This document shows, in pieces, positions 1 through 64,000 of a stretch of 64,000 bases of DNA (positions within the stretch are counted from its first letter, which is position 1; every line of letters begins with the position of its first letter). The notes under the pieces were generated by a model. The model was not told the origin of the DNA. It ran no database searches and worked only from the letters and a program-made list of their open reading frames with translations. Origin of the DNA: Gammaproteobacteria bacterium (GTDB lineage: Bacteria; Pseudomonadota; Gammaproteobacteria; Chromatiales; Chromatiaceae); NCBI GenBank assembly GCA_024275295.1, contig JAJRZI010000131.1:1-64000 (forward strand), given 5' to 3'. Position numbers and translations under genes: made by a program.

Positions 1-619
1 AACAAGGAGCAATATACCTGGAGAAAAGGCCTGCATCTCAGCAGAAAATGTAATTTCCCGAACCAAAATTTTGGAGGCGGGTATCGAACCGACACAGAGT
101 ATTTCTGCGTCAGACAGTTAAACCCGACAGACTCCTAGAATGTGGTTCAACGATGTTCTGTTCTATAGAGAGAAGTTGATTTCAAATTCACCCCTTAAGT
201 TAACAAGCGGTGTTGTTGTCTCTATAAGCAAACATTTGTATGCTTGTAATACACTGATCGATTATAGCTCCGGGATCTTTTGTTAAAAGAGCAGGTTGAA
301 ACAAACGGTCGTCACTAAGACATGAAGTATAAAATCATTACCATCCAAAATGGATGGCAATGAAAATGCTTCTAAAATCGGCACTACATTAAATGTAGTG
401 CCACTCCTGTAATACCATTCCATACAGCAGAGACTTTCTGTTACCTCCTGCCCACAATAATTTTCATTTGCCTGCCAGGATCACGCCTGCTCAAATATTA
501 TTTGGTAAGTAAGTGAAATAATCTTTGCCCTATCTTCTCTTCGTATAGTTAATCAAATCTCATAAATATTAAAATATCCTCCAGAAGTCTGTCTGAGAGC
601 TGAGATCACCGACAACAGG
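1..619. other. Intergenic region with small palindromes, no gene recognised
   Basis: I see no convincing coding sequence here. Three palindromic sites are visible: CCAAAATTTTGG at 63-74, a 7-bp-arm hairpin at 341-357, and an 11-bp-arm inverted repeat at 380-402 (GGCACTACATT and its complement around a single base). The minus strand at about 72-137 resembles the T-arm and acceptor end of a tRNA or tmRNA but is degenerate. Bases 283-302 resemble the outer end of the 182-bp palindromic repeat at 12790-12971. Confidence 0.5.
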
Positions 620-841
620 GTGGCAAAATCATCTGCTGCGGGTGAAAGTAAGCAACAGGATATAGGGCAGATTAAAAGCAGGCAAAACGCAAAAAAGCAG
701 TTGACAATAGGCAAAACACCTTTTAATCTCTCCGTCGTGCTTTATACACACAAGACCGAGAGGGTTATTCGGGGCTATGTGAATGGGGTAATAAAATTGC
801 CGCATTTCCTGGCTAAAAATATAAAACCGGGGGAAACTATT

Positions 842-1828
842 ATGAAAAAAACTGCTTGTTCCATGTTGCTTGCATCGTCACTGCTCATTCCATTTGGCCA
901 ATCTGCGTTTGCTAATATTCCACTGCTCAATATTGATGGTGATGGCGGTGGAGCTATTGTTCCGTGGGCCTATATCTCAAATGCATCCAAGGATGGGGGC
1001 GTCGGTATGCCGGCTGTCAGTATTTGGACCTGGGTCAGTGACAGTTACACCATTAACTTTTGGCCTGTTGCTGTATCCATTGGTGATCGTATTGAAGTGG
1101 GTTTTGCTTATCAGAATCTTGATATCAGTACGCTAAAAAGTGATCTGCGGAGTGATAGCCTTGCTGCACTGCCAAATGTATTGGATGCCAAGCTGGACAA
1201 TGTTCAGATGATTACTGCCCATGCCAAGTTTCAGTTTCTCAAGGAAACTGAGACATTACCTGCTATGGCAATATCTGTTTCATATAAGAAGGCGCTTGAT
1301 GTTGATAAGCTAAATGATAATCTTACTAGCGGTGCTAGAAATACGCTTGGAGCGACGGCTCCTGAAGTACTAAAGTGGATGGGCTTGGATGATGATGCTG
1401 GTTTTGAATTCAACCTTATGGCTACCAAACTTTGGAAGACAAAAATCCCGCTGCTCACAGCGGTTAACCTAAGGTACACCCAGGCCAACCAGCTTGGTTT
1501 TCTCGGCTTTTCAAATGACTGGAGTCTGAACCCAGAGGTTACCTTGGCAATCCTTCCAGCGGCAAATGTAGCCATTGGTGTCGAGTACAAGCGTAAGCCT
1601 GACAAACTACGCTCTCTAAATAGCTATCTTAGTGCAAATGGTGGTGCAGCTGCAGGTTATAGGCCGCTTGATGACTACTCCTTTGGAGAAGATGACTTCA
1701 TCGATTTCTTTGTTGCCTATCTGCCAACACCAAATCTGACCATAGCTGCTGGCGTAGCCAATATCGGTAATGTTGTTCATAGAGAGACTAAGTCAATCTG
1801 GGCTTTCAATATCAACTATGACTTCTAA
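842..1828 (+). CDS. DUF3034-type outer-membrane beta-barrel protein
   Basis: Probable outer-membrane protein of unknown function. The start is placed at ATG 842, although the frame stays open upstream to a GTG at 620, because residues 1-24 from 842 (MKKTACSMLLASSLLIPFGQ...) form a classical Sec signal peptide ending in AFA. The mature protein opens with a Gly-rich LLNIDGDGGGAIVPWAYIS segment that matches my memory of DUF3034 proteins. It continues as alternating hydrophobic/polar strands and ends in an aromatic residue (NINYDF), as barrel proteins do. A weak purine-rich ribosome site (gggggaaa) precedes the start. It is followed by two intrinsic terminators and is probably monocistronic. The family assignment is from recall and the function is not known. 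Confidence 0.7.
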   Translation: MKKTACSMLLASSLLIPFGQSAFANIPLLNIDGDGGGAIVPWAYISNASKDGGVGMPAVSIWTWVSDSYTINFWPVAVSIGDRIEVGFAYQNLDISTLKSDLRSDSLAALPNVLDAKLDNVQMITAHAKFQFLKETETLPAMAISVSYKKALDVDKLNDNLTSGARNTLGATAPEVLKWMGLDDDAGFEFNLMATKLWKTKIPLLTAVNLRYTQANQLGFLGFSNDWSLNPEVTLAILPAANVAIGVEYKRKPDKLRSLNSYLSANGGAAAGYRPLDDYSFGEDDFIDFFVAYLPTPNLTIAAGVANIGNVVHRETKSIWAFNINYDF

Positions 1829-1841
1829 AAATGGATAGATA

Positions 1842-1880
1842 AAAATAGCGCACAAATATAATGTTGCGCTATTTTGTCTC
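1842..1880 (+). terminator. Rho-independent terminator after the DUF3034 gene
   Basis: An 11-bp stem (AAAATAGCGCA paired with TGCGCTATTTT) with a 12-nt loop starts 13 bases after the stop codon and runs into a T-rich stretch. Confidence 0.75.
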
Positions 1881-1913
1881 TTGCTAGATTTTTTAGGATT
1901 AAAGTTTGTGCCT

Positions 1914-1940
1914 AAAAAAGCCCCGTATCGGGGCTTTTTT
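1914..1940. terminator. Second strong intrinsic terminator
   Basis: The stem AAAAAGCCCCG/CGGGGCTTTTT has a 3-nt loop and is symmetrical, with A-tract and T-tract flanks. It could stop transcription in either direction. Confidence 0.8.
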
Positions 1941-2143
1941 GTTTTGGGATAGAAGGTGGATTCTGTACCATAAATCACAATAGCTTTTAGCTTGGATGTT
2001 TTCTCAATGCCAATTCTGGTACTCCTGTGAAATTGGAAAAAGGTTTTTGTAAAGGAGTCGTATTGTTGTGCTATTTTAGGAATACTTATGCTATGGTTTT
2101 TCATAAATAATATGTTTAGTGCTGAGTAGAGTGTGAGTAGTAA

Positions 2144-2659
2144 GTGATAGTTTGTAAAGTTGGTTTCTCCCCCATCATAGGATGTAACCCGAAAGTCCTT
2201 ATTCTTGGTTCAATGCCTAGTGAGACATCACTTAAGCTGGGCCAATACTATGCACACCCTCAAAATGCATTTTGGTGCATTATGGGCAATCTCTTTCGCT
2301 TCAGTACTGAGGCAACCTATGCTGAAAGGGTGGATCTACTCAAAAAGAATAAAATTGCACTTTGGGATGTTTTGCAGGAGTGCGAGAGAGAAGGAAGTCT
2401 GGATTCATCAATTGTTGGTAGTAGTATTAAAACAAATAATTTCTCCCATTTACTGGCTTTACATCCTAGTATCCAGCTTATCGGATTCAATGGGGCTACA
2501 GCAGAAAAAGAGTATAAAAGAAGGGTGCTTCTAGGTTTGAATGGGCAGCACCAGCACATTCGGATGATTCGGCTGCCATCAACCAGTCCGGCTATGGCGG
2601 CTCTGAGCAGAGAGCAGAAGATAGCAAAATGGTCAGTGATTAAAATAGGAAACAGGTAG
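2144..2659 (+). CDS. Hypoxanthine-DNA glycosylase (UDG superfamily family 6)
   Basis: Base-excision repair enzyme expected to remove hypoxanthine (deaminated adenine) from DNA in the cytoplasm. The 171-residue protein carries the family's signature blocks: GSMPSETSL near residues 22-30 (motif 1), YYAHPQNAFW near 35-44 (substrate pocket), and LPSTSPA near 144-150 (the motif-2 loop). The start is a GTG at 2144; no upstream ATG keeps the same conserved N-terminus. The stop is two bases before the mobB ATG, so the two genes are probably co-transcribed, although their functions are not obviously linked. The length is normal for the family. Confidence 0.8.
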   Translation: MIVCKVGFSPIIGCNPKVLILGSMPSETSLKLGQYYAHPQNAFWCIMGNLFRFSTEATYAERVDLLKKNKIALWDVLQECEREGSLDSSIVGSSIKTNNFSHLLALHPSIQLIGFNGATAEKEYKRRVLLGLNGQHQHIRMIRLPSTSPAMAALSREQKIAKWSVIKIGNR

Positions 2660-2661
2660 CA

Positions 2662-3183
2662 ATGATTAAAGCAGATAAGCCGCTATTAGGTTTTGCGGCA
2701 TATAGTGGTACTGGAAAAACGACACTGCTGATACAGCTGCTGCCAATATTAAAAGCGAAAGGGTTGCATGTGGGAATGATTAAGCATTCCCACCACTGTT
2801 TTGAAATTGATGTTCCTGGTAAAGACAGCTATGAACTGCGTAAGGCAGGAGCGGCACAAATGCTGCTTACTTCAAAGCATCGCTGGGCATTGATAGAAGA
2901 TCGTGAAGAAGAGCATGAACCTCAGCTACAGGAAGAGCTTAATCGCTTGGATCAATCCAGGCTGGATCTTATCTTGGTAGAGGGATTCAGGCATGAGGCC
3001 TTCCCAAAGATAGAGTTGCATAGACCCTCTTTGGGTAAGCCGTTACTCTATCCAAACGATTGCAATATTATTGCAATAGCTACCGATGGTGAACTGTCTG
3101 AATCAACAACACTACCCATATTGGATATTAATAATGTACCAGCAGTTGTAGATTTTTTGATTAAGGCTATTGACTTAAAGTGA
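2662..3183 (+). CDS. mobB: MobB, molybdopterin-guanine dinucleotide cofactor protein
   Basis: GTP-binding accessory protein of molybdenum cofactor maturation; it assists MobA in attaching GMP to molybdopterin to give MGD. The P-loop SGTGKTT lies at residues 15-21, followed by the family's IKHSHHCFEIDVPGKDSY segment near residues 40-57 and LVEGFRHE near 105-112. At 173 residues it has the usual MobB length. It overlaps nothing and follows the glycosylase gene by two bases. Its relevance here is that the window also encodes a bis-MGD enzyme at 47816-50164, whose cofactor would need this pathway. A palindromic repeat element starts 13 bases after the stop. Confidence 0.9.
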   Translation: MIKADKPLLGFAAYSGTGKTTLLIQLLPILKAKGLHVGMIKHSHHCFEIDVPGKDSYELRKAGAAQMLLTSKHRWALIEDREEEHEPQLQEELNRLDQSRLDLILVEGFRHEAFPKIELHRPSLGKPLLYPNDCNIIAIATDGELSESTTLPILDINNVPAVVDFLIKAIDLK

Positions 3184-3196
3184 TGGGGGTCAGTAG

Positions 3197-3489
3197 CTAG
3201 TGCTCTTTCAACATAATAAATCAGGATTCAGCGTTCCTGTGGTGTTTCGCAGCAAGGCGCCGTGCGCAGGCAATGGCCTTAGTCCTTGCCAAGTACGGCA
3301 ACGCCGCTGCGGGACGCCACAGGAGCGCCCGAAGGGTTGGCCTGTCAGCGTCCATGGCTGCGTTATGCCTCTTGTTAAGGACTAAGGCCATTAACTGCGA
3401 GGCATGCCTCGCCTAAAGCGCCTACTTTTGGTGCCCTGAACACTGACAGACCAACTGAATCCTAATTTATTATGTTGAAAGAGCACTAG
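3197..3489. repeat. Nested palindromic element, copy 1 (35-bp terminal arms)
   Basis: The 293-bp element is bounded by 35-bp inverted arms (3197-3231 and 3455-3489) with one mismatch. Both ends are CTAG, which could be a 4-bp target duplication or part of the arm. Inside are two hairpin modules: about 3232-3328, whose edges pair through TGTGGTG and CGCCACA, and about 3340-3450, whose edges are GGCCTGTCAG and CTGACAGACC. They are joined by the linker CGAAGGGTT. A second copy in inverted orientation lies at 10053-10322. No transposase is present, so it looks like a non-autonomous mobile or structured element. It sits between convergent mobB and a methyltransferase gene whose stop codon is only 4 bases away. 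Confidence 0.85.
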
Positions 3490-3493
3490 CCAT

Positions 3494-4342
3494 TCACTTT
3501 TCAGCAGAGATATAGCAGATCCAACTGGGGTCTGCTTCTCCCTCTGTTGTGGGTTTAAAATCGCCATCGGGTTCACCATCTTCATCAAATCCCTGCCAGT
3601 AGACAGTGATGTTATTAAACCCTGTCTCTTCTAACAGCTCTCTGATCTCAGGCAGTGTCCATAGGCGCCAATTGTAACTGAAGGCATTTTTTAGCTTTGA
3701 CCCATCAGGAAATTTGAAGTGTATATGGCAGGTTAATTCACCACTAATGGGTTCATATTTCTCTTGTTCCCATATATAGGTAAATTTGTGCTTTTTATGT
3801 TTAGTCTTCTCTTTAATATCTCGAAAACTGTCATAGCCGCCATAAGCATCCAGAAATAACACGCCATTATCTGCTAATGCAGTGTGTACGCTTTGAAAGT
3901 AATGTTTTAGCTCTTTGCGTGATTTAAACAGCCAATAGCTGAAATTCATTGCAGAGATGATCTCTGCAGCTTCAGTCTGAACAGTGAGCACATTTTCATT
4001 GAACAGTTGAATACGGCTGCTTTGGGATTTAGTCAGTTTGCTGAGATTATTCTTCTGCCCCCACTCCAAAACCTCAGGGTCAATATCTACGCCAATGGCA
4101 TGATTATTTCTTCGGCGTTTCACCCAATCACAGCAGACATTTGCAGTGCCGCAGAAATCTTCCCTTAAAATTTTTGCGCGCTGCTTCCTTATTGCTTTAA
4201 AGGTAGCATCAACAAAGTCAATTTCTGATTCGGAACATTGCACTGAAAGCTCGTATAGCTTATGTCGATCAGCCCGTTCTGCCATTGTTGGGCCATTGCT
4301 GCAGCGGGTTTTATTTTTCTTGTCTGAAGATTTTCTGCTCAT
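3494..4342 (-). CDS. Class I SAM-dependent methyltransferase
   Basis: Probable methyltransferase of unknown substrate, 282 residues. The N-terminal 25 residues are basic and polar. A conserved REDFCGTA segment near residues 59-66 plus AIGVDIDPE near 81-90 form the SAM-binding motifs I and II of the Rossmann fold. A motif such as VLFLDAYGG near 160-168 matches the post-motif strand. The C-terminal third, rich in Trp, Tyr and acidic residues, is typical of a small bacterial group of such enzymes. The gene is convergent with mobB, and the repeat element ends 4 bases beyond its stop codon without truncating the protein. The reaction class is well supported; the substrate is not. Confidence 0.75.
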   Translation of the reverse strand: MSRKSSDKKNKTRCSNGPTMAERADRHKLYELSVQCSESEIDFVDATFKAIRKQRAKILREDFCGTANVCCDWVKRRRNNHAIGVDIDPEVLEWGQKNNLSKLTKSQSSRIQLFNENVLTVQTEAAEIISAMNFSYWLFKSRKELKHYFQSVHTALADNGVLFLDAYGGYDSFRDIKEKTKHKKHKFTYIWEQEKYEPISGELTCHIHFKFPDGSKLKNAFSYNWRLWTLPEIRELLEETGFNNITVYWQGFDEDGEPDGDFKPTTEGEADPSWICYISAEK

Positions 4343-4485
4343 TAAATTGGCTCTGAATATGATGCTTTAATTCGAAAACTATAGGATAAAATGAGAGCTG
4401 ATTCTACTTGGGATCAAAAAGAGCTGCCAGAGATAAAGATTGCCGGGTTGCCGTGCTGCTTTTGATCTAAATTTTGATGCGGTGA

Positions 4486-4514
4486 TTGCTTCTAGACAGG
4501 TTCTGGTATACTAT
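4486..4514 (+). promoter_or_regulatory. Sigma-70 promoter for tRNA-Ser
   Basis: TTGCTT (4486-4491), a 17-bp spacer and TACTAT (4509-4514), or the extended form TGGTATACT, lie about 17-24 bases upstream of the mature tRNA 5' end. Confidence 0.6.
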
Positions 4515-4530
4515 CGCGCATCCAAAAACT

Positions 4531-4621
4531 GGAGAGATGTCCGAGTGGCTGAAGGAGCACGCCTGGAAAGTGTGTATGGGTTAATAGCCCATCGAGGGTT
4601 CGAATCCCTCTCTCTCCGCCA
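4531..4621 (+). tRNA. tRNA-Ser (GGA anticodon)
   Basis: Class II tRNA of 91 bases with encoded CCA. The acceptor stem GGAGAGA pairs with TCTCTCC, the anticodon loop CTGGAAA carries GGA at positions 34-36, and a long variable arm and the T-loop TTCGAAT are present. It should read UCC and UCU codons. Confidence 0.95.
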
Positions 4622-4936
4622 TACCTCAGATCTCAGTAGATCGTCTCTGCTGCCTCATTAGAAAGTTCCAATATATTAGAGTTGTGCAAATTAAAGAGTC
4701 ATTTATGGACTCTGTATCCACACTGATTGTCCCGAAATTTTTCAAGATATCACATCTGCTTCAAATGCCGGTTTTGCCAGTTTAATTTCACGTTGTATCT
4801 GTTGGAAGCTGTGTCTCTTCCGCTGTTCTTTCTGGTCAAGTGAGAGTATCTTTTGAGGCGATTAAAAAAAGCCTTATTGCAAGATCGGTTGATCGTGGGC
4901 AGGGTGTGTCGTAAATGAGTCCTTGGGAAGGTATTG
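4622..4936. other. Intergenic region without recognised features
   Basis: This 315-base gap separates the tRNA from the DHH gene. I see no terminator with a T-tract and no clear promoter. The minus strand has a roughly 40-codon open stretch (4742-4866) with no start codon. Confidence 0.4.
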
Positions 4937-5899
4937 ATGGCAATAATTGATGTATTTAATGGTGATGCAGATGGTATTTGCGCTTTGTTGCAGTTGCGCT
5001 TGGATAACCCTCAGGAATCTATGCTGGTTACAGGTGTAAAGCGGGATATCAAGTTACTGGCCAAGGTAGATGCACAGCCTGGTGATGAGATTACCGTGCT
5101 GGATGTCTCTCTTGAGAAGAACTGCAGCCACCTGGAAAGAGTGCTTGCACAGGGGGCAAAGGTCTTCTATGTCGACCATCATATGGCAGGGGAGATTCCT
5201 GATCATGGTGGGTTAACTACGCTGATTGATACTGACCCCAATATCTGTACCAGCCTTTTGGTTGATCAGCATCTGGGTGGAAAATACCGGGCCTGGGCCG
5301 TAACGGCAGCCTTTGGTGACAATATGAATCAAAGTGCTGAGCAGGCAGCCAGACAGCTCTCAATATCAGCCGATGATTTGGAGGCGCTGAAAACCCTGGG
5401 TATCTGCATCAATTACAACGGGTATGGCAGCACTGTTGAGGATTTGCACTTTTCACCTGATCAGCTCTATCGGGAGTTGGCCTCCTATAGTACGCCTTTT
5501 GATTTTATGGCAGACAGTCAGTCGGCCTATAAAAAACTACATGATGGTTATTTTGATGACCTGTCGTTGGCTGAGCAGGTTGAAGTTGAATGTGCCAATG
5601 AAGATGCAGCAGTGGTTATTTTGCCTGATGAAACATGGTCTCGACGCATCAGTGGTGTATATGGCAATCAGTTGGCAAATCAATACCCTGATCGTGCGCA
5701 TGCCATACTGAGTTACCATCCGAAAGGGGGATATGTGGTGAGCGTTAGGGCACCATCAAACCGTAAAACAGGTGCGGATGAGCTGTGCAAAGAGTTTCCA
5801 TCAGGGGGTGGAAGAAAAGGTGCTGCTGGTATCAATCAACTGCCCATAGATCAATTGGATCACTTTATAGCCAGATTAAACCATAGATATAAGGTGTGA
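4937..5899 (+). CDS. DHH-family phosphoesterase
   Basis: Predicted metal-dependent phosphoesterase of the DHH superfamily (320 residues). Motif DGDADGICAL-like (NGDADGICAL, residues ~9-18) and the signature YVDHHM near residues 78-83 supply metal ligands. GGGRKGAAGIN near 295-305 resembles the C-terminal DHHA1-type substrate-binding motif. I chose ATG 4937 over the TTG at 4934 because the ribosome site GGGAAGG lies at 4925-4931. The natural substrate could be a nanoRNA, a cyclic dinucleotide or a polyphosphate; nothing here decides. The gene appears to stand alone, with the rpsF promoter starting 39 bases after its stop. Confidence 0.75.
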   Translation: MAIIDVFNGDADGICALLQLRLDNPQESMLVTGVKRDIKLLAKVDAQPGDEITVLDVSLEKNCSHLERVLAQGAKVFYVDHHMAGEIPDHGGLTTLIDTDPNICTSLLVDQHLGGKYRAWAVTAAFGDNMNQSAEQAARQLSISADDLEALKTLGICINYNGYGSTVEDLHFSPDQLYRELASYSTPFDFMADSQSAYKKLHDGYFDDLSLAEQVEVECANEDAAVVILPDETWSRRISGVYGNQLANQYPDRAHAILSYHPKGGYVVSVRAPSNRKTGADELCKEFPSGGGRKGAAGINQLPIDQLDHFIARLNHRYKV

Positions 5900-5937
5900 C
5901 CTGTCAGGCATGTTTTGGGGGTAGGGTAGTGAGAACC

Positions 5938-5966
5938 TTGCTCCTATGGGTTTCTGTCTGTACAAT
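5938..5966 (+). promoter_or_regulatory. Promoter of the rpsF operon
   Basis: TTGCTC (5938-5943), a 17-bp spacer and TACAAT (5961-5966) are well placed for a leader of about 90 bases before rpsF. Such leaders can bind the S6:S18 complex in other bacteria, but I could not establish the conserved structure by eye. Confidence 0.65.
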
Positions 5967-6065
5967 ACGCTCCTTTTTTACGGCATGGGCTTATAACCCC
6001 CGCGCCAACTCTCTGCCTCACCACGCAATGCTGTCTGGGAGGCTTACTAGCCATAGGGAGCTACA

Positions 6066-6485
6066 ATGAGACATTACGAAGTAGTATTTCTGGTTCATCC
6101 GGATCAGAGCGAGCAGGTTCCTGCCATGATTGAGCGCTACCGCTCAAGCCTGGAAGCCAAGGATGGAGTGATTCATCGCTTGGAAGACTGGGGCCGTCGT
6201 CAGCTTGCATACCCCATCAATAAAATCCACAAGGCACACTATGTACTCATGAATATTGAGTGTGGTGATGAAGCCTTGGCGGAGCTTGAGAATGCATTTC
6301 GTTATAACGATGCAGTGATTCGCAACCTGATTATCAAGCAGAAAAGAGCGGTCACAGAGGCCTCTCCTCTGGCCAAACCTGCTGAAGAGGCAGAGGCCAA
6401 GCCAGCTCCAGCAGCAGAGGAGGGCAAACCTGCGGCTGAAGAGAATAAGGCTGAAGAGAAAACAGAAACGGAAGCGTCAGCTTAA
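6066..6485 (+). CDS. rpsF: Ribosomal protein bS6
   Basis: Small-subunit ribosomal protein that pairs with bS18 in the 30S platform. The N-terminus ([19 protein letters not shown]) and the core segments [15 protein letters not shown] and [12 protein letters not shown] are typical. The protein has 139 residues. After about residue 100 it carries an Ala/Glu/Lys/Pro-rich acidic tail, the region to which RimK adds glutamates in Escherichia coli; no rimK is seen here. The ribosome site AGGGAG is 6-7 bases before the ATG. It is the first gene of rpsF-rpsR-DUF2232-rplI. Confidence 0.95.
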
Positions 6486-6550
6486 TATTTCTGGTTTTAT
6501 GCTTTTTAGAGTCGCACACCAGTGGCTTAATTGATTTTTAGGGGATTACC

Positions 6551-6778
6551 ATGTCACGTTATTTTCGTCGTAGAAGATACTGCCGTTTTACTGCTGAAGG
6601 CATTACTGAGGTTGATTATAAAGACCTCAACCTGCTGAAAGCCTTTGTGAGTGAGAGTGGCAAAATTGTGCCAAGCCGTATTACTGGCACCAAAGCCAAG
6701 TATCAGCGTCAGCTCACCACAGCCATCAAGCGTGCGCGTTTCCTGGCGTTGTTACCGTACACAGATCAGCACGGTTAA
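6551..6778 (+). CDS. rpsR: Ribosomal protein bS18
   Basis: Small basic ribosomal protein, 75 residues, the partner of bS6. Recognisable segments are [13 protein letters not shown] at the N-terminus, IDYKDLN-like ([13 protein letters not shown]) in the middle, and [17 protein letters not shown] followed by [14 protein letters not shown] at the C-terminus. The ribosome site AGGGGA lies 8-9 bases before ATG 6551. It sits 65 bases after rpsF in the same transcription unit. Confidence 0.95.
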
Positions 6779-6835
6779 TACCTTTATCAGTTATGGGCTT
6801 TTCTTCCTAACTGTAAATAAAACCGTACCGTAGTT

Positions 6836-7768
6836 ATGCGCTGGTTAGCATCTTATGTGATGCAGGGAAGGCGGCAGGCTGTATTTGCCGTCACCATGCT
6901 GGCCGTGCTTTCATGGAATATGTCATTGGTAGGCATATTAAATGCGGCAGTCATAGGCTTGGTTGCACTGCGTAATGGCCCAAATGAAGGGCTAATTACT
7001 GTAGGTCTGGCACTGTTAGGCAGTGCATTGTTGGGGTTGATTGTACTGGGTGACATGGCCCCAGCATTTGCAACGTTTGCGCTTGTGTGGACGCCTATCT
7101 TGCTTGTGGCTATCGTGTTACGGGTAACCCGCTCACTGGCAACTGCAGTGCAAAGCGGCCTGCTACTTGGTGTAGCAGTGATATTGGCCTATTTTGCCGT
7201 CATGCAGGATATGGTTGCAGGCTGGCGTGAAATACTGGAGACATTCAGCAAGCCACTTGTTGAGGCAGAGCTGCTGACTGGCAGTCAGCAGACAGATCTG
7301 GTCGATACCCTGGCGCCATGGATGACAGGGATATTGGCTGCCGGCTTGTATCTGCAACTGATGGCAGGTCTGCTAATGGCTCGCTGGTGGCAGGCGATGT
7401 TGTATAACCCAGGTGGCTTTCGACAGGAATTTCATAACCTGCGATTGAATCGGCTACTGGCTTATATTGCTGCCCCGGTGCTGGTATTGGGATTCAATAC
7501 CGAGATGAGTGGCGCAGGACTACTGATTAATTATGTGGCGGTGCTTTTGGTGGCCGCATATTTTGTGCAAGGACTGGCGTTTGTACATGGCATTGCAGCG
7601 TTGGCTGGAGTCAATAGAGGCTGGCTGATTGCGATGTATGTACTGCTGATTGTGGCATTGCCGAACATGTTTGGACTATTGTTTGCGGCAGGCTATGCAG
7701 ATGCCTGGTTCGATTTCCGGGCGCGTTTCCAAGCAAGAGGGAAGGCTGGTGGCGGGTCAATTGATTAA
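6836..7768 (+). CDS. DUF2232 multi-pass membrane protein
   Basis: Integral inner-membrane protein of unknown function, 310 residues with about eight hydrophobic segments, rich in Ala, Leu and Val. In many proteobacteria a DUF2232 protein is encoded exactly here, between rpsR and rplI, and position plus hydropathy profile are the main evidence. The stretch near residues 140-180 (a polar loop followed by a Trp-containing helix) is the only markedly hydrophilic part. No catalytic motif is visible. It starts 57 bases after rpsR and ends 23 bases before rplI, so it is inside the ribosomal operon. Confidence 0.8.
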   Translation: MRWLASYVMQGRRQAVFAVTMLAVLSWNMSLVGILNAAVIGLVALRNGPNEGLITVGLALLGSALLGLIVLGDMAPAFATFALVWTPILLVAIVLRVTRSLATAVQSGLLLGVAVILAYFAVMQDMVAGWREILETFSKPLVEAELLTGSQQTDLVDTLAPWMTGILAAGLYLQLMAGLLMARWWQAMLYNPGGFRQEFHNLRLNRLLAYIAAPVLVLGFNTEMSGAGLLINYVAVLLVAAYFVQGLAFVHGIAALAGVNRGWLIAMYVLLIVALPNMFGLLFAAGYADAWFDFRARFQARGKAGGGSID

Positions 7769-7791
7769 AAACCTGAGTAGAGGTAGGTAAG

Positions 7792-8238
7792 ATGGACGTT
7801 ATTCTGTTACAGAAAGTTGAGAATCTTGGCGGTCTGGGTGATGTTGTTTCTGTTAAGGCTGGCTATGGCCGGAATTTTCTTATTCCTACAGGCCGGGCGG
7901 CTTCTGCTACTGATGCCAATATGGCTGAGCTGGAAGGGCGTCGCGCTGAACTGGAAAAAGAGGCTGCTGATAAATTAAGTGCTGCTGAAAAGCGTAAAGC
8001 CAAGCTGGATGGTATGGCTGTGACCGTTGCCTGTAAGGCGGGTGATGAAGGTCGTCTGTTCGGTTCAGTTGGCACGGCTGATATTGCAAAAGCCGTCACA
8101 GAAACCGGTGTTGAGCTGGAGAAGCATGAAGTGCGCCTGCCGGAAGGCCCTTTCCGCGTTACGGGTGAATTTGATGTGGCTGTACATCTGCACTCTGATG
8201 TTGATGCCACGCTCAAACTGACGGTTGCTGCCGAGTAG
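7792..8238 (+). CDS. rplI: Ribosomal protein bL9
   Basis: Large-subunit protein that binds 23S rRNA with its N-terminal domain and projects a second domain on a long helix. The N-terminus [32 protein letters not shown] is diagnostic in its parts (LGxxGDxVxVKxGYARNxLxP). A charged connecting helix spans about residues 42-75, followed by the C-terminal domain with GRLFGSVGT. Length 148 is standard. The ribosome site AGAGGTAGG precedes the ATG. Two terminator-like hairpins follow. Confidence 0.95.
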
Positions 8239-8264
8239 TAAACTGCTGTTGCGGTAAGTATCAT

Positions 8265-8361
8265 AGCCCGGGGCTTTTCAGTTCCGGGTTTTTTCGTGCC
8301 TGTAGATAATTCAAATCCCCAATAAACAGGAAAAGCGCTTCCCCCTGAAGTCGCTTTTTCG
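8265..8361 (+). terminator. Tandem terminators between rplI and dnaB
   Basis: Two hairpins with T-tracts are present: AGCCCGG...CCGGG followed by six T at about 8265-8294, and AAAAGCG-CTTC...GAAG-CGCTTTTT at 8331-8361. They close the ribosomal operon before dnaB. Confidence 0.7.
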
Positions 8362-8411
8362 TATTCTCTCTTCTCACATCTAATTTAAACATTTATAGAG
8401 TCCATTCAACT

Positions 8412-9815
8412 ATGCCTGATTCGGCTTTCTCCTCAGCTCCACCCGATTATGAAGATAGTGCTGTGGATCAGCTTCGGATTCCTCCTCACTCTATTCAGGC
8501 AGAACAGTCTGTATTGGGTGGTTTAATGCTGGATAACCTAAGCTGGGATCAGATTGCAGACCGGGTGGGTGAAATAGATTTTTACCGCCGTGAACACCAG
8601 CTTATTTTCAGAGCTATCGAATCACTGGCTGAAGTAAATAAACCCTTTGATATTGTTACCTTATCAGAGGAGTTAAGTCGGTTGGGTGCCTTGGATGAAA
8701 GTGGTGGTCTGGCCTATCTAAGCACCCTGGCAAAAGATACGCCCAGTGCGGCTAATATTCGTGCTTATGCGGATATTGTGCGTGAACACTCGGTTACCCG
8801 CCAACTGATCCATGTGGGTAATGAAATAGCGGACAGTGGTTTTCAGCCTGAAGGGCGCAGTAGCAGTGAGTTGCTGGATGCAGCTGAAAGCAAGGTATTT
8901 GAGATTGCTGAGCAGCGTTACAAATCTGGTGGTGGATTTGAATCGGTTAAAAACCTACTGACCAAGGCAGTGGATAAGATTGAAACGCTGTTTCAACAGG
9001 ATGATCCCATTACAGGTGTGGCAACAGGTTTTGCTGATTTTGATGCGCAGACAGCAGGGCTGCAACCTGCCGATCTCGTAATTGTGGCGGGCCGTACCTC
9101 GATGGGCAAAACCTCTTTTGCGATGAATATTGCTGAAAATGTAGCCATTGGCAGCAAACTGCCCGTAGCTGTGTTCAGTATGGAGATGCCGGGTGACTCG
9201 CTGGTGATGCGTATGATGTCGTCACTAGGTCGCATTAATCAGCAGCGAGTCAGGACAGGGAAGCTGGAGGATGATGAGTGGCCGCGCCTGACAATGGCGG
9301 TAAATCTGCTATCAGAAGCCAAGCTCTACATTGATGATACCCCGGCACTGAGTCCGATGGAGGTACGGGCCAGAGCGCGCCGCCTGATGCGTGACCATAA
9401 AGAGCTGGGGCTTATCGTAATCGATTATCTGCAACTGATGCAGGCACCGGGGGCGGGGGATAACCGCACCAATGAGATCTCTCTTATCTCCCGCAGCCTC
9501 AAGGCGTTGGCCAAAGAGCTGAATGTGCCGGTGATTGCGTTATCTCAGCTCAACCGTGGCCTGGAGCAGCGTACCAATAAGCGCCCGATTATGTCAGATC
9601 TACGTGAATCAGGCGCCATTGAGCAGGATGCTGATCTGGTTGTTTTCATCTATCGTGATGAGGTCTACAACGAAGAGAGCCCGGATAAAGGCATGGCAGA
9701 GATCATTATTGGCAAGCAACGTAATGGCCCTATCGGAACGACCCGGCTGACTTTTCTTGGCCAGTACACCAAGTTTGAGAATTATACGGGTGATGTCTAT
9801 GGTGATCACTACTAA
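8412..9815 (+). CDS. dnaB: Replicative DNA helicase DnaB
   Basis: Hexameric 5'-3' helicase of the replication fork. The 467-residue protein has the N-terminal DnaB domain (PPHSIQAEQSVLGGLML, residues 25-40), a linker, and the RecA-like C-terminal domain with Walker A GRTSMGKTS at residues 227-235, the Walker B region LIVIDYLQLM near 338-347, and the DRRPxxSDLRESGxIEQDAD block (here KRPIMSDLRESGAIEQDAD). Length and motifs are complete, and no intein is present. The start ATG has only a weak ribosome site. The rplI-dnaB-alr order is common in Gammaproteobacteria. Confidence 0.95.
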   Translation: MPDSAFSSAPPDYEDSAVDQLRIPPHSIQAEQSVLGGLMLDNLSWDQIADRVGEIDFYRREHQLIFRAIESLAEVNKPFDIVTLSEELSRLGALDESGGLAYLSTLAKDTPSAANIRAYADIVREHSVTRQLIHVGNEIADSGFQPEGRSSSELLDAAESKVFEIAEQRYKSGGGFESVKNLLTKAVDKIETLFQQDDPITGVATGFADFDAQTAGLQPADLVIVAGRTSMGKTSFAMNIAENVAIGSKLPVAVFSMEMPGDSLVMRMMSSLGRINQQRVRTGKLEDDEWPRLTMAVNLLSEAKLYIDDTPALSPMEVRARARRLMRDHKELGLIVIDYLQLMQAPGAGDNRTNEISLISRSLKALAKELNVPVIALSQLNRGLEQRTNKRPIMSDLRESGAIEQDADLVVFIYRDEVYNEESPDKGMAEIIIGKQRNGPIGTTRLTFLGQYTKFENYTGDVYGDHY

Positions 9816-10052
9816 GCCTAGATTAACCAGTTGACCGCTTTGAGGCGAGCCTAAGTGCGTGATAATAAACAAACCTATCTAAAAGCCAAGTTTCACCTAT
9901 TGGGTGAGGGCGCTACAGCCTGCCCAGCGGCTCTGAGTGCCCGCCTGGCTATGCAAAAAAAATCGTTAAGGAATAATAATGCCATTAACTTATTTTTTTG
10001 CTACGCCAATCAGACACTCAGAACCACTGGGCAAGCTGTTCAACTGATTAAT
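9816..10052. other. Spacer between dnaB and the repeat element
   Basis: These 237 bases between dnaB and the palindromic element show no supported gene. An open frame crosses this spacer and the whole element but has no family resemblance, so I do not call it. There is an 8-A run at 9955-9962 and a 7-T run near 9992-9998 but no clear terminator. Confidence 0.4.
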
Positions 10053-10322
10053 CTAGTACACCGTCCAGGTTATATTGACGGGTACAGTTGGCCTGCCAGC
10101 GTTCAGGGCAAGGCATGTCTCGCAGTTAATGGCCCTTCCCTTAACAAGAGGCATAACGCAGCCATGAGCGCTGACAGGCCAACCCTTCGGGCGCTACTGT
10201 GGTGTCCCGCCACGGCGTTACAGCACTTGGCAAGGACTATGGCCATTGGCTGCGTGCTGTGCCTTGTTGCGGAACACCACAGTAGCGCTGTACCCGTCAA
10301 TATAACCTGGACGGTGTACTAG
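10053..10322. repeat. Nested palindromic element, copy 2 (perfect 35-bp arms)
   Basis: The 270-bp element is bounded by perfect 35-bp inverted arms (10053-10087 and 10288-10322), again with CTAG at both ends. It lies in the opposite orientation to the copy at 3197-3489. The two cores share long near-identical tracts, including the linker CGAAGGGTT (minus strand, about 10180-10190) and TGCGTTATGCCTCTTGTTAA. The terminal arms match the other copy at only 20 of 35 positions by my count, yet remain perfectly self-complementary. The right end is 4 bases from the alr start codon, so any ribosome site or promoter of alr must lie within or beyond the element. Confidence 0.9.
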
Positions 10323-10326
10323 GCTA

Positions 10327-11436
10327 ATGGGTTCTGCGCCTCGCGCTGTTATTGATCTTGCTGCACTGCGCCACAACCTTGAACGGGTGTGCAGCGTTGC
10401 GCCAAACAGTCGTATATTGGCGGTAGTAAAAGCCAATGCATACGGGCATGGTCTGCTTCGGATAGTTAAAGCATTGGGGATAGCTGTTGATGCATTGGCT
10501 GTTGCTCGCGTTGGTGAAGGTATTTTACTGCGTCAGGCAGGCATCTCTTGCCCTGTTGTGGTGTTGGAGGGCTGTGCAGACCAGCAGGAGTTGAATCTGG
10601 CAGCTGCCAATCAGTTTGAGTTGGTAGTACATAATCTTGAGCAGGTGAAACTGCTACAGCGGTATAAGATAAATAACCCTGTTGCCTGTTGGTTAAAGAT
10701 TGACACAGGGATGCATCGTCTTGGCCTCACTGTAGATTCAGCGCTTACTGCATACCAAGCGTTGAACGCTTGCAGTTCTGTTTCAGGTCGGCCGCATCTT
10801 ATGACCCATTTTGCCAATGCGGACCATCTTGCAGATGCCGCAACACTAACCCAGTGGCAGCTTTTTCAGACAATAGCATCAAAGTTGGATAGTGAGGTCA
10901 GCTGTGCCAACTCAGGTGCCATTCTTGGTTGGCCTGAGACGCATGCGGATTGGGTTCGCCCAGGTATTATGCTTTATGGTGTGTCGCCGTTTATGAATGG
11001 CCGGCCTGAGGCGTATGATCTACGCCCTGTTATGAGTCTGCAGAGTCAGTTGATTGCGATCAATCACTATAAAAAAGGTGATGCCATTGGTTATAGCGGC
11101 ACCTGGGTTTGCCCGGAAGATATGGCTATTGGGGTTGCCTCTATCGGTTATGGTGACGGTTACCCAAGGCATGCTGCATCAGGAACTCCCGTGTTGCTCA
11201 ACGGTCAGCGGGTGCCTCTGGTTGGACGGGTATCTATGGATATGATCACGCTGGATCTGCGTGGCTGCCCGGATGCGCGAGTGGGTGACCCTGTGGTATT
11301 GTGGGGCGCTGGTTTGCCAGTGGAAGAGATCGCTGAGGCGGCAAATACTATCACGTATCAGCTCCTGTGCGGTGTGACAGCCCGGGTTGGTTTTGTTGAG
11401 GAGCAAGGGGCCGATGGGCAAGCAGAAAGCGGGTAA
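10327..11436 (+). CDS. alr: Alanine racemase
   Basis: PLP-dependent cytoplasmic enzyme converting L-alanine to D-alanine for peptidoglycan. The 369-residue protein has AVVKANAYGHG at residues 32-42 with the PLP lysine at 35, LKIDTGMHRLG near 121-131, MTHFANAD near 159-166, the LYGVSP segment near 217-222, and GYGDGYPR plus VGRVSMDM with the C-terminal catalytic region. The start ATG is 4 bases beyond the right arm of the repeat element, an unusual setting that leaves no native leader. The C-terminus overlaps the radA start by 23 bases. dnaB-alr-radA is a familiar order. Confidence 0.95.
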   Translation: MGSAPRAVIDLAALRHNLERVCSVAPNSRILAVVKANAYGHGLLRIVKALGIAVDALAVARVGEGILLRQAGISCPVVVLEGCADQQELNLAAANQFELVVHNLEQVKLLQRYKINNPVACWLKIDTGMHRLGLTVDSALTAYQALNACSSVSGRPHLMTHFANADHLADAATLTQWQLFQTIASKLDSEVSCANSGAILGWPETHADWVRPGIMLYGVSPFMNGRPEAYDLRPVMSLQSQLIAINHYKKGDAIGYSGTWVCPEDMAIGVASIGYGDGYPRHAASGTPVLLNGQRVPLVGRVSMDMITLDLRGCPDARVGDPVVLWGAGLPVEEIAEAANTITYQLLCGVTARVGFVEEQGADGQAESG

Positions 11437-12796
11437 ATCAGTCTTTAACTGCAAGGCCTGTGGCGGCAACTTTCCTAAATGGTCTGGCCAATGCCCTGAC
11501 TGTGGAGGTTGGAATACTCTAGAGGAAGGGGTGGCTGCTGTAGATAGCAGTGCAAAAAATCCGCGCTTTGCGGGTTATGCCGGTGATGCCAGCAAGAATC
11601 GTGTACAGATGCTGGCCGATGTTAAGCCGGAATCTGAAGGGCGTTTTCCCACAGGTATTGGTGAGCTGGATCGTGTATTGGGTGGTGGCCTTGTCTCTGG
11701 CTCTGTTGTACTCATTGGTGGCGACCCTGGCATTGGCAAATCTACCCTGCTGATCCAGACGCTGGCCCGGTTATCAGATCAACTTTCCACACTTTATGTC
11801 AGTGGTGAGGAGTCTCCTGAATAGATTAGTCTGCGTGCCCACCGGCTTGGACTGCCCTGTGAAAACCTACAGCTGTTACCTGAAACCTGTGTCGAGCGTA
11901 TCCTTCCTTTGGCACAGAAACATAATCCGGATGTGATGGTGGTGGACTCGGTTCAAACACTCTACACCGAACTGCTGCAATCTGCGCCGGGTGCCGTTGC
12001 GCAAGTGCGGGAGGCGACGGCTCAATTGGTGCGGTTTGCCAAACAGACGGGGACAGCTGTCTTTTTGGTCGGCCATGTGACCAAAGATGGCTCGTTGGCT
12101 GGCCCACGTGTGTTGGAGCACATGGTTGATGCGGTACTCTATTTCGAGGGTGAAGCGGGCAGCCAGTTTCGCTTGATCTGCACCATCAAAAACCGCTTTG
12201 GTGCGGTCAATGAGCTGGGCGTATTTGCCATGACAGATCGTGGGTTGAAGGAGGTGAGCAACCCTTCAGCAATATTTCTCTCACGCCATCAAACCCAGGT
12301 CTCCGGCAGCATTGTGATGGTGACTCGAGAGGGGAGTCGTCCGCTATTGGTTGAGGTGCAGGCTTTGGTGGATGAAAGTCATCTGGGGAATCCCCGACGC
12401 GTTACATTGGGGCTGGAGCAGAACAGGCTCTCCATGTTGCTGGCGGTGTTGCACCGGCATGGTGGCATCGCCATGTTTGATCAGGATGTCTATGTGAATA
12501 TTGTGGGTGGGGTGCGTATTACAGAGACAGCAGCAGATCTGGCGGTGTTGCTTGCGGTGCTCTCCAGCCTGCGTGACAAAACCATGGCGCAGGATTTAGT
12601 GGCATTTGGTGAAGTAGGGCTGGCTGGAGAGATCCGGCCTGTGCCAAATGGCCAGGATCGGCTGCGCGAAGCAGCCAAACATGGCTTTCGGTGTGCCATT
12701 GCGCCCAAAGCAAATGTGCCTAAAAAAGCAATTCCAGGCCTTGAAGTGATTGCAGTGGAGCGTCTTTCAGATGCGCTGGATGCTGTATTATCCTAA
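11414..12796 (+). pseudogene. radA: radA, DNA repair protein, interrupted by an in-frame amber codon
   Basis: RadA is a DnaB-like helicase that promotes branch migration in recombination repair. Reading from ATG 11414, the frame encodes the zinc finger (Cys13, 16, 27, 30), Walker A GGDPGIGKST at residues 102-111, and then TAG at codon 137 (11822-11824), where Escherichia coli RadA has glutamine right after GEES. The same frame continues without other errors through the RNRFGAVNELGVF-type KNRFG motif (here IKNRFGAVNELGVFAM) and the Lon-like C-terminal domain with NVPKKA, to 460 residues in total. A single CAG-to-TAG change would explain it. Without readthrough only a 136-residue fragment is made. 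The terminal TAA lies inside the left end of the palindromic repeat at 12790-12971. Confidence 0.9.
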
Positions 12797-12971
12797 AAAG
12801 AGCAGTTAAAACCTACTGCGGCCAACTAATGCACTGAATCTGCGAATCTTTCTTGCTGCATTTCCGCTCACCGTAGGGGTGGCTACGCTTTCGTGCAAAT
12901 TCAGCAAGAAAGATCCACATCTTCAGCACCTTAGTTGCCCTCGCTACGGTTTCAACTGCTCTTTTTAGGAT
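12790..12971. repeat. 182-bp palindromic repeat between radA and the PilZ gene
   Basis: The outer arms ATCCTAAAAAGAGCAGTT and its complement enclose imperfect arms that extend about 85 bases. The inner hairpin has ATCTTTCTTGCTG-type arms around a GTAGCCACCCCTAC-type core. It lies between convergent genes and supplies the stop codon of radA. The T-rich ends could also act as a two-way terminator. A one-ended fragment recurs at 14174-14208 and a weaker one at 283-302. Confidence 0.8.
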
Positions 12972-12979
12972 TATAAAAC

Positions 12980-13354
12980 TCACCCCAGTGCAGCAAGCTC
13001 ACGTTCAACAAGCTCAGTATCACCCAGGTTGAGTTCGGCCAGTCGTCTTAAATGGCTGATACTGTCGATATCTATTTGATTGCATTGAATGCCGATATGG
13101 TCATTTTCGATGTGCGCGACTTCTCCCTGCATGATGATCTGCGCGCCATCATCTGACAGTTTGATCTCTAATGCCACTTTGTCCCCAGTAGCCCCATTCC
13201 AGCCGACCGGCTGAGAAACCAGAGCGCCTTTTAGAGAGACATCGATAATGTTGCACAGATATGTTTTCTCAGCACTGATAACAGTGGCAGGGGTGTCAAA
13301 CAGAATGCGGTGAAAACGTCTGCGGTTTTTGTCGTCAGGATGGGTGGCGAACAT
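12980..13354 (-). CDS. PilZ-domain protein
   Basis: A 124-residue protein made almost entirely of a PilZ domain, which in other proteins binds cyclic di-GMP. The N-terminal DDKNRRRFHRI contains the RxxxR motif, and VSLKGALV about 30 residues later matches the D/NxSxxG motif (here DVSLKGA), so the ligand-binding residues are present. It follows a FHA-domain gene on the same strand with a 45-base gap, and the pair may be co-transcribed. It could control motility or surface behaviour; the flagellar cluster begins 2.4 kb away and a GGDEF-EAL gene lies at 52.5 kb. Confidence 0.85.
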   Translation of the reverse strand: MFATHPDDKNRRRFHRILFDTPATVISAEKTYLCNIIDVSLKGALVSQPVGWNGATGDKVALEIKLSDDGAQIIMQGEVAHIENDHIGIQCNQIDIDSISHLRRLAELNLGDTELVERELAALG

Positions 13355-13399
13355 AATCTCTCCAGAGCAATATGTGAATTCATTTTATATAGTCAGGCG

Positions 13400-14164
13400 T
13401 CAAGCATCTGCGGCAATCTCTGACCGGGTTGAGGCGCTTTGATGGTGAAAAATCATACGTATCTTGCCAATCTGCACCGTGTCGCCATCAAATAGCTGTT
13501 GGCTGTGTTCTTTAATTGAATGGCCATTGATATGTGGTGGCTTGTTACCTTCCAGATGCGATAAAAAGTAGCCGTCTCTCAGGTGTGCAATTGCAGCAGT
13601 TGCCAAACCTTCAATCCCCAGTCGTGTTAAACCGCTTTCTATCGGTATTACCTTGCCCAAATGTTTCCCATTTATAATCTGTACACAGGTTTTAAGTTGT
13701 GATTGCTGTTCCACTGCAGCAAAATCTTTATCACTAATCCCTTTTAGATTTGGCTCCTTATGCAGGAGTGGAGTGTTATCTGTCTGTTTGTTGAAGGCAG
13801 GTGAGATGGGAGGTAGTTTAATGATGCGGGATTTAATGGGTGCAGTGGCCGTCAGCGTGCCAAAGGTCTGGTCATCTTCTGCAAAAGTAAGTGTATGTTT
13901 GCCAATCTGGATTATGTCGCCATGAGAGAGTAGATGCTCTGTTATGGGTCGATGGTTGACCAATGTAGGCAGTTCATTTGTCACGGTAATTACTTGGCCG
14001 CCTGTCTGGTTGGGGGTGATTTTGGCGTGTATGGGGGCGACAGCAAGGCTGTCAATAACCAGTGTGCAGGTGGGGTTTCTGCCAATGGTTGTAACCTCAG
14101 TGGTGTCATCAAAATGATAGACTGTTATTGGGCGTCCTTTAAATGACAAGCTGAGTTTTGCCAC
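13400..14164 (-). CDS. Protein with two FHA domains
   Basis: A 254-residue cytoplasmic protein with two forkhead-associated domains, which recognise phosphothreonine peptides. The first (about residues 20-95) has TTIGRNPTCTLVIDS and IHAKI, matching the GR...S..H pattern imperfectly. The second (about residues 175-245) has TRLGIEGLATAAIAHLRDGYFLS, with weaker conservation of the GR and SxxH residues, so it may be degenerate. No transmembrane segment is seen. The target is unknown; no Ser/Thr kinase gene is present in the window. A fragment of the 182-bp palindromic repeat lies 10 bases upstream of the start. Confidence 0.75.
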   Translation of the reverse strand: MAKLSLSFKGRPITVYHFDDTTEVTTIGRNPTCTLVIDSLAVAPIHAKITPNQTGGQVITVTNELPTLVNHRPITEHLLSHGDIIQIGKHTLTFAEDDQTFGTLTATAPIKSRIIKLPPISPAFNKQTDNTPLLHKEPNLKGISDKDFAAVEQQSQLKTCVQIINGKHLGKVIPIESGLTRLGIEGLATAAIAHLRDGYFLSHLEGNKPPHINGHSIKEHSQQLFDGDTVQIGKIRMIFHHQSASTRSEIAADA

Positions 14165-14173
14165 TCTTCTATT

Positions 14174-14208
14174 CCTCGCTACGTTTTTTAACTGCTCTTT
14201 TTAGGGTT
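14174..14208. repeat. Partial copy of the palindromic repeat end
   Basis: The segment CCTCGCTACG...AACTGCTCTTTTTAGGG matches the right end of the 12790-12971 repeat with few differences, without the matching left arm. It lies just upstream of the FHA gene. Confidence 0.7.
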
Positions 14209-14348
14209 ATGTCTCTTTTAAAGTGTTATATCCAGTTGCGAACATGGGATGTAACCACTGCTATATGCTTTATAACACTATAGCTGCTGTATATTTTGAC
14301 ACAACTTTTTGAGGATAAAAGCAGGTTATTTAGTGATGAAAGGGGAGG

Positions 14349-15629
14349 TTAGGAAGGCAGAGTCTCTTTTTTTCGGTGTTGTGGGTAAAAACGAACGGTT
14401 TTTACCGCATTTCCCTTTATTTGAATAATATCCAATGGGTAGCCGGCAAGTAGGAGACTGGTGCCGGTTTCAGGGATATTTTCCAGGTATTCAATGATCA
14501 GGCCGTTTAGGGTCTTGGGGCCATTGGTGGGCAGTTCCCACTTCATGCTGCGTACCAGTTCTTTGACATTTGCACTGCCATCAATCAAAAAGCTGCCATC
14601 ATCCTGAGGTTGTACGTCTGGCAGGGTATCAGCAGGATCAGTGGTGAATTCACCGACGATCTCTTCTAACAGATCCTCCAGTGTAACAAGCCCTAAAAGG
14701 TCGCCGTACTCATCAACAACCAGTCCAATCCGGTTTTTTGTGCGCTGGAAATTGAGCAGTTGCTGATTGAGCGGTGCTCCCTGTGGAATAAAATAGGGTT
14801 CCCGGCAGATGCCCCTGATTATATCCTTGGATAGTGTTCCATCTATCAAAGCATGCATGGCGTGACGTACATGAATGGTACCTATTATATTGTCAATGCT
14901 CCCTCTATAGACGGGGAGGCGGGTGTAGTGTGCATTTTGAAGCTGCTGAACCACTTCATCCAGGGGGTCATCCAGATTGATACCATCCACGTCATTACGG
15001 GGGATCATGATGTCCTCTACTGTGGATTGCTCCAAATCCAATATGCTCAGAAGCATGTTTCTGTGACGTTGTGGAATCATGGCCCCTGTTTCTAATACAA
15101 CTGCGCGCAACTCCTCTGGGCTTAAATGATTATTATTTCTCCCCTCAGGTGTAACACCGGCAGCCCTTAGAATGCCATTGGCGATGATGTTAACAATCCA
15201 AACCAGGGGGTAGCAGATTTTTAGTAGCGGGGTGTAAATAATGGCTGCTGGAAAGGCCAGGCGCTCGGGGTGCAATGCCGCCAGTGTCTTGGGGGTGACC
15301 TCTGCGAAAATAAGGATCACAAAGGTCAGAAGACCGGCAGCTATGGCGATGGTGTTCTCGCCACCCAATCGCAGTGCAATGATGGTTGCAATTGAGGAGG
15401 CCAAAATATTTACAAAATTGTTCCCCAGCAGGATTAACCCTATGAGTCTGTCAGGTCGCTTAAGCAGCTTATCTGCACGGGTGGCAGCGGTATGACCTCT
15501 GTCAACAAGATGACGCAATCGATAACGATTCAGCGTCATCAAAGCGGTTTCAGAGCCGGAGAAAAATGCAGAGAGAAGGATTAATACAATCAGCGCCCCA
15601 AAAAGTGCGCTTAGAGGAATATCACTCAA
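14349..15629 (-). CDS. CorB/HlyC-type CNNM-CBS membrane protein
   Basis: A 426-residue inner-membrane protein of the CNNM/CorB family, which has been linked to Mg2+ or Co2+ transport. It has an N-terminal CNNM domain with the SAFFSGSETALMTLNR motif (residues ~20-36) and about four hydrophobic segments. Two CBS domains follow (IMIPRNDV...VYRGSIDNIIG and GLVVDEYGDLLGLVTLEDLLEE), then a C-terminal CorC_HlyC domain (DGSFLIDGSANVKEL). Length and architecture are complete. It is monocistronic as far as I can see and divergent from fleQ. Confidence 0.85.
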   Translation of the reverse strand: MSDIPLSALFGALIVLILLSAFFSGSETALMTLNRYRLRHLVDRGHTAATRADKLLKRPDRLIGLILLGNNFVNILASSIATIIALRLGGENTIAIAAGLLTFVILIFAEVTPKTLAALHPERLAFPAAIIYTPLLKICYPLVWIVNIIANGILRAAGVTPEGRNNNHLSPEELRAVVLETGAMIPQRHRNMLLSILDLEQSTVEDIMIPRNDVDGINLDDPLDEVVQQLQNAHYTRLPVYRGSIDNIIGTIHVRHAMHALIDGTLSKDIIRGICREPYFIPQGAPLNQQLLNFQRTKNRIGLVVDEYGDLLGLVTLEDLLEEIVGEFTTDPADTLPDVQPQDDGSFLIDGSANVKELVRSMKWELPTNGPKTLNGLIIEYLENIPETGTSLLLAGYPLDIIQIKGNAVKTVRFYPQHRKKETLPS

Positions 15630-15727
15630 CCAATGATACCTTTTATTAAGGGGATAGTGTCATTACTAGGCTGCCATGGACTTTATGTCAAGTGATTTGA
15701 ATAAAACCCTATATATGCGACATTATT

Positions 15728-15756
15728 TTGACATATTGTCAATCTAGTGCTTTACT
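15728..15756 (+). promoter_or_regulatory. Candidate fleQ promoter with overlapping inverted repeat
   Basis: TTGACA (15728-15733), a 17-bp spacer and TTTACT (15751-15756) precede fleQ by about 50 bases. The -35 element is one arm of TTGACA-TAT-TGTCAA, so a dimeric regulator could bind over it. Confidence 0.5.
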
Positions 15757-15806
15757 TCATGTGTGGGTTGTAACTCATTGATTTTATCAAAAAAGAGAAA
15801 GCAATA

Positions 15807-17279
15807 ATGTCTCAGGACAAAGAAACCAAAGCTATCAGCAAAAATAGTTGCGTAATATTGACGGGGGGGCATTCTGAAGATGATGTTTATCTAAAAAATA
15901 TTATTGAATTTATTGACTATTCAGTAAAGATAGCTGCTGATGCTGAGGCATTGGAGAGGTATTTAGATGAGTTAGGTGAAGCCTGTGTGGCGGTTATTTT
16001 AGGTGCTGAGCGTAAGTCAGATCTCTCTGCAGCTCTTTTACAAACCCTTAGTGAGAGAGAGAACAGGCCAGCAATATTTCAAGTTGGGCCAGATAAGCCA
16101 AGGAAAAATATTATCACTGGGACGGTAAATATTATTGGCAGCATAGCATTACCAACGCGCCATGATATTTTGACTACCCTGCTGCATAAGGCAGAGGTGC
16201 ATAATGAAATCAGCTCTGCCAGTGGGGAGGATATGCGCTCACTAGAGCTGTTTAGGAGCCTGTCAGGTAACAGTCGCTCCACCAGAAGGATTGCACGCAT
16301 GATTGCACAGGTGGCAGATACTGATGCTACCGTTTTGCTTTTGGGTGAATCGGGCACAGGTAAAGAGGTGGTAGCCCGAAAGTTGCACTATCATTCATTG
16401 CGCCGTGGCAAGCCCTTCGTGCCGGTAAACTGTGGGGCCATCCCTGCAGATTTGCTGGAGAGTGAGCTTTTTGGACATGAGAAAGGTGCATTTACCGGCG
16501 CTATCAGTGCCCGCCAGGGGCGTTTTGAGATGGCAGAAGGTGGAACGCTATTTCTGGACGAAATTGGTGATATGAGCATGCCCATGCAGGTCAAGCTGCT
16601 ACGGGTGCTGCAAGAGCGCTCTTTTGAGCGGGTAGGAAGCAATAAAACCATCAAATGTAATGTCCGCATTATTGCAGCGACTCATCGTAATCTGGAAAAA
16701 GCGATAACAGAGGATCTTTTCAGAGAGGATCTCTTCTACCGACTCAATGTCTTTCCTATTGAATTGGCTCCCCTTAGAGAGCGGATAGAGGATATCCCAC
16801 TGTTAACGACCGATCTGATCTCCCGTATAGAGAATGAAAAGCGTGGCTCGGTTCGATTAACACCTGCTGCTGTTACTGCATTGAGCCACTATGGTTGGCC
16901 TGGCAATGTGCGAGAGTTGGCTAACCTGATCGAACGTCTGACAATCCTCTATCCCTATGGTGTTGTTGATGTCAAAGACCTGCCTGAAAAATTTAGATAG
17001 GGTGTGGATCTCTCCCAGGTTGAGAGTGACCTGCCTCAGGTAACTATTGCAGATACGGAGAGCAATTCAGTACGTAATGTGGCACGCCTGCCGCATGAGG
17101 GCATTGACCTGAAAGAGCACTTATGTAGCTTGGAGCAAGAGCTGATTCGACAGGCACTGGAAGAGGCGGGTGGTGTTGTTGCTCATGCCGCCAAGCGGCT
17201 TAAAATGCGCCGGACCACACTGGTGGAAAAACTTCGAAAATATGGCATGCAACGGGGCAGTGAGTCGTCAGTTATTTGA
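15807..17279 (+). pseudogene. fleQ: fleQ-type flagellar master regulator, interrupted by an amber codon
   Basis: Sigma-54-dependent activator at the top of the flagellar cascade in Pseudomonas. The frame from ATG 15807 has a receiver-like N-terminal domain (about 1-130), an AAA+ domain with GESGTGKE and the sigma-54 contact motif GAFTGA, then TAG at codon 398 (16998-17000) right after DLPEKFR. The frame continues with a 92-residue tail ending in a Fis-type helix-turn-helix (ALEEAGGVVAHAAKRLKMRR). With the stop read through, the protein would be 490 residues, the length I recall for Pseudomonas FleQ. Without readthrough it keeps the ATPase but loses the DNA-binding domain. A CAG-to-TAG change is likely but the original codon is inferred. 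Confidence 0.85.
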
Positions 17280-17331
17280 CGGTGTATGTTTTGCGGTAAA
17301 TAAGTTATTGTAATAAAAGGTAAATAAAAAT

Positions 17332-17347
17332 AGGCACATTAATTGCT
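17332..17347 (+). promoter_or_regulatory. Sigma-54 promoter of fleSR
   Basis: AGGCACATTAATTGCT has the GG-N10-GC spacing of -24/-12 promoters and lies 50 bases before the fleS start, which fits FleQ/RpoN control. Confidence 0.75.
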
Positions 17348-17396
17348 GCTACTGGATTAGACGTCCAATCGGGACTCAATCGAGTAGAGAATTTAA

Positions 17397-18632
17397 GTGC
17401 CAATATCCTCTCACAATCATGCCAGACAGCAGCAGTTGGAAGATGCCTTCCTGGTTTTTAATCAGGTATCAGAGCAGTTAACCGACTCATACCAGCAACT
17501 GCAAAACCGGGTTGAGCAGCTAAGCCAGGAGCTGGCTGAAACACGTACAGACCGTCTATGTCAGCTGGCGGAAAAAGAGCGCCTGGCAAACCGGCTCTCT
17601 CATCTGCTTGAAGTTATGCCCGCAGCGGTAGTGGTTGTGGATGGCGAGGATTCTATCCAGGAGTTTAATCCGGCAGCAGCCAGAATGTTGGATGGCATCA
17701 AGCAAGGTTCCCTCTGGTCTGAGCTTTACCAGCACTCTTTTACTAAAAAAAGCAGAGGTGATCTCTGTCTGAATAACGGTGCATTGATTACACTCTCTGA
17801 ATGCACCCTCTCCCCTGAGTCTGGAAAAATTATACTGCTGCTGGATGTTACTGAGACGCGTGAGCTACAAGAGCATCTGAATCGACAGGAGCGTTTGAGT
17901 AGCCTGGGAAATATGGCAGCCCAGCTAGCGCACCAGATACGAACCCCACTGACCTCTGCACTGCTGGACAGCTCTCATCTTGCGCGTGAGGATCTGTCAA
18001 AAGATCGTCGCCAACAATTTTCCAGTCGGTTGCGCACCCGCCTCTGCCATATCGAGCGTCAAATAAAAGACATGCTCGCCTTTGCCAGCGGCAACCAGGG
18101 GGCGCTTGTTCCGACTGCTGTTACACCATTGATGGTGAATCTGGAACAGATGCTTGAGCCTCTGATTAAGGCACGCAATGCAAAATTTGAGCTGATTGAC
18201 CGGACGGGTGGTGATCTGGTCATCCAGGGTAATCAGGATGGACTGCTGGGTGCATTGATGAATCTGGCCAGTAATGCGCTGGCCCATGGCGGCGCCCAGG
18301 TGCAGTTGCAGATAGCGCTGGAGCGTGCTTCAGGTGTGCTGTTGGAGATCAAGATCAGCGATAACGGGGCAGGTATTCCCGAAGAGATAAAAGAGCAGAT
18401 CTTTGATCCATTTTTTACCACAAGCAGCGATGGTACCGGCCTGGGTTTGGCTGTTGTGCAGTCTGTTGTTTTGGCCCATGAGGGCAGCATATCCGTTGTC
18501 CCATCCGAGCTTGGTGGAGCCGGTTTTAAAATCAGCCTTCCTTTGTACCAGGAAGGTCGCCGTGAGGAGACGGTGCCAGATCCCGCAGGCAGATCCGGCG
18601 TGTATGAAATATATTCGAGGAATCTCTTATGA
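17397..18632 (+). CDS. fleS: Flagellar sensor histidine kinase FleS
   Basis: Cytoplasmic sensor kinase, 411 residues, that in Pseudomonas phosphorylates FleR. A coiled N-terminal segment with LEDAFLVFNQVSEQLTDSYQ (residues ~14-33) is characteristic. A PAS-like domain (about 70-150), HisKA with LAHQIRTPL (phospho-acceptor His near residue 180) and an HATPase domain with NLASNALAHGG, DNGAGIP and GTGLGLAVVQ follow. No membrane segment is present. The start is GTG 17397; an in-frame stop codon lies directly before it, so no longer form exists. Its stop overlaps the fleR start as ATGA, indicating translational coupling. The C-terminal 25 residues after the ATPase are polar and of no known role. 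Confidence 0.9.
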   Translation: MPISSHNHARQQQLEDAFLVFNQVSEQLTDSYQQLQNRVEQLSQELAETRTDRLCQLAEKERLANRLSHLLEVMPAAVVVVDGEDSIQEFNPAAARMLDGIKQGSLWSELYQHSFTKKSRGDLCLNNGALITLSECTLSPESGKIILLLDVTETRELQEHLNRQERLSSLGNMAAQLAHQIRTPLTSALLDSSHLAREDLSKDRRQQFSSRLRTRLCHIERQIKDMLAFASGNQGALVPTAVTPLMVNLEQMLEPLIKARNAKFELIDRTGGDLVIQGNQDGLLGALMNLASNALAHGGAQVQLQIALERASGVLLEIKISDNGAGIPEEIKEQIFDPFFTTSSDGTGLGLAVVQSVVLAHEGSISVVPSELGGAGFKISLPLYQEGRREETVPDPAGRSGVYEIYSRNLL

Positions 18633-19963
18633 ATCAGACAAGTGTATTGGTTGTAGAAAATGATCCCACTCTGTGTGAGACATTGTGCGATACCTTGGAA
18701 ATGGCCGGTTATGATGTCCAGACCGCAGGTGAAGGGCAGGCAGCACTCAATGTGCTGGAGCGTCACTCCATTGGCATGGTTGTCAGTGATGTGCAGATGC
18801 GTCCAATGGATGGGCATGTTCTGATGCAGAAGATCAAGGCGCTCTATCCCACAATTCCTGTTTTGCTGATGACGGCCTATGGCAGTGTGGATAAAGCAGT
18901 ATCGGCCATGCGGGATGGCGCAGTTGATTATCTGGTAAAACCCTTCGAAGCCGAAATGCTGCTGGAAAAGGTAAAGAACAGCATTCTGCACTCTACTGAA
19001 GAGGCTGCATCCATTATCGCTGAAGATCTGCGCACACGGGATATACTGGAACTCTCCCGGCGGGTTGCTCAAAGTGAAGCCACCGTCATGATCGGAGGTG
19101 AGAGTGGAACGGGTAAAGAGGTTTTTGCCCGCTACATACACCGTTGTTCTGGTCGTAGTGATGGCCCATTCGTTGCGCTGAATTGTGCAGCCATTCCAGA
19201 GAACATGCTTGAGGCCGTGCTGTTTGGCTATGAAAAAGGTGCCTATACAGGCGCACATCAGGCCTGTGCAGGTAAGTTTGAGCAGGCGCAGGGCGGCACC
19301 CTGTTATTGGATGAGATCTCAGAGATGACTCTTGCGTTGCAGGCCAAACTCCTGCGTGTGTTGCAAGAGCGTGAGGTTGAGCGGCTGGGTGGTCGCAAGC
19401 TGATCCAGCTTGATGTACGTGTTTTGGCAACATCCAATCGCAACCTGCGGGAAGAGGTCGCTGCCGGGCGCTTCCGTGAAGATCTGTTCTATCGACTCAA
19501 TGTGTTTCCCTTAACACTGCCTCCACTGCGTGAGCGACAGAGGGATATTCTGCCGTTGGTCACTTTCCTGCTAAAGCGTTACCTACAGCCTGGTGAGGCT
19601 CTGCCTTCAATCTCTTCAGTAGCTCAGCAACGCCTTTTAAGCCATAGCTGGCCGGGTAATGTAAGAGAGTTGGAGAATGTGGTTCAACGTGCACTTATTC
19701 TGCGTTCAGGGAGTGAGATCTTCCCGGATGACCTCTGTTTTGAAATGGAACCGGCTATTGATGCTGACAGCTCAGCCATGGTTTCTCCTGGTGGGCGACT
19801 CTCTGAGGATCTGAAATCAGTAGAAGAACAGATGATTCTGGATGCATTAATAAATGGGAATGGCACCCGCAAAGAGGTGGCAGAACGTCTTGGGATTAGC
19901 CAGCGCACATTGCGCTACAAGATTGCACGCTTACGTGATGCGGGTGTGGCCATTCCACGGTAA
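18629..19963 (+). CDS. fleR: Flagellar response regulator FleR
   Basis: NtrC-type sigma-54 activator, 444 residues, the partner of FleS. The receiver domain has the phospho-acceptor Asp54 in VVSDVQM and a Lys in LVKPF. The AAA+ domain has [13 protein letters not shown] and the sigma-54 contact loop GAYTGA (a Tyr variant of GAFTGA). The C-terminal Fis-type helix-turn-helix reads RKEVAERLGISQRTLRYK. All three domains are intact, in contrast to fleQ upstream. It probably activates the sigma-54 promoter located 5 bases beyond its stop codon, before fliE. Confidence 0.93.
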   Translation: MNQTSVLVVENDPTLCETLCDTLEMAGYDVQTAGEGQAALNVLERHSIGMVVSDVQMRPMDGHVLMQKIKALYPTIPVLLMTAYGSVDKAVSAMRDGAVDYLVKPFEAEMLLEKVKNSILHSTEEAASIIAEDLRTRDILELSRRVAQSEATVMIGGESGTGKEVFARYIHRCSGRSDGPFVALNCAAIPENMLEAVLFGYEKGAYTGAHQACAGKFEQAQGGTLLLDEISEMTLALQAKLLRVLQEREVERLGGRKLIQLDVRVLATSNRNLREEVAAGRFREDLFYRLNVFPLTLPPLRERQRDILPLVTFLLKRYLQPGEALPSISSVAQQRLLSHSWPGNVRELENVVQRALILRSGSEIFPDDLCFEMEPAIDADSSAMVSPGGRLSEDLKSVEEQMILDALINGNGTRKEVAERLGISQRTLRYKIARLRDAGVAIPR

Positions 19964-19967
19964 TTGT

Positions 19968-19983
19968 TGGCGTAATACTTGCT
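19968..19983 (+). promoter_or_regulatory. Sigma-54 promoter of the fliE operon
   Basis: TGGCGTAATACTTGCT matches TGGCAC-N5-TTGCT with GG-N10-GC spacing and lies 34 bases upstream of the fliE start. Confidence 0.8.
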
Positions 19984-20016
19984 TGATAATTAACAGTCTA
20001 AAAAGGTGATCTGACA

Positions 20017-20334
20017 ATGAATACGATAGATGTTAATCAGGTTCTAACTCAAATGAGGCGGCTGGAAGGCTTGGCCAAAAATGAGGTGATATCTGTCGAG
20101 CAGGGGCAGGGTGCTGATTTTGGTGATCTGCTGAAACAGTCTATTGATAAGGTTAATGAGACCCAACAGACGGCGGGTTAACTGAAAACTGCCTTTGAAA
20201 CAGGTTCAAAAGATGTTGATTTGGCAGAGGTTATGATCGCAGTGCAGAAATCCAGCGTCTCATTTCAAGCGATGGTACAGGTGCGCAATAAGCTGGTTGA
20301 AGCCTATAAAGATGTCATGAGCATGCCAATATAA
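20017..20334 (+). pseudogene. fliE: fliE, flagellar rod-junction protein, interrupted by an ochre codon
   Basis: FliE joins the MS ring to the proximal rod and is needed for axial export. The frame from ATG 20017 encodes 54 residues, then TAA at codon 55 (20179-20181), then 50 more residues ending in the diagnostic FliE C-terminus ([20 protein letters not shown] followed by [13 protein letters not shown]). With the stop replaced by an amino acid the protein would have 105 residues, the normal FliE length. The codon follows QQTAG and precedes LKTAFE; CAA-to-TAA is the simplest change. The conserved C-terminal helix could not be made from this frame without readthrough. It is the first gene after the sigma-54 promoter and precedes fliF by 26 bases. 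Confidence 0.88.
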
Positions 20335-20360
20335 TGAACAATTTTAGAGGATAGGTAGAG

Positions 20361-22001
20361 ATGGCAGCTGCAAATCCCAATACAGAGCTAATGCAGGTTG
20401 CGCCACAGGGGCTGATGTCCAACCCCGTTGTCCGGCAATTGCTGGTTATGTTGACGCTGGCGGGCAGCATCGCCTTGGGCATTGTCGTGGTGCTGTGGGC
20501 CTGGACCCCAAACTATACCGTGCTCTATGGTAGCTTGACTGAAAAAGATGCCTCAGAGATTGTTACGGCGCTACAGCAGGCTGGAATAGAGGTAAAGGTG
20601 GATCAGACCACAGGCAGTGTCATGATTCCTGCAACCGATGTGCATGATGCACGGCTGAAACTTGCCAGCCAGGGGTTGCCCCGTGGTGATGGTTTGGGGT
20701 TTGAACTGTTGCAACAGGAGACAGGGTTTGGCACTAGCCGCATGGTTGAAGCGGCTCGATATCAACGTGCTATGGAAGGTGAACTGGCACGTACCATTAG
20801 CACCCTCTCCACTGTCCAGACAGCACGTGTACATCTGGCGCTGCCCAAGCAGTCTGTATTTGTGCGCAAGCGTAAGAAATCCAGCGCTTCAGTTGTTGTA
20901 AAGCTCTTTCCGGGGCGCGTGCTTGAAAAAGGGCAGGTTGCATCCATCGTTTATATGGTCTCTTCCAGTGTGCCAGAGCTGGAAGCGGATAATGTTACGG
21001 TGGTAGATCAGAAGGGCAATATGCTCAGCGGTCAGGGTGGCACCCATGAGATGATGCTGAGCAGCTCTCAGTTTGATTACACCAGCAAGGTTGAGGAGCG
21101 TTATCGAAATCGTATTGAAGATATCCTTTCCCCGATTTTGGGTGCTGATAGTGTGCGCGCCCAGGTGACGGCAGAGGTGGATTTTACCTTGGTTGAAAAA
21201 ACGGAAGAGAGTTTCAATCCAAAAGCGCAAAAAGAGCTAGCGATACGCAGTGAGCAGATCAATGAAGAGAGCAGCCAGTACTCTGGGGTGCAAGGTGTGC
21301 CTGGCGCGCTGAGTAATCAGCCGCCAGGCGGTGGTATTGCCCCTGAGCGTATCGGTCAAGTTGAAGGTGGTGATATAACGGCATCAGAGCCGATAAACAG
21401 CAGCAAACAGGCCACACGGAATTATGAGCTGGATAAAGTGATCAGCCATACCCGCATGCCTACCACCAGCCTGCGGCGCTTATCAGTAGCTGTGGTTGTG
21501 GATAACCCACAAGTTTCAGGTAAGAAAAAAGATGGGGCAGCGGCTGGGCGTACCCCTGAAGAGCTGGAAAAAATCACACAGCTGGTCAAAGAAGCCATGG
21601 GATTCAATGAAGCACGTGGTGACAGTGTGCGGGTGATCAATGCAGCCTTCCAGTTGCCTCCAGAGCCAGAACCGTTGCCTGAAGAGGCTATTTGGGAACA
21701 GGCATGGGTATGGGATGTGGCGCGTCAGGTGAGTGGCCTGTTATTGGTACTGGTGCTGGTCTTTGTTGTGCTAAAGCCAACGATGAAGAAGCTGCTTGCG
21801 GTGCCTCTTTTACCAGTACCTGCACCTGTAGCTGCTGGTGGGGCACCGGGTGAAACAGGAGGTGAGGCTGCTGCACAGGTTCAGTTGCCAGGCCCCGGGG
21901 AATATGAAAACACCCTGGATGCAGCAAGAGGTATGGTGCAAGAAGATCCAAAGCGTGTGGCACAGGTGGTAAAGAAGTGGGTATCTGAAGATGCCGGATA
22001 A
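20361..22001 (+). CDS. fliF: Flagellar MS-ring protein FliF
   Basis: Inner-membrane ring protein of the basal body, 546 residues. A first transmembrane helix spans about residues 27-48. The periplasmic ring-building part contains YTVLYGSLTEKDASEIV and ATDVHDARLKLASQGLP. A second transmembrane helix follows the Trp-rich stretch near residues 440-475. The cytoplasmic tail (about 476-546) binds FliG. All regions are present. Ribosome site GAGGATAGG. Its stop overlaps the fliG start by 11 bases. Confidence 0.95.
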   Translation: MAAANPNTELMQVAPQGLMSNPVVRQLLVMLTLAGSIALGIVVVLWAWTPNYTVLYGSLTEKDASEIVTALQQAGIEVKVDQTTGSVMIPATDVHDARLKLASQGLPRGDGLGFELLQQETGFGTSRMVEAARYQRAMEGELARTISTLSTVQTARVHLALPKQSVFVRKRKKSSASVVVKLFPGRVLEKGQVASIVYMVSSSVPELEADNVTVVDQKGNMLSGQGGTHEMMLSSSQFDYTSKVEERYRNRIEDILSPILGADSVRAQVTAEVDFTLVEKTEESFNPKAQKELAIRSEQINEESSQYSGVQGVPGALSNQPPGGGIAPERIGQVEGGDITASEPINSSKQATRNYELDKVISHTRMPTTSLRRLSVAVVVDNPQVSGKKKDGAAAGRTPEELEKITQLVKEAMGFNEARGDSVRVINAAFQLPPEPEPLPEEAIWEQAWVWDVARQVSGLLLVLVLVFVVLKPTMKKLLAVPLLPVPAPVAAGGAPGETGGEAAAQVQLPGPGEYENTLDAARGMVQEDPKRVAQVVKKWVSEDAG

Positions 22002-23004
22002 AGAGGCGGCCAAGATAAAAGGGGTTGAGCGTGCAGCCATCCTGCTGCTTGCGTTGGGTGAAAAGGATGCAGCTGAAATCCTCAAACACATGGGGCCGAA
22101 AGAGGTTCAGGATGTGGGTTTGAGGATGGCCACAATGACCAATGTCAGTACGGCACAGATGGAAGAGGTGATGAGTTCATTCGTATCCACCTTAAAAGGT
22201 GAAACGGCCCTGGGTCTCGATTCGGATGATTATATTAGAAATGTATTAACCAGTGCCCTGGGCGCGGAGAAAGCAGGCGGGATGATTGACAGGATTCTGC
22301 TGGGCCGCAACAGCAAGGGTTTGGAGCAGCTAAAGTGGATGGATCCAAAGTCTGTTGCAGAGATGATCCGGTTGGAGCATCCACAGATTATAGCCATAGT
22401 ACTCTCCTTTCTTGATGCTGATCAGGCTGCTGATGTGCTATCGGTTTTTCCTGAAAATATTCGCACAGACATTCTTATGCGGGTTGCCACTTTGGAAGGC
22501 ATTCAACCCGCTGCACTGCAGGAGTTGGATTCAATTCTGGATCAGCAGTTTTCAGGTGCCAGTAGTGCAAAATCAACGGGACTGGGAGGGATTAAAACAG
22601 CAGCTGATATCCTGAATCTGCTTGATGGTGCTATTGAAAGCAAGATTACAGATCAGATCATGGGGATTGATCAGGAGCTTGGTCAAGAGATTCAAGACAA
22701 CATGTTTGTCTTTGAAAACCTTATTGATATCGATGATAGAGGCATTCAGACATTGCTGCGTGAGGTGGCTTCAGAGCAGTTGCTGCTGGCACTGCGCGGT
22801 GCTGATGAGGCGCTGAAAGAGAAGATCTTTAAAAACATGTCCAAACGTGCCTCAGAGATGCTTCAGGATGATCTGGAGGCTGCGGCACCTGTGCGGCTCA
22901 GTGATGTCGAAGGTGCACAGAAAGAGATATTGTCGGTAACCCGACGTTTATCTGATGCAGGTGAGATTATGCTGGGAGGTTCAGGTGGAGAAGAGTTCGT
23001 CTAA
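21991..23004 (+). CDS. fliG: Flagellar motor switch protein FliG
   Basis: Cytoplasmic rotor protein that couples torque and switching, 337 residues. It has the N-terminal FliF-binding domain (AAILLLALGEKDAAEILKHMGP), the middle domain with EHPQIIAIVLSFLDADQAADVL (the EHPQ motif), and the C-terminal torque domain with FENLIDIDDRGIQTLLREV and charged residues at the stator interface. The length is typical. It overlaps fliF at its start and fliH at its end, as expected of a tightly coupled operon. Confidence 0.95.
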   Translation: MPDKEAAKIKGVERAAILLLALGEKDAAEILKHMGPKEVQDVGLRMATMTNVSTAQMEEVMSSFVSTLKGETALGLDSDDYIRNVLTSALGAEKAGGMIDRILLGRNSKGLEQLKWMDPKSVAEMIRLEHPQIIAIVLSFLDADQAADVLSVFPENIRTDILMRVATLEGIQPAALQELDSILDQQFSGASSAKSTGLGGIKTAADILNLLDGAIESKITDQIMGIDQELGQEIQDNMFVFENLIDIDDRGIQTLLREVASEQLLLALRGADEALKEKIFKNMSKRASEMLQDDLEAAAPVRLSDVEGAQKEILSVTRRLSDAGEIMLGGSGGEEFV

Positions 23005-23659
23005 GGTTATCTCCGGTATAAAACAGGATGAGTTGCAACAATGGGACCCACCCAGTATTTCCCACGGGGGGTTATCAGGCAAAAAACTGAACAGCTCATT
23101 GATGACGGCAGCCCAATTGGAGCAGATTCAAAAGCAGGCCTATAAAGAGGGATTTGAACAGGGGAAAAAAGAGGGATTTAGCTACGGCCATAAAGAAGCA
23201 CTGGAAGAGGGGCGCAAACAGCTACAGGAAAATATTCAAAACATGGAGCAACTCCTCCATGCACTCGAGACACCGTTTAAACAACTTGATGAACAAGTGG
23301 AACAGGAGCTGGTTGCACTGGCAATAGCCATTGTTAAACAGCTGGTTCGACGTGAAATCAAGGCAGATCCAAACCAGATTCTGGGTGTGGTTCGTGAAGC
23401 CATAGGCATACTGCCTGTCTCTTCGCGCAATGTACGCCTGGTGCTGCATCCAGATGATGCAGCGATGGTGCGTGAGGTTTATAGCACAACAGAGACAGAG
23501 TTGGGTTGGACAATAGTTGAGGATCCCATACTGGCGCGAGGCGGATGCAGGGTGTTGACGGATGCCTCCCAAGTTGACGCGACCCTGGAATCACGTCTGG
23601 CCAGCCTTATTGCACCGCTGCTGGGTGGTGAACGTGCCCGTGAGGACGGTGATACGTGA
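22985..23659 (+). CDS. fliH: Flagellar export regulator FliH
   Basis: Stator-like regulator of the FliI ATPase, about 224 residues from GTG 22985. I chose this start because GGGAGG lies 5 bases upstream; the frame is also open from 22955. The N-terminal part has the Gly-rich heptad repeat typical of FliH ([20 protein letters not shown], near residues 55-74), a coiled coil follows, and the C-terminal domain has [16 protein letters not shown]-like helices. It overlaps fliG by 20 bases and fliI by 4 (GTGA), so translation is coupled through the operon. Confidence 0.88.
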
Positions 23660-25029
23660 CACTTCCAAAAACTGACCGCAATGCCATCTGGAAAGCACGA
23701 TTGACGAAAAATATCAATCAGCTCAGTGATTCCCGCGGCCTGACACTGGAAGGCCGTCTGACCCGCATGGTTGGCCTCACACTGGAAGCGGTGGGTTGCA
23801 GGGCTGCGATTGGTGGACAGTGTGATGTGATCAGTAGCAGTGGAGATGTGATTGAATCTGAGGTGGTGGGGTTCTCGGGTGAAAGTCTTTATCTCATGCC
23901 CACAGGTGATATTAGGGGTCTGGAGCAGGATGCCAGAGTTGTTCCTACCGGTCGGGTCTGTGAAGCTGTGGTTGGTGAAGAGCTGTTGGGACGGGTTATT
24001 GATGGTGCAGGGCGCCCACTGGATGGTAAAGGCCCTTTGCAAGCCACCCAGCGTCGTACCCTGACGGGAACTGTATTCAATCCACTCTCCCGCACCCCTA
24101 TTCGTGAACCTCTGGATGTCGGGGTTCGAGCTATCAACGCCTTGCTAACAGTTGGGCGAGGCCAACGATTGGGGTTATTTGCCGGATCAGGTGTGGGCAA
24201 GTCGGTTTTACTCGGCATGATGACACGCTACACCAATGCGGATGTCATCGTGGTTGGATTGATTGGCGAGCGAGGCAGAGAGGTAAAGGAGTTTGTAGAG
24301 AACAACCTGGGGCCTGAAGGTCTTGCCCGTGCGGTTGTGGTGGCTGTGCCTGCTGATCATGCCCCCTTGCGCCGAATGCATGGTGCCATGCTGGCGACCA
24401 GTATTGCTGAATACTTTCGTGATCAGGGTCTACAGGTGTTGTTACTTATGGACTCATTGACCCGGTTTGCACAGGCCCAGCGTGAGATCTGGCTGGCTAT
24501 CAATGAGCCTCCTGCAACAAAAGGTTACCCGCCATCTGTTTTTGCAAAGCTGCCCCAATTGGTGGAGCGTGCCGGTAATGGGGAGAAGGGTGGTGGTTCG
24601 ATTACCGCCTTTTATACCGTATTAACAGAAGGGGATGATCAAAATGACCCGATTGCCGATGCGGCGCGTGCGATTCTTGATGGGCATTTTGTACTCTCCA
24701 GGCAGTTGGCCGAGAGTGGCCACTATCCAGCCATTGATATCGAGGCGTCAATCAGTCGGGCGATGAATGATATAGCATCACCAGAGCATCGACAGGCGGC
24801 AATCGCTTTTAAGCAGCTCTACTCCATCTATCAACAAAATCGAGATCTTATCAATGTCGGTGCCTATCAGGCAGGGAGTGATGAGCGAATAGATGCAGCG
24901 ATTGAGGCGATGCCCATACTGCTGGAATTTCTGCGTCAGGATATGCATGTCCCTGTGCCTCTTGGGCAGAGTTTAACGGATCTTATGGCTCTGTTTCCTC
25001 CGCAGAAAACAGAGATTATTTCGGCATAA
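23656..25029 (+). CDS. fliI: Flagellum-specific ATPase FliI
   Basis: Export ATPase related to F1-beta, 457 residues. Walker A AGSGVGKS is at residues 176-183, the [10 protein letters not shown] motif near 210-219, Walker [12 protein letters not shown] near 260-270, and the [15 protein letters not shown] block near 290-304. The start is GTG overlapping the fliH stop (GTGA). All catalytic motifs are intact, and the length is standard. Confidence 0.95.
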
Positions 25030-25073
25030 AGCGTAAATATTTGCCATAGTTGTAATAGGAGGGAGTACCCTGT

Positions 25074-25499
25074 ATGTCACCATCGAAACGTTTTAAGCCG
25101 GTTTTACGTGTGGCCGAATCCAATGAGCGCAATGCAGCCCATCAGTTTGGAGATTCATGCCGTTATATGCAGGAGCAGGAAGCCAAGCTGGATGAGTTAC
25201 GGCAATATCATGATGAGTATCTTGAGCGATTTAACACCGCCTCACGAAATGGGATAAATGCAGCGCAGCTAAGAGAATATCAAGCCTTTTTGTCTAAGCT
25301 TGATCTTGCTATTAAAGAACAAGAGGCTGTTGTACAGGCCAGTGATAAAAACCAATCTGTAAAAAAAGAGCTTTGGCAGCAAAAGCATATACGGAGCAAG
25401 GTGTTGGATAATGTGATGCAGCGTTATCAGGCAGAAGAAAAGCGCATCCTGGAAAAGCGCGAACAAAAAGAGGCGGATGAGAAAAATCAGCGCCGTTAG
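25074..25499 (+). CDS. fliJ: Flagellar export chaperone FliJ
   Basis: A 141-residue, highly charged protein predicted to be an almost continuous antiparallel coiled coil, the fold of FliJ, which sits in the FliI ring. The YMQEQEAKLDELRQYHDEY segment (near residues 27-45) resembles the family core. Position directly after fliI supports the call. It ends 3 bases past the stop of the convergent FlhB-like gene, so the two coding regions overlap tail to tail by 4 bases. Confidence 0.85.
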   Translation: MSPSKRFKPVLRVAESNERNAAHQFGDSCRYMQEQEAKLDELRQYHDEYLERFNTASRNGINAAQLREYQAFLSKLDLAIKEQEAVVQASDKNQSVKKELWQQKHIRSKVLDNVMQRYQAEEKRILEKREQKEADEKNQRR

Positions 25500-25795
25500 C
25501 CATCTCTTGAGTCATAGCCAGGTGGGAATTTGCCCGCCACAATATAGGCAAATGCGATCACCTCGGCTATAGCGTGGTAGAGGGCTTCAGGTATCTCATC
25601 GCCCAAAGGGATCTGGGCCAACAAAGCGGCAAGTTCAGGGTCATCTTCCAGTGGGATATTATGTTCTTCAGCAATGGTCAGTATCTGGCGGGCGACTGCA
25701 CCCCCTCCCTTGGCCGTCACCCTTGGTGCATTTTTCTCATCGTAATAGAGTGCTATCGCAAGTTCTTCCTGTTGATCTGGATTTTTACTGTTCAT
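25496..25795 (-). CDS. FlhB C-terminal-domain-like protein
   Basis: A 99-residue cytoplasmic protein resembling only the C-terminal domain of FlhB/YscU export-switch proteins (AIALYYDEKNAPRVTAKGGG and IPLEDDPELAALL). The NPTH autocleavage site of full FlhB is not present, and there are no membrane helices. Stand-alone FlhB2 or FhlB proteins of this type occur in many flagellated bacteria and usually sit next to fliK, as here. Its start overlaps the stop of the FliK-like gene as ATGA. It may help switch export specificity. Confidence 0.82.
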   Translation of the reverse strand: MNSKNPDQQEELAIALYYDEKNAPRVTAKGGGAVARQILTIAEEHNIPLEDDPELAALLAQIPLGDEIPEALYHAIAEVIAFAYIVAGKFPPGYDSRDG

Positions 25796-27138
25796 GCCTT
25801 TTCATCCAATAAAAATGTTGCAGTGGAAGGCGTACTGGGCAGGGGTTTAATTTCCCCTTGTTGACTGTGAAGATGGCCAACCTTTAGGCCAACCCGGATA
25901 AATGCATCATTGAGCCGGGTTAGGTTTTGACTTAATAGTGCAGCGCTGTTGGCCTGCTCTGCCAGAAAAACAGCTGAAATCTCTTCACCTCTGAGGCTCA
26001 ATTTGGCCTCAATGGGGCCAAGTGGTGAGAAATCAAAATTAAGCGTGATTTTCCAGGCGGTAGAGGCTTGAGTGCTCTTCTCTTGCCGCTCTTGCTCCAG
26101 GCGAATCAAAAAGCTGTCTATGTGATCTGGTTGTTGAATGGGAACTTCAAACTGCCAGATTTGAGTGGGTGACTCTTCAGTGGGGAGTGAGTTGAGCTGA
26201 TGGGTCTGTATCCGCGCCAAACTGCCTTCTGTCTGCCTGAGTAGTTCACCAAGTAATTGCAGGAGCATGCGGTTATTGCTTGTGACTGCAGCTGCTTTGG
26301 GGTTGAGCTTAACAGTCTGGTGTTGGCTCTGCTCATGCCTGGATTGAAGATAGCTGCGTAATAAAAGCAATAGATTAAGTAGATTGGCTTTCAAATCACC
26401 AGATGCCTGCGCGGGATGCCCAAATGCAAGGTTTGTCTCCAAAAAGATGCCTGAATTTAACAGTGCCTGCCGAACCTGTGGTGCAGAGATATTGCCACCC
26501 CGGGGTAGGGCCTTGGTAAGAATGGCCTGAATGGCTTTTTGCAGATCAGGTGGTAGTGCTTTGGTTGCTGATGGCAGGCTTTCAGTGATCTTCTGGGAGG
26601 GGTTGGGCGGCTGCTTTTGAGGGGTCTCAGAGAGCATTTTTTGCAGTTGCTCCAAGCCTGTTTTTTGTGATGATGGAGCACCCCTGTTCTCTCCCTGGCC
26701 CTGTGTGCTTTTACGCAGCAGCTCAGGTAACAGTTTTTGTAAAAGTTCCGGTGTGGCCTGTGCTATAACTTGGAGGGTATTAAATAGTCTGGTTTGTGGG
26801 ATCTGCCTGGGTAGCGCCTGACGCAGGATCTGGCTTTGTACCTCAGCATTTGTGCGTTCTTGCAGTAGCCTTAATTCAGGTGTATTGCCTCCTTTGGTTA
26901 CCTCCATAGTAAGCTTTTGGCCGGTTTCTAAACGTAACTTGGTGTAGGCAATCAACTCTTGTGTACCTATCTTTAGCCTCACAGCATTTGCTGATGCCTG
27001 GTTAACAACAGCAGCCTTTAATAACTGTCCAGGTTGCAAATTTTGCAAAAGTTTTTGTAAATCAGGCTTTGACAGCTGAAGCTGAAGCTGTGAAAGTTGG
27101 TTAGAAATAAGCATACTGTTGTTTATCGGCCTATCCAC
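25792..27138 (-). CDS. fliK: FliK-like flagellar hook-length control protein
   Basis: A 448-residue Gln/Leu/Pro-rich protein. The disordered N-terminal two thirds and the C-terminal domain (about residues 310-430, with FEVPIQQPDHIDSFLIRLEQ and LNFDFSPLGPIEAKLSLRGE) match the Flg_hook C-terminal fold of FliK. FliK measures hook length and triggers the export switch through FlhB; the downstream partner here is the FlhB C-terminal-like protein. The symbol is tentative because a second fliK paralogue may exist elsewhere. It is transcribed against the fliEFGHIJ operon. Confidence 0.75.
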   Translation of the reverse strand: MDRPINNSMLISNQLSQLQLQLSKPDLQKLLQNLQPGQLLKAAVVNQASANAVRLKIGTQELIAYTKLRLETGQKLTMEVTKGGNTPELRLLQERTNAEVQSQILRQALPRQIPQTRLFNTLQVIAQATPELLQKLLPELLRKSTQGQGENRGAPSSQKTGLEQLQKMLSETPQKQPPNPSQKITESLPSATKALPPDLQKAIQAILTKALPRGGNISAPQVRQALLNSGIFLETNLAFGHPAQASGDLKANLLNLLLLLRSYLQSRHEQSQHQTVKLNPKAAAVTSNNRMLLQLLGELLRQTEGSLARIQTHQLNSLPTEESPTQIWQFEVPIQQPDHIDSFLIRLEQERQEKSTQASTAWKITLNFDFSPLGPIEAKLSLRGEEISAVFLAEQANSAALLSQNLTRLNDAFIRVGLKVGHLHSQQGEIKPLPSTPSTATFLLDEKA

Positions 27139-27170
27139 CCATAACTATATACGGATAGAGTAAATGAAAA

Positions 27171-28112
27171 ATGAATGAAGCTTACCAAAAAGGAAAGCAG
27201 AAACTCTGGTATGTGAAGCATAAAGGAGAGGTGCTTGGCCCTTTTCCCAGCGGTGCAGTCCGGCGCTCTCTGTTGCTTGGGCGGATAATACCTACCGATG
27301 AAGTGAGTTTTAATGGAAAAGATTGGCAGCCCGCTTCAAATGTACCAGAGGTGGTGCCTCTAGAGTTGCGTAGGGCGCTGGAAGAGGGTGATGAGGCTGT
27401 ACTTCTTATGGGTCGGATGCGTGAAGATACACGTACCGGCCGTGAGCGGCGTACGGTTGAGAGTGATGAAATCCATAAGTATAGGCGAAAGGGAGAGAGG
27501 CGCTCTGAGGAAGGTGAAGTCATCAATAAACGCCGTGCTGCCAGATCGGTGTTGATAAAACGAAAAAAGGAGCGGCTACCTCTTCGATCAGCGCTGATAA
27601 GCACGCTGTTGGTTGCCGGGATTATAGGCTATGGTCTTTACCGTGGGGCACCAACAGAGGTCCCAGAACCTGAATGTGAAAGAGCGCCTGTTCCTGGAGT
27701 CAATTGGCAAAATTGTCGTCTGGATGGTGTTCAGTATCTCTCTGCAGACCTTACAGATGCCAATGCAAGCGGTGCCCTGTTGAGGGGTGCCAATCTGAGT
27801 GGGGCACTCTTTGTAGATGCAAATCTGGAATATGTGGACTTTAGCGGTGCTGATCTAAGTTATGCACAACTGAACCATGCCCGGATGAAAGGGGCCAACC
27901 TTCAGAATACAGATTTAACAAATGCCGTGTTTGTTGGTGCTGATCTTAGTTTTGCAATCCTTCGTGGCGCCACGCCTGGGGGCGTAGTATTAGAGAATGC
28001 CAGGCTTGATCATGCCGTCTGGTTCGATGGTGGTTCATGTCTTGCGGGCTCTGTCGGTGTTTGTAATAGGAAAATCAAGGGAAAGACTCCGTCTCATAAC
28101 GAAAAACCTTGA
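27171..28112 (+). CDS. Membrane-anchored pentapeptide-repeat protein with GYF_2-like domain
   Basis: A 313-residue protein. Residues ~10-65 form a GYF_2-like domain (WYVKHKGEVLGPFPSGAVRR with LGRIIPTDEVSF). A very basic linker with many RR/KR pairs follows (85-140), then one transmembrane helix (about 143-160, STLLVAGIIGYGLY), and a C-terminal domain of some 17 pentapeptide repeats of A(D/N)LxxA type (about 185-285), which fold as a right-handed beta helix. Three Cys occur near 170-185 and two near 290-305. The function is unknown. It is divergent from the fliK-like gene and convergent with an AMMECR1 gene, overlapping it by 38 bases. Confidence 0.7.
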   Translation: MNEAYQKGKQKLWYVKHKGEVLGPFPSGAVRRSLLLGRIIPTDEVSFNGKDWQPASNVPEVVPLELRRALEEGDEAVLLMGRMREDTRTGRERRTVESDEIHKYRRKGERRSEEGEVINKRRAARSVLIKRKKERLPLRSALISTLLVAGIIGYGLYRGAPTEVPEPECERAPVPGVNWQNCRLDGVQYLSADLTDANASGALLRGANLSGALFVDANLEYVDFSGADLSYAQLNHARMKGANLQNTDLTNAVFVGADLSFAILRGATPGGVVLENARLDHAVWFDGGSCLAGSVGVCNRKIKGKTPSHNEKP

Positions 28113-28671
28113 GGCTATTTGACCAGTAAGTGGTGGGTAGACCGGCTTTAAGTTTAAGGTGTTTAATAAACTCTGCCGGTTGTGGCAGAGATTCCCAAAC
28201 AGAGGGCAGAAAGGTTCCTTTCTGGTGACCGTCTTGCAAAATTAAGCCATCCTGGCCTGGGCGCAGTTGGGCTATCAACTCTTCTTCGCTATTAAAAGTC
28301 ATAGCTCTTGCTGGGGTGAGAACAGAGATGTGAATCTCAAGATCACTCATTTCATTGTCGGAAAGTGGTGGAAATCGTGGGTCTTGAAAGGCGGCTGCGT
28401 ATGCATTCTCTGCAATATCCAATGCCAGCGGTTGAAAAGCCTCTAAGTGTCCGATACAGCCACGCAGCTCCCCATGTTTCTGAAGCGTAACAAAGCTTGC
28501 ACGATTGGCCTGAAGTGCATCCTGATAACTTTCAGGATCAATCTGGAGTGGCTTGCCGTGGAGCAAACCATGGCGAATAGAGGCATTAGCAATCTGCAGC
28601 AATGTATTGCGATCCTGGTGATTTAGCAATGTGGGGGGGTCAGGCGAAGGCATAGGCACCATACCCCACAA
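28075..28671 (-). CDS. AMMECR1-domain protein (AmmeMemoRadiSam system protein A)
   Basis: A 198-residue AMMECR1-family protein. The conserved ELRGCIGHLEAFQPLA (near residues 68-83) with a single Cys and the segment DPRFPPLSDNEM are hallmarks. The family forms a set with Memo-like and radical SAM proteins, proposed to carry out an uncharacterised modification. The Memo-like gene precedes it and overlaps it by 32 bases; no radical SAM gene is in the window. A shorter start at an internal ATG (about 28653) is possible. Confidence 0.85.
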   Translation of the reverse strand: MWGMVPMPSPDPPTLLNHQDRNTLLQIANASIRHGLLHGKPLQIDPESYQDALQANRASFVTLQKHGELRGCIGHLEAFQPLALDIAENAYAAAFQDPRFPPLSDNEMSDLEIHISVLTPARAMTFNSEEELIAQLRPGQDGLILQDGHQKGTFLPSVWESLPQPAEFIKHLKLKAGLPTTYWSNSLKVFRYETESFP

Positions 28672-29428
28672 CCTGGTCGCGAGAACCGGCGGTATCGCCA
28701 GAGTTGCGCAGATCCAGTGTTGTTACGTTAAGATGATGGTGGCGTGCTGCAATAAGCAGTCCGGCCACTGGAGTGCGGCCACAGGCATGCTGGTAGCCAA
28801 GCTCATCAGGTTCCAAATGCTCTATAGCTTGAGTTGCCTCTTGGTCGAGTTTTTGAGCATTTTTATAGTCCAGATAGTGACTAAGATCAGAGCTGATAAC
28901 AATCAGGGTTTCATCTCCACCCCATAACTGTTCCAGTACCTCTGCAACTTCAGAGGTGCGTGCATCACTCACCAGCAATGGCGTGATCTGGAAATCCCCC
29001 AGTGCCATCTGCAAAAAAGGGAGTTGCACCTCAAGGCTATGCTCTTTTTCAAATGCCTCATCGATCTGATTGACCTGGGGAAGCGTGCTGATCAGGCGTA
29101 TTGCATTCTGGTTTACTTTTAAGCGGCCTAACGGCGTCTGGAACTGTTCTGCGCTGCTATACCCAATGCCTGGAAATGCCAAATGGTGTGAGGGGGCCAG
29201 GATGACAACATGCTGAATCCTATTGGCTACTGATTTTAGTTGTGCGTATGCATGACCTGCAGTAGCGCCTGAATAGATGTAGCCTGCGTGTGGAGCGATG
29301 AGTGCCTTTGGTTTTTCAACACGTCCGGCTTGGCCCTCATCAAGAAAGGCCAGCACCTGCGAGCGTAACTCATCTGGATTGCCTGGATAGAAAAGTCCTG
29401 CGACTGCGGGCTGTTTTATGTTACTCAT
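28640..29428 (-). CDS. Memo-like protein (AmmeMemoRadiSam system protein B)
   Basis: A 262-residue Memo/LigB-like protein of the extradiol dioxygenase fold. Metal-ligand-like residues are visible in PHAGYIYSG (near 45-53), APSHHLAFPG (near 78-87), EHSLEVQLPFLQ (near 125-136) and SSDLSHY with HACGRTP towards the C-terminus. The chemistry in bacteria is unknown. It lies directly upstream of, and overlaps, the AMMECR1 gene, consistent with a shared job. Confidence 0.87.
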   Translation of the reverse strand: MSNIKQPAVAGLFYPGNPDELRSQVLAFLDEGQAGRVEKPKALIAPHAGYIYSGATAGHAYAQLKSVANRIQHVVILAPSHHLAFPGIGYSSAEQFQTPLGRLKVNQNAIRLISTLPQVNQIDEAFEKEHSLEVQLPFLQMALGDFQITPLLVSDARTSEVAEVLEQLWGGDETLIVISSDLSHYLDYKNAQKLDQEATQAIEHLEPDELGYQHACGRTPVAGLLIAARHHHLNVTTLDLRNSGDTAGSRDQVVGYGAYAFA

Positions 29429-29501
29429 GATCTGCTCCTTAGTTCGTATATGGACGTTGGATTAGATGGAGTTGTTGATTCTCTTCTGTAGATAGAGAAT
29501 A

Positions 29502-30149
29502 TTACACGGCTTCAGTTTTTTGTACCTTGTGTTGCAGCTTTTTCAGTAGCTCCTGAGCTTGACTAATCGTTTTTTTGCGATTGATCAGCAGCTTTATTCG
29601 TGAGCCACCACACTGCCGCCATAGCATGGCTGAGCGGATTCCAGCCAGTAATAGAGTGCGAATTTTATTTGCATTATCCGTGTTTTGCAGGTGTGCGGGT
29701 TCGCCATTAACCATGATGCGGGGATGCAGTGTGCTGATTGTTGATGCGTAAACATCGGCCAGTAGCGCAATAATATTGCTGTGCAACATGGGGAAATGGT
29801 CAAGTCGTTCTGTTGCAAGGCTTATGGCATCAGCAATCTGCTTCAGCATAGCGGGATTTTTGCTCAGTTTTTGCTCCAGATGCATCAGCGTAAGTACGTA
29901 GCGTGCAATCTCTGAGCCCTGGAGGTTGATAGACTCCATCTCCTGATCCAGCTTCTGCAACCCAATCCGAATATTTTCTGCTCCACCATAGACTGCGCTG
30001 ACTGATTCTGCATCGATCTGAAATAGACTGTAAATACTGGCGTCCATGGCTGAAGCATCAGCTATTCCATTATGGGCGATTTGGTCAGTCAGATAGGCTG
30101 TCTGAAATATGCCGGCAAGGGCAAGAATTCGATCTTGATCGGTTTTCAT
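29502..30149 (-). CDS. hflD: HflD homologue
   Basis: A 215-residue, largely helical protein of the HflD family, which in Escherichia coli is peripherally attached to the membrane and affects phage lambda lysogenisation by binding CII. The N-terminal [20 protein letters not shown] is characteristic. It follows mnmA with an ATGA overlap, the same mnmA-hflD arrangement as in Escherichia coli, where purB is next; here purB is absent and the Memo gene follows instead. Confidence 0.88.
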
Positions 30150-31258
30150 GAAAACTCCAGCGTTTGTTCAATGATGCCGCCGCCCAAGCAGTCATCGCCA
30201 TGATAGAAGACAACTGATTGACCTGGGGTAATAGCACGTTGCTGCTGCTCAAAATGCACTTGGCAACTGCCATTCTCCAGATGAGTTATTCTACATGACT
30301 GCAGTGGCTGCCGATGTCTGATGCGGGCAGTACAGATAAAAGGGATATCATGGGGGGGCAGCCCACTTACCCAATGTAACTGGCTGGCTTCTAACCCGTT
30401 GTTGAGCAGAAGTGGGTGATCATGTTGCTGTGCAACCAATAGTCTGTTGCGTCTGATATCTTTGCGCACGACAAACCAGGGTGCCTCAGAGGCTCCTGGT
30501 TGACCACCTATGCCTAACCCTTTGCGTTGGCCTAATGTGTAGTACATGAGTCCCTGATGTTCGCCGATATAGCGGCCTTCAGGGGTTTCGATTGAGCCTG
30601 GATTGGGAGAGAGATAACGACTTAGAAAATCACTGAATTTTCGCTCCCCAATGAAACATATGCCGGTACTGTCTTTCTTTTTATGGTTTAAAAAACCAGC
30701 TCTCTTTGCAATCGCTCTTACTTCACTTTTTAGCAGGCCACCCAGAGGAAATAGGCTGTGGCGGAGCTGAGGCTGCCCAAGCATATAAAGAAAGTAGGTC
30801 TGGTCTTTTCCTTCGTCGATTCCACGCTGCATTCTGATGCCATCAGGCATCTGTGTGGTGCGGGCATAGTGGCCTGTTGCAATATAATCTGCACCAAGGG
30901 TCAGTGCGTAATCAAGGAAGGCTTTGAATTTTATTTCGCGATTGCACAGCACATCTGGATTGGGTGTGCGGCCAGCCTGGTATTCAGTAAGAAAAGATTC
31001 GAAAACGCTATCCCAGTATTCAGCAGAGAAATTAACGCTATTGAGTGAGATGCTCAGATGATCAGCTACTGCTTGAGCATCTTTTAGATCCTCTTCTGCT
31101 GAGCAGTATTCAGAAGTATCATCCTGTTCCCAATTTTTCATAAACAGGCCTTCAACATTCCAACCCTGTTATTTTAATAACAGGGCGGCTACTGATGAGT
31201 CCACGCCACCCGACATGCCTACAATTACCCTGCCTTTGGTTTTAATAGAATTATACAA
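30146..31258 (-). pseudogene. mnmA: mnmA, tRNA 2-thiouridylase, interrupted by an ochre codon
   Basis: MnmA installs the 2-thio group on U34 of tRNA-Lys, -Glu and -Gln. Most of the protein is intact from MKNWEQDD at 31141 onward, with the catalytic Cys segments ([10 protein letters not shown] near residue 100 and [10 protein letters not shown] near 200 of the full frame). The ATP-binding P-loop SGGVDSS, which normally precedes it, is encoded upstream in the same frame (31195-31213 region) but is separated by TAA at 31169-31171, about codon 30 if TTG 31258 is the start. A full frame would give 370 residues, close to the Escherichia coli length. Downstream initiation at 31141 would give a protein lacking the P-loop and probably inactive. 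The stop lies inside a perfect 10-bp-arm palindrome (31164-31185). Confidence 0.88.
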
Positions 31259-31357
31259 TGTGAGTTTAGGAGCTAGTGTTAGACAAATGTTGCAGATCTG
31301 ATGATTCTAACATGTGTAGGTAGAAGTGATAGCTATGGGCGCAGGCAAAACAAAACC

Positions 31358-31484
31358 GGAATACGAAACACAGCAATGGGCAGGGGGGGTACGGGATAGG
31401 AACTGCAAGAGATAGGCCTCTCTTTACTACTTCTATTCCCGTTTGCTGTGTCCCGTATTCCTATGCCGGCCTATAATAGGCCGG
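31358..31484. repeat. Structured inverted repeats downstream of csp
   Basis: A large imperfect hairpin has arms at 31358-31380 and 31438-31461 (GGAATACG..ACACAGCAA and complement), around an AGAGATAGGCCTCTCT core. It is followed by a perfect 19-base palindrome CCGGCCTATAATAGGCCGG at 31466-31484. No gene is visible in 31259-31525. It may be a repeat family member or a 3' structure of the cold-shock transcript. Confidence 0.6.
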
Positions 31485-31525
31485 TTGCCTCGAAGGGGAG
31501 CGAGGGCTTAAAACAGTTTCAGTTA

Positions 31526-31738
31526 TTACTCTCCTACAGCTTTAATATCCGATGCGTGTAGACCTTTTGGGCCTTCTGTTATTTCGAATTGGACTTTTTG
31601 ACCCTCTTTTAGGGTCTTATATCCTTCCATGGTAATTGATGAAAAATGTACGAAAACGTCGTTTTCACCTTGATCGGGAGTAACGAACCCGTATCCTTTT
31701 GCATTATTAAACCATTTGACTACACCTGTTGACGACAT
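31526..31738 (-). CDS. Cold-shock protein (CspA family)
   Basis: A 70-residue single-stranded nucleic-acid-binding protein with the RNP-1 motif KGYGFVTPD (residues ~14-22) and RNP-2 motif DVFVHFSSI (near 27-35). It acts as an RNA chaperone or transcription antiterminator. The ribosome site AAGGAGG is strong and precedes the ATG by 9 bases; a small hairpin (AAGGCAA...TTGCCTT) lies in the leader. It is divergent from clpS. Confidence 0.93.
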
Positions 31739-32104
31739 GGCAGGTATTCCTCCTTACTTCCTTTACTCAAGGCAATCTGGGTTGCCTTTTTATGAGTGTT
31801 AAATAGCTGATATTTCCAATAGCAGACTTACCCATCTGCCCCATTTTCTAGGATATTAGGATGGAACTGCAAAAGCCTTGCTAGGCAAAGTATAGCTATC
31901 CCTGCCAATTGGTCAATTACTTTGATCTGGAATCTTATATGAAATAAGCTGTAATGCCTTGAAATATATAAGTGAATACCCATTTTGTAGTGTAATGTAA
32001 TGGGCGGTTGTATAGTAAGTACAATCTCTTTATGAGCAATGGGTTGCCACAAACAGTCCATATTTCAGCTAAAATTATATGTAATACAGGTCGATACATA
32101 CGTT

Positions 32105-32425
32105 ATGACAGAGCGAGATAAACACAGTGATAATGCTGATCTGGCTGTGCAGGAGGGGAGGCCAAAGTTAAAACGCCCCCCAATGTATAAGGTGTTGCTA
32201 TTGAATGATGACTATACGCCAATGGATTTTGTTATTCAGGTATTGGAATCATTTTTTCAGCTTAATCGGGAAAGAGCGACACAGGTTATGTTGCATGTGC
32301 ACACCAAAGGTGTAGGGGTTTGCGGTCTGTTTACCCGTGATATTGCGGAAACCAAGGTGGCTCAAGTGAATGAGTATTCCAGAAAGAACCAGCATCCATT
32401 GCTTTGTACAATGGAAAAAAACTGA
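32105..32425 (+). CDS. clpS: ClpS, N-degron adaptor for ClpAP
   Basis: An adaptor of 106 residues that delivers proteins with destabilising N-terminal residues to ClpA. I chose ATG 32105 (MTERDKHSD) rather than the upstream ATG at 32039, because the known N-terminus is short and disordered. The core has [20 protein letters not shown]-like residues ([19 protein letters not shown]), where the NDD and following Met/Phe line the N-degron pocket, and [17 protein letters not shown], with the His that contacts the substrate. It lies 88 bases upstream of clpA, its usual partner. Confidence 0.95.
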
Positions 32426-32513
32426 ATACAGAAAATTTGATCTGGCATTATTCCGCTATTCAGTGTTGGTTGAGCTGCAAATTTGTACGACTGGGTGCAG
32501 TAGAAGGTAGGCG

Positions 32514-34775
32514 ATGATGCTGAGTAAAGAACTTGAATTTACGCTTAATCAGTCCTTTCAGCAGGCTAATGAAAGGCGCTATGAATTTATGACAGTTGAG
32601 CATTTATTGCTTGCTTTGTTAGATAATCCACTGGCCACTCAGGTTCTTCAGGCCTGTGGTGCAGATACCGAACAGCTTCGGATGGAGGTCGATGCCTTTA
32701 TTCGACAAACAACCCCCATCCTTCCTGAATCAGATCATCGTGAAACACAGCCTACTCTGGGTTTTCAGCGTGTCTTGCAGCGTGCTGTATTTCATGTGCA
32801 GTCATCTGGTAGTAAGGAGGTGACAGCTGCAAATGTCATTGTATCCATATTTAATGAGCAGGAGTCGCAGGCTGTTTTTTTCCTGGAACAGCATGATGTC
32901 AATCGTCTGGATGTTGTAAATTATATCTCTCATGGTATCTCTAAGGTTCATGGTGAGTCAGATACAGATGAAGACTCTGCTGCAAATGTTGAAGATGAGG
33001 GTAATGCTGCAAAGAAAAGCCCCTTAGAGTGCTATGCCACTGATCTTAATGAGATGGCAAGGCAGGGCAGGATCGACCCCTTGATTGGTCGAAAAAAGGA
33101 GTTGGAGCGTACGGCACAAATTCTTTGCCGTCGGCGCAAGAATAATCCCCTGTTAGTAGGTGAGGCCGGTGTAGGTAAAACTGCAATTGCAGAAGGGCTT
33201 GCCAAGAAGATTGTGGATGGTGATATTCCTGAGGTTCTTGAGAAGTGTATTGTCTACTCTTTGGATCTTGGTGGATTGGTCGCAGGCACAAAATACCGTG
33301 GTGATTTTGAAAAGCGTTTAAAAGCTGTTCTGGCTGAGTTACGTGAAAAACCAGATGCCATTCTATTCATTGATGAGATTCATACCATCATTGGAGCAGG
33401 TGCCGCTTCGGGCGGTGTAATGGATGCTTCAAATCTTCTTAAACCGATGCTGGCTTCGGGTGAGCTGCGCTGTATTGGCTCGACGACATACCAGGAGTTT
33501 CGAACCATCTTTGAGAAAGATCATGCGCTTACGCGGCGTTTCCAGAAGATTGATATTGCGGAGCCATCAGTAGATGAGACCTTTGAGATTCTAAAAGGGC
33601 TCAAATCTCGCTTTGAAGAGCATCATAATGTACGATTTTCGTTAAAGGCGCTGAGAACGGCATCAGAACTTTCAGCACGTTATATCAATGACAGGCATCT
33701 ACCTGATAAGGCCATTGATGTTATTGATGAGGCGGGTGCCAGTGTCCAGCTGCAGCCCTCTGCAAAGCGCAAGAAAAGTATAAGTGTGCTTGATATTGAG
33801 AATATCGTATCAAAGATGGCGCAGATACCTGCCAAAACGGTATCGATCTCTGATAAAGAAGTGTTACAAAACCTGGCCAAGAATCTACAGATGGTGGTTT
33901 TTGGGCAGGATGAGGCGATTGATACCCTGGCATCTGCTATTCGTATGAATCGCTCTGGCCTGGGTGCAGATCAGCGCCCAGTGGGTTCGTTTCTGTTTGC
34001 AGGCCCAACCGGTGTTGGAAAGACTGAGGTAACCCAACAGCTGGCGCGCATTATGGGCATGAAGCTGATCCGTTTTGATATGTCAGAATATATGGAGCGG
34101 CATACTGTTTCCCGTCTTATTGGTGCGCCACCCGGATATGTGGGGTTTGATCAAGGGGGACTGCTGACAGAGGAGATCAATAAACACCCTCATGCTGTAT
34201 TGTTGTTGGATGAGGTTGAAAAGGCACACCCGGATATATTCAATCTATTGTTGCAGGTGATGGATAACGGTTCTTTGACGGATAACAATGGGCGCAAGGC
34301 AGATTTTCGAAATGTGGTGGTTGTAATGACCACAAATGCGGGTGCGGCTGATATGAGCCGAGCCTCAATTGGGTTTACCCAGCAGGATCATACCAGTGAT
34401 GGTATGGAGGCCATTAAGAAGATCTTTTCACCAGAGTTTCGTAATCGGTTGGATGCCACGATTCAGTTTAAACCACTGACGGCTGAAGTACTTGGCAGTG
34501 TTGTGGATAAGTTTCTGTTTGAACTGGAAGGGCAGCTGGAAGAGAAGAAGGTGTCACTGATTATTGAGCCTGATGCGCGTGCCTGGCTGGCTGAACATGG
34601 TTATGACCCAAAGATGGGCGCGCGGCCTATGGATAGAGTGATTCGGGAGAAGATTAAAAAGCCTCTGGCTGAAAAGCTACTGTTTGGTGAGCTGGCAGGT
34701 GGCGGCCGTGTTCGGATCAGTGTCTCTGATGGTGCGCTGGTGTTTGATATTGAGGAGAGCGCCGTCGTTCACTAA
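32514..34775 (+). CDS. clpA: ClpA, ATPase subunit of ClpAP protease
   Basis: Hexameric unfoldase, 753 residues. The N-domain (1-140) binds ClpS. AAA-1 has Walker A GEAGVGKT at 216-223 and FIDEIHTIIG; AAA-2 has Walker A GPTGVGKT at 497-504 and LLLDEVEKAHPD. The ClpP-contact IGL loop is expected near residues 590-610, where RASIGFTQ is seen, a variant of the tripeptide. The start could be either of two adjacent ATGs (32514 or 32517). With clpS upstream and bpt/aat downstream, this forms a compact N-degron pathway. Confidence 0.95.
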   Translation: MMLSKELEFTLNQSFQQANERRYEFMTVEHLLLALLDNPLATQVLQACGADTEQLRMEVDAFIRQTTPILPESDHRETQPTLGFQRVLQRAVFHVQSSGSKEVTAANVIVSIFNEQESQAVFFLEQHDVNRLDVVNYISHGISKVHGESDTDEDSAANVEDEGNAAKKSPLECYATDLNEMARQGRIDPLIGRKKELERTAQILCRRRKNNPLLVGEAGVGKTAIAEGLAKKIVDGDIPEVLEKCIVYSLDLGGLVAGTKYRGDFEKRLKAVLAELREKPDAILFIDEIHTIIGAGAASGGVMDASNLLKPMLASGELRCIGSTTYQEFRTIFEKDHALTRRFQKIDIAEPSVDETFEILKGLKSRFEEHHNVRFSLKALRTASELSARYINDRHLPDKAIDVIDEAGASVQLQPSAKRKKSISVLDIENIVSKMAQIPAKTVSISDKEVLQNLAKNLQMVVFGQDEAIDTLASAIRMNRSGLGADQRPVGSFLFAGPTGVGKTEVTQQLARIMGMKLIRFDMSEYMERHTVSRLIGAPPGYVGFDQGGLLTEEINKHPHAVLLLDEVEKAHPDIFNLLLQVMDNGSLTDNNGRKADFRNVVVVMTTNAGAADMSRASIGFTQQDHTSDGMEAIKKIFSPEFRNRLDATIQFKPLTAEVLGSVVDKFLFELEGQLEEKKVSLIIEPDARAWLAEHGYDPKMGARPMDRVIREKIKKPLAEKLLFGELAGGGRVRISVSDGALVFDIEESAVVH

Positions 34776-34809
34776 GTAGAAGATAACGACGGCGTCTTAA
34801 CAATCGGGA

Positions 34810-35028
34810 CTAACGGGCGCGGTAGGTGATGCGGCCTTTTGTCAGGTCATACGGGGTCAGCTGAACTGTAACCTTGTCGCCCGTGAGGATACGGATATAG
34901 TGTTTGCGCATCTTGCCTGAAATATGGGCGGTCACAACATGTCCGTTCTCTAACTCTACCCGGAACATTGTGTTGGGAAGGGTTTCAGTTACCGTCCCTT
35001 CCATTTCAATAAAGTCTTCTTTTGCCAT
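34810..35028 (-). CDS. infA: Translation initiation factor IF-1
   Basis: A 72-residue S1-fold protein. The sequence [19 protein letters not shown] at the N-terminus and [20 protein letters not shown] in the core are diagnostic. I set the start at 35028 (MAKEDF) because the longer frame to 35082 adds residues with no family match. It lies downstream of bpt and aat on the same strand and convergent with clpA. The aat-infA association is seen in Escherichia coli too. Confidence 0.96.
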
Positions 35029-35120
35029 TCGGTTTCTCGTTACCTTATAAGCTGGAATTAATGGGGCGGGAGTATAGCACAATGATGTGATAACGAACCT
35101 ACCCTAGATATAAAAATATA

Positions 35121-35858
35121 CTAGCCTATCTCGGGCGCCAAAATCTCTTCACTTTGGTCAAACTCCTGCCACTGGCCTTGTGTCCATATTTGCAAGGGGC
35201 GGTAGTTTGATTTGTAACTCATTTTTGTACAACTGGGTACCCAATATCCCAGATAGAGCCAGGGTAATCTGCGTCGGTGAGCCTCCTGAATCTGCCAAAG
35301 CAGTGCCAGTACCCCGGGGCTTAGGTGTGATAGCTCAGGATCAAAGAATGTATAAACAGCAGAGAGTCCATTTGGCAGTATGTCAGTCACTGCAATAGCC
35401 GTGAGCTTTCCTGCAACCTGTAGTTCAAAAAACCGAGTTTTGCACCAACTGCTTGTGAGGAAATCAAGCAAGCCCTCAGGAGATGGGTTGGCCATCTCTC
35501 CATCTGGATGCCTGGATTGTATATAACGGCAATAAAGCTCAAAGTGCTCTCTTTGGAATGCCGCTGGTTTTGTATTAACGATGAGATTGTCCGAGCTCTT
35601 TGCCCATACGCGTCGTTGATTTCTATTGGGTTTAAATTGAGCAACTGGAAGACGTAGTGGGATGCAGGCTTGGCATGCATTGCAGTGAGGCTTATATACA
35701 TGGCTTCCACTGCGCCTAAATCCCTGTGTTAGAAGGTAACTGTAGGTTTCTGTATCCAAGGAGGCGGCGGGATCAACAAAAAGTGTGGTTGACTGTTTTT
35801 GAGGCAGGTAGGCACAGTTACCTTCTTGGCTACGGTAGAGATCTAGTGAATCCGTCAT
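35121..35858 (-). CDS. bpt: Aspartate/glutamate leucyltransferase (Bpt)
   Basis: Transfers leucine from Leu-tRNA to proteins with N-terminal Asp or Glu, creating N-degrons for ClpS. The 245-residue form starts at ATG 35858, which overlaps the aat stop as ATGA; a longer form from 35897 is possible. Motifs: [20 protein letters not shown] near residues 48-67 with Cys pairs, an arginine-rich NRNQRR segment near 80, and [20 protein letters not shown] near the C-terminus. The length suits the bacterial Bpt family. Confidence 0.9.
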
Positions 35859-36574
35859 TTTATGAAATATAGCGGGGGTTCTGGAGCGCTTAGCCATGAT
35901 TCATCCCGGCCAGGCTGGTTGCACCACTGCTTTAGGTGATGAGTAAAGTGATGCCGGCTTATCTCTTGTGCGCCCAAGCTAAATAAGTGGTTGGAATATA
36001 CTTGACAGTCAATAAGCTGGTATCCCCATCGAATTAGATGTGATGTAAGGTGAACAAGGCCAACCTTGGATGCATCATTTATCTGGCTGAACATGGATTC
36101 ACCAAAAAACACCTGCCCAATGGCTACCCCATAAAGGCCGCCAACCAGCTTTCCTTCGTACCAGACCTCAACGGAATGCGCGACCTGCTGTTCATGTAGT
36201 TGTATATATGCAGCCTCCATTTCAGCTGTAATCCAAGTGCCTTCAGCATCATCTCTTGGATTGGCGCAGCATTGCAGCACATGGTTGAAATGACGATCAA
36301 AAGAGACGGTAAAAGGCTTGTTTCGTAGGTTTTTTTGTAGACTGCGAGAGACTTTTAGTTGTGCTGGAAATAGCACAGTGCGTGGATCGGGTGACCACCA
36401 TAGAATAGGTTGACCATCGCTATACCAGGGGAAAATACCATGCCTGTAGGCATTGATGAGTCTTTCAGGTGAGAGATCTCCTCCTAGTGCCAGTAGACCA
36501 TTGGGTTCTTTTTCGGCAAGACACACATCAGGAAAGGGAGCCTCAGGGTTGTCTGGGTCAAGTAGATGTAGCAT
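35855..36574 (-). CDS. aat: Leucyl/phenylalanyl-tRNA-protein transferase
   Basis: Attaches Leu or Phe to N-terminal Lys or Arg, the other branch of the bacterial N-end rule. The 239-residue protein has [20 protein letters not shown] near residues 14-33, [22 protein letters not shown] near 44-65 (quoted in part), [19 protein letters not shown] near 144-162 and the C-terminal H(F)xR core. It is complete. Its stop overlaps the bpt start, so the two transferases are translationally coupled. Confidence 0.95.
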
Positions 36575-36707
36575 ATTAAATTGCTCTAGATTAGCAGGTT
36601 TTGTTTGTTAGTCTAGAGGTTATGTATGGTGACAAAATTAAGACTTTAAACAATTCCTGAATCTCATGGTCTGAAGCAAAAGACATATTCATCAAGGAGT
36701 ATATCAA

Positions 36708-38837
36708 GTGCACAAGCGTGCCCCCCTTATTATCATTATTGCTCTGCTCATTGGGGCTTTTTTTCTGTTTGATCTTGGACGATTTCTGAGCCTTGAGTAT
36801 CTTCAATCCCAGCGGGCGGGACTGGTGGGGTATTTTCAGACCAATCCACTTTCAATGGCCTTGGGGTTTTTTCTTGCCTATGTAGCTGTAACTGGGCTCT
36901 CCCTGCCTGGGGCAGCCGTGCTTACGCTGGTGGCCGGGGCTATCTTCGGGATATTTTGGGGTACGCTTATTGTCTCCTTCGCCTCTACCCTTGGGGCTAC
37001 TCTGGCCTTTTTGCTCTCCCGTTTTCTGCTGCGTGACTGGGTGCAAAAGAAGTTTGGTGACCGCTTGAGTGCTATCAATGTGGGCATCGAGAAGGATGGA
37101 CCCTTCTATCTATTTGGACTGCGGCTGGTACCGCTATTTCCCTTTTTTATAATCAACCTGCTGATGGGGCTAACCGCTATACCCGCCCGAACCTATGCCT
37201 GGGTAAGTCAGGTGGGCATGTTGGCAGGGACGCTGGTGTATGTGAATGCCGGCACCCAGCTTGGCCAGCTGGAATCCCTCTCTGGCATCCTGTCACCGGG
37301 GTTATTGGGCTCCTTTGTACTGTTGGGGCTGTTTCCGCTTATTGCCCGGCGAGGGTTGGATTGGCTACGTGCCCAGCGGGTCTATGAGGGCTGGGAAAAA
37401 CCGACGAGTTTTGATCGTAATCTTATTGTTATCGGTGCAGGATCAGGTGGACTGGTAACGGTATACATTGCTGCTGCAGTGAAGGCGAAGGTCAGCCTGG
37501 TAGAAAAACATAAAATGGGCGGTGATTGCCTGAATACGGGCTGTGTGCCCTCCAAAGCGCTGATCCGATCTGCCCGATTCCTCTCTGATGCCAAGCGGGC
37601 TTCTGAGCTGGGCTTCCAGAGTACAGAGGTAAAGTTTGATTTCGCCGATGTAATGGAGCGGGTGCATCGAGTGATCAAAACCGTTGAGCCTCATGACTCG
37701 GTAGAACGCTATACCGATTTAGGTGTAGAGGTGATACAGGGCACCGCCCGGATTGTCTCACCCTGGAAGGTAGATATAGATGGGCAGAAGCTCACTACCA
37801 AAAATATTGTTATCGCGACTGGTGCTCGTCCCTTTGTCCCTCCGTTGCCTGGATTAGATCAGATATCCTACCTGACCTCAGATACGGTCTGGGAGATCCG
37901 TAAGCTACCAAAACAGCTGTTGATTCTGGGTGGCGGCCCTATTGGCAGTGAGCTGGGCCAGTGCTTTGCCCGCTTTGGCAGTGAGGTCACCATTGTGGGG
38001 CCTGGCCTGCTGCCTCGGGAGGATAAAGAGGTGGGTGATTTGTTGATTGAGCGTTTTCAAAATGAAGGTGTACAGCTACAGCTTGGGTACCGGGTAAAGG
38101 AGTTTCGGGTGGAAGAGGGCAGGCAACTTGCCGTCTGCTGCAAGGGCGAAGATGAGCAGTTGATTGAATTTGATCAGGTGCTGTTTGCTCTGGGCCGTGC
38201 ACCCAATACAACTGGATTTGGCCTGGAGGAGTTGAAGATTCCCCTCACCAGCAAAGGTACTATTGAGACCAATGAATTTCTACAGACCCGCTACCCCAAT
38301 ATCTTCGCCTGTGGTGATGTGGCCGGCCCCTACCAATATACCCATGCTGCCGCCCACCAAGCCTGGTATACAGCAGTAAATGCCCTGTTTGGGAGCTTAC
38401 GTCGCTTCCGTGTGGACTACAGTGCCATCCCACATACCACCTACACTGAGCCGGAGGTGGCCAAGGTGGGATTGAGTGAGAAAGAGGCCCAGGCTCAGGG
38501 TATCGAGTATGAGGTTACTCATTTTGATCTTGCTGAGCTGGATCGGGCCATTGCCGATGAGGCGGCGGAAGGTTTTGTCAAAGTGCTTACCGTGCCAGGG
38601 AAGGATCGTATCCTGGGAGCCATAATCATGGGTGAGCATGCCGGAGAGCTGATTACCGAATTTGTCACCGCCATGCGCCACGGACTGGGGCTAAATAAGA
38701 TCCTGGGCACTGTTCATGCCTACCCTACGTTAAGTGAGGCCAACAAGTATGCAGCGGGTGAATGGAAGCGCGCCCATGCACCAGAGAAACTACTACGTTG
38801 GGTTGAGCGGTTTCACTCCTGGCGACGCGGGGCATAG
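36708..38837 (+). CDS. TVP38/TMEM64 membrane domain fused to a flavin disulfide reductase
   Basis: A 709-residue fusion. Residues 1-220 form a TVP38/TMEM64 (DedA-like) membrane domain with about five helices and the GAxFGxxxG-type segment (VAGAIFGIFWGT). Residues ~235-709 form a class I pyridine nucleotide-disulfide oxidoreductase with FAD motif GAGSGG at 243-248 and redox pair Cys274/Cys279 in GGDCLNTGCVPSK. An NAD(P) fold contains GGGPIGSELG, and the C-terminal dimerisation domain has HAYPTLSE. It lacks the C-terminal Cys pair of true mercuric reductases. The start is GTG with AAGGAG 8 bases upstream. It probably passes electrons from NAD(P)H to a membrane or thiol partner; the substrate is unknown. 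Confidence 0.85.
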   Translation: MHKRAPLIIIIALLIGAFFLFDLGRFLSLEYLQSQRAGLVGYFQTNPLSMALGFFLAYVAVTGLSLPGAAVLTLVAGAIFGIFWGTLIVSFASTLGATLAFLLSRFLLRDWVQKKFGDRLSAINVGIEKDGPFYLFGLRLVPLFPFFIINLLMGLTAIPARTYAWVSQVGMLAGTLVYVNAGTQLGQLESLSGILSPGLLGSFVLLGLFPLIARRGLDWLRAQRVYEGWEKPTSFDRNLIVIGAGSGGLVTVYIAAAVKAKVSLVEKHKMGGDCLNTGCVPSKALIRSARFLSDAKRASELGFQSTEVKFDFADVMERVHRVIKTVEPHDSVERYTDLGVEVIQGTARIVSPWKVDIDGQKLTTKNIVIATGARPFVPPLPGLDQISYLTSDTVWEIRKLPKQLLILGGGPIGSELGQCFARFGSEVTIVGPGLLPREDKEVGDLLIERFQNEGVQLQLGYRVKEFRVEEGRQLAVCCKGEDEQLIEFDQVLFALGRAPNTTGFGLEELKIPLTSKGTIETNEFLQTRYPNIFACGDVAGPYQYTHAAAHQAWYTAVNALFGSLRRFRVDYSAIPHTTYTEPEVAKVGLSEKEAQAQGIEYEVTHFDLAELDRAIADEAAEGFVKVLTVPGKDRILGAIIMGEHAGELITEFVTAMRHGLGLNKILGTVHAYPTLSEANKYAAGEWKRAHAPEKLLRWVERFHSWRRGA

Positions 38838-38900
38838 CGGTTTCTATTCTCGGACAGTCTCCTAGGATTTGTTACAGGTAGCAATTAAGCGCGGCTATTT

Positions 38901-40085
38901 CTATTTCTTTTTCTTCCTCGGTTGACCGATGTGTGCCAGAGCGCCCTCAACTTCTACCCCTTTTTTCTGGCTGTGGCAGCGTTTGCAGTCAGCAAAGGTG
39001 AAGGATACTTTGCCATGGCAGTAGCCACAGTTTTCGCCTTTTGACATCCTGACCATTTTTACTTTATTTTTTAGATTATCTGCAAAAATAGCAGGGTGAC
39101 AGGATTTGCATTTGATCCAGCTTGAGTGCACATTATGACTGAAGAGCACATTTTCAAGTTTGCTCTTTGATACAAAAAGGATCTGATTATCACGAATCTC
39201 CTGCTTGTAACCCTCTTTGAGAGATTCGATGGGTTTAAAAATGCCCTTTTCTTTTAAGGTAAGCCAGTCGATAAAACCATATTCATCAACAGGTATACGA
39301 CCATCAGGTAGCTTGTCAGCATTCCACTCAGCACCAACCTGTTTGGCAATTTCCGCAATATGTTTGTTATCGACTTGATCAGCATTATGTAGCCGTTCAG
39401 CTTCAGGTTTTCCAGCAATGTGGCAGCGATCGCAATCCTCTTTGTTGTTGGCTCCAAAGGCAATGGTTCCATTGTGACAGACGCCACACTGTTCACCTGC
39501 TTGGATCTTCTCTTTGGTTATTTCATTTCGCCACCGCTTCATTATAAAGATATCCTGATGACATACAGAGCAGTCGTACCAGATACGGTGAACCCAGTGT
39601 GGATAGATAACAGGTGCTAATCCGGCCTCTTCAAGTTCAGCCTCATGGGTTTTCATAACGAAGTTGCCGAGAAAACGTTCCTCCTTTTTCCACTTCATCA
39701 ATTCGGCTGTGCGTGCAGCCTCTTTCTCGAGTTCTTTTTTGATTAGTTTGTCAATTTTGCGGATAAATTTTTTCCCGCCGCCATGGTAATGCTGGTAACC
39801 AGATGCCATTGCACTTGCAGCATCTAATAGGAACATTCTTCTTCCAATGGAGATGTCATCATCCATGGCATCAATGATCAGGCTGAAAATCTCATCTGCC
39901 ATAATATCCCCACTTTTGAGGATTAAATTTTCTTGTGCTTTAAACTGGAATGTTTTGTAATTGTTGATGAAATTTGTGCGAAATTCACTCTCATCTGCGT
40001 TACAGGTAGTTGTAAATATAGAAATCAGAAGTACCAGGCAACATGAAAAAGCGCATTTGGTTGGGGCTGAGAATCTCATGTGCAT
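38901..40085 (-). CDS. Hexahaem c7-type cytochrome with helical N-terminal domain (paralogue A)
   Basis: Exported multihaem cytochrome of 394 residues. A signal peptide covers about residues 1-30. A haem-free, charged helical domain (about 31-155) precedes two trihaem c7-type domains with CXXCH motifs at 172, 200, 218 and at 326, 353, 367. Each first motif is preceded by a histidine pattern (YPHWVHRIW; FSHNVHSSW). The linker carries DEYGFIDW. The C-terminus is poly-lysine. It is close to the paralogue at 42957-44144 over its whole length, so the two arose by duplication. A GGAG ribosome site precedes ATG 40085. It is separated from the rest of the cluster by the plus-strand cupredoxin gene. 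It is likely an electron carrier in the periplasm or outside the cell. Confidence 0.88.
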   Translation of the reverse strand: MHMRFSAPTKCAFSCCLVLLISIFTTTCNADESEFRTNFINNYKTFQFKAQENLILKSGDIMADEIFSLIIDAMDDDISIGRRMFLLDAASAMASGYQHYHGGGKKFIRKIDKLIKKELEKEAARTAELMKWKKEERFLGNFVMKTHEAELEEAGLAPVIYPHWVHRIWYDCSVCHQDIFIMKRWRNEITKEKIQAGEQCGVCHNGTIAFGANNKEDCDRCHIAGKPEAERLHNADQVDNKHIAEIAKQVGAEWNADKLPDGRIPVDEYGFIDWLTLKEKGIFKPIESLKEGYKQEIRDNQILFVSKSKLENVLFSHNVHSSWIKCKSCHPAIFADNLKNKVKMVRMSKGENCGYCHGKVSFTFADCKRCHSQKKGVEVEGALAHIGQPRKKKK

Positions 40086-40662
40086 GATGTTGCTCCGTAG
40101 CTCTGTGTGGATATTCGCATAAATTGTGTGGTAATACGGCTCAGATAATGCTTTTGCATAACTATCAAGACAGCAGGTTTTCTGTTTTGTTTGGTGTAAG
40201 TTGTTTGTAGAATGGTAACAAATTGCTAATTGTTGAGCATAGTTAATTTATGATTGGCTTCAATGATTTGCTGCAAATTAAGAATTAAGATTTGTTTCAG
40301 CAGAAAACAGGCAGGAGGAGGTGGGTTTTAATTAATTATTGCAATTAAGTGTGTTGTTCGATACGGCATAAAAGTAACGTTTTTAGCCTAAAAACAGACA
40401 ATAAAAATATTGAATTACTGCTTGTGCATGTGATATAAATCCGATAATAATTGATAAAAGTCAATTTATTATCGGATTTATATGTGTGCGATATCCCATT
40501 CTGGGGCCTTAAATCCCTTGGGGTTTTATTCTAGCGGAATTCTGTGGATTGACTTAAAGTATTTCATGTGTTGGTCGAATTTTTAGGTAATATGAGTAAT
40601 AAATTTGTATGTATTGGCAGGTCAGTCTCAAAAGTCAGTAAATATATTGGAGTCCAATTTTT
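40086..40662. promoter_or_regulatory. Divergent regulatory region with long hairpin and FNR-like box
   Basis: This 577-base gap separates the divergent cytochrome and cupredoxin genes. It holds a perfect 17-base palindrome GTTTTTAGCCTAAAAAC (40379-40395). It also holds an 18-bp-arm hairpin (40433-40450 with 40466-40483), whose loop contains TTGAT-AAAA-GTCAA (40451-40464), one base from the FNR/ANR consensus TTGAT-N4-ATCAA. No T-tract follows, so it is not an intrinsic terminator. The setting suggests redox control of the cluster, by inference. Confidence 0.55.
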
Positions 40663-41022
40663 ATGAAAAGATTAGTACCTGTATGTTATTTATTGTGCTT
40701 GAGCATGCTAATCAGTGTGGGACAAGTGGCAGCAGAAGGTAGTACTGTGCATGAAGTTGTGATTCCTGATGGCGTAGATCAATTTATACCAGCGATCATA
40801 ACTATATCGGCTGGAGAGACGGTTCGTTGGGTTAACAATGATACCAAGCAGCCGTCACATGATTTTGCCAGTCTTCCCGGCCCTAATCCGGAAAATAAAG
40901 AGCTGAAGGTGATAGAGTTAAAATCTGGTGAAGTATTTGAGCACACTTTTAATCGCCCAGGTGAATATATCTATTTCTGTTATATCCACAAAGGTATGAT
41001 TGGCAAGGTTATAGTGAAATAG
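40663..41022 (+). CDS. Amicyanin/plastocyanin-like cupredoxin
   Basis: Periplasmic type 1 copper protein, 119 residues with a signal peptide (about 1-24). The copper ligands are all visible: His66 (QPSHDF) and the C-terminal loop Cys106-x2-His109-x2-Met112 (CYIHKGM), the same spacing as amicyanin's loop. Such proteins shuttle single electrons between cytochromes. It is the only plus-strand gene inside the multihaem region, has its own terminator, and is divergent from a hexahaem cytochrome gene, so it is a plausible partner of that system. Confidence 0.87.
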   Translation: MKRLVPVCYLLCLSMLISVGQVAAEGSTVHEVVIPDGVDQFIPAIITISAGETVRWVNNDTKQPSHDFASLPGPNPENKELKVIELKSGEVFEHTFNRPGEYIYFCYIHKGMIGKVIVK

Positions 41023-41063
41023 GGCGGCATACCCTAAGTAGTTCAGCTGAATTTATTATTTTT

Positions 41064-41088
41064 AAGCGGGCATAGCCCGCTTTTTTTG
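41064..41088 (+). terminator. Intrinsic terminator of the cupredoxin gene
   Basis: An AAGCGGGC/GCCCGCTT stem with a 3-nt loop and at least seven T follows the stop by 41 bases. Confidence 0.85.
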
Positions 41089-41094
41089 TACTGA

Positions 41095-41439
41095 TTATTT
41101 GCCCTTGATCTTTGGTAAGACCTCGTGGCAATAGTCACATAGATATAATGGAAAGGCATGGGCGCTATTGTGGCACCCAGTATAGCCACAATATTGCTCA
41201 GTCATGTTGTTTGGCATGTTTATGTCGTTGCTACCTTTCTTGTCGATGAATATTTTTTGGTGGCAGTCATTACACTTGTACAGCTGCTCGTGCAGTTTGT
41301 GCGGGTATGTAACAGCGCCTAAGCCAGCCTCTTTCATGCTGTCAACCTTTGAGTCAATGATAATATTGATTGTATCAATAGCCAATGCGGGTGTAGATAA
41401 AGCGGTAAATAGGGCTGCCGAGTATAATACCTTGATCAT
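41095..41439 (-). CDS. Single-domain trihaem c7-type cytochrome
   Basis: A small exported cytochrome of 114 residues with a signal peptide (about 1-20). It is one c7-type domain: haem motifs at CNDCH 56-60, CGYTGCH 84-90 and CDYCH 101-105. The middle motif has four residues between the cysteines (CX4CH), as found in some cytochrome c3. The GAVTYPHKLHEQLYKCNDCH stretch places His residues ahead of the first haem, as in the larger proteins. It follows the hexahaem gene at 41514 on the same strand with a 74-base gap and is the last gene of this minus-strand run. It may be a soluble shuttle. Confidence 0.85.
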   Translation of the reverse strand: MIKVLYSAALFTALSTPALAIDTINIIIDSKVDSMKEAGLGAVTYPHKLHEQLYKCNDCHQKIFIDKKGSNDINMPNNMTEQYCGYTGCHNSAHAFPLYLCDYCHEVLPKIKGK

Positions 41440-41513
41440 TGTGTTTATTGCTCGTTGCTAAAGATGGCTGCTGGATCGTGGCTGGGTATTGTATGGGGTT
41501 TGTAACTTTTGGG

Positions 41514-42488
41514 CTAGAAAAAATCACTATCAATCTGCTCTTGCTGTTCTGGTTTTTTAATGGGAACAGCGGGAGAGAGAGGAGGGGGTGGTGTTTTTAG
41601 ATGGCGTACCAAGGTTTTTTTATCGATGGGTTTACCTTTTGGATGGTTGTGGCAGCGAGTGCAGTCACTGATAGGAAAGGCTGTTTTATCATGGCACCGA
41701 GCGCACCATTTCCCTTGGCCAATGCCCATCATGGTGATGTTGTTTGCCCCTAACTTATCAATAAATATAGGGCCATCCTGAGTGTCATGACAGATTTTGC
41801 ACTCCAGCCAATAGCTGTGAATATCATGTGGGAAGATAACATCAGGCATGCTCTCTCCCTTGGCGGTAAACAGGATTTTTGTATCTCTCAGTTTGTGCTC
41901 TGATATATCAACCTCTGGGTTGAGGCTCCAAAGTGGTTGGACTATTTTTTTCCGCACGGCAGCTGCCCAGTCCACAAGGCCGTATTTATCGAGTGGTAAA
42001 CCGCTTTTGGCAAGTGCCAAAGGATGCCAGCCTGTACCTATTTCCATGAATTTAGAGTAGGGCTTGGCTGTTGATCCAATTTTCCCAAGTAATATATCTT
42101 GCTTTTCGCCCTCTCTGACTGAGTGTTGAATCGCGCCAGGACTCCAGCCCTCCTCAAGGGAGTGACAGCGCTCACACTCCAGTGGTTCCCAGGCCACGAC
42201 GCCATCATGACATGTGCCGCACTGTTCTTTGTCTTCTGTGATTGTTGACATTGAGATGTCATTTGCGCCGGCTTTTATTTTGAAAATATTTTCGTGGCAA
42301 ACACTGCAGCGGAAGCGAATGCGATGAAACCAGTGGGGAAAGACGACATCATCAACCTCTGCCTCACGCATGGCATCAGCTGTCTTATTTAGGATGATAT
42401 CGCCATATTCCGCATGAACATCTACCGAAAAAAGAACCAGACAGAAAAGTGTAAATTTTGCAGACTGTGATATCAAATGCCTGAACAT
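41514..42488 (-). CDS. Hexahaem c7-type cytochrome
   Basis: An exported cytochrome of 324 residues; signal peptide about 1-26. Two trihaem domains carry CXXCH at 61, 90, 105 and at 230, 262, 276. The first haem of each is preceded by PHWFHRIRF and PHDIHSYW. The interdomain linker contains LPLDKYGLVDW, shared with the other hexahaem proteins here. Unlike the 394-395-residue paralogues it lacks the long helical N-terminal domain and starts its first haem domain soon after the signal peptide. The C-terminal tail is Pro/Lys-rich and disordered. Its closest architectural match in the window is the protein at 45444-46460. Confidence 0.88.
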   Translation of the reverse strand: MFRHLISQSAKFTLFCLVLFSVDVHAEYGDIILNKTADAMREAEVDDVVFPHWFHRIRFRCSVCHENIFKIKAGANDISMSTITEDKEQCGTCHDGVVAWEPLECERCHSLEEGWSPGAIQHSVREGEKQDILLGKIGSTAKPYSKFMEIGTGWHPLALAKSGLPLDKYGLVDWAAAVRKKIVQPLWSLNPEVDISEHKLRDTKILFTAKGESMPDVIFPHDIHSYWLECKICHDTQDGPIFIDKLGANNITMMGIGQGKWCARCHDKTAFPISDCTRCHNHPKGKPIDKKTLVRHLKTPPPPLSPAVPIKKPEQQEQIDSDFF

Positions 42489-42510
42489 CCGGAGGGCCTA
42501 TTTAATGAAG

Positions 42511-42711
42511 TTAACTACATTCATTGATTTTTAGCCTGTATGCAAGCTTCCCTGTTTTTGTCCCGGCTTTTACCTCTGCCTCATCCTCAACCTCTTCACC
42601 AGAGATGTCTCGTAAACCATGAACCATCACGCGAACATAATCCAGCTCATCCTTGCCAGTCTCCTTCCATTCGCCATTATCAGCCTCAATAGCTTTTAAC
42701 TCTGCCATCAT
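42511..42711 (-). CDS. Small unknown protein
   Basis: A predicted 66-residue, acidic protein with no signal peptide or Cys-His motif. Its start overlaps the stop of the preceding small gene (ATGA), and it ends 22 bases before the 41514-42488 cytochrome gene. I recognise no family. The coupling and the lack of any competing frame in this gap are the only evidence that it is real. Cytoplasmic location is inferred from the absence of an export signal. Confidence 0.4.
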   Translation of the reverse strand: MMAELKAIEADNGEWKETGKDELDYVRVMVHGLRDISGEEVEDEAEVKAGTKTGKLAYRLKINECS

Positions 42712-42932
42712 TTCATCAAGTGCTTCTTTTTCGTCAAGTCGAGTCTCTTTTGAGCCAGAAGTTTAAGAATGGTCTTTTTGAAAATAATATTTCTGAATAG
42801 AAAACGATGCTTCCGAAAAAAATTGGCATCCTTAGCCAGGTTTTCGTGGATAGCGGTGATTTGTTGGTTGGTTAGCCGTATGAGCTTCTTATAGAAGCGA
42901 ATATCTTGTGGATGGTTGATTATGCTGCTCAT
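42708..42932 (-). CDS. Small basic unknown protein
   Basis: A predicted 74-residue, Lys/Arg/Phe-rich helical protein with no signal peptide and no haem motif. It starts 24 bases after the 42957-44144 cytochrome gene on the same strand and overlaps the next small gene by 4 bases. No family recognised. It could be a regulator or maturation factor for the locus, but that rests on position only. Confidence 0.4.
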   Translation of the reverse strand: MSSIINHPQDIRFYKKLIRLTNQQITAIHENLAKDANFFRKHRFLFRNIIFKKTILKLLAQKRLDLTKKKHLMK

Positions 42933-42956
42933 AATGATGATCTCATTGGATGAAAT

Positions 42957-44144
42957 TCAGGATGTTTTCTTCTTCTTCTTTTTCTTTGGTTGCCCTATGT
43001 GAAGCAGGGCACCTTCAATCATGACGCCTTTTTCCTGTATGTGGCATCGTGTACAGTCTGCAAATGTAAAAGAGACTTTGCCATGGCAGTGACCGCAGTA
43101 TTGGCCTTTTGACATTCGAACCATTTTTACATTGTTGGTCAGGCTTTTAGTAAATACCTCTGGGTGACAGGATGAACATTTGATCCAGCTTGAGTGTACG
43201 TTATGACTAAAGAGGATGTTTTTGGCCTTACTCTTAGATTTAAAAAGGATCATGTTGTCCCTGATTTCAGGCTCATAGTTTCCATCCAGTGAGTGGATTG
43301 GCTTGAATACGCCTGCCCTTTTCATATTTAACCAATCAATAAACCCAAATCGATCAACAGGAAGGCGTCCATTGGATAGCTTGTCTGCATGCCATTCGGC
43401 ACCAACCTTGTCGGCAACCGCCTTGATTGCTTTGTGATCAATGCGGCTTGCATCGTGTAATCTGTCAGCCTCAGGCTTGCCCGCAAGGTGGCAGCGATCA
43501 CAATTTTCGTTGGTGCCAAAGGCAAGTTCGCCATTGTGGCATCTGCCGCACTGCTGTCCGGCTTCAATTTTCTTGTGGGTGATGTCGTTTCGCCACCGCT
43601 TCATAATGAAGATATCCTGATGACAGACCTTACATTCAAACCAGATGCGATGCACCCAATGGGGGTAGATAACGGGAGCCAGCCCTTTTTCCACCATCTC
43701 TTTTTCGTAGGTTTTCATGACGAAGTTACCGAGGAAGCGTTCTTCGCTATCCCACTTCATCAATTCGGCATTCTTGGCTTTTTCTTTTTCCAGCTCATTT
43801 TTTATGAGTTTGCCAATTTTTCGAAGTAGCTTTTTACCTCCGCCATGATAGTGATTGTAGCCACTGGCCATGGCATTGGCAGCATCCAGCATGAACATTC
43901 TTTGTCCCTGGCTGATGTCAGCAGACATAGCATCGTTAATCAGGCTCTGGATTTCATCAGGCATGATATCCTTACTTTTTTTTATGAGTTCTTCCTGTGC
44001 TTTGAACTGAAACGATTTATAGTTAGTGACAAATTCAATGCGAAAGGGCGTGTCTTCGGCGTAGCTTGCTGTTGAAATAATGAAGACAAAGGGCAGGGCA
44101 GAAAAAAGCCATAGCAACAGATGAAGTAACCTGAGTTGCTTCAT
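42957..44144 (-). CDS. Hexahaem c7-type cytochrome with helical N-terminal domain (paralogue B)
   Basis: A 395-residue paralogue of the protein at 38901-40085. Signal peptide about 1-29; helical haem-free domain about 30-155; CXXCH motifs at 171, 199, 215 and at 323, 350, 364; linker DRFGFIDW; Lys-rich C-terminus. Several stretches are identical in the two, for example YPHWVHRIW, HQDIFIMKRWRN and FSHNVHSSWIKC. Differences are spread over the whole length. This suggests duplication with retained function. It sits between the duplicated helical protein gene and two small ORFs. Confidence 0.88.
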   Translation of the reverse strand: MKQLRLLHLLLWLFSALPFVFIISTASYAEDTPFRIEFVTNYKSFQFKAQEELIKKSKDIMPDEIQSLINDAMSADISQGQRMFMLDAANAMASGYNHYHGGGKKLLRKIGKLIKNELEKEKAKNAELMKWDSEERFLGNFVMKTYEKEMVEKGLAPVIYPHWVHRIWFECKVCHQDIFIMKRWRNDITHKKIEAGQQCGRCHNGELAFGTNENCDRCHLAGKPEADRLHDASRIDHKAIKAVADKVGAEWHADKLSNGRLPVDRFGFIDWLNMKRAGVFKPIHSLDGNYEPEIRDNMILFKSKSKAKNILFSHNVHSSWIKCSSCHPEVFTKSLTNNVKMVRMSKGQYCGHCHGKVSFTFADCTRCHIQEKGVMIEGALLHIGQPKKKKKKKTS

Positions 44145-44216
44145 GTGTTGAGCTCAAATAGCGAATCAGGATCTATCATGGTTAATAAGAGTTCTTTAAT
44201 TTTTATTTGATGTCAT

Positions 44217-45413
44217 TTACTCGTTAGTCTTTTGCCATTCTCTTGCTGATGCTACTGATTTCCTCAAGAATTCAGTTGAGAGTTGGTAGGCTTTTGATGC
44301 CCACTTATATTGTTCTTTTGATTCTGCGTCAATAGCATCAATGCGCTCAGTTTCTGCACGCTTAAATAGCTCTAGAGCTTGGGTGCCGCCTTTACCTTCA
44401 TGAATGCCTCTCTGTTTTGCCCGTTCGAGATAGGCATCGCTTGTAATGCGGGCACTGTCCATTTCATTCTTATCATTTCTAGCTTCAGCTTTTTTTGCTT
44501 GAGCCAGTTTCATCGCATCTTTTAAGGAGCGAGCAAGCTTTTGCAGTGCCCAATAAGCCTCTTCATATTGCTCTTCATCAATCTTGTTTGCAATGGTATT
44601 TATGCGCTTGCGCCCCCGGGCAAAAATAGTGATGGCTTCACTGTTTTCGCTATCTTTAACTTTTTGGGCATTCTTATCTGATAGTTGGCGGGTATCTATA
44701 TATTTGAATTGCCTGATAACCGATTTTTTTAGTTTTTCTGGTGTCATTCCTTTTGGAAGGGTTCTTTTTTCTTCTTTATTGATTTTGCTACTGCTGTAGC
44801 CCTGTCGTTTTGAAATGGCGATGGCTTTTCTTAATAGTTCAGTTGAGCTGAGATAGGCGCTGGTGGACTCTTTATGCTTTCCGCTTTTTTCAAGTTTGCT
44901 GGCTTCTTTGCGCTTTTCCATGGCCTGCTTGAACAGGTTATGCGCTTCCTTGCCACCGCTGCCATCACGGATGCCACGTTGTTTAGCCCGTTCTTCATAA
45001 GCATCACTCTTGATTCTTGCGCTATCCAGATCATGCTTTATTTTTTGAGCAGTCAGGGCTTTTGCGCGTACAAGTTTTGAGGCTGTGCGAAGTGAATTAC
45101 TGAGATCTTTCAGTGCCCAATAGGAGGCTTCCATCTCGCCTTTTTTAATCTGTTCAGCAATAAGATCACGCGTTTTTTTGCTCTCATTCAGAATGGAAAT
45201 GGCTTTATCGTTACCACTGTTTAGGATTTGATCAGCGCTTTTCCCTGAAAGAAGACGTTTATCAATGTATTTAAGCTGGCGATGGACAGACTTTACCAGC
45301 TTGGCAGGTGTCATTTTCTTAGGAAGGGTTCTCTCCTGGGCAAAAGCTAGAGGAGCGGTACATGAGAATAAAAAAAACGTGATGGTTAAGCATCTCAATA
45401 TTCTATTCATCAT
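44217..45413 (-). CDS. Exported haem-free protein of two tandem helical repeats
   Basis: A 398-residue protein with a signal peptide (about 1-25) and no cysteine in the mature part. It consists of two copies of a roughly 185-residue unit. Each begins RTLPKxMTPxKLxKSVxRQxKYID, has a YWALxxLxxSL segment about 70 residues on, and then a DSARIxSDAYxERAKQRGI block with a Gly-rich turn. Both units are predicted to be almost all alpha-helical and highly charged. I do not recognise the family; it faintly recalls YfdX-type periplasmic proteins but I would not assign it. Its place between two cytochrome genes on the same strand suggests a scaffold or assembly role. Confidence 0.75.
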   Translation of the reverse strand: MMNRILRCLTITFFLFSCTAPLAFAQERTLPKKMTPAKLVKSVHRQLKYIDKRLLSGKSADQILNSGNDKAISILNESKKTRDLIAEQIKKGEMEASYWALKDLSNSLRTASKLVRAKALTAQKIKHDLDSARIKSDAYEERAKQRGIRDGSGGKEAHNLFKQAMEKRKEASKLEKSGKHKESTSAYLSSTELLRKAIAISKRQGYSSSKINKEEKRTLPKGMTPEKLKKSVIRQFKYIDTRQLSDKNAQKVKDSENSEAITIFARGRKRINTIANKIDEEQYEEAYWALQKLARSLKDAMKLAQAKKAEARNDKNEMDSARITSDAYLERAKQRGIHEGKGGTQALELFKRAETERIDAIDAESKEQYKWASKAYQLSTEFLRKSVASAREWQKTNE

Positions 45414-45443
45414 GACCGCTCCAGCTAAGTTTGCTATGCCAAT

Positions 45444-46460
45444 CTAGTCATCAAATGTGCAGTCGTCGCTTGCCTTGCATGCAGCAACCTTTTCTCTGTT
45501 ATGGCATTTTTCGCAATCTTCGAGTGGGAATGCAACCTTACCGTGACACTCACCGCAGTACTTGCCTTTGGACATCTCTCTCATGGTCATTGGAGTATCG
45601 CCAGCAGTACGTACAAAGCGTTTCGGGTGGCAGCTCTTGCAGTTCAGCCACCAGGTATGCAGGGTGTGGGGAAAGAGCACTTCTGAAATGGTCTTACTCT
45701 TTACCTTGATCACCATATCTTCAATGTCCTCTTCACCATCAGGATCAAACGCATAGTGAATAGGTGATTCATACAGTGGGTTGTCAGGATCAATGGAACC
45801 CTTTGGCAGAAGCATGCCGTTCTTTGTGATCTTGATCCAGTCTACGAGACCATATTTATCCTTTGGAAGACCTGCCATGGAGAAGGCGCGTGGCTGCCAG
45901 CCGCCACCCCATTTGAAGGCGTTGCCTGATGGCTTGCGGCGATCACCGCGGCCAGCCATTTTGCCGCTACGGCCAGCAAACAGCAGGTTGGCAGGGTTTG
46001 TCTCTTCGGGTGGTGGAGCCGCTTCAGCGTCTAACTGTTCCATTGGATAATAGTGGCAGTTTTCGCACTCAAGTGGATCCCAAGCAACGGAACCGTCATG
46101 GCACATGCCGCATTTTTCGCCGGCACTGATCTGATCCATGTCGACGATGTTCTCACCCTTGTTGGTTACAAAGGTATCTTCGTGGCAGACCTTGCAGCGA
46201 AAACGAATTCGGTGGAACCAGTGTGGAAATACAACGGCTTCTACTTCACCCTCTTCCATACCTTCTCTGGTTCTGGTCATGACGATGTAACCGTATACAA
46301 GGTTTACGGTTTCATAATCAACTACGGGATCAGCAGGAGCTGCTGCTTTAGCGGCAGGTGCAGCTGCTGCTTTTTCAGCAGAATGAACTGCGCCCGCAAA
46401 CAAGAATAGGCCTGTAGTCAGAATGATTGATAGCAGCCTTGTGCTACGCTTAGTCAGCAT
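45444..46460 (-). CDS. Hexahaem c7-type cytochrome with Ala/Pro-rich N-terminus
   Basis: An exported cytochrome of 338 residues; signal peptide about 1-28, then an Ala/Pro-rich linker. Haem motifs are at 89, 117, 132 and at 274, 302, 316, forming two trihaem domains preceded by PHWFHRIRF and PHTLHTWW. The linker contains LPKDKYGLVDW and is longer than in the paralogues (about 137 residues, with a Pro/Glu-rich and a Gly/Arg-rich part). Two extra cysteines near 328 and 334 could form a disulfide. It is the trihaem-pair gene nearest the oxidoreductase genes, so it may be the first acceptor or donor. Confidence 0.88.
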   Translation of the reverse strand: MLTKRSTRLLSIILTTGLFLFAGAVHSAEKAAAAPAAKAAAPADPVVDYETVNLVYGYIVMTRTREGMEEGEVEAVVFPHWFHRIRFRCKVCHEDTFVTNKGENIVDMDQISAGEKCGMCHDGSVAWDPLECENCHYYPMEQLDAEAAPPPEETNPANLLFAGRSGKMAGRGDRRKPSGNAFKWGGGWQPRAFSMAGLPKDKYGLVDWIKITKNGMLLPKGSIDPDNPLYESPIHYAFDPDGEEDIEDMVIKVKSKTISEVLFPHTLHTWWLNCKSCHPKRFVRTAGDTPMTMREMSKGKYCGECHGKVAFPLEDCEKCHNREKVAACKASDDCTFDD

Positions 46461-46499
46461 TACTCTACCCTCCCGGATTTACTTTATTATGGATTAACA

Positions 46500-46529
46500 G
46501 TTCAAAGGGGCTTAAGCGCCCCCTTGAAC
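46500..46529 (-). other. Intercistronic hairpin
   Basis: GTTCAA...TTGAAC with a GGGG/CCCC inner stem lies between the monohaem and hexahaem cytochrome genes. There is no T-tract; it may stabilise or divide the transcript. Confidence 0.5.
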
Positions 46530-46543
46530 ATTGGTGTAGCTAG

Positions 46544-46939
46544 TTACTTCTTGAAGTTACGGATGATGCAGATCAGAGTATGGGCGTCATCTTCAGAGAC
46601 CTCTTTACCTTTTTTGGCGGTACCAGCAGCCCAACCCTTCATTTCGGTGTCTTTACTGCCTTCCATAATGATCTTGTAAAGATCGGCATCGGATTTATCT
46701 GTGCCTGCAACCCAGCTAGGTGGCGCTGGATCCATGCCCTTTGCACCCGGCCCCTTGCCGTTGCCTTTTTTACCATGGCATTTCTTGCACTTCTTTTTGT
46801 AGATCTTTTTCTGTACTGTCTTGACGGCATCCTCATCGTCGCAGTCTGCTGCGGCGACAATGCCAGTGGCCAGACTCATGCTCAGTGCTACTGCTACAAT
46901 GGTGATACTCTTTTTCAATCGCTTCATAGTTTTCTCCAC
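46544..46939 (-). CDS. Monohaem cytochrome c
   Basis: A small exported class I-like cytochrome of 131 residues. Signal peptide about 1-31; single haem motif CKKCH at 51-55, followed by the Gly/Lys-rich HGKKGNGKGPGAKG typical of class I cytochromes; MKGWA near residue 100 offers a Met as sixth ligand. Very basic around the haem edge. Start ATG 46939 or the downstream ATG 46927. In the same run as the pentahaem and molybdenum enzyme genes, it is a likely soluble partner. Confidence 0.88.
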   Translation of the reverse strand: MEKTMKRLKKSITIVAVALSMSLATGIVAAADCDDEDAVKTVQKKIYKKKCKKCHGKKGNGKGPGAKGMDPAPPSWVAGTDKSDADLYKIIMEGSKDTEMKGWAAGTAKKGKEVSEDDAHTLICIIRNFKK

Positions 46940-47003
46940 GGATACTTGATAGTTCTAAGAAGTACAACTTAGTAGCGGTAATCCCCCCCGCTGGTTAATA
47001 CTA

Positions 47004-47084
47004 TATTCATCATAAGCAAATTATGATGAATAGAGCTTTAGAGCAGCCTGGCTGTGGATAAGTTCATATCCACAGCTGGGCTGC
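47004..47084 (-). other. Two strong stem-loops between pentahaem and monohaem genes
   Basis: There is a perfect 12-bp-arm hairpin TATTCATCATAA/TTATGATGAATA (47004-47032), and an 18-bp-arm hairpin with two wobble pairs (47043-47084, GCTGTGGATA and complement near the loop). Neither has a T-tract. They probably act in mRNA processing or partial termination. Confidence 0.6.
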
Positions 47085-47095
47085 ACATTTTGTGG

Positions 47096-47776
47096 CTACT
47101 CTGCTTCCATCTCTGGCCACTCTACATCCTCGTGAACAAGGTTGTAGTGGCAGTTGATGCAGAGAACTTCATCAGCAGTTTTTGCCTTCTTTATTGCGGA
47201 TTGATGCTGTCCGATCTCCTGCCACCATTCGCTTTCTGGTTTGTGGCAGACCTTGCATCGGGCACTTTTATTTTCAACCATTTTCTGGCGAACGCGCGCG
47301 GCCAGTTTAGGGCGAAGTACATTTTCCCACTGATCGATATCACGCAGGCTATTATAGATCGCATGGAACGGACTCTCTCCAAGCGTGCCCTGGTTTAGGT
47401 AAATGAACTTCCAGTGTAGGATTTCCCGTACGCTGTGTGGCTCATGACAGCCCACGCAGCCCGGGCGTACACCGCGTTCATTATCATAGTGTGCAGATTC
47501 ACGGTATTCCTCGTAAGGGTAGGCGTGGCACTCTGCACAGCCAACGGTTACATCGAAGGCACCGGGTTCGAATACTTCTCGGGGTTTGTAGTCTTCGATC
47601 TCTACGCTTGCGGTGCCCATGGGTTTATATTCGTCATAATCAACGAATATTTCATGGCATACAGTACATGCGCTGATTCGCTGGAATCGGTCACTGGTGC
47701 AGCTTACAGCAGACAGGACCAAGACCAGGACGATTGCACCGATGATGATAAGCACACCTTTGGTTATTGTGTTCAA
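47096..47776 (-). CDS. Membrane-anchored pentahaem cytochrome (NapC/NrfH- or ActA-like)
   Basis: A 226-residue protein with one N-terminal transmembrane helix (about residues 7-25) and the haem domain outside. CXXCH motifs lie at 37, 80, 107, 174 and 206. Anchored multihaem proteins of this type take electrons from quinol or link a membrane complex to soluble carriers. NapC/NirT proteins usually have four haems; five haems with one anchor also describes ActA of alternative complex III. The rest of that complex is not encoded here. It follows the molybdenum oxidoreductase gene by about 40 bases in the same direction. Confidence 0.83.
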   Translation of the reverse strand: MNTITKGVLIIIGAIVLVLVLSAVSCTSDRFQRISACTVCHEIFVDYDEYKPMGTASVEIEDYKPREVFEPGAFDVTVGCAECHAYPYEEYRESAHYDNERGVRPGCVGCHEPHSVREILHWKFIYLNQGTLGESPFHAIYNSLRDIDQWENVLRPKLAARVRQKMVENKSARCKVCHKPESEWWQEIGQHQSAIKKAKTADEVLCINCHYNLVHEDVEWPEMEAE

Positions 47777-47815
47777 TCTTCCATCCTCCGTTATCTTGTT
47801 GCTAAGAGAGCAGGG

Positions 47816-50164
47816 TTAACCCATTTGTCTCTTATATATGGCTTCATGTTTGGCGTTATCGACTTTGATGTCGCCATATTTGTCGCCTGATTCTGCAGGT
47901 GAGATCGTTACCACCGTATCGTTCCAGGCCTGTGCCCCAGAGATGGGGTCAATGGCCAGTGGAATAATGTCGTTGGGATTGATGCCGCCATCTCTCCACC
48001 AGAGGTTGTGAAGGATGTCCTCATCTGCCTGTGAGTCATCTACAAGTGGTGTCTTTGCAGTAGGATCTGCTTGCGCAACACGACCATAGGCAGAACGCCC
48101 TACAGAGGTGGAAAATCCGATGACTTGAGGATGAATGCCTTGAGTCAACCAGGCTTTGGTGACCAGGTAGCCAACTTCACTCTTAACCCTGACCAGCTCA
48201 CCATCACCAATCCCCAGTTTCAGAGCAATTTCCTTATTGATCCACAGAGGATTGGCATGCCATAACTCTGATAACAACTTCAGGTTGGATGTGCGTGACA
48301 GGCTCTGATAGCTCACCTTGAAGGTGGTCAAAACAAACTCGTTTGACTTGATGTCAGAGAGCCGTGAGTTCTCTTTCCACGTTGGTGCAGAGATCTCAAC
48401 CTTGCCGGATGGTGTGGCAAATCCAGCTGATTCGTAGGTTTTATACTCAACAGGGATAGGCTCGCCCTTTTTGACAATCCTTCGGGTGTTGGGATCAATC
48501 TTGCCGTAGGCAGGAAAAACACCTTTCTTGAGTTTTTTGTAGGCCTTCTCCAGCCCCGCAGTACCTGTGATCTCTTTTTTGACCCAATCCTTGGCGTTTT
48601 TAAAGGACCAATACTCCTTCATACCGCGACTGCCGTCAGCGTCAATAGTTTCGATGATTTTCTTCAGCGTTTCCCGGACATCTTTTGCCTTTCCGCGGGA
48701 TTTGACACCTGGAATGGTCATGGTGGCCCAGGGGTGCAGTGTTGTCGGGCTACTGCCGACATCATTGCGCTCGATGGCTACCACATCAGGCAGGATGATG
48801 TCTGCCAATTCAGCGGTTTCACTCATGAAGGGGCTGAAGTCAACCAGGTATGGGATCAGGCTCTCATCTTTCAGTACCTCGCGCCAAACGCTTGATGCAG
48901 GAGAAGAGTAGGCTGGATTGCTCATGTGGTTGAACAGTACCTGTACCTTACGCTTGCCGCCTTTTACCTCAAATGGGAAGGTGTGATTTAGCTGACGTGA
49001 GTCACTTCCCGAAGGGAAAGGGGCTGGCTGGAGTGAGGCAATATCGAATTGGCGCGGCAGGCAATTGCCGCCTTCAATATCAATGTTGCCGGTGATGATG
49101 GCCAGAAGCTGAGCTGCTGCCTCTGCATCAACACCGCCCTGATGGAAGCTCAGGCCATTCTGGCTGACGACAGTAGCTGGTTTGTTTTTGGCAAACTCAA
49201 TGGCAAGACGTTTAATATCCTTGGCCGAAACGCCGCTGGCCTTTTGGGCCTTGGCGGGTGTGTATGCCTTCAGTTGCTGAGCTAGTTCATCTGCTGTGGT
49301 ATTGGTCCAGCTATTGATGAAGTCAACATTCGCCAGATTATTTTCCATGATCACATTGGCCATGGCCAGTGCGATGATGCCATCACTGCCTGGAAATACC
49401 GGGATCCACTCATCACTTCTACCTGCGGTGTGCGACATACGCACATCAAAGGTGACGAGCTTAAGACGGTTGTTGACGATGCCATCCGTCAGGCGTTGAG
49501 CCAGCGGAAGGGCTGTCTCAATGATGTTGGCGCCAAAGTTCAGCACATACTTGGTGTTTTCAAAGTCCGGCAGCGTGGAGTCCACACCAAAGGTCTTTTT
49601 AAGTACCGCCTGTTTGGCGACGCTACTGATGGAGGGAACCCGGCTGCGGATGACTGAGCTTGAACCCAGTGTATCCATAAAGCGGGTTGTGCCGCCATCT
49701 TTGAAGGCACCTTCATTAAGATGGACGCTGTTTGGATTGGCATCCACGGCAGCCTTTACCTTCGCAGAAACCTCGGCGATTGCGTCATCCCAACTGATCT
49801 CTGTCCATTGGCCTGAGCCGCGTGGACCAGATCGCTTCATGGGTGCGATGATTCTGTCAGGATCAGAGGCACCAAAGAATGATGCCAGCCCTTTGGTGCA
49901 GAACTTGCCACGGCTTGCTATATGGTCAGGGTTGCCCTCAACCTTTACTATTTCACCAGCTTCTTCGTAGCAGAATCCACCATCAAAATAGGGACACATG
50001 GTGCAAAGATATGGTGTCTTTTTGCGCTCATGAAAGGTCCTGATTTGATGGAAGTCGGCACCGCCGAGCTTAAGCTCCATGGCTGAACCCACGGAGGGGA
50101 CTGCCGCAGCAGTAGTAGCAACTGCGCCTGCTTTTAAGAAGTCACGTCTGTTGATTTTTGACAT
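47816..50164 (-). CDS. TAT-exported Mo-bisPGD oxidoreductase, catalytic subunit
   Basis: Catalytic subunit of a complex iron-sulfur molybdoenzyme in the Psr/Phs/Ttr group, 782 residues from ATG 50164; the frame extends upstream to 50305, but the twin-arginine signal NRRDFLKAGA starts at residue 5 of the chosen form. A [4Fe-4S] site is formed by Cys54, 57, 65 and 89. The segment where related enzymes carry a Cys molybdenum ligand (residues ~155-180, LGSSSVIRSRVPSISSVAKQ) has only serines, and the protein has just one other Cys (GGNCLPRQ). The C-terminal molybdopterin-dinucleotide-binding domain is present. Substrate unknown; sulfur compounds, oxyanions or a reverse role are possible. Operon order: FeS subunit, NrfD, this gene, pentahaem cytochrome. 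Confidence 0.85.
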   Translation of the reverse strand: MSKINRRDFLKAGAVATTAAAVPSVGSAMELKLGGADFHQIRTFHERKKTPYLCTMCPYFDGGFCYEEAGEIVKVEGNPDHIASRGKFCTKGLASFFGASDPDRIIAPMKRSGPRGSGQWTEISWDDAIAEVSAKVKAAVDANPNSVHLNEGAFKDGGTTRFMDTLGSSSVIRSRVPSISSVAKQAVLKKTFGVDSTLPDFENTKYVLNFGANIIETALPLAQRLTDGIVNNRLKLVTFDVRMSHTAGRSDEWIPVFPGSDGIIALAMANVIMENNLANVDFINSWTNTTADELAQQLKAYTPAKAQKASGVSAKDIKRLAIEFAKNKPATVVSQNGLSFHQGGVDAEAAAQLLAIITGNIDIEGGNCLPRQFDIASLQPAPFPSGSDSRQLNHTFPFEVKGGKRKVQVLFNHMSNPAYSSPASSVWREVLKDESLIPYLVDFSPFMSETAELADIILPDVVAIERNDVGSSPTTLHPWATMTIPGVKSRGKAKDVRETLKKIIETIDADGSRGMKEYWSFKNAKDWVKKEITGTAGLEKAYKKLKKGVFPAYGKIDPNTRRIVKKGEPIPVEYKTYESAGFATPSGKVEISAPTWKENSRLSDIKSNEFVLTTFKVSYQSLSRTSNLKLLSELWHANPLWINKEIALKLGIGDGELVRVKSEVGYLVTKAWLTQGIHPQVIGFSTSVGRSAYGRVAQADPTAKTPLVDDSQADEDILHNLWWRDGGINPNDIIPLAIDPISGAQAWNDTVVTISPAESGDKYGDIKVDNAKHEAIYKRQMG

Positions 50165-50180
50165 TGTTCTATTCTCCAAA

Positions 50181-51086
50181 TCAATAGAAGGACTGCATGT
50201 ATAGGCCGCCCATAACCCACCAGATCCGCATGCCGTATACGCCACCGGCCACCAAGAGGGAGGCGCTATATACGCCAAGCCTTGTGCGCTTGAGTGGTGA
50301 TACAAGAATCAGGAGCGGGATAATCAGGCCGATGACGGCTTCTAACCACACATAGGGTGTGAAGAAGATCTCCATCAACACTGTATGGTGACCGATGTTT
50401 TCGCTTGCAGTGCCGTACTGAGTCTGCATGAAGTCGAGGAACAGCAGGAAGCAGTCAAATACGATGCCGTACATCATATACTGTCCCATCTCTTCCATGA
50501 GTGCCCACTTGATTTTCTTCTCCTCTCTCATGAACTGGTTCTGAATCCACAGAACCAGAATCATCAAACCGATACCCGATATAAATGCGCCGGTTAAAAA
50601 TAAGAGTGGTGCAAGTGGCGTATGGTTGATGTAACGACCAGGGTTCAGCTCCATCACCACGCCGGTATACCAGTGTGTTGAGAGGGCAAGCACGATTGCA
50701 ATGATGCCTATGATCTTTGCCCACTTTTGGTCGTTCTTGATGACAAAGTAGGTGTAGACGAACATTGATATCGGGTAGCTTAAGATTAGCAGGGAACCCC
50801 AAGCCATGGGGGCTGTGCCGTGCCAAAAGCCTGGCAACATGAGATAGATAAAGCGGAATGGCTTACCCAGATCCCAGATCAGCAGAACGGGGACGATCAT
50901 CAGCATGGCGATAGCCAGTATTGATGCGGTCAGGGCCAGTGGCTTATAGCGTTTGATGCCGAATACCCAACCAAAAGCGGAGAGTACAAACGAACCGGCA
51001 CTGGCGCCAACGAGCCAAAAGTAGATGGTAATGGGTGTCCCCCACGGATTGTGATGGACGGCGTTATAGGTGATTATGGTTTCCAT
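50181..51086 (-). CDS. nrfD: NrfD/PsrC-family membrane subunit
   Basis: Inner-membrane quinone-interacting subunit, 301 residues with about eight hydrophobic helices. The N-terminal YNAVHHNPWGTPITIYFWLVG contains a PWG-P motif seen in PsrC/NrfD proteins. It would link the quinone pool to the ferredoxin-like and molybdenum subunits. It lies 16 bases before the catalytic gene and 14 bases after the FeS gene. The symbol indicates family only; this is not a nitrite reductase locus. Confidence 0.87.
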   Translation of the reverse strand: METIITYNAVHHNPWGTPITIYFWLVGASAGSFVLSAFGWVFGIKRYKPLALTASILAIAMLMIVPVLLIWDLGKPFRFIYLMLPGFWHGTAPMAWGSLLILSYPISMFVYTYFVIKNDQKWAKIIGIIAIVLALSTHWYTGVVMELNPGRYINHTPLAPLLFLTGAFISGIGLMILVLWIQNQFMREEKKIKWALMEEMGQYMMYGIVFDCFLLFLDFMQTQYGTASENIGHHTVLMEIFFTPYVWLEAVIGLIIPLLILVSPLKRTRLGVYSASLLVAGGVYGMRIWWVMGGLYMQSFY

Positions 51087-51100
51087 TGTAGTCTCCCCCC

Positions 51101-51979
51101 TTATCCAAACAGCAGCTGTTTCAGCGCTGCAACCACATCGTGATACTTATGTTGGATAGACGCCAGGAAGTCGGACATGTTTTTGCCTACATGGTGCATG
51201 GTGTTCTCACCTTCAACGATATCACCGAATGCATCTCCGTGATGGTTACGTTTAAAGGTATTGAACTCTGCCTTCTGCTGGGCTGAACGGTTTTTGTAGT
51301 TATGGGTTTCATCCATGATTTCCCAGTCACCACCGATGTAGTAGACGGATGGGCTTGTTCCAAGTTCAGGTTTCAGTACAGACACCCTCTCTTTTGCAAC
51401 AAGTTTCGCTACTTCGCTCTTGGGGTTGTTAATGTCGCCAAAGACGCGGGCGCCACCTACGCAGGCTTGTACACAAGCAGGTACCAGCCCCTTCTTTACC
51501 CTATGGATACAGAAGGTGCACTTGTCGACAACCAGTTTAGGAAGGTTGTTGTTGGTGCGTTTGGCAGGAAGGAAATGTCTGGCATTGTACGGACATGCAA
51601 CGACGCAGGTTCGACACCCAATACAACGGTTATACCGTTGTAGCACGAAACCCTCTTCATGTTTGAAGGTGGCCTGTGTAGGGCAGTTACGTACGCAGAT
51701 GGGGTAATCGCAGTGATTACACAGGCGAGGCATGAAGATACGTCTGCTGTCTGGATACCTCCCCTTGTCTGCAACCATAACCCATGTTCGCCAGACGCCT
51801 AGAGGAACGCCGTATTCAGCCTTACAAGCTACTACGCAGGACATGCACCCAATGCATTTCCTGAGGTCGATGACCATTGAGTAACGCTTTTTGCCAGGAA
51901 TACCCTTTGTCCCCGGCGTTTGGGCTCCATACTCACGCAGATGGTGAGTGGAACCCTCGTGTTTGTTTTCTGTTGTCAT
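51101..51979 (-). CDS. Four-cluster ferredoxin-type electron-transfer subunit
   Basis: NrfC/PsrB/DmsB-like subunit, 292 residues. I set the start at ATG 51979 (MTTENK, with GGGAG 6 bases upstream) because the longer frame to 52111 adds non-conserved sequence. Four cysteine groups are complete: CIGCMSCVVAC, CNHCDYPICVRNC, CIGCRTCVVAC and CTFCIHRVKKGLVPACVQAC, enough for four [4Fe-4S] clusters. It bridges the NrfD and molybdenum subunits. A C-terminal extension of about 100 residues, His- and Asp-rich, goes beyond the usual NrfC length. It is the first gene of the minus-strand run. Confidence 0.92.
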   Translation of the reverse strand: MTTENKHEGSTHHLREYGAQTPGTKGIPGKKRYSMVIDLRKCIGCMSCVVACKAEYGVPLGVWRTWVMVADKGRYPDSRRIFMPRLCNHCDYPICVRNCPTQATFKHEEGFVLQRYNRCIGCRTCVVACPYNARHFLPAKRTNNNLPKLVVDKCTFCIHRVKKGLVPACVQACVGGARVFGDINNPKSEVAKLVAKERVSVLKPELGTSPSVYYIGGDWEIMDETHNYKNRSAQQKAEFNTFKRNHHGDAFGDIVEGENTMHHVGKNMSDFLASIQHKYHDVVAALKQLLFG

Positions 51980-52111
51980 TGAGACTCCCGTTTGCAGTTT
52001 TGAGCACTGAAATTTGGGTGACGCAACAATATGAAAAAACAGACTCCTTTGGCAAGGGGTATTTGTTTTGTGCTCCCTTGATAAGGCTGTGATAACGCTA
52101 AAAAATACCAC

Positions 52112-52487
52112 TTAGGAGGTATTTAGTAAATATTGTGTAATATACTGAAAATAAAAATAAAAGTATCACAATAAGTTGGGTATATTGTGGTCAATAAGAT
52201 TCAATTGGGTTATTTGGTGGTATCCCTTTTTTCCAGGGTAAAAAATATAAAACAGGGCTATTGACATACTGCAGAATCCAGGTTTATCAGATGAGTAATA
52301 TAATCATGACGCCTGAGACCGGAGAGTATTGAACAAAATAGGAAATTCAATACAGCTATTTCTATTGGAGTACTTAGGGGACTCAAAATAATAATATCGG
52401 GATGCCGTAGACTGGAGAGTTTTAGATCCTATCCATTTGATAGTCAACTATAATCATCTAGTATAGTTATCACTATGGGTTGTAGGA
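52112..52487. promoter_or_regulatory. Divergent intergenic region
   Basis: This 376-base AT-rich gap between the FeS gene and the sensor must hold both promoters. An inverted repeat AAATACC-N8-GGTATTT lies at 52103-52124, some 125 bases upstream of the FeS start. I could not identify a clear FNR box or sigma-54 promoter. Confidence 0.4.
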
Positions 52488-55400
52488 GTGAGTGTGTTCT
52501 CAGGCTATCTTGATAATCTTCAAATACGGTACAAGCTGCTACTGTTGCTGATTTTTCCTGTTGCTGTCTTGATGCTCTTTACCAGCTATGGGATTGCTCA
52601 AAAATGGCATGAACATGGTGAAGCCCAAGTAACACAAGGTCTATATAAGGTTGCACTTGGTTTTTCTGATGTCATCCATGCGCTGCAGAGGGAACGGGGC
52701 CTTTCAGCAGGTTATTTGGGTAGTGAGGGAAACAAGTTCTATGCAGAGCTGGCTTTGCAGCGGGCTGAAACTGACCGGCATATTCAGGATGCACTCTCTT
52801 TTGATATGGAAATCATGCTGTTCAATGACAAGTATGATCACCTCAAAAACAGCTTATCTGGCCTTGCTGGTTCACTGGAGCGCCGGTATACATTACGTAA
52901 TAGTGTGGATGCAGGTGAGGCGGAAGCTGTTTTTGAACGCTACTCCGAAATCATTGCTGATGTGATCAACCTGGTTGAAAATATAGGGGTGATAACAGAA
53001 GATGCGGTGCTTGCCCGGAATGACCAGGCCTATGGCATCCTGCTTTGGCTCCAGGAATTTACAGGTCGTGAGAGGGGGCTGGTCAATGGTCTCCTCTCCT
53101 CGGGAAAGGTTCATAGTGAGCCTGTATCATTGGTTATTATCAATATAGCAGAACAGGATTCTCTGCTAAAACGTTTCAGGGATGTTATTGCGACAACCCG
53201 GCAAAAAGCCCACCTGGAAAACCTGCTGACAGCGCCTTCCAGAGTTTACATGCAGGAGATTCGTAGAACCCTGTTTTATAAGGTAAAAAAACTGGATGCG
53301 CTTGACCGGTTGCAAGTTATTGCCGGATACGGTGGTCTGATACATCAATTCAAGAATTATGTTATCAGGGGGGATGAGAGATATAAGACAGGTTTTATCC
53401 AGCTGTATGCCAAAGCACAGGAGAACCTGGACTATTTCCGCAGCATCCCCAACATCAGCGAAGCAGAGCGTGTAGATATCAATCTGATTGAGACTACTTT
53501 TCAGAAGTACTACAGGTTCCTTCCCACTGTAGAGCAGATGCGTAAAGAGGGGGCTGCAATCAAGCAGATAGACCGAGCCGTCAAGGTTGATGATACTCCT
53601 GCTATAAATGCCATTACGCGCCTGCGCAAGGGCATCCCTGAGATAGCCCCTGGTGACTGGTTTGATGCGGCTACAAAATCTATCAATTTGCTCAAAGCCG
53701 ACAGTGATGCCATCAGGCAGGAGAGCCTCTTATATATCCAACAGAAGACCGATGAAACCCTTGTTGCTTTGGCTAGTTATGTGTTGCTTGCCATAATTGT
53801 ATTGTTATTCAGCCTCTATCTTGGGGTTATCATTACACGGCGTCTGGCTGTGGGTGCTATGGAAATCACGCAGGCGCTACAGCGGGTAGAGGATAGCGGG
53901 GATTTTAGTGGCTATATCCAGGTTGATGGTAATGATGAAATTGCGGCTATGGGGCGCTCTTTCAACAGCCTGATCAAGGGCGGCATGCGGCTGAGAGTAA
54001 GTTGCATCTTGCATTCAGGGTTTTTGACTGCACCATTGACGGTATCCTGATTACAGACCCTGAGCAGAAGATTATCTCCACCAATCGGGCAGCAACAACA
54101 ATTACCGGTTTTACTGAAGAGGAGATGATAGGAAAAACACCGCAGATGCTGAGCTCCAACCGCCATGACCCCGGTTTTTTTCAGGCTATGTGGCGGACGA
54201 TTGCAGAAAAAGGGAGTTGGCAGGGTGATATCTGGAGTCAGCGCAAGAGTGGAGAGATCTACCCACAATGGCAGAATATGAGTGAGGTGAGAGATGAGCA
54301 GGGGCGCTTGGCTAACTATATTTCAGTTTTTTCTGACATCAGTGCCCTTAAACAGTCTCAAGAGCAACTGGAGCATCTGGCGCATCATGACCCGCTGACC
54401 GGCCTGCCAAACCGTCTGCTACTGGATCAACATCTCTCCCAGGGATTGGAGCGTGCGCATCGTCAAAACCAATTAATGGCAGTGCTGTTTCTTGATTTGG
54501 ATCGTTTTAAAAATATCAATGACTCACTGGGCCATCCAGTAGGTGACATTCTTTTAACTCAGGCCTCACAACGCTTGGAACAAGTGATTCGGGCGGATGA
54601 TCTGATTGCCCGTCTGGGAGGAGATGAGTTTGCTATTGTCCTTGAATCCCCTACAGATGAGCAGGGTGTTGGGCTGGTTGCGCAAAAGTGCATCGACGCA
54701 TTCATTGAGCCCTTCAGGATTGATGGCAATGATGTGTATGCCAGCACCAGCATCGGCATCAGTGTCTTTCCAAATGATGGCACTCATGCTGCTGAATTGA
54801 TCAAACATGCCGATACGGCCATGTATCATGCTAAGGAGCATGGGAGAAATACATTCCAATTCTATAACAGGCAGATGACTGAATTGGCGGTTAAACGTCT
54901 GACCCTGGAAAGCAGGTTGCGCAGTGCCATCGAAAATGAAGAGTTTATCCTCTGTTATCAACCTCAGATCTCTCTTAGGAGTGGCCGGATAATTGGTGTC
55001 GAGGCGCTTATTCGTTGGCAAAGTCCAACGGGTGAGCTGGTTATGCCAGAGGCCTTCGTACCCGTTGCTGAAGAGTCTGGCCTGATTAAATTTATTGATA
55101 CCTGGGTGCTTCAGAACGCCTGTCTGGCATTGGCCCAATGGCAGGCAGAAGGACTCTCTCCAAGCTTTATGGCAATCAATATATCCGGTTTTTCAATTGA
55201 ACATGGTCTGCTGATAGGGATGGTTAAACAGGCCTTGCATAAAAGCCAGGTTGCTCCTGACTACCTGGAACTTGAAATTACTGAAGGTTATCTGATGCAG
55301 CACAAGCAGCAGGCTGTAGAGATCATCAACGAGCTGCAGGATCTTGGTGTGCAGTTTTCTATTGATGATTTTGGAACGGGTTACTCTTCACTCAGTTATC

Positions 55401-55672
55401 TGAAAAGCCTGCCCATCAATAAACTGAAAATTGATCGCTCCTTCGTGCAGGATATTCAGCATAATGATAATGATCGGGCAATTGCCGTGTCAGTCATTGC
55501 GTTGGGGCACAGTATGCAAATGCAGGTTATTGCCGAAGGAGGAGAGACACGGGAGCAGCTTGATATTCTCACCTCATTGGGATGCGACTCCGTTCAGGGG
55601 TTTTTCTACAGTAAACCGGTAACAGCTGATAAACTCGTAGAGTTATTAAAAACAGACAGACCCATATTCTGA
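52488..55672 (+). pseudogene. NIT-sensor diguanylate cyclase/phosphodiesterase, frameshifted
   Basis: A two-part gene. Frame one (52488-54050, 520 residues) has an N-terminal membrane helix (about residues 15-33) and a NIT-type nitrate/nitrite-sensing domain with QRERGLSAGYLGS near 67-79 and RERGLVNGLLSSG near 190-202. A second membrane helix (about 430-450) and a HAMP domain follow. After FNSLIKGG the frame is lost. Coding continues in another frame from about 53975, with HAAESKLHLAFRVFD, a PAS domain, GGDEF (RLGGDEF intact) and EAL (GVEAL and DDFGTGYSSL intact) to 55672. One missing base near 53970-53980 would restore a single protein of about 1060 residues. The alternative is two separate proteins, the second lacking a good start. 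Confidence 0.8.
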
Positions 55673-55736
55673 ATCAGATTTTTACCCTGTTATCCTCTGC
55701 TTCAGCCCTTAATTTTAACTAGAGACGGAAATAGAT

Positions 55737-56168
55737 ATGCCAAAACTTACTGATGCCATGACCAATAATCACAAACAGTGTGATGAAATGTTTGTTCAGG
55801 CCGAGGAGGCTGTATCAAAGGGAGATTGGGCAAAAGCGAGTGCCTTGTTCAAGGAGTTTGAAGAGGCGGTTGAGCAGCATTTTTTAATGGAAGAGACGGT
55901 TCTTTTCCCCGCATATACTGCAAAAACGAACCTGAGCAGCGTAACGGATGCCTTGATGAATGAGCACATGCAGATGCGCACCATGATTTTTGAAGCGGGA
56001 GAAAGTATTAAGACCAAAGACCAGGAGCAGTTTCTGGGTCAGGCGGAAACATTGCTGACTATCATGCAGCAGCATAATAGAAAAGAAGAATCAAAAATGT
56101 ATACCATGGCTGATTCATCATTGCGTGGGGAGGTTGATGAGCTGCTCGCCAAGATGGGAATGGCCTGA
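55737..56168 (+). CDS. Hemerythrin-like (HHE) protein
   Basis: A 143-residue four-helix protein with an HHE-type di-iron site: His12, His48, Glu52, His77, His113 and Glu117. Bacterial members bind O2 or NO or act as iron/redox sensors. Start ATG 55737; the upstream purine stretch AGAGACGGAAA is a fair ribosome site. It lies 65 bases after the EAL domain gene and may be co-transcribed with it. Confidence 0.85.
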   Translation: MPKLTDAMTNNHKQCDEMFVQAEEAVSKGDWAKASALFKEFEEAVEQHFLMEETVLFPAYTAKTNLSSVTDALMNEHMQMRTMIFEAGESIKTKDQEQFLGQAETLLTIMQQHNRKEESKMYTMADSSLRGEVDELLAKMGMA

Positions 56169-56199
56169 TAGATCCTCTTATTTTATCAAGGAGCATGAA

Positions 56200-56547
56200 A
56201 TGAAAATACGTGGTTGTTTATTGGTTATATTTGCCTCCCTGCTTATTTCAGCCCCTGGGTTTGCATCTGAAGTCAGGGGCAGTTTCTTGAGCTATAACGG
56301 AGGTCAAATACCAAGGGGGACAGAAATCAAGGTGCATTGCGGTAATTTTCATAAGAGCGCTGTGATACAGTCAAACGGCTCTTACAGTATTCGTGGGCTA
56401 CCCCCATCTCGTGGTTGTGCTTATCGAATTGAATACCCAGATGGTTCAATGTCAAAGCCTATGGCATTTAACTCAGGGAGTGGTGTGGTGCAAATCAATG
56501 GAGAACTGCGCAAGTATAAAAACAGAATTCTTGTTATTTCCAAATGA
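56200..56547 (+). CDS. Small exported protein of unknown function
   Basis: A 115-residue protein with a signal peptide (about 1-22, ending PGFA) and a beta-rich mature part resembling a carboxypeptidase-regulatory-like (CnaB/Ig) fold: GSFLSYNGGQIPRGTEI and SYSIRGLPPSRGCAYRIEY. I chose ATG 56200 because AAGGAG lies 7 bases before it and it gives the signal peptide; the frame opens earlier at 56125. Periplasmic; role unknown. It is followed by two further envelope-protein genes on the same strand. Confidence 0.65.
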   Translation: MKIRGCLLVIFASLLISAPGFASEVRGSFLSYNGGQIPRGTEIKVHCGNFHKSAVIQSNGSYSIRGLPPSRGCAYRIEYPDGSMSKPMAFNSGSGVVQINGELRKYKNRILVISK

Positions 56548-56584
56548 ATTTTCAGCAAACTGTTGAAGTTTACAGGATGTAATT

Positions 56585-57682
56585 ATGCGGGAAGAGAAGA
56601 AGAAACATGATTGGGTGGATTTGCTTTTTAAGGCGATGACGCCACTGTTTGCTGGCCTGTTAATAGCATGGGCCGGCTATGTCAGCAATATGACATTGTC
56701 GTCTGTTGAAAGCAAAAAAGAGAATGCACGGCTGATTACCGAGTTACAGGTCAAGCGCGAACAGGCAGAAAGTGATCTGCGTAAGGATATTTTTAATCAG
56801 GCGCTTAAAACGCTGCTAAAGGAGGATACAGGGAAAGGGGATTTACGCAGTCAATCCAAACGTATGTTGCGCCTGGAGCTGCTGGCATTGAATTTTGGAG
56901 ACTCTTTAAGCCTCTCCCCGCTGTTTGCTGAATTCAAAAATGATCTTGATCAGGCTGAGCCTGTTAATGGTAAGGATGCTATTGATCATCCAGAAAGAGT
57001 GGCTGTTCTGCAAAAACGGCTGCGCAGTCTTGCCAAGAAGGTGGCCGGTGCCCAGTTATCCTCGCTTGAACAGCATGGTACCTCTATCAAAGTACGGGTG
57101 CCGCTAAAAGGCATCTCTTCCAGGGCATCCTGTGGGCATCGGTTTTACGATAAAGAGCTCTATAAATGGCCAGAGGATGCAATAAAGGCACAGTTGGTTG
57201 ACTTCAAGGATGATGAAGCGTACCAGGGCTTGTTAGATGAGATGATTGCGAAGCAGAGTATTGTGACTGTCGAAAAGGTATCGCACAAGGTAACCCTGAC
57301 GTTTTCAGCGGTAGATCACTGTTCTAAAACAGTAGAGGTCGATTTTGATATTGAGCTAGTTGGTAGTTCAAAAAAGAGTAATAAGTCCAATTTATTATCA
57401 GCAAGTGCAAAGGAAAAATATAAGGTGATGCGAGGGTTTCGTCTTGATTTTTTCAACTTTCCCAAAGTAGATAACACAAGATTGTCAGATAATCAGCGCT
57501 TTGCCATTGTCATGGAAGATTTTAATCTTAAAAATGAAGACCCACACATAGAGGTTACAGGGGTAATATTCCCGGCAGAGTATGCAAGTCTAAGGGACCG
57601 TCCTGGAATGCGTGAGGCGTTGCAGCTTCTACAGTCAGCGCTTAATACTGAACAGAATACAGATGATTCTGAGGAAGAGTGA
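56585..57682 (+). CDS. Membrane-anchored protein of unknown function
   Basis: A 365-residue protein with one hydrophobic helix near residues 17-35 (TPLFAGLLIAWAGYVSN) and a large soluble domain after a charged coiled segment (about 40-70). I recognise no domain. Two Cys occur in the central part (ASCGHRFY and VDHCSK). Positive-inside analysis suggests the C-terminal part may be outside, but this is weak. The C-terminus is acidic (DDSEEE). It starts 37 bases after the previous gene, so the three genes at 56.2-58.2 kb may form an operon. Confidence 0.6.
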   Translation: MREEKKKHDWVDLLFKAMTPLFAGLLIAWAGYVSNMTLSSVESKKENARLITELQVKREQAESDLRKDIFNQALKTLLKEDTGKGDLRSQSKRMLRLELLALNFGDSLSLSPLFAEFKNDLDQAEPVNGKDAIDHPERVAVLQKRLRSLAKKVAGAQLSSLEQHGTSIKVRVPLKGISSRASCGHRFYDKELYKWPEDAIKAQLVDFKDDEAYQGLLDEMIAKQSIVTVEKVSHKVTLTFSAVDHCSKTVEVDFDIELVGSSKKSNKSNLLSASAKEKYKVMRGFRLDFFNFPKVDNTRLSDNQRFAIVMEDFNLKNEDPHIEVTGVIFPAEYASLRDRPGMREALQLLQSALNTEQNTDDSEEE

Positions 57683-57713
57683 GGCAATAGTTCATAAACC
57701 AAAAGGGATAAGG

Positions 57714-58172
57714 ATGAGGCGTATTAAAATGAGTTTTAATAGTCAGTGCGTATTGCTTGCGCTAATGATGAGCGCTGCATGTTCATTACTGGCGTATGGG
57801 CTTCAGCAAGGTGATTGGAGTGGATCGTACACCCCGTATCATAGCAGTACACTGGATGCCTGGTATGAAATACGATATTCAGATCGGGAGGGGGATAAGC
57901 AATTAAGTATCAGAATGACCATTGATCTGGAACCCCGTGCCAATTTTACCTACCTGCTTGAAGATATTGTTATTGATACAGATAAAATTGTTTTTAAAAT
58001 CAAAAAATCACAAGAAATCAAAAGCTGTAAACTGCTAGTGCAGGAGAATGGTGATTACCTGGGGCAATGCCAATCCGATATAGATGCTGAAGGTAAACAC
58101 CTAACTGAAATCTTGATGATTCCACCTTCTGCGACAGATAAGCAGGATGAAGCTAAAGAAGAGATGGAGTAA
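57714..58172 (+). CDS. Small exported or lipid-anchored protein of unknown function
   Basis: A 152-residue protein from ATG 57714 (AAGGGATAAGG upstream); another ATG at 57729 is possible. The N-terminus has a basic start and a hydrophobic stretch (CVLLALMMSAACSLLAYG). A Cys there is not in a canonical lipobox, so lipidation is uncertain. The mature part has GDWSGSYTPYHS and beta-strand-like segments, with two Cys (KSCKLL and GQCQSD) that could pair. No family recognised. Confidence 0.6.
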   Translation: MRRIKMSFNSQCVLLALMMSAACSLLAYGLQQGDWSGSYTPYHSSTLDAWYEIRYSDREGDKQLSIRMTIDLEPRANFTYLLEDIVIDTDKIVFKIKKSQEIKSCKLLVQENGDYLGQCQSDIDAEGKHLTEILMIPPSATDKQDEAKEEME

Positions 58173-58223
58173 AAAGCCTGGTTGTTGAGTAAAGAGAGTA
58201 TCAGTTATTTCTCTTTGGCCTTG

Positions 58224-58616
58224 TTACTTCCCCCAGGTTTTGAACCGTTTTTTGCAGTATTTGAGTAATTCTTCATAACTGCGGAAGTGGAGCATAAAAC
58301 CCTCTTCAGCGGGGGCATCATATTCACACCACTCATTCTCATATTCACGGCAGATGGCAGGACGTGAATCGTAGATGCCACAGCTTCCATTCTTTTGCAG
58401 ATGTGAGCAGCGTGTGTGGATGAGAAGATACCAGCCGTCTGAATCCTTGTAGGCTTCGATGCCTTCATGCAAGACCTGCCATAGCAAGTGCTCAAAGTCA
58501 GCCTTTGAGCGCATGGGGCCAAGAACCTCAGTGATGTAGGTGCAGCACTTTGTGCCGGGGCAGAGGCTGCATTTATTTTCAGTAGTGATTGTTGGGGGCG
58601 ATCTGTGCTGTGCCAA
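58224..58616 (-). CDS. YkgJ-type cysteine-cluster protein
   Basis: A 130-residue protein with the YkgJ/UPF0153 cysteine pattern: CSLCPGTKCC (residues 16-25), then RCSHLQKNGSCGIYDSRPAICREYE. These are thought to bind metal or an iron-sulfur cluster. The function is unknown. It lies directly downstream of rhlB on the same strand with an 18-base gap and is probably co-transcribed. Confidence 0.85.
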   Translation of the reverse strand: MAQHRSPPTITTENKCSLCPGTKCCTYITEVLGPMRSKADFEHLLWQVLHEGIEAYKDSDGWYLLIHTRCSHLQKNGSCGIYDSRPAICREYENEWCEYDAPAEEGFMLHFRSYEELLKYCKKRFKTWGK

Positions 58617-58634
58617 ATGAGCAGTCTTCTCTAT

Positions 58635-59924
58635 CTACGAGTGTGATGGTTTGGGACGGCGTCTTCTGTGATGTTTTTTTGTAGATGCCGAGTGCTTGTC
58701 TGACCGGTGTCTCTTCCTCTCTGGTGTCCGCTTCCGACTGCCTGGGTCTATCTCAGCCAACAGATCCTGGGTAATAGGCTCTATGGGTAGTTTGTGACCA
58801 ATGTAGCTTTCGATGTCAGGGAGTGAGAATGCGTAATGTTCACAGATGAAGCTGATGGCATCACCGCTGGCTCCAGCGCGGGCAGTCCGCCCAATGCGAT
58901 GCACATAGTCTTCCGCCTCTTCCGGTAGATCGTAATTAAATATGTGGCTGACATCTAGAATGTGAAGTCCACGGGCGGCTACATCTGTTGCAACCATAAC
59001 GGGTAGCTCACCGTTTTGAAATTGCTCTAGCAACTGCATTCTCTTTTTCTGCGGAACGTCACCAGAGAGGATAGCGGCATGCAGGCCATTACCTTCCAGG
59101 AAACCCCAGACCCGGTCGGCTTCACGTTTGGTGTTAATGAATATGATGGTACGCCTTGGGTCCATGTGCCTTAGCAGACCAATGAGCAGGGGGACTTTCT
59201 CCTCATTAGCTGTCATGTAGCAGGTTTGCTTAACCTTGTCTGCCGTGACTTTATCGGTCTCTATTTTTACTGCCTGTGGGTTATTCATGTGCTCGTAGGC
59301 AAGTTCGGTAACCCGAAAGGAGAGTGTGGCAGAAAATAGCAGTCCGAGTCGTTGTGAAGGCGGAGGCATGCGCCTCAAAAGGAAACGAATATCCTTAATA
59401 AAGCCCAGATCAAACATGCGATCAGCTTCGTCCAGGACCACAACCTCGATAGCCTTTAGATTGAATATATGCTGCTTAAAATAATCGATGAGCCTGCCTG
59501 GGGTGCCGATAAGTATATCCACACCCTCTTCAAGTTGCTTGCGTTGCTGGTCGTAGCCAGTTCCACCAAACACCAGGCCAAGTTTCAGGCCGGTATGCCG
59601 ACCAAGAATTTCAGCATCTTTATGGATTTGAATAGCCAGCTCGCGGGTGGGAGCCAACATAATGGCGCGTGGTTGGTTGGGTTTGCGGCTGGGATTGGGT
59701 GGTCGTTCAAGTAGATGCTGAAAGGTTGCAAGTAGAAAAGCGGCGGTTTTACCTGTCCCGGTTTGTGCCTGGCCGGCGATATCCTGCCCAGCCAGAGCTA
59801 GCGGAATAGTTTCAGCCTGAATGGGTGTGCAGTTAGAAAAGCCAGCATCTTTAATGCCTTGCATGATGTTTTCAGCAAAATTAAAGCTGCTGAAACAGGT
59901 GTCCGTAAGATGTTTGTCAGTCAT
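58635..59924 (-). CDS. rhlB: ATP-dependent RNA helicase RhlB
   Basis: DEAD-box helicase of the RNA degradosome, 429 residues. Q motif [13 protein letters not shown] near residues 29-41; Walker A AQTGTGKT 53-60; [36 protein letters not shown]; and [10 protein letters not shown]. The C-terminal 35 residues are basic ([20 protein letters not shown]). The match to Escherichia coli RhlB is strong, and divergent rhlB next to trxA-rho is the Escherichia coli gene order. Confidence 0.93.
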
Positions 59925-60130
59925 GGCGAGCTAGGATACAGCAATTTTGTATCTTTTGGGGTTGAAAACTTTAGTTTATTCAGCTCAAATAGGCTTATTG
60001 GATAATAGCTGTAGTGCCGGAGGCGGCATATAGAGTGGCTTATGATTCTCTACTTACATCTATAAGAAAATAAATATACAGCCCAGTATTATCCTAAAAG
60101 TAAATTCCGTAACCTATTTGGAGAGTTTTT

Positions 60131-60457
60131 GTGAGTGAACAGATTGTCTATGTGACAGATGATTCCTTTGAGGCCGAGGTTTTGCAGTCTGCTGAACCTG
60201 TATTGGTGGATTACTGGGCAGAATGGTGCGGCCCTTGCAAGATGATTGCCCCGGTACTGGATGAGATTGCTGGTGAATATGCAGGACGCATTAAAATTGC
60301 CAAGCTCAATATTGATGAGAATCCTAATACACCGCCCAAATACGGTATTCGAGGTATCCCAACACTGATGCTGTTTAAAGGGGGAGAAGTAGAAGCCACT
60401 AAAGTGGGTGCTGTTTCAAAATCCCAATTAACAGCCTTTATTGACAGCAATCTGTAA
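60131..60457 (+). CDS. trxA: Thioredoxin
   Basis: A 108-residue cytoplasmic protein disulfide reductase with the active site WCGPC (Cys33 and Cys36), the cis-Pro segment [11 protein letters not shown] near 71-81, and a complete thioredoxin fold. The start is GTG 60131, with TTGGAGAG 5 bases upstream. It sits directly before rho, as in enterobacteria. Confidence 0.96.
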
Positions 60458-60506
60458 TTTTTAGTACGTAAGTACTGGACGTATTCCACCCAGCTGCTAC
60501 ACTATA

Positions 60507-60536
60507 GGACGTTGGCGCTTACTGAGCGCTACGTCC
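60507..60536 (+). other. Stem-loop in the rho leader
   Basis: GGACGT pairs with ACGTCC outside and GGCGCT/AGCGCT-like bases inside. It lies 111 bases before the rho start with no T-tract. It may be part of the autoregulated rho leader known from enterobacteria, but nothing here proves it. Confidence 0.4.
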
Positions 60537-60646
60537 TTCATAAATATAACCCCGAAAATAATTTCAGCACAGCAAACCCCCAATTCAGGGTGTCTCTGTT
60601 TGCATAATCCCTAATTTTCCAATAACACATCTTTTAAAGCACACAA

Positions 60647-62565
<1,919 letters not shown>

Positions 62566-62613
62566 CGCAAATTTTACTTGCCACTTCTATCCTGCTCCTT
62601 GTAACGTAAAACC

Positions 62614-64000
62614 ATGGGACAGGAGATAATAGACAGTCATTTCACGCCTGCTGACTTTGAAGCCTTTGCTGTACGGCTGCGTCAGGAGACAGCGTTGCTG
62701 AGCAGTTGGTTTCAAAATGGCCATTTCCATGAGGCAACCAATGTAGGTGGTTTTGAGTTGGAATCCTGCCTCGTAGATAATTCCTTACGACCTGCCCCTA
62801 TTATCGATTCCTTCCTGGCACGACTAAATAATGAGTTGGTTGTACCTGAGCTGGCTACCTTTAATCTAGAGCTTAATGGCAGTCCCTGTGAGCTGAACGG
62901 CAATGCACTCAGTTCTCTAAGGGATGAGTTGAAAGAGACTTGGGATCACTGTAGTCAGGTGGCGGGTGAGATGAATGCCAGAGTAGCCATCATCGGCATT
63001 CTGCCTACAATCGAGACCTCTGATCTAACGTTGGCCAATATGTCGCCACTCCACCGTTATCATGCCTTGAATGAACAGGTATTGCGCCAGCGTGGTGGTC
63101 GACCTCTGGAGTTGAGTATTTCAGGCTGTGATAGTCTGCATCTGACCCACAGCGATGTGATGCTTGAATCGGCAGCTACCTCATTCCAGATTCACCTTAA
63201 GATCAATGCCAGTGAAGGCGCCCGTTTCTATAATGCATCCAAAATAATATCCGGTCCGATGGTGGCTGTGTGTGCCAATTCACCTTACCTGTTTGGGCAT
63301 GATCTGTGGGATGAAACCCGGATACCCTTGTTTGAGCAGGCGGTCTCCGTAGGGGGAACAAAGCAGACCAAGCGTGTAACCTTTGGCGTTCGCTATGCCC
63401 ATGAGAGCATCATGGAGTGCTTCGAGGCCAATCTTGAGCGTTATCCCATCCTGCTGCCGCGTGTGATGGATGAACCAGTTGAAAAGCTTGCCCATCTGCG
63501 ATTGCAAAATGGCACTATCTGGCGTTGGAATCGTCCGCTGATCGGCTTTGATGAGTTAGGTGAAGCGCATCTTCGCATTGAGCACCGTGTGGTGCCTGCG
63601 GGTCCAAGCATTGATGATGCTATTGCCAATGCAGCCTTCTATTTTGGGGCAGTATGCAGCTTGGCACATCTGCAGGAGCCACCAGAATCACAATTAGCAT
63701 TTAAAGCGGCAAAAGAGAATTTTTATCGTGGTGCTAAATATGGGCTGCGTGCTGAGATGCAGTGGCTTGATGGCAAGTATTACCCTGTCTCTGAACTCTG
63801 CCTGAAGAGGCTGCTGCCGTTGGCGCGAGATGGCTTGCGCAGTATGGAGATTGATAAGAGTGAGATAGATGATTGGCTGGGGATTATTGAGGCGCGGGTG
63901 GCTACTGGTCGCAATGGTGCTGCTTGGCAACGCTGCTGGGTCAAAGAAAATGGACTGGATATGAAGTCGATGACCCAAGCCTACCTTGAGTGCCAGAACT
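62614..64000 (+). CDS. Glutamate-cysteine ligase-like protein (partial, runs off the right edge)
   Basis: At least 462 residues, open to the window end. The N-terminal two thirds resembles the GCS2/YbdK carboxylate-amine ligase family: a GFELESCLVD-type acidic motif near residue 50, LNGSPCELNG, LGILP-like IIGILPTIETSD, NMSPLHRYHALNEQVL and ASTSFQIHL-like (AATSFQIHLKI), which in the family shape the glutamate and metal sites. The amine substrate cannot be decided from the sequence. Start ATG 62614; ribosome site uncertain. The gene follows murU by 48 bases on the same strand. Confidence 0.65.
   Translation, partial: MGQEIIDSHFTPADFEAFAVRLRQETALLSSWFQNGHFHEATNVGGFELESCLVDNSLRPAPIIDSFLARLNNELVVPELATFNLELNGSPCELNGNALSSLRDELKETWDHCSQVAGEMNARVAIIGILPTIETSDLTLANMSPLHRYHALNEQVLRQRGGRPLELSISGCDSLHLTHSDVMLESAATSFQIHLKINASEGARFYNASKIISGPMVAVCANSPYLFGHDLWDETRIPLFEQAVSVGGTKQTKRVTFGVRYAHESIMECFEANLERYPILLPRVMDEPVEKLAHLRLQNGTIWRWNRPLIGFDELGEAHLRIEHRVVPAGPSIDDAIANAAFYFGAVCSLAHLQEPPESQLAFKAAKENFYRGAKYGLRAEMQWLDGKYYPVSELCLKRLLPLARDGLRSMEIDKSEIDDWLGIIEARVATGRNGAAWQRCWVKENGLDMKSMTQAYLECQN

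Follow-up and report, generated by a model that had tools for sequence, protein, structure and literature searches.

Quinone-linked complexes that contain a molybdoenzyme-type subunit without its cofactor are already known, QrcB and ActB being such subunits; QrcABCD reduces menaquinone with electrons from cytochrome c3, and the dehalogenase complex of Dehalococcoides contains a related, QrcBCD-like part (PMC13059093 and PMC6303296, passages). The locus described here resembles QrcABCD in joining a multihaem cytochrome to putatively cofactor-less Mo-type, FeS and NrfD-type subunits, which would have no substrate of their own and would connect periplasmic cytochromes with the quinone pool. With alternative complex III (ActABCDEF), a quinol:cytochrome c oxidoreductase, it shares the apparently cofactor-less Mo-type subunit, the FeS clusters, the NrfD-family subunit and a pentahaem cytochrome; alternative complex III also has a monohaem cytochrome. 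Its pentahaem cytochrome carries the NapC/NirT domain (PF03264) and anchor helix of NapC/NirT-type quinol dehydrogenases such as CymA and NirT, the latter serving cd1 nitrite reductase in other denitrifiers, and its c7 proteins share TIGR04257/PF14522 domains, in tandem in four of them, with Geobacter 'nanowire_3heme' proteins and UetDEG. A sequence-only reading did not recognise the combination as a described system, and in the literature searched here (titles, abstract starts and passages) we found no description of this complex either.

The locus occupies positions 38901 to 51979 of the window, by which we mean the whole stretch of 64,000 nucleotides analysed, from a Chromatiaceae bacterium. 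Profile searches supported the CISM-type architecture proposed earlier and found every protein that had been named. On the minus strand, the core consists of a four-cluster FeS subunit of the DsrO/TtrB/NrfC kind (51101-51979; 4Fe-4S Pfam matches, start set at ATG 51979), a 301-aa NrfD/PsrC-type membrane quinone subunit (50181-51086; PF03916, E=1.1e-32; ∼7-8 hydrophobic helices), a 782-aa Mo-bisPGD-type large subunit with a TAT signal (47816-50164; PF00384, PF01568, PF10518), a membrane-anchored pentahaem cytochrome (47096-47776; PF03264, E=1.3e-27; 5 CXXCH) and a class I monohaem cytochrome c (46544-46939; PF00034, E=5.7e-7). The pentahaem protein has one hydrophobic helix, at residues 8-26. 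Also on the minus strand are hexahaem T6a (45444-46460; TIGR04257 in two stretches, E=2.9e-38), a haem-free secreted-type protein of 398 aa (44217-45413), hexahaem T6b, whose two c7 domains follow an extra N-terminal stretch (42957-44144; E=1.5e-37), a small 74-aa ORF (42708-42932), hexahaem T6c (41514-42488; E=3.4e-31), a 114-aa trihaem c7 cytochrome (41095-41439; E=2.7e-15) and hexahaem T6d (38901-40085; E=2.3e-36), which is 70% identical to T6b. A plastocyanin/azurin-type cupredoxin (40663-41022; PF00127, E=4.5e-11) lies on the plus strand.

The total of 33 haem motifs counted earlier was reproduced here, as 32 CXXCH and one CX4CH, the latter in the 114-aa protein together with 2 CXXCH. Shuffling the residues gave no more than 0.05 CXXCH per protein, and all six stop-to-stop frames in the window that have at least 90 codons and at least two CXXCH fall inside this cluster. 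The description of a single minus-strand run fits most of the genes, though not the cupredoxin, which together with a terminator-like hairpin with a T run (41064-41082) sets T6d apart. Since the trihaem and cupredoxin genes converge on the hairpin, T6d is probably a separate transcript, and the operon likely extends from 51979 to 41095 and carries 27 haem motifs; the hairpin itself is suggestive only, because the whole scan gave 18 sites of this kind where 14.8 ± 3.6 were expected. The earlier gene list also omitted the 398-aa protein, which matches no Pfam family at E ≤ 0.001 and contains two all-helical repeats that are 50% identical. It is conserved in 6/6 window-type loci, whose common parts are the core, the c7 hexahaems and this helical protein. 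Its AlphaFold model has good helices (pLDDT 86.5, pTM 0.39), and none of its 59 PDB matches reached E ≤ 0.001. The 74-aa ORF recurs at the other four core-bearing loci of the genus, in the close relative G017 and at one nir-linked locus (tblastn, 45-74%).

The core differs from each of its described counterparts. Compared with alternative complex III, the pentahaem protein here is of the NapC type, separate genes encode the FeS and Mo-type subunits, and the NrfD subunit has ∼7-8 helices rather than 10; compared with QrcD, also with 10 helices, it shows 7 hydropathy peaks above threshold by a crude method. The window's large subunit scored 165.5 bits with the QrcB model NF041783 (cut-off 440), the same level as relatives that have a Cys at the Mo-ligand position (160), whereas an Act/Qrc-type large subunit, L045, recognised as such by eye because pentahaem and FeS genes adjoin it, scored 324. 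Among the 55 sequences listed by a PDB profile search none was named ActB or QrcB, so QrcB is represented here by the NCBIfam model alone and ActB by L045 alone. The best-scoring catalytic families were PhsABC/PsrABC (PhsA, 261 bits; PsrA-type 2vpw, top PDB match), but here the Mo-ligand Cys is absent, FeS0 has an Asp, a pentahaem protein is added and no chaperone gene was found. The FeS subunit passed the DsrO model NF045797 (204.1 bits, cut-off 200) and scored 215 bits with TtrB (cut-off 416), and the best NCBIfam model for the NrfD subunit was DsrP, NF045798, at 67.7 bits, far below its cut-off of 350; no DsrM, DsrK or DsrJ gene was seen in the cluster by eye. Unlike NirT and CymA, the pentahaem protein has one extra N-terminal haem motif beyond the NapC/NirT domain, and NrfD, FeS and Mo-type partners. 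Tetrathionate, arsenate and selenate reductases were set aside, their models scoring far below cut-off, as was sulfite-oxidising SoeABC, which is cytoplasmic and has no TAT signal.

The earlier term 'molybdenum enzyme' describes the family correctly, although the large subunit does not have the Cys that binds Mo. In an alignment of full-length members of its clade, the Mo-ligand column held Ser, Asn or Gly and never Cys (20/20). Cys occupies this position in all 10 of the nearest comparison relatives, a group itself defined by that Cys, and in 7/9 other outgroup rows, the exceptions being L045 and L048. The FeS0 motif CxxCxxxD...C was present in all 20 clade members, with Asp in place of the third FeS0 Cys. 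A sister group of four loci has lost the Mo Cys and FeS0 Cys 2-4 as well. In the tree, the 24 Cys-less rows, sister group included, formed one clade (100/100) nested among Cys-bearing PhsA-like rows (100/98), and L045, a single row on a long branch, fell outside the 34-row clade (100/99). Rows L115, L116 and L037 were left out of the tree, and L115 and L116, whose Mo-type genes run off their contigs, also out of the residue test; in the class and phylum searches, two candidates per genome were scored. We suggest, tentatively, that the active site of a PhsA-type molybdoenzyme was lost once, that a NapC-type pentahaem cytochrome was added, and that the complex spread among Proteobacteria, feeding electrons to cytochrome cd1 nitrite reductase, and had a c7 trihaem relay re-attached to it in one lineage; as part of the same single-loss reading, and equally tentatively, the complex would have arisen separately from bc1 and alternative complex III.

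The neighbourhoods of the large subunit differ between the Cys-less and Cys-type loci. A NapC-type pentahaem gene was present at 22/22 clade loci and, at 30-32% identity, at all four sister loci, but beside none of the 11 Cys-type loci, one of which (L016) has a 28% match ∼9 kb away. Cys-type loci can have cytochromes too, as another multihaem frame occurs at 3/11 of them (L016, L017 and L038). Each of the four sister cytochromes carries 7 CXXCH, and sister locus L114 encodes a natural fusion of the pentahaem protein with a pair of class I cytochrome c domains. Outside the window's genus and G017, a NirS-family cd1 gene was found 0.9-3.8 kb from the large subunit at 14 of 16 loci, which are not independent, several coming from one family; the partner monohaem c was also in the flank of 14 of the 16. 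The window's monohaem c is 33% identical to the one beside NirS2. Pairing of the core with NirS2, expected within the window's genus, failed, being seen in only 1 of 5 core-bearing genomes, and a sixth genome lacks the core but has NirS2; in each of the other four core-bearing genomes there are two NirS-family genes, both sharing 43-46% identity with NirS2. A bc1 Rieske gene was present in 6/6 genus genomes, and thus the core is not the only quinol:cytochrome c route of the genus. Locus L011 is without NrfD and most of the FeS subunit, and L015, where that region is repeated in broken form beside what by eye resembles a transposase gene, was dropped from all counts. Thirteen stretches with the pattern were seen in viral contigs, and none was confirmed.

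We favour, with moderate confidence and from sequence comparison, the reading that the core works as a quinol:cytochrome c oxidoreductase and that the molybdoenzyme on which it is built is catalytically dead. We read it as working like alternative complex III or Qrc, with a separate origin, and with a c7 relay attached in the window's lineage. The NrfD and FeS subunits would oxidise quinol, and electrons would pass through the FeS clusters to the membrane-anchored pentahaem cytochrome and from there to the monohaem cytochrome c; the large subunit, probably without Mo and with its catalytic site lost, would act as a scaffold. In most relatives the end user would be the cd1 nitrite reductase encoded nearby, and in the window's lineage the core would pass electrons to a string of periplasmic c7 trihaem proteins, serving as an electron store and as a relay to periplasmic acceptors.

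Electrons could also flow in the opposite direction, as in QrcABCD, with periplasmic cytochromes gathering them from sulfur compounds, hydrogen, formate or the outside and the complex reducing quinone. The shared architecture with a complex that takes electrons from cytochrome c3, the likeness of the c7 string to an electron-collecting cytochrome pool and the constant company of core, c7 hexahaems and helical protein in the six window-type loci all fit such a flow, yet we consider it unlikely, as the usual neighbour in related loci is a cd1-family gene, encoding an electron acceptor, and no periplasmic dehydrogenase or hydrogenase gene was seen by eye beside the core among the neighbours listed. 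The likely direction is the reverse of that in QrcABCD, and the core also differs in occurring in Proteobacteria, often near nir genes.

A second alternative, close to the catalytic Mo oxidoreductase proposed earlier, is a working molybdoenzyme that binds Mo without an amino-acid ligand, as arsenite oxidase AioA does, and acts on its own substrate. The clade has kept 92 of the 130 columns that are invariant in the Cys-type relatives (an outgroup set that excludes L045 and L048, both without Cys), and good scores persist in the window protein for the Pfam domains that bind molybdopterin and the dinucleotide, so the protein could bind a pterin, or even Mo with no amino acid as ligand. The TAT signal is also retained. 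Nor does the FeS0 Asp alone exclude a cluster, because 9/10 Cys-type relatives share it (L014, L016, L017, L036, L038, L085, L086, L117 and L118), and three Cys with the Asp could still hold FeS0. However, the ligand position drifts among Ser, Asn and Gly without settling, the sister group lost FeS0 too, the AioA model scores only 30 bits, and conserved His, Arg and Glu columns have changed alongside the ligand. Thirteen of the 130 columns are kept in <10% of the clade, although only 6 of the 13 are also absent from all four sister rows. R, K, H, E or C accounted for 10/13 changed columns against 26/117 others (Fisher p 1.4e-4, with classes picked after viewing; 3.9e-4 with the ligand Cys omitted, 0.0037 with D added). 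In addition, a TorD-type chaperone gene (PF02613 in the two chaperones tested) was found at 8/11 Cys-type loci, the misses being L017, L019 and L037, and at 0/26 Cys-less loci, where missing means missing nearby because many fetched flanks are short. Because the ligand Cys is absent in 20/20 members and no chaperone gene was found at the 26 loci, a catalytic role is not supported, and we regard this alternative as quite improbable. An AlphaFold model of the large subunit built with 13 aligned sequences had a mean pLDDT of 42.8 and was not used.

The trihaem proteins had been likened to those of long Geobacter-type cytochromes. The paired domains do belong to TIGR04257, which we take to be the family of those cytochromes: four proteins carry the domain as a pair and the 114-aa protein has a single copy, with scores of 56 to 130 bits in the five proteins against a curated cut-off of 40. 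Here, as compared with the Geobacter proteins and UetDEG, the domains form pairs only, no MtrB/PioB porin was found, and they are coupled to a CISM-type module. Another c7 locus in the same genome includes a cytochrome b-like protein. The earlier idea of an extracellular route, in which electrons move between the outside and the complex with its 33 haems by a nanowire or conduit, can draw on the paired domains, on that other locus and on the c7 trihaem proteins of the Uet pathway (passage of PMC10734462), but we judge it very unlikely, since the MtrB/PioB porin model found no match in 6/6 genus genomes (no control genome passed its cut-off either), the largest cytochrome has 6 haem motifs, each trihaem protein has by hydropathy only one, N-terminal signal-type hydrophobic stretch, and relatives place the core near cd1-family genes and none near anything recognised as extracellular.

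The preferred reading, a quinol:cytochrome c oxidoreductase on a dead molybdoenzyme, would, if true, add another, separate loss to the cases in which catalytic CISM complexes become pure electron-transfer complexes, which would then have happened repeatedly. It would also provide a testable series, from relatives with the Mo Cys, through Cys-less proteins with a partial FeS0 site, to Cys-less proteins without FeS0. For Magnetococcales and other Proteobacteria, the core would be a candidate for the quinol dehydrogenase that serves cd1 nitrite reductase, one that family models alone would class as a molybdopterin oxidoreductase.

On the minus strand between 51979 and 41095, the window carries genes for an FeS protein, an NrfD-type membrane protein, a TAT-exported Mo-type large subunit, a NapC-type pentahaem cytochrome and a monohaem cytochrome c (together, the core), followed by a c7 hexahaem protein, a haem-free helical protein, two more c7 hexahaem proteins and a c7 trihaem protein. 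The sequence-only reading had counted 33 haem motifs in the cluster, and this number held, as 32 CXXCH and one CX4CH; residue shuffling gave an expectation of no more than 0.05 CXXCH per protein. It had also placed all genes, including the cupredoxin, in one minus-strand run; the oxidoreductase and cytochrome genes do lie on that strand, but the cupredoxin gene is on the plus strand and splits off the hexahaem gene at 38901-40085. A terminator-like hairpin at 41064-41082, of a kind no commoner here than in shuffled sequence, also lies between the run and this hexahaem, which is 70% identical to the hexahaem at 42957-44144 (T6b). Each trihaem protein has one hydrophobic stretch by hydropathy, at its N-terminus, which fits periplasmic proteins. 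The FeS subunit passed the DsrO model (204 bits, cut-off 200), and no other subunit passed an equivalog cut-off in the NCBIfam tables examined. The helical protein (44217-45413) is of a secreted type with two all-helical repeats and is part of the operon at every one of the six window-type loci (five from the window's genus, one from its close relative G017); Pfam gave no family for it and PDB no significant match. A 74-amino-acid open reading frame at 42708-42932 is kept in the genus and G017; another genome (G247) has a 45% match to it close to a nir-linked core (L116).

To examine the large subunit, 45 rows were aligned, 20 of which were full-length members of the window's clade, at 60-100% identity. 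The column of the Mo-ligand Cys held S, N or G in all 20, and Cys in the 10 nearest comparison relatives (the Cys-type group, named for that residue); among nine more distant rows, seven had Cys, and L045 and L048 did not. The FeS0 motif CxxCxxxD...C was present in 20 of 20 clade members; since 9 of 10 Cys-type relatives also carry the Asp, that residue does not prove a loss. In sister loci L111-L114 (35-41% identity), the Mo Cys is gone, and so are FeS0 cysteines 2 to 4. In a maximum-likelihood tree of 42 rows, the 24 Cys-less rows formed one clade (100/100) nested among Cys-type rows (100/98); the root was drawn at the midpoint and outgroup branches were long, and the evidence for nesting is in inner branches that are starred and in the place where the outgroup joins, on the side of the Cys-type rows. 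The Cys-type set has 130 invariant columns; 92 of them were retained by 90% or more of the clade, and 13 by less than 10%. With residue classes picked after looking, R, K, H, E or C made up 10 of these 13 columns, compared with 26 of the 117 others (p 1.4e-4), and the bias persisted when the ligand Cys was left out (9/12, p 3.9e-4) or D was added (p 0.0037). No such bias appeared in the reverse comparison, for which 28 columns qualified as invariant in the clade but missing from Cys-type rows (32% charged or Cys vs 28% of the rest), and only 6 of the 13 changed columns were absent in all four sister rows. Column retention and residue bias suggest that the clade retains the fold and much of the pterin-binding frame but has preferentially lost expected active-site residues. 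We read the large subunit of the clade as a putative dead Mo-type subunit, and infer the loss of Mo.

Searches for a TorD-type chaperone found one at 8 of the 11 Cys-type loci (not at L017, L019 or the 3.2-kb L037), and PF02613 was confirmed in the two tested. A profile of the eight found none at E <= 1 in the fetched stretches, several of them short, of 26 Cys-less loci. The NapC-type pentahaem follows the large subunit at 22/22 clade and 4/4 sister loci, and stands beside it at none of the 11 Cys-type loci, L016 having a 28% match ∼9 kb away; other multihaem frames at Cys-type loci L016, L017 and L038 count against a clean split. At sister locus L114, the pentahaem and two class I cytochrome c domains form a single protein, and the cytochromes of L111-L113 likewise have 7 CXXCH; the natural fusion at L114 would mark an electron step from pentahaem to monohaem. 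Loci L111-L114 belong to G478, G475, G583 and G090, respectively.

The best model for the window large subunit was PhsA, with 261 bits, under the cut-off of 694; the best PDB match was 2vpw. Passages of two papers describe QrcB and ActB as cofactor-less relatives of Mo-bisPGD subunits (PMC13059093, PMC6303296). In anatomy the window complex resembles this kind, but the lineage tests that were possible separate it from them: the QrcB model (cut-off 440) scored 165 bits on the window protein, similar to its score on Cys-type relatives (160), whereas L045, recognised by eye as Act/Qrc-type and lying beside pentahaem and FeS frames, scored 324 bits and fell outside the clade in the tree. Trihaem UetDEG proteins are known from Gallionella and Tenderiales, according to part of one report (PMC10734462). 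An MtrB/PioB porin was not found in six genus genomes by a model search in which no control scored above cut-off, and a bc1 Rieske gene was present in all six. We found no description of the module in titles, abstract beginnings and passages of open-licence PMC literature. Passages of a Magnetococcales genome paper place a second nirS beside a NirC-like cytochrome (PMC6783814), and the term 'NrfD' is absent from its text, as are 'molybdopterin' and '4Fe-4S' from a NirS phylogeny paper (PMC10999283).

A scan of named genomes gave 27 loci, those at 63-92% identity being in MAGs labelled Gammaproteobacteria, Sedimenticola, Magnetococcales, Rhodospirillaceae and Halieaceae. The cluster is also carried by JAKISI010000039.1 (L005; large subunit ∼90% identical), labelled Candidatus Polarisedimenticolaceae, probably a mislabelled record or contaminated bin. 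In evenly drawn samples, large-subunit matches at E <= 1e-120 occurred in 7/369 genomes of the class and 15/398 of the phylum; by our sorting, 3 and 11, respectively, were clade members, and the remainder Cys-type relatives and sister rows. Within the window's genus, five of six genomes have the large subunit, and it was not found in the sixth, G004 (94% complete).

Leaving aside the window's genus and G017, there are 16 clade loci, which are not independent since several share a family. At 14 of them, a cytochrome cd1-family gene lies 0.9-3.8 kb from the large subunit, encoding a protein 50-77% identical to NirS2 of the window's genome; a monohaem partner of NirS is in the flank, also at 14 of 16. 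The two NirS misses are L010, where the contig begins within NrfD, and L102, where it stops 1.15 kb past the large subunit. At L011 (9586-9968), the FeS gene is only a fragment and NrfD is absent upstream of an intact large subunit, by deletion or assembly fault. A cytochrome b-like gene (∼500-530 amino acids) with a small companion was seen by eye near several core/nir clusters (L102, L103, L107, L109). Cupredoxin-like genes recur near the core (L004, L005, L006, L010, L011, L110 and the window, 40663-41022), and possibly encode soluble electron carriers.

NirS was not found in the fetched stretches of the six window-type loci. All six have c7 hexahaems T6a (45444-46460) and T6b with the helical protein, and five have the trihaem protein, L018 ending first. 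In the window's genome, NirS2 and its monohaem c are encoded together on another contig (L079), and a third contig (L080) carries a second NirS along with NirF-, NirN- and NirJ-like genes, named by eye and position. Against a simple link between core and NirS2, the window's genome is the only one of five core-bearing genus genomes with NirS2, the other four having two NirS-family genes instead (43-46% identity), and G004 has NirS2 and lacks the core.

At L078 (G000:C28, 6485-7113), where the neighbourhood is otherwise unrelated, a c7 trihaem domain is split over two overlapping frames in the window's genome; other genus members have a longer frame of 228-240 amino acids. A second c7 locus of this genome (L077, G000:C158, 8045-14603) encodes a hexahaem 49% identical to T6b, three single-c7-domain proteins, a cytochrome b561-like protein, whose PF01292 match is below cut-off, and one protein carrying 6 CXXCH. 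The genome without the core has a comparable series of c7 matches, on G004:C169.

In the mechanism we propose, quinol would be oxidised by NrfD and the FeS protein, and electrons would pass from the FeS clusters to the NapC-type pentahaem and then the monohaem cytochrome, with the putative dead Mo-type subunit holding the assembly together. Electrons would usually end at the cd1 nitrite reductase; we infer both their direction and the final acceptor. For the window's lineage, we propose that electrons go to the c7 proteins, which would store them and pass them on to periplasmic acceptors. Given that this genome has the second c7 locus, which includes a b-type cytochrome, the pool of c7 proteins may connect two quinone modules.
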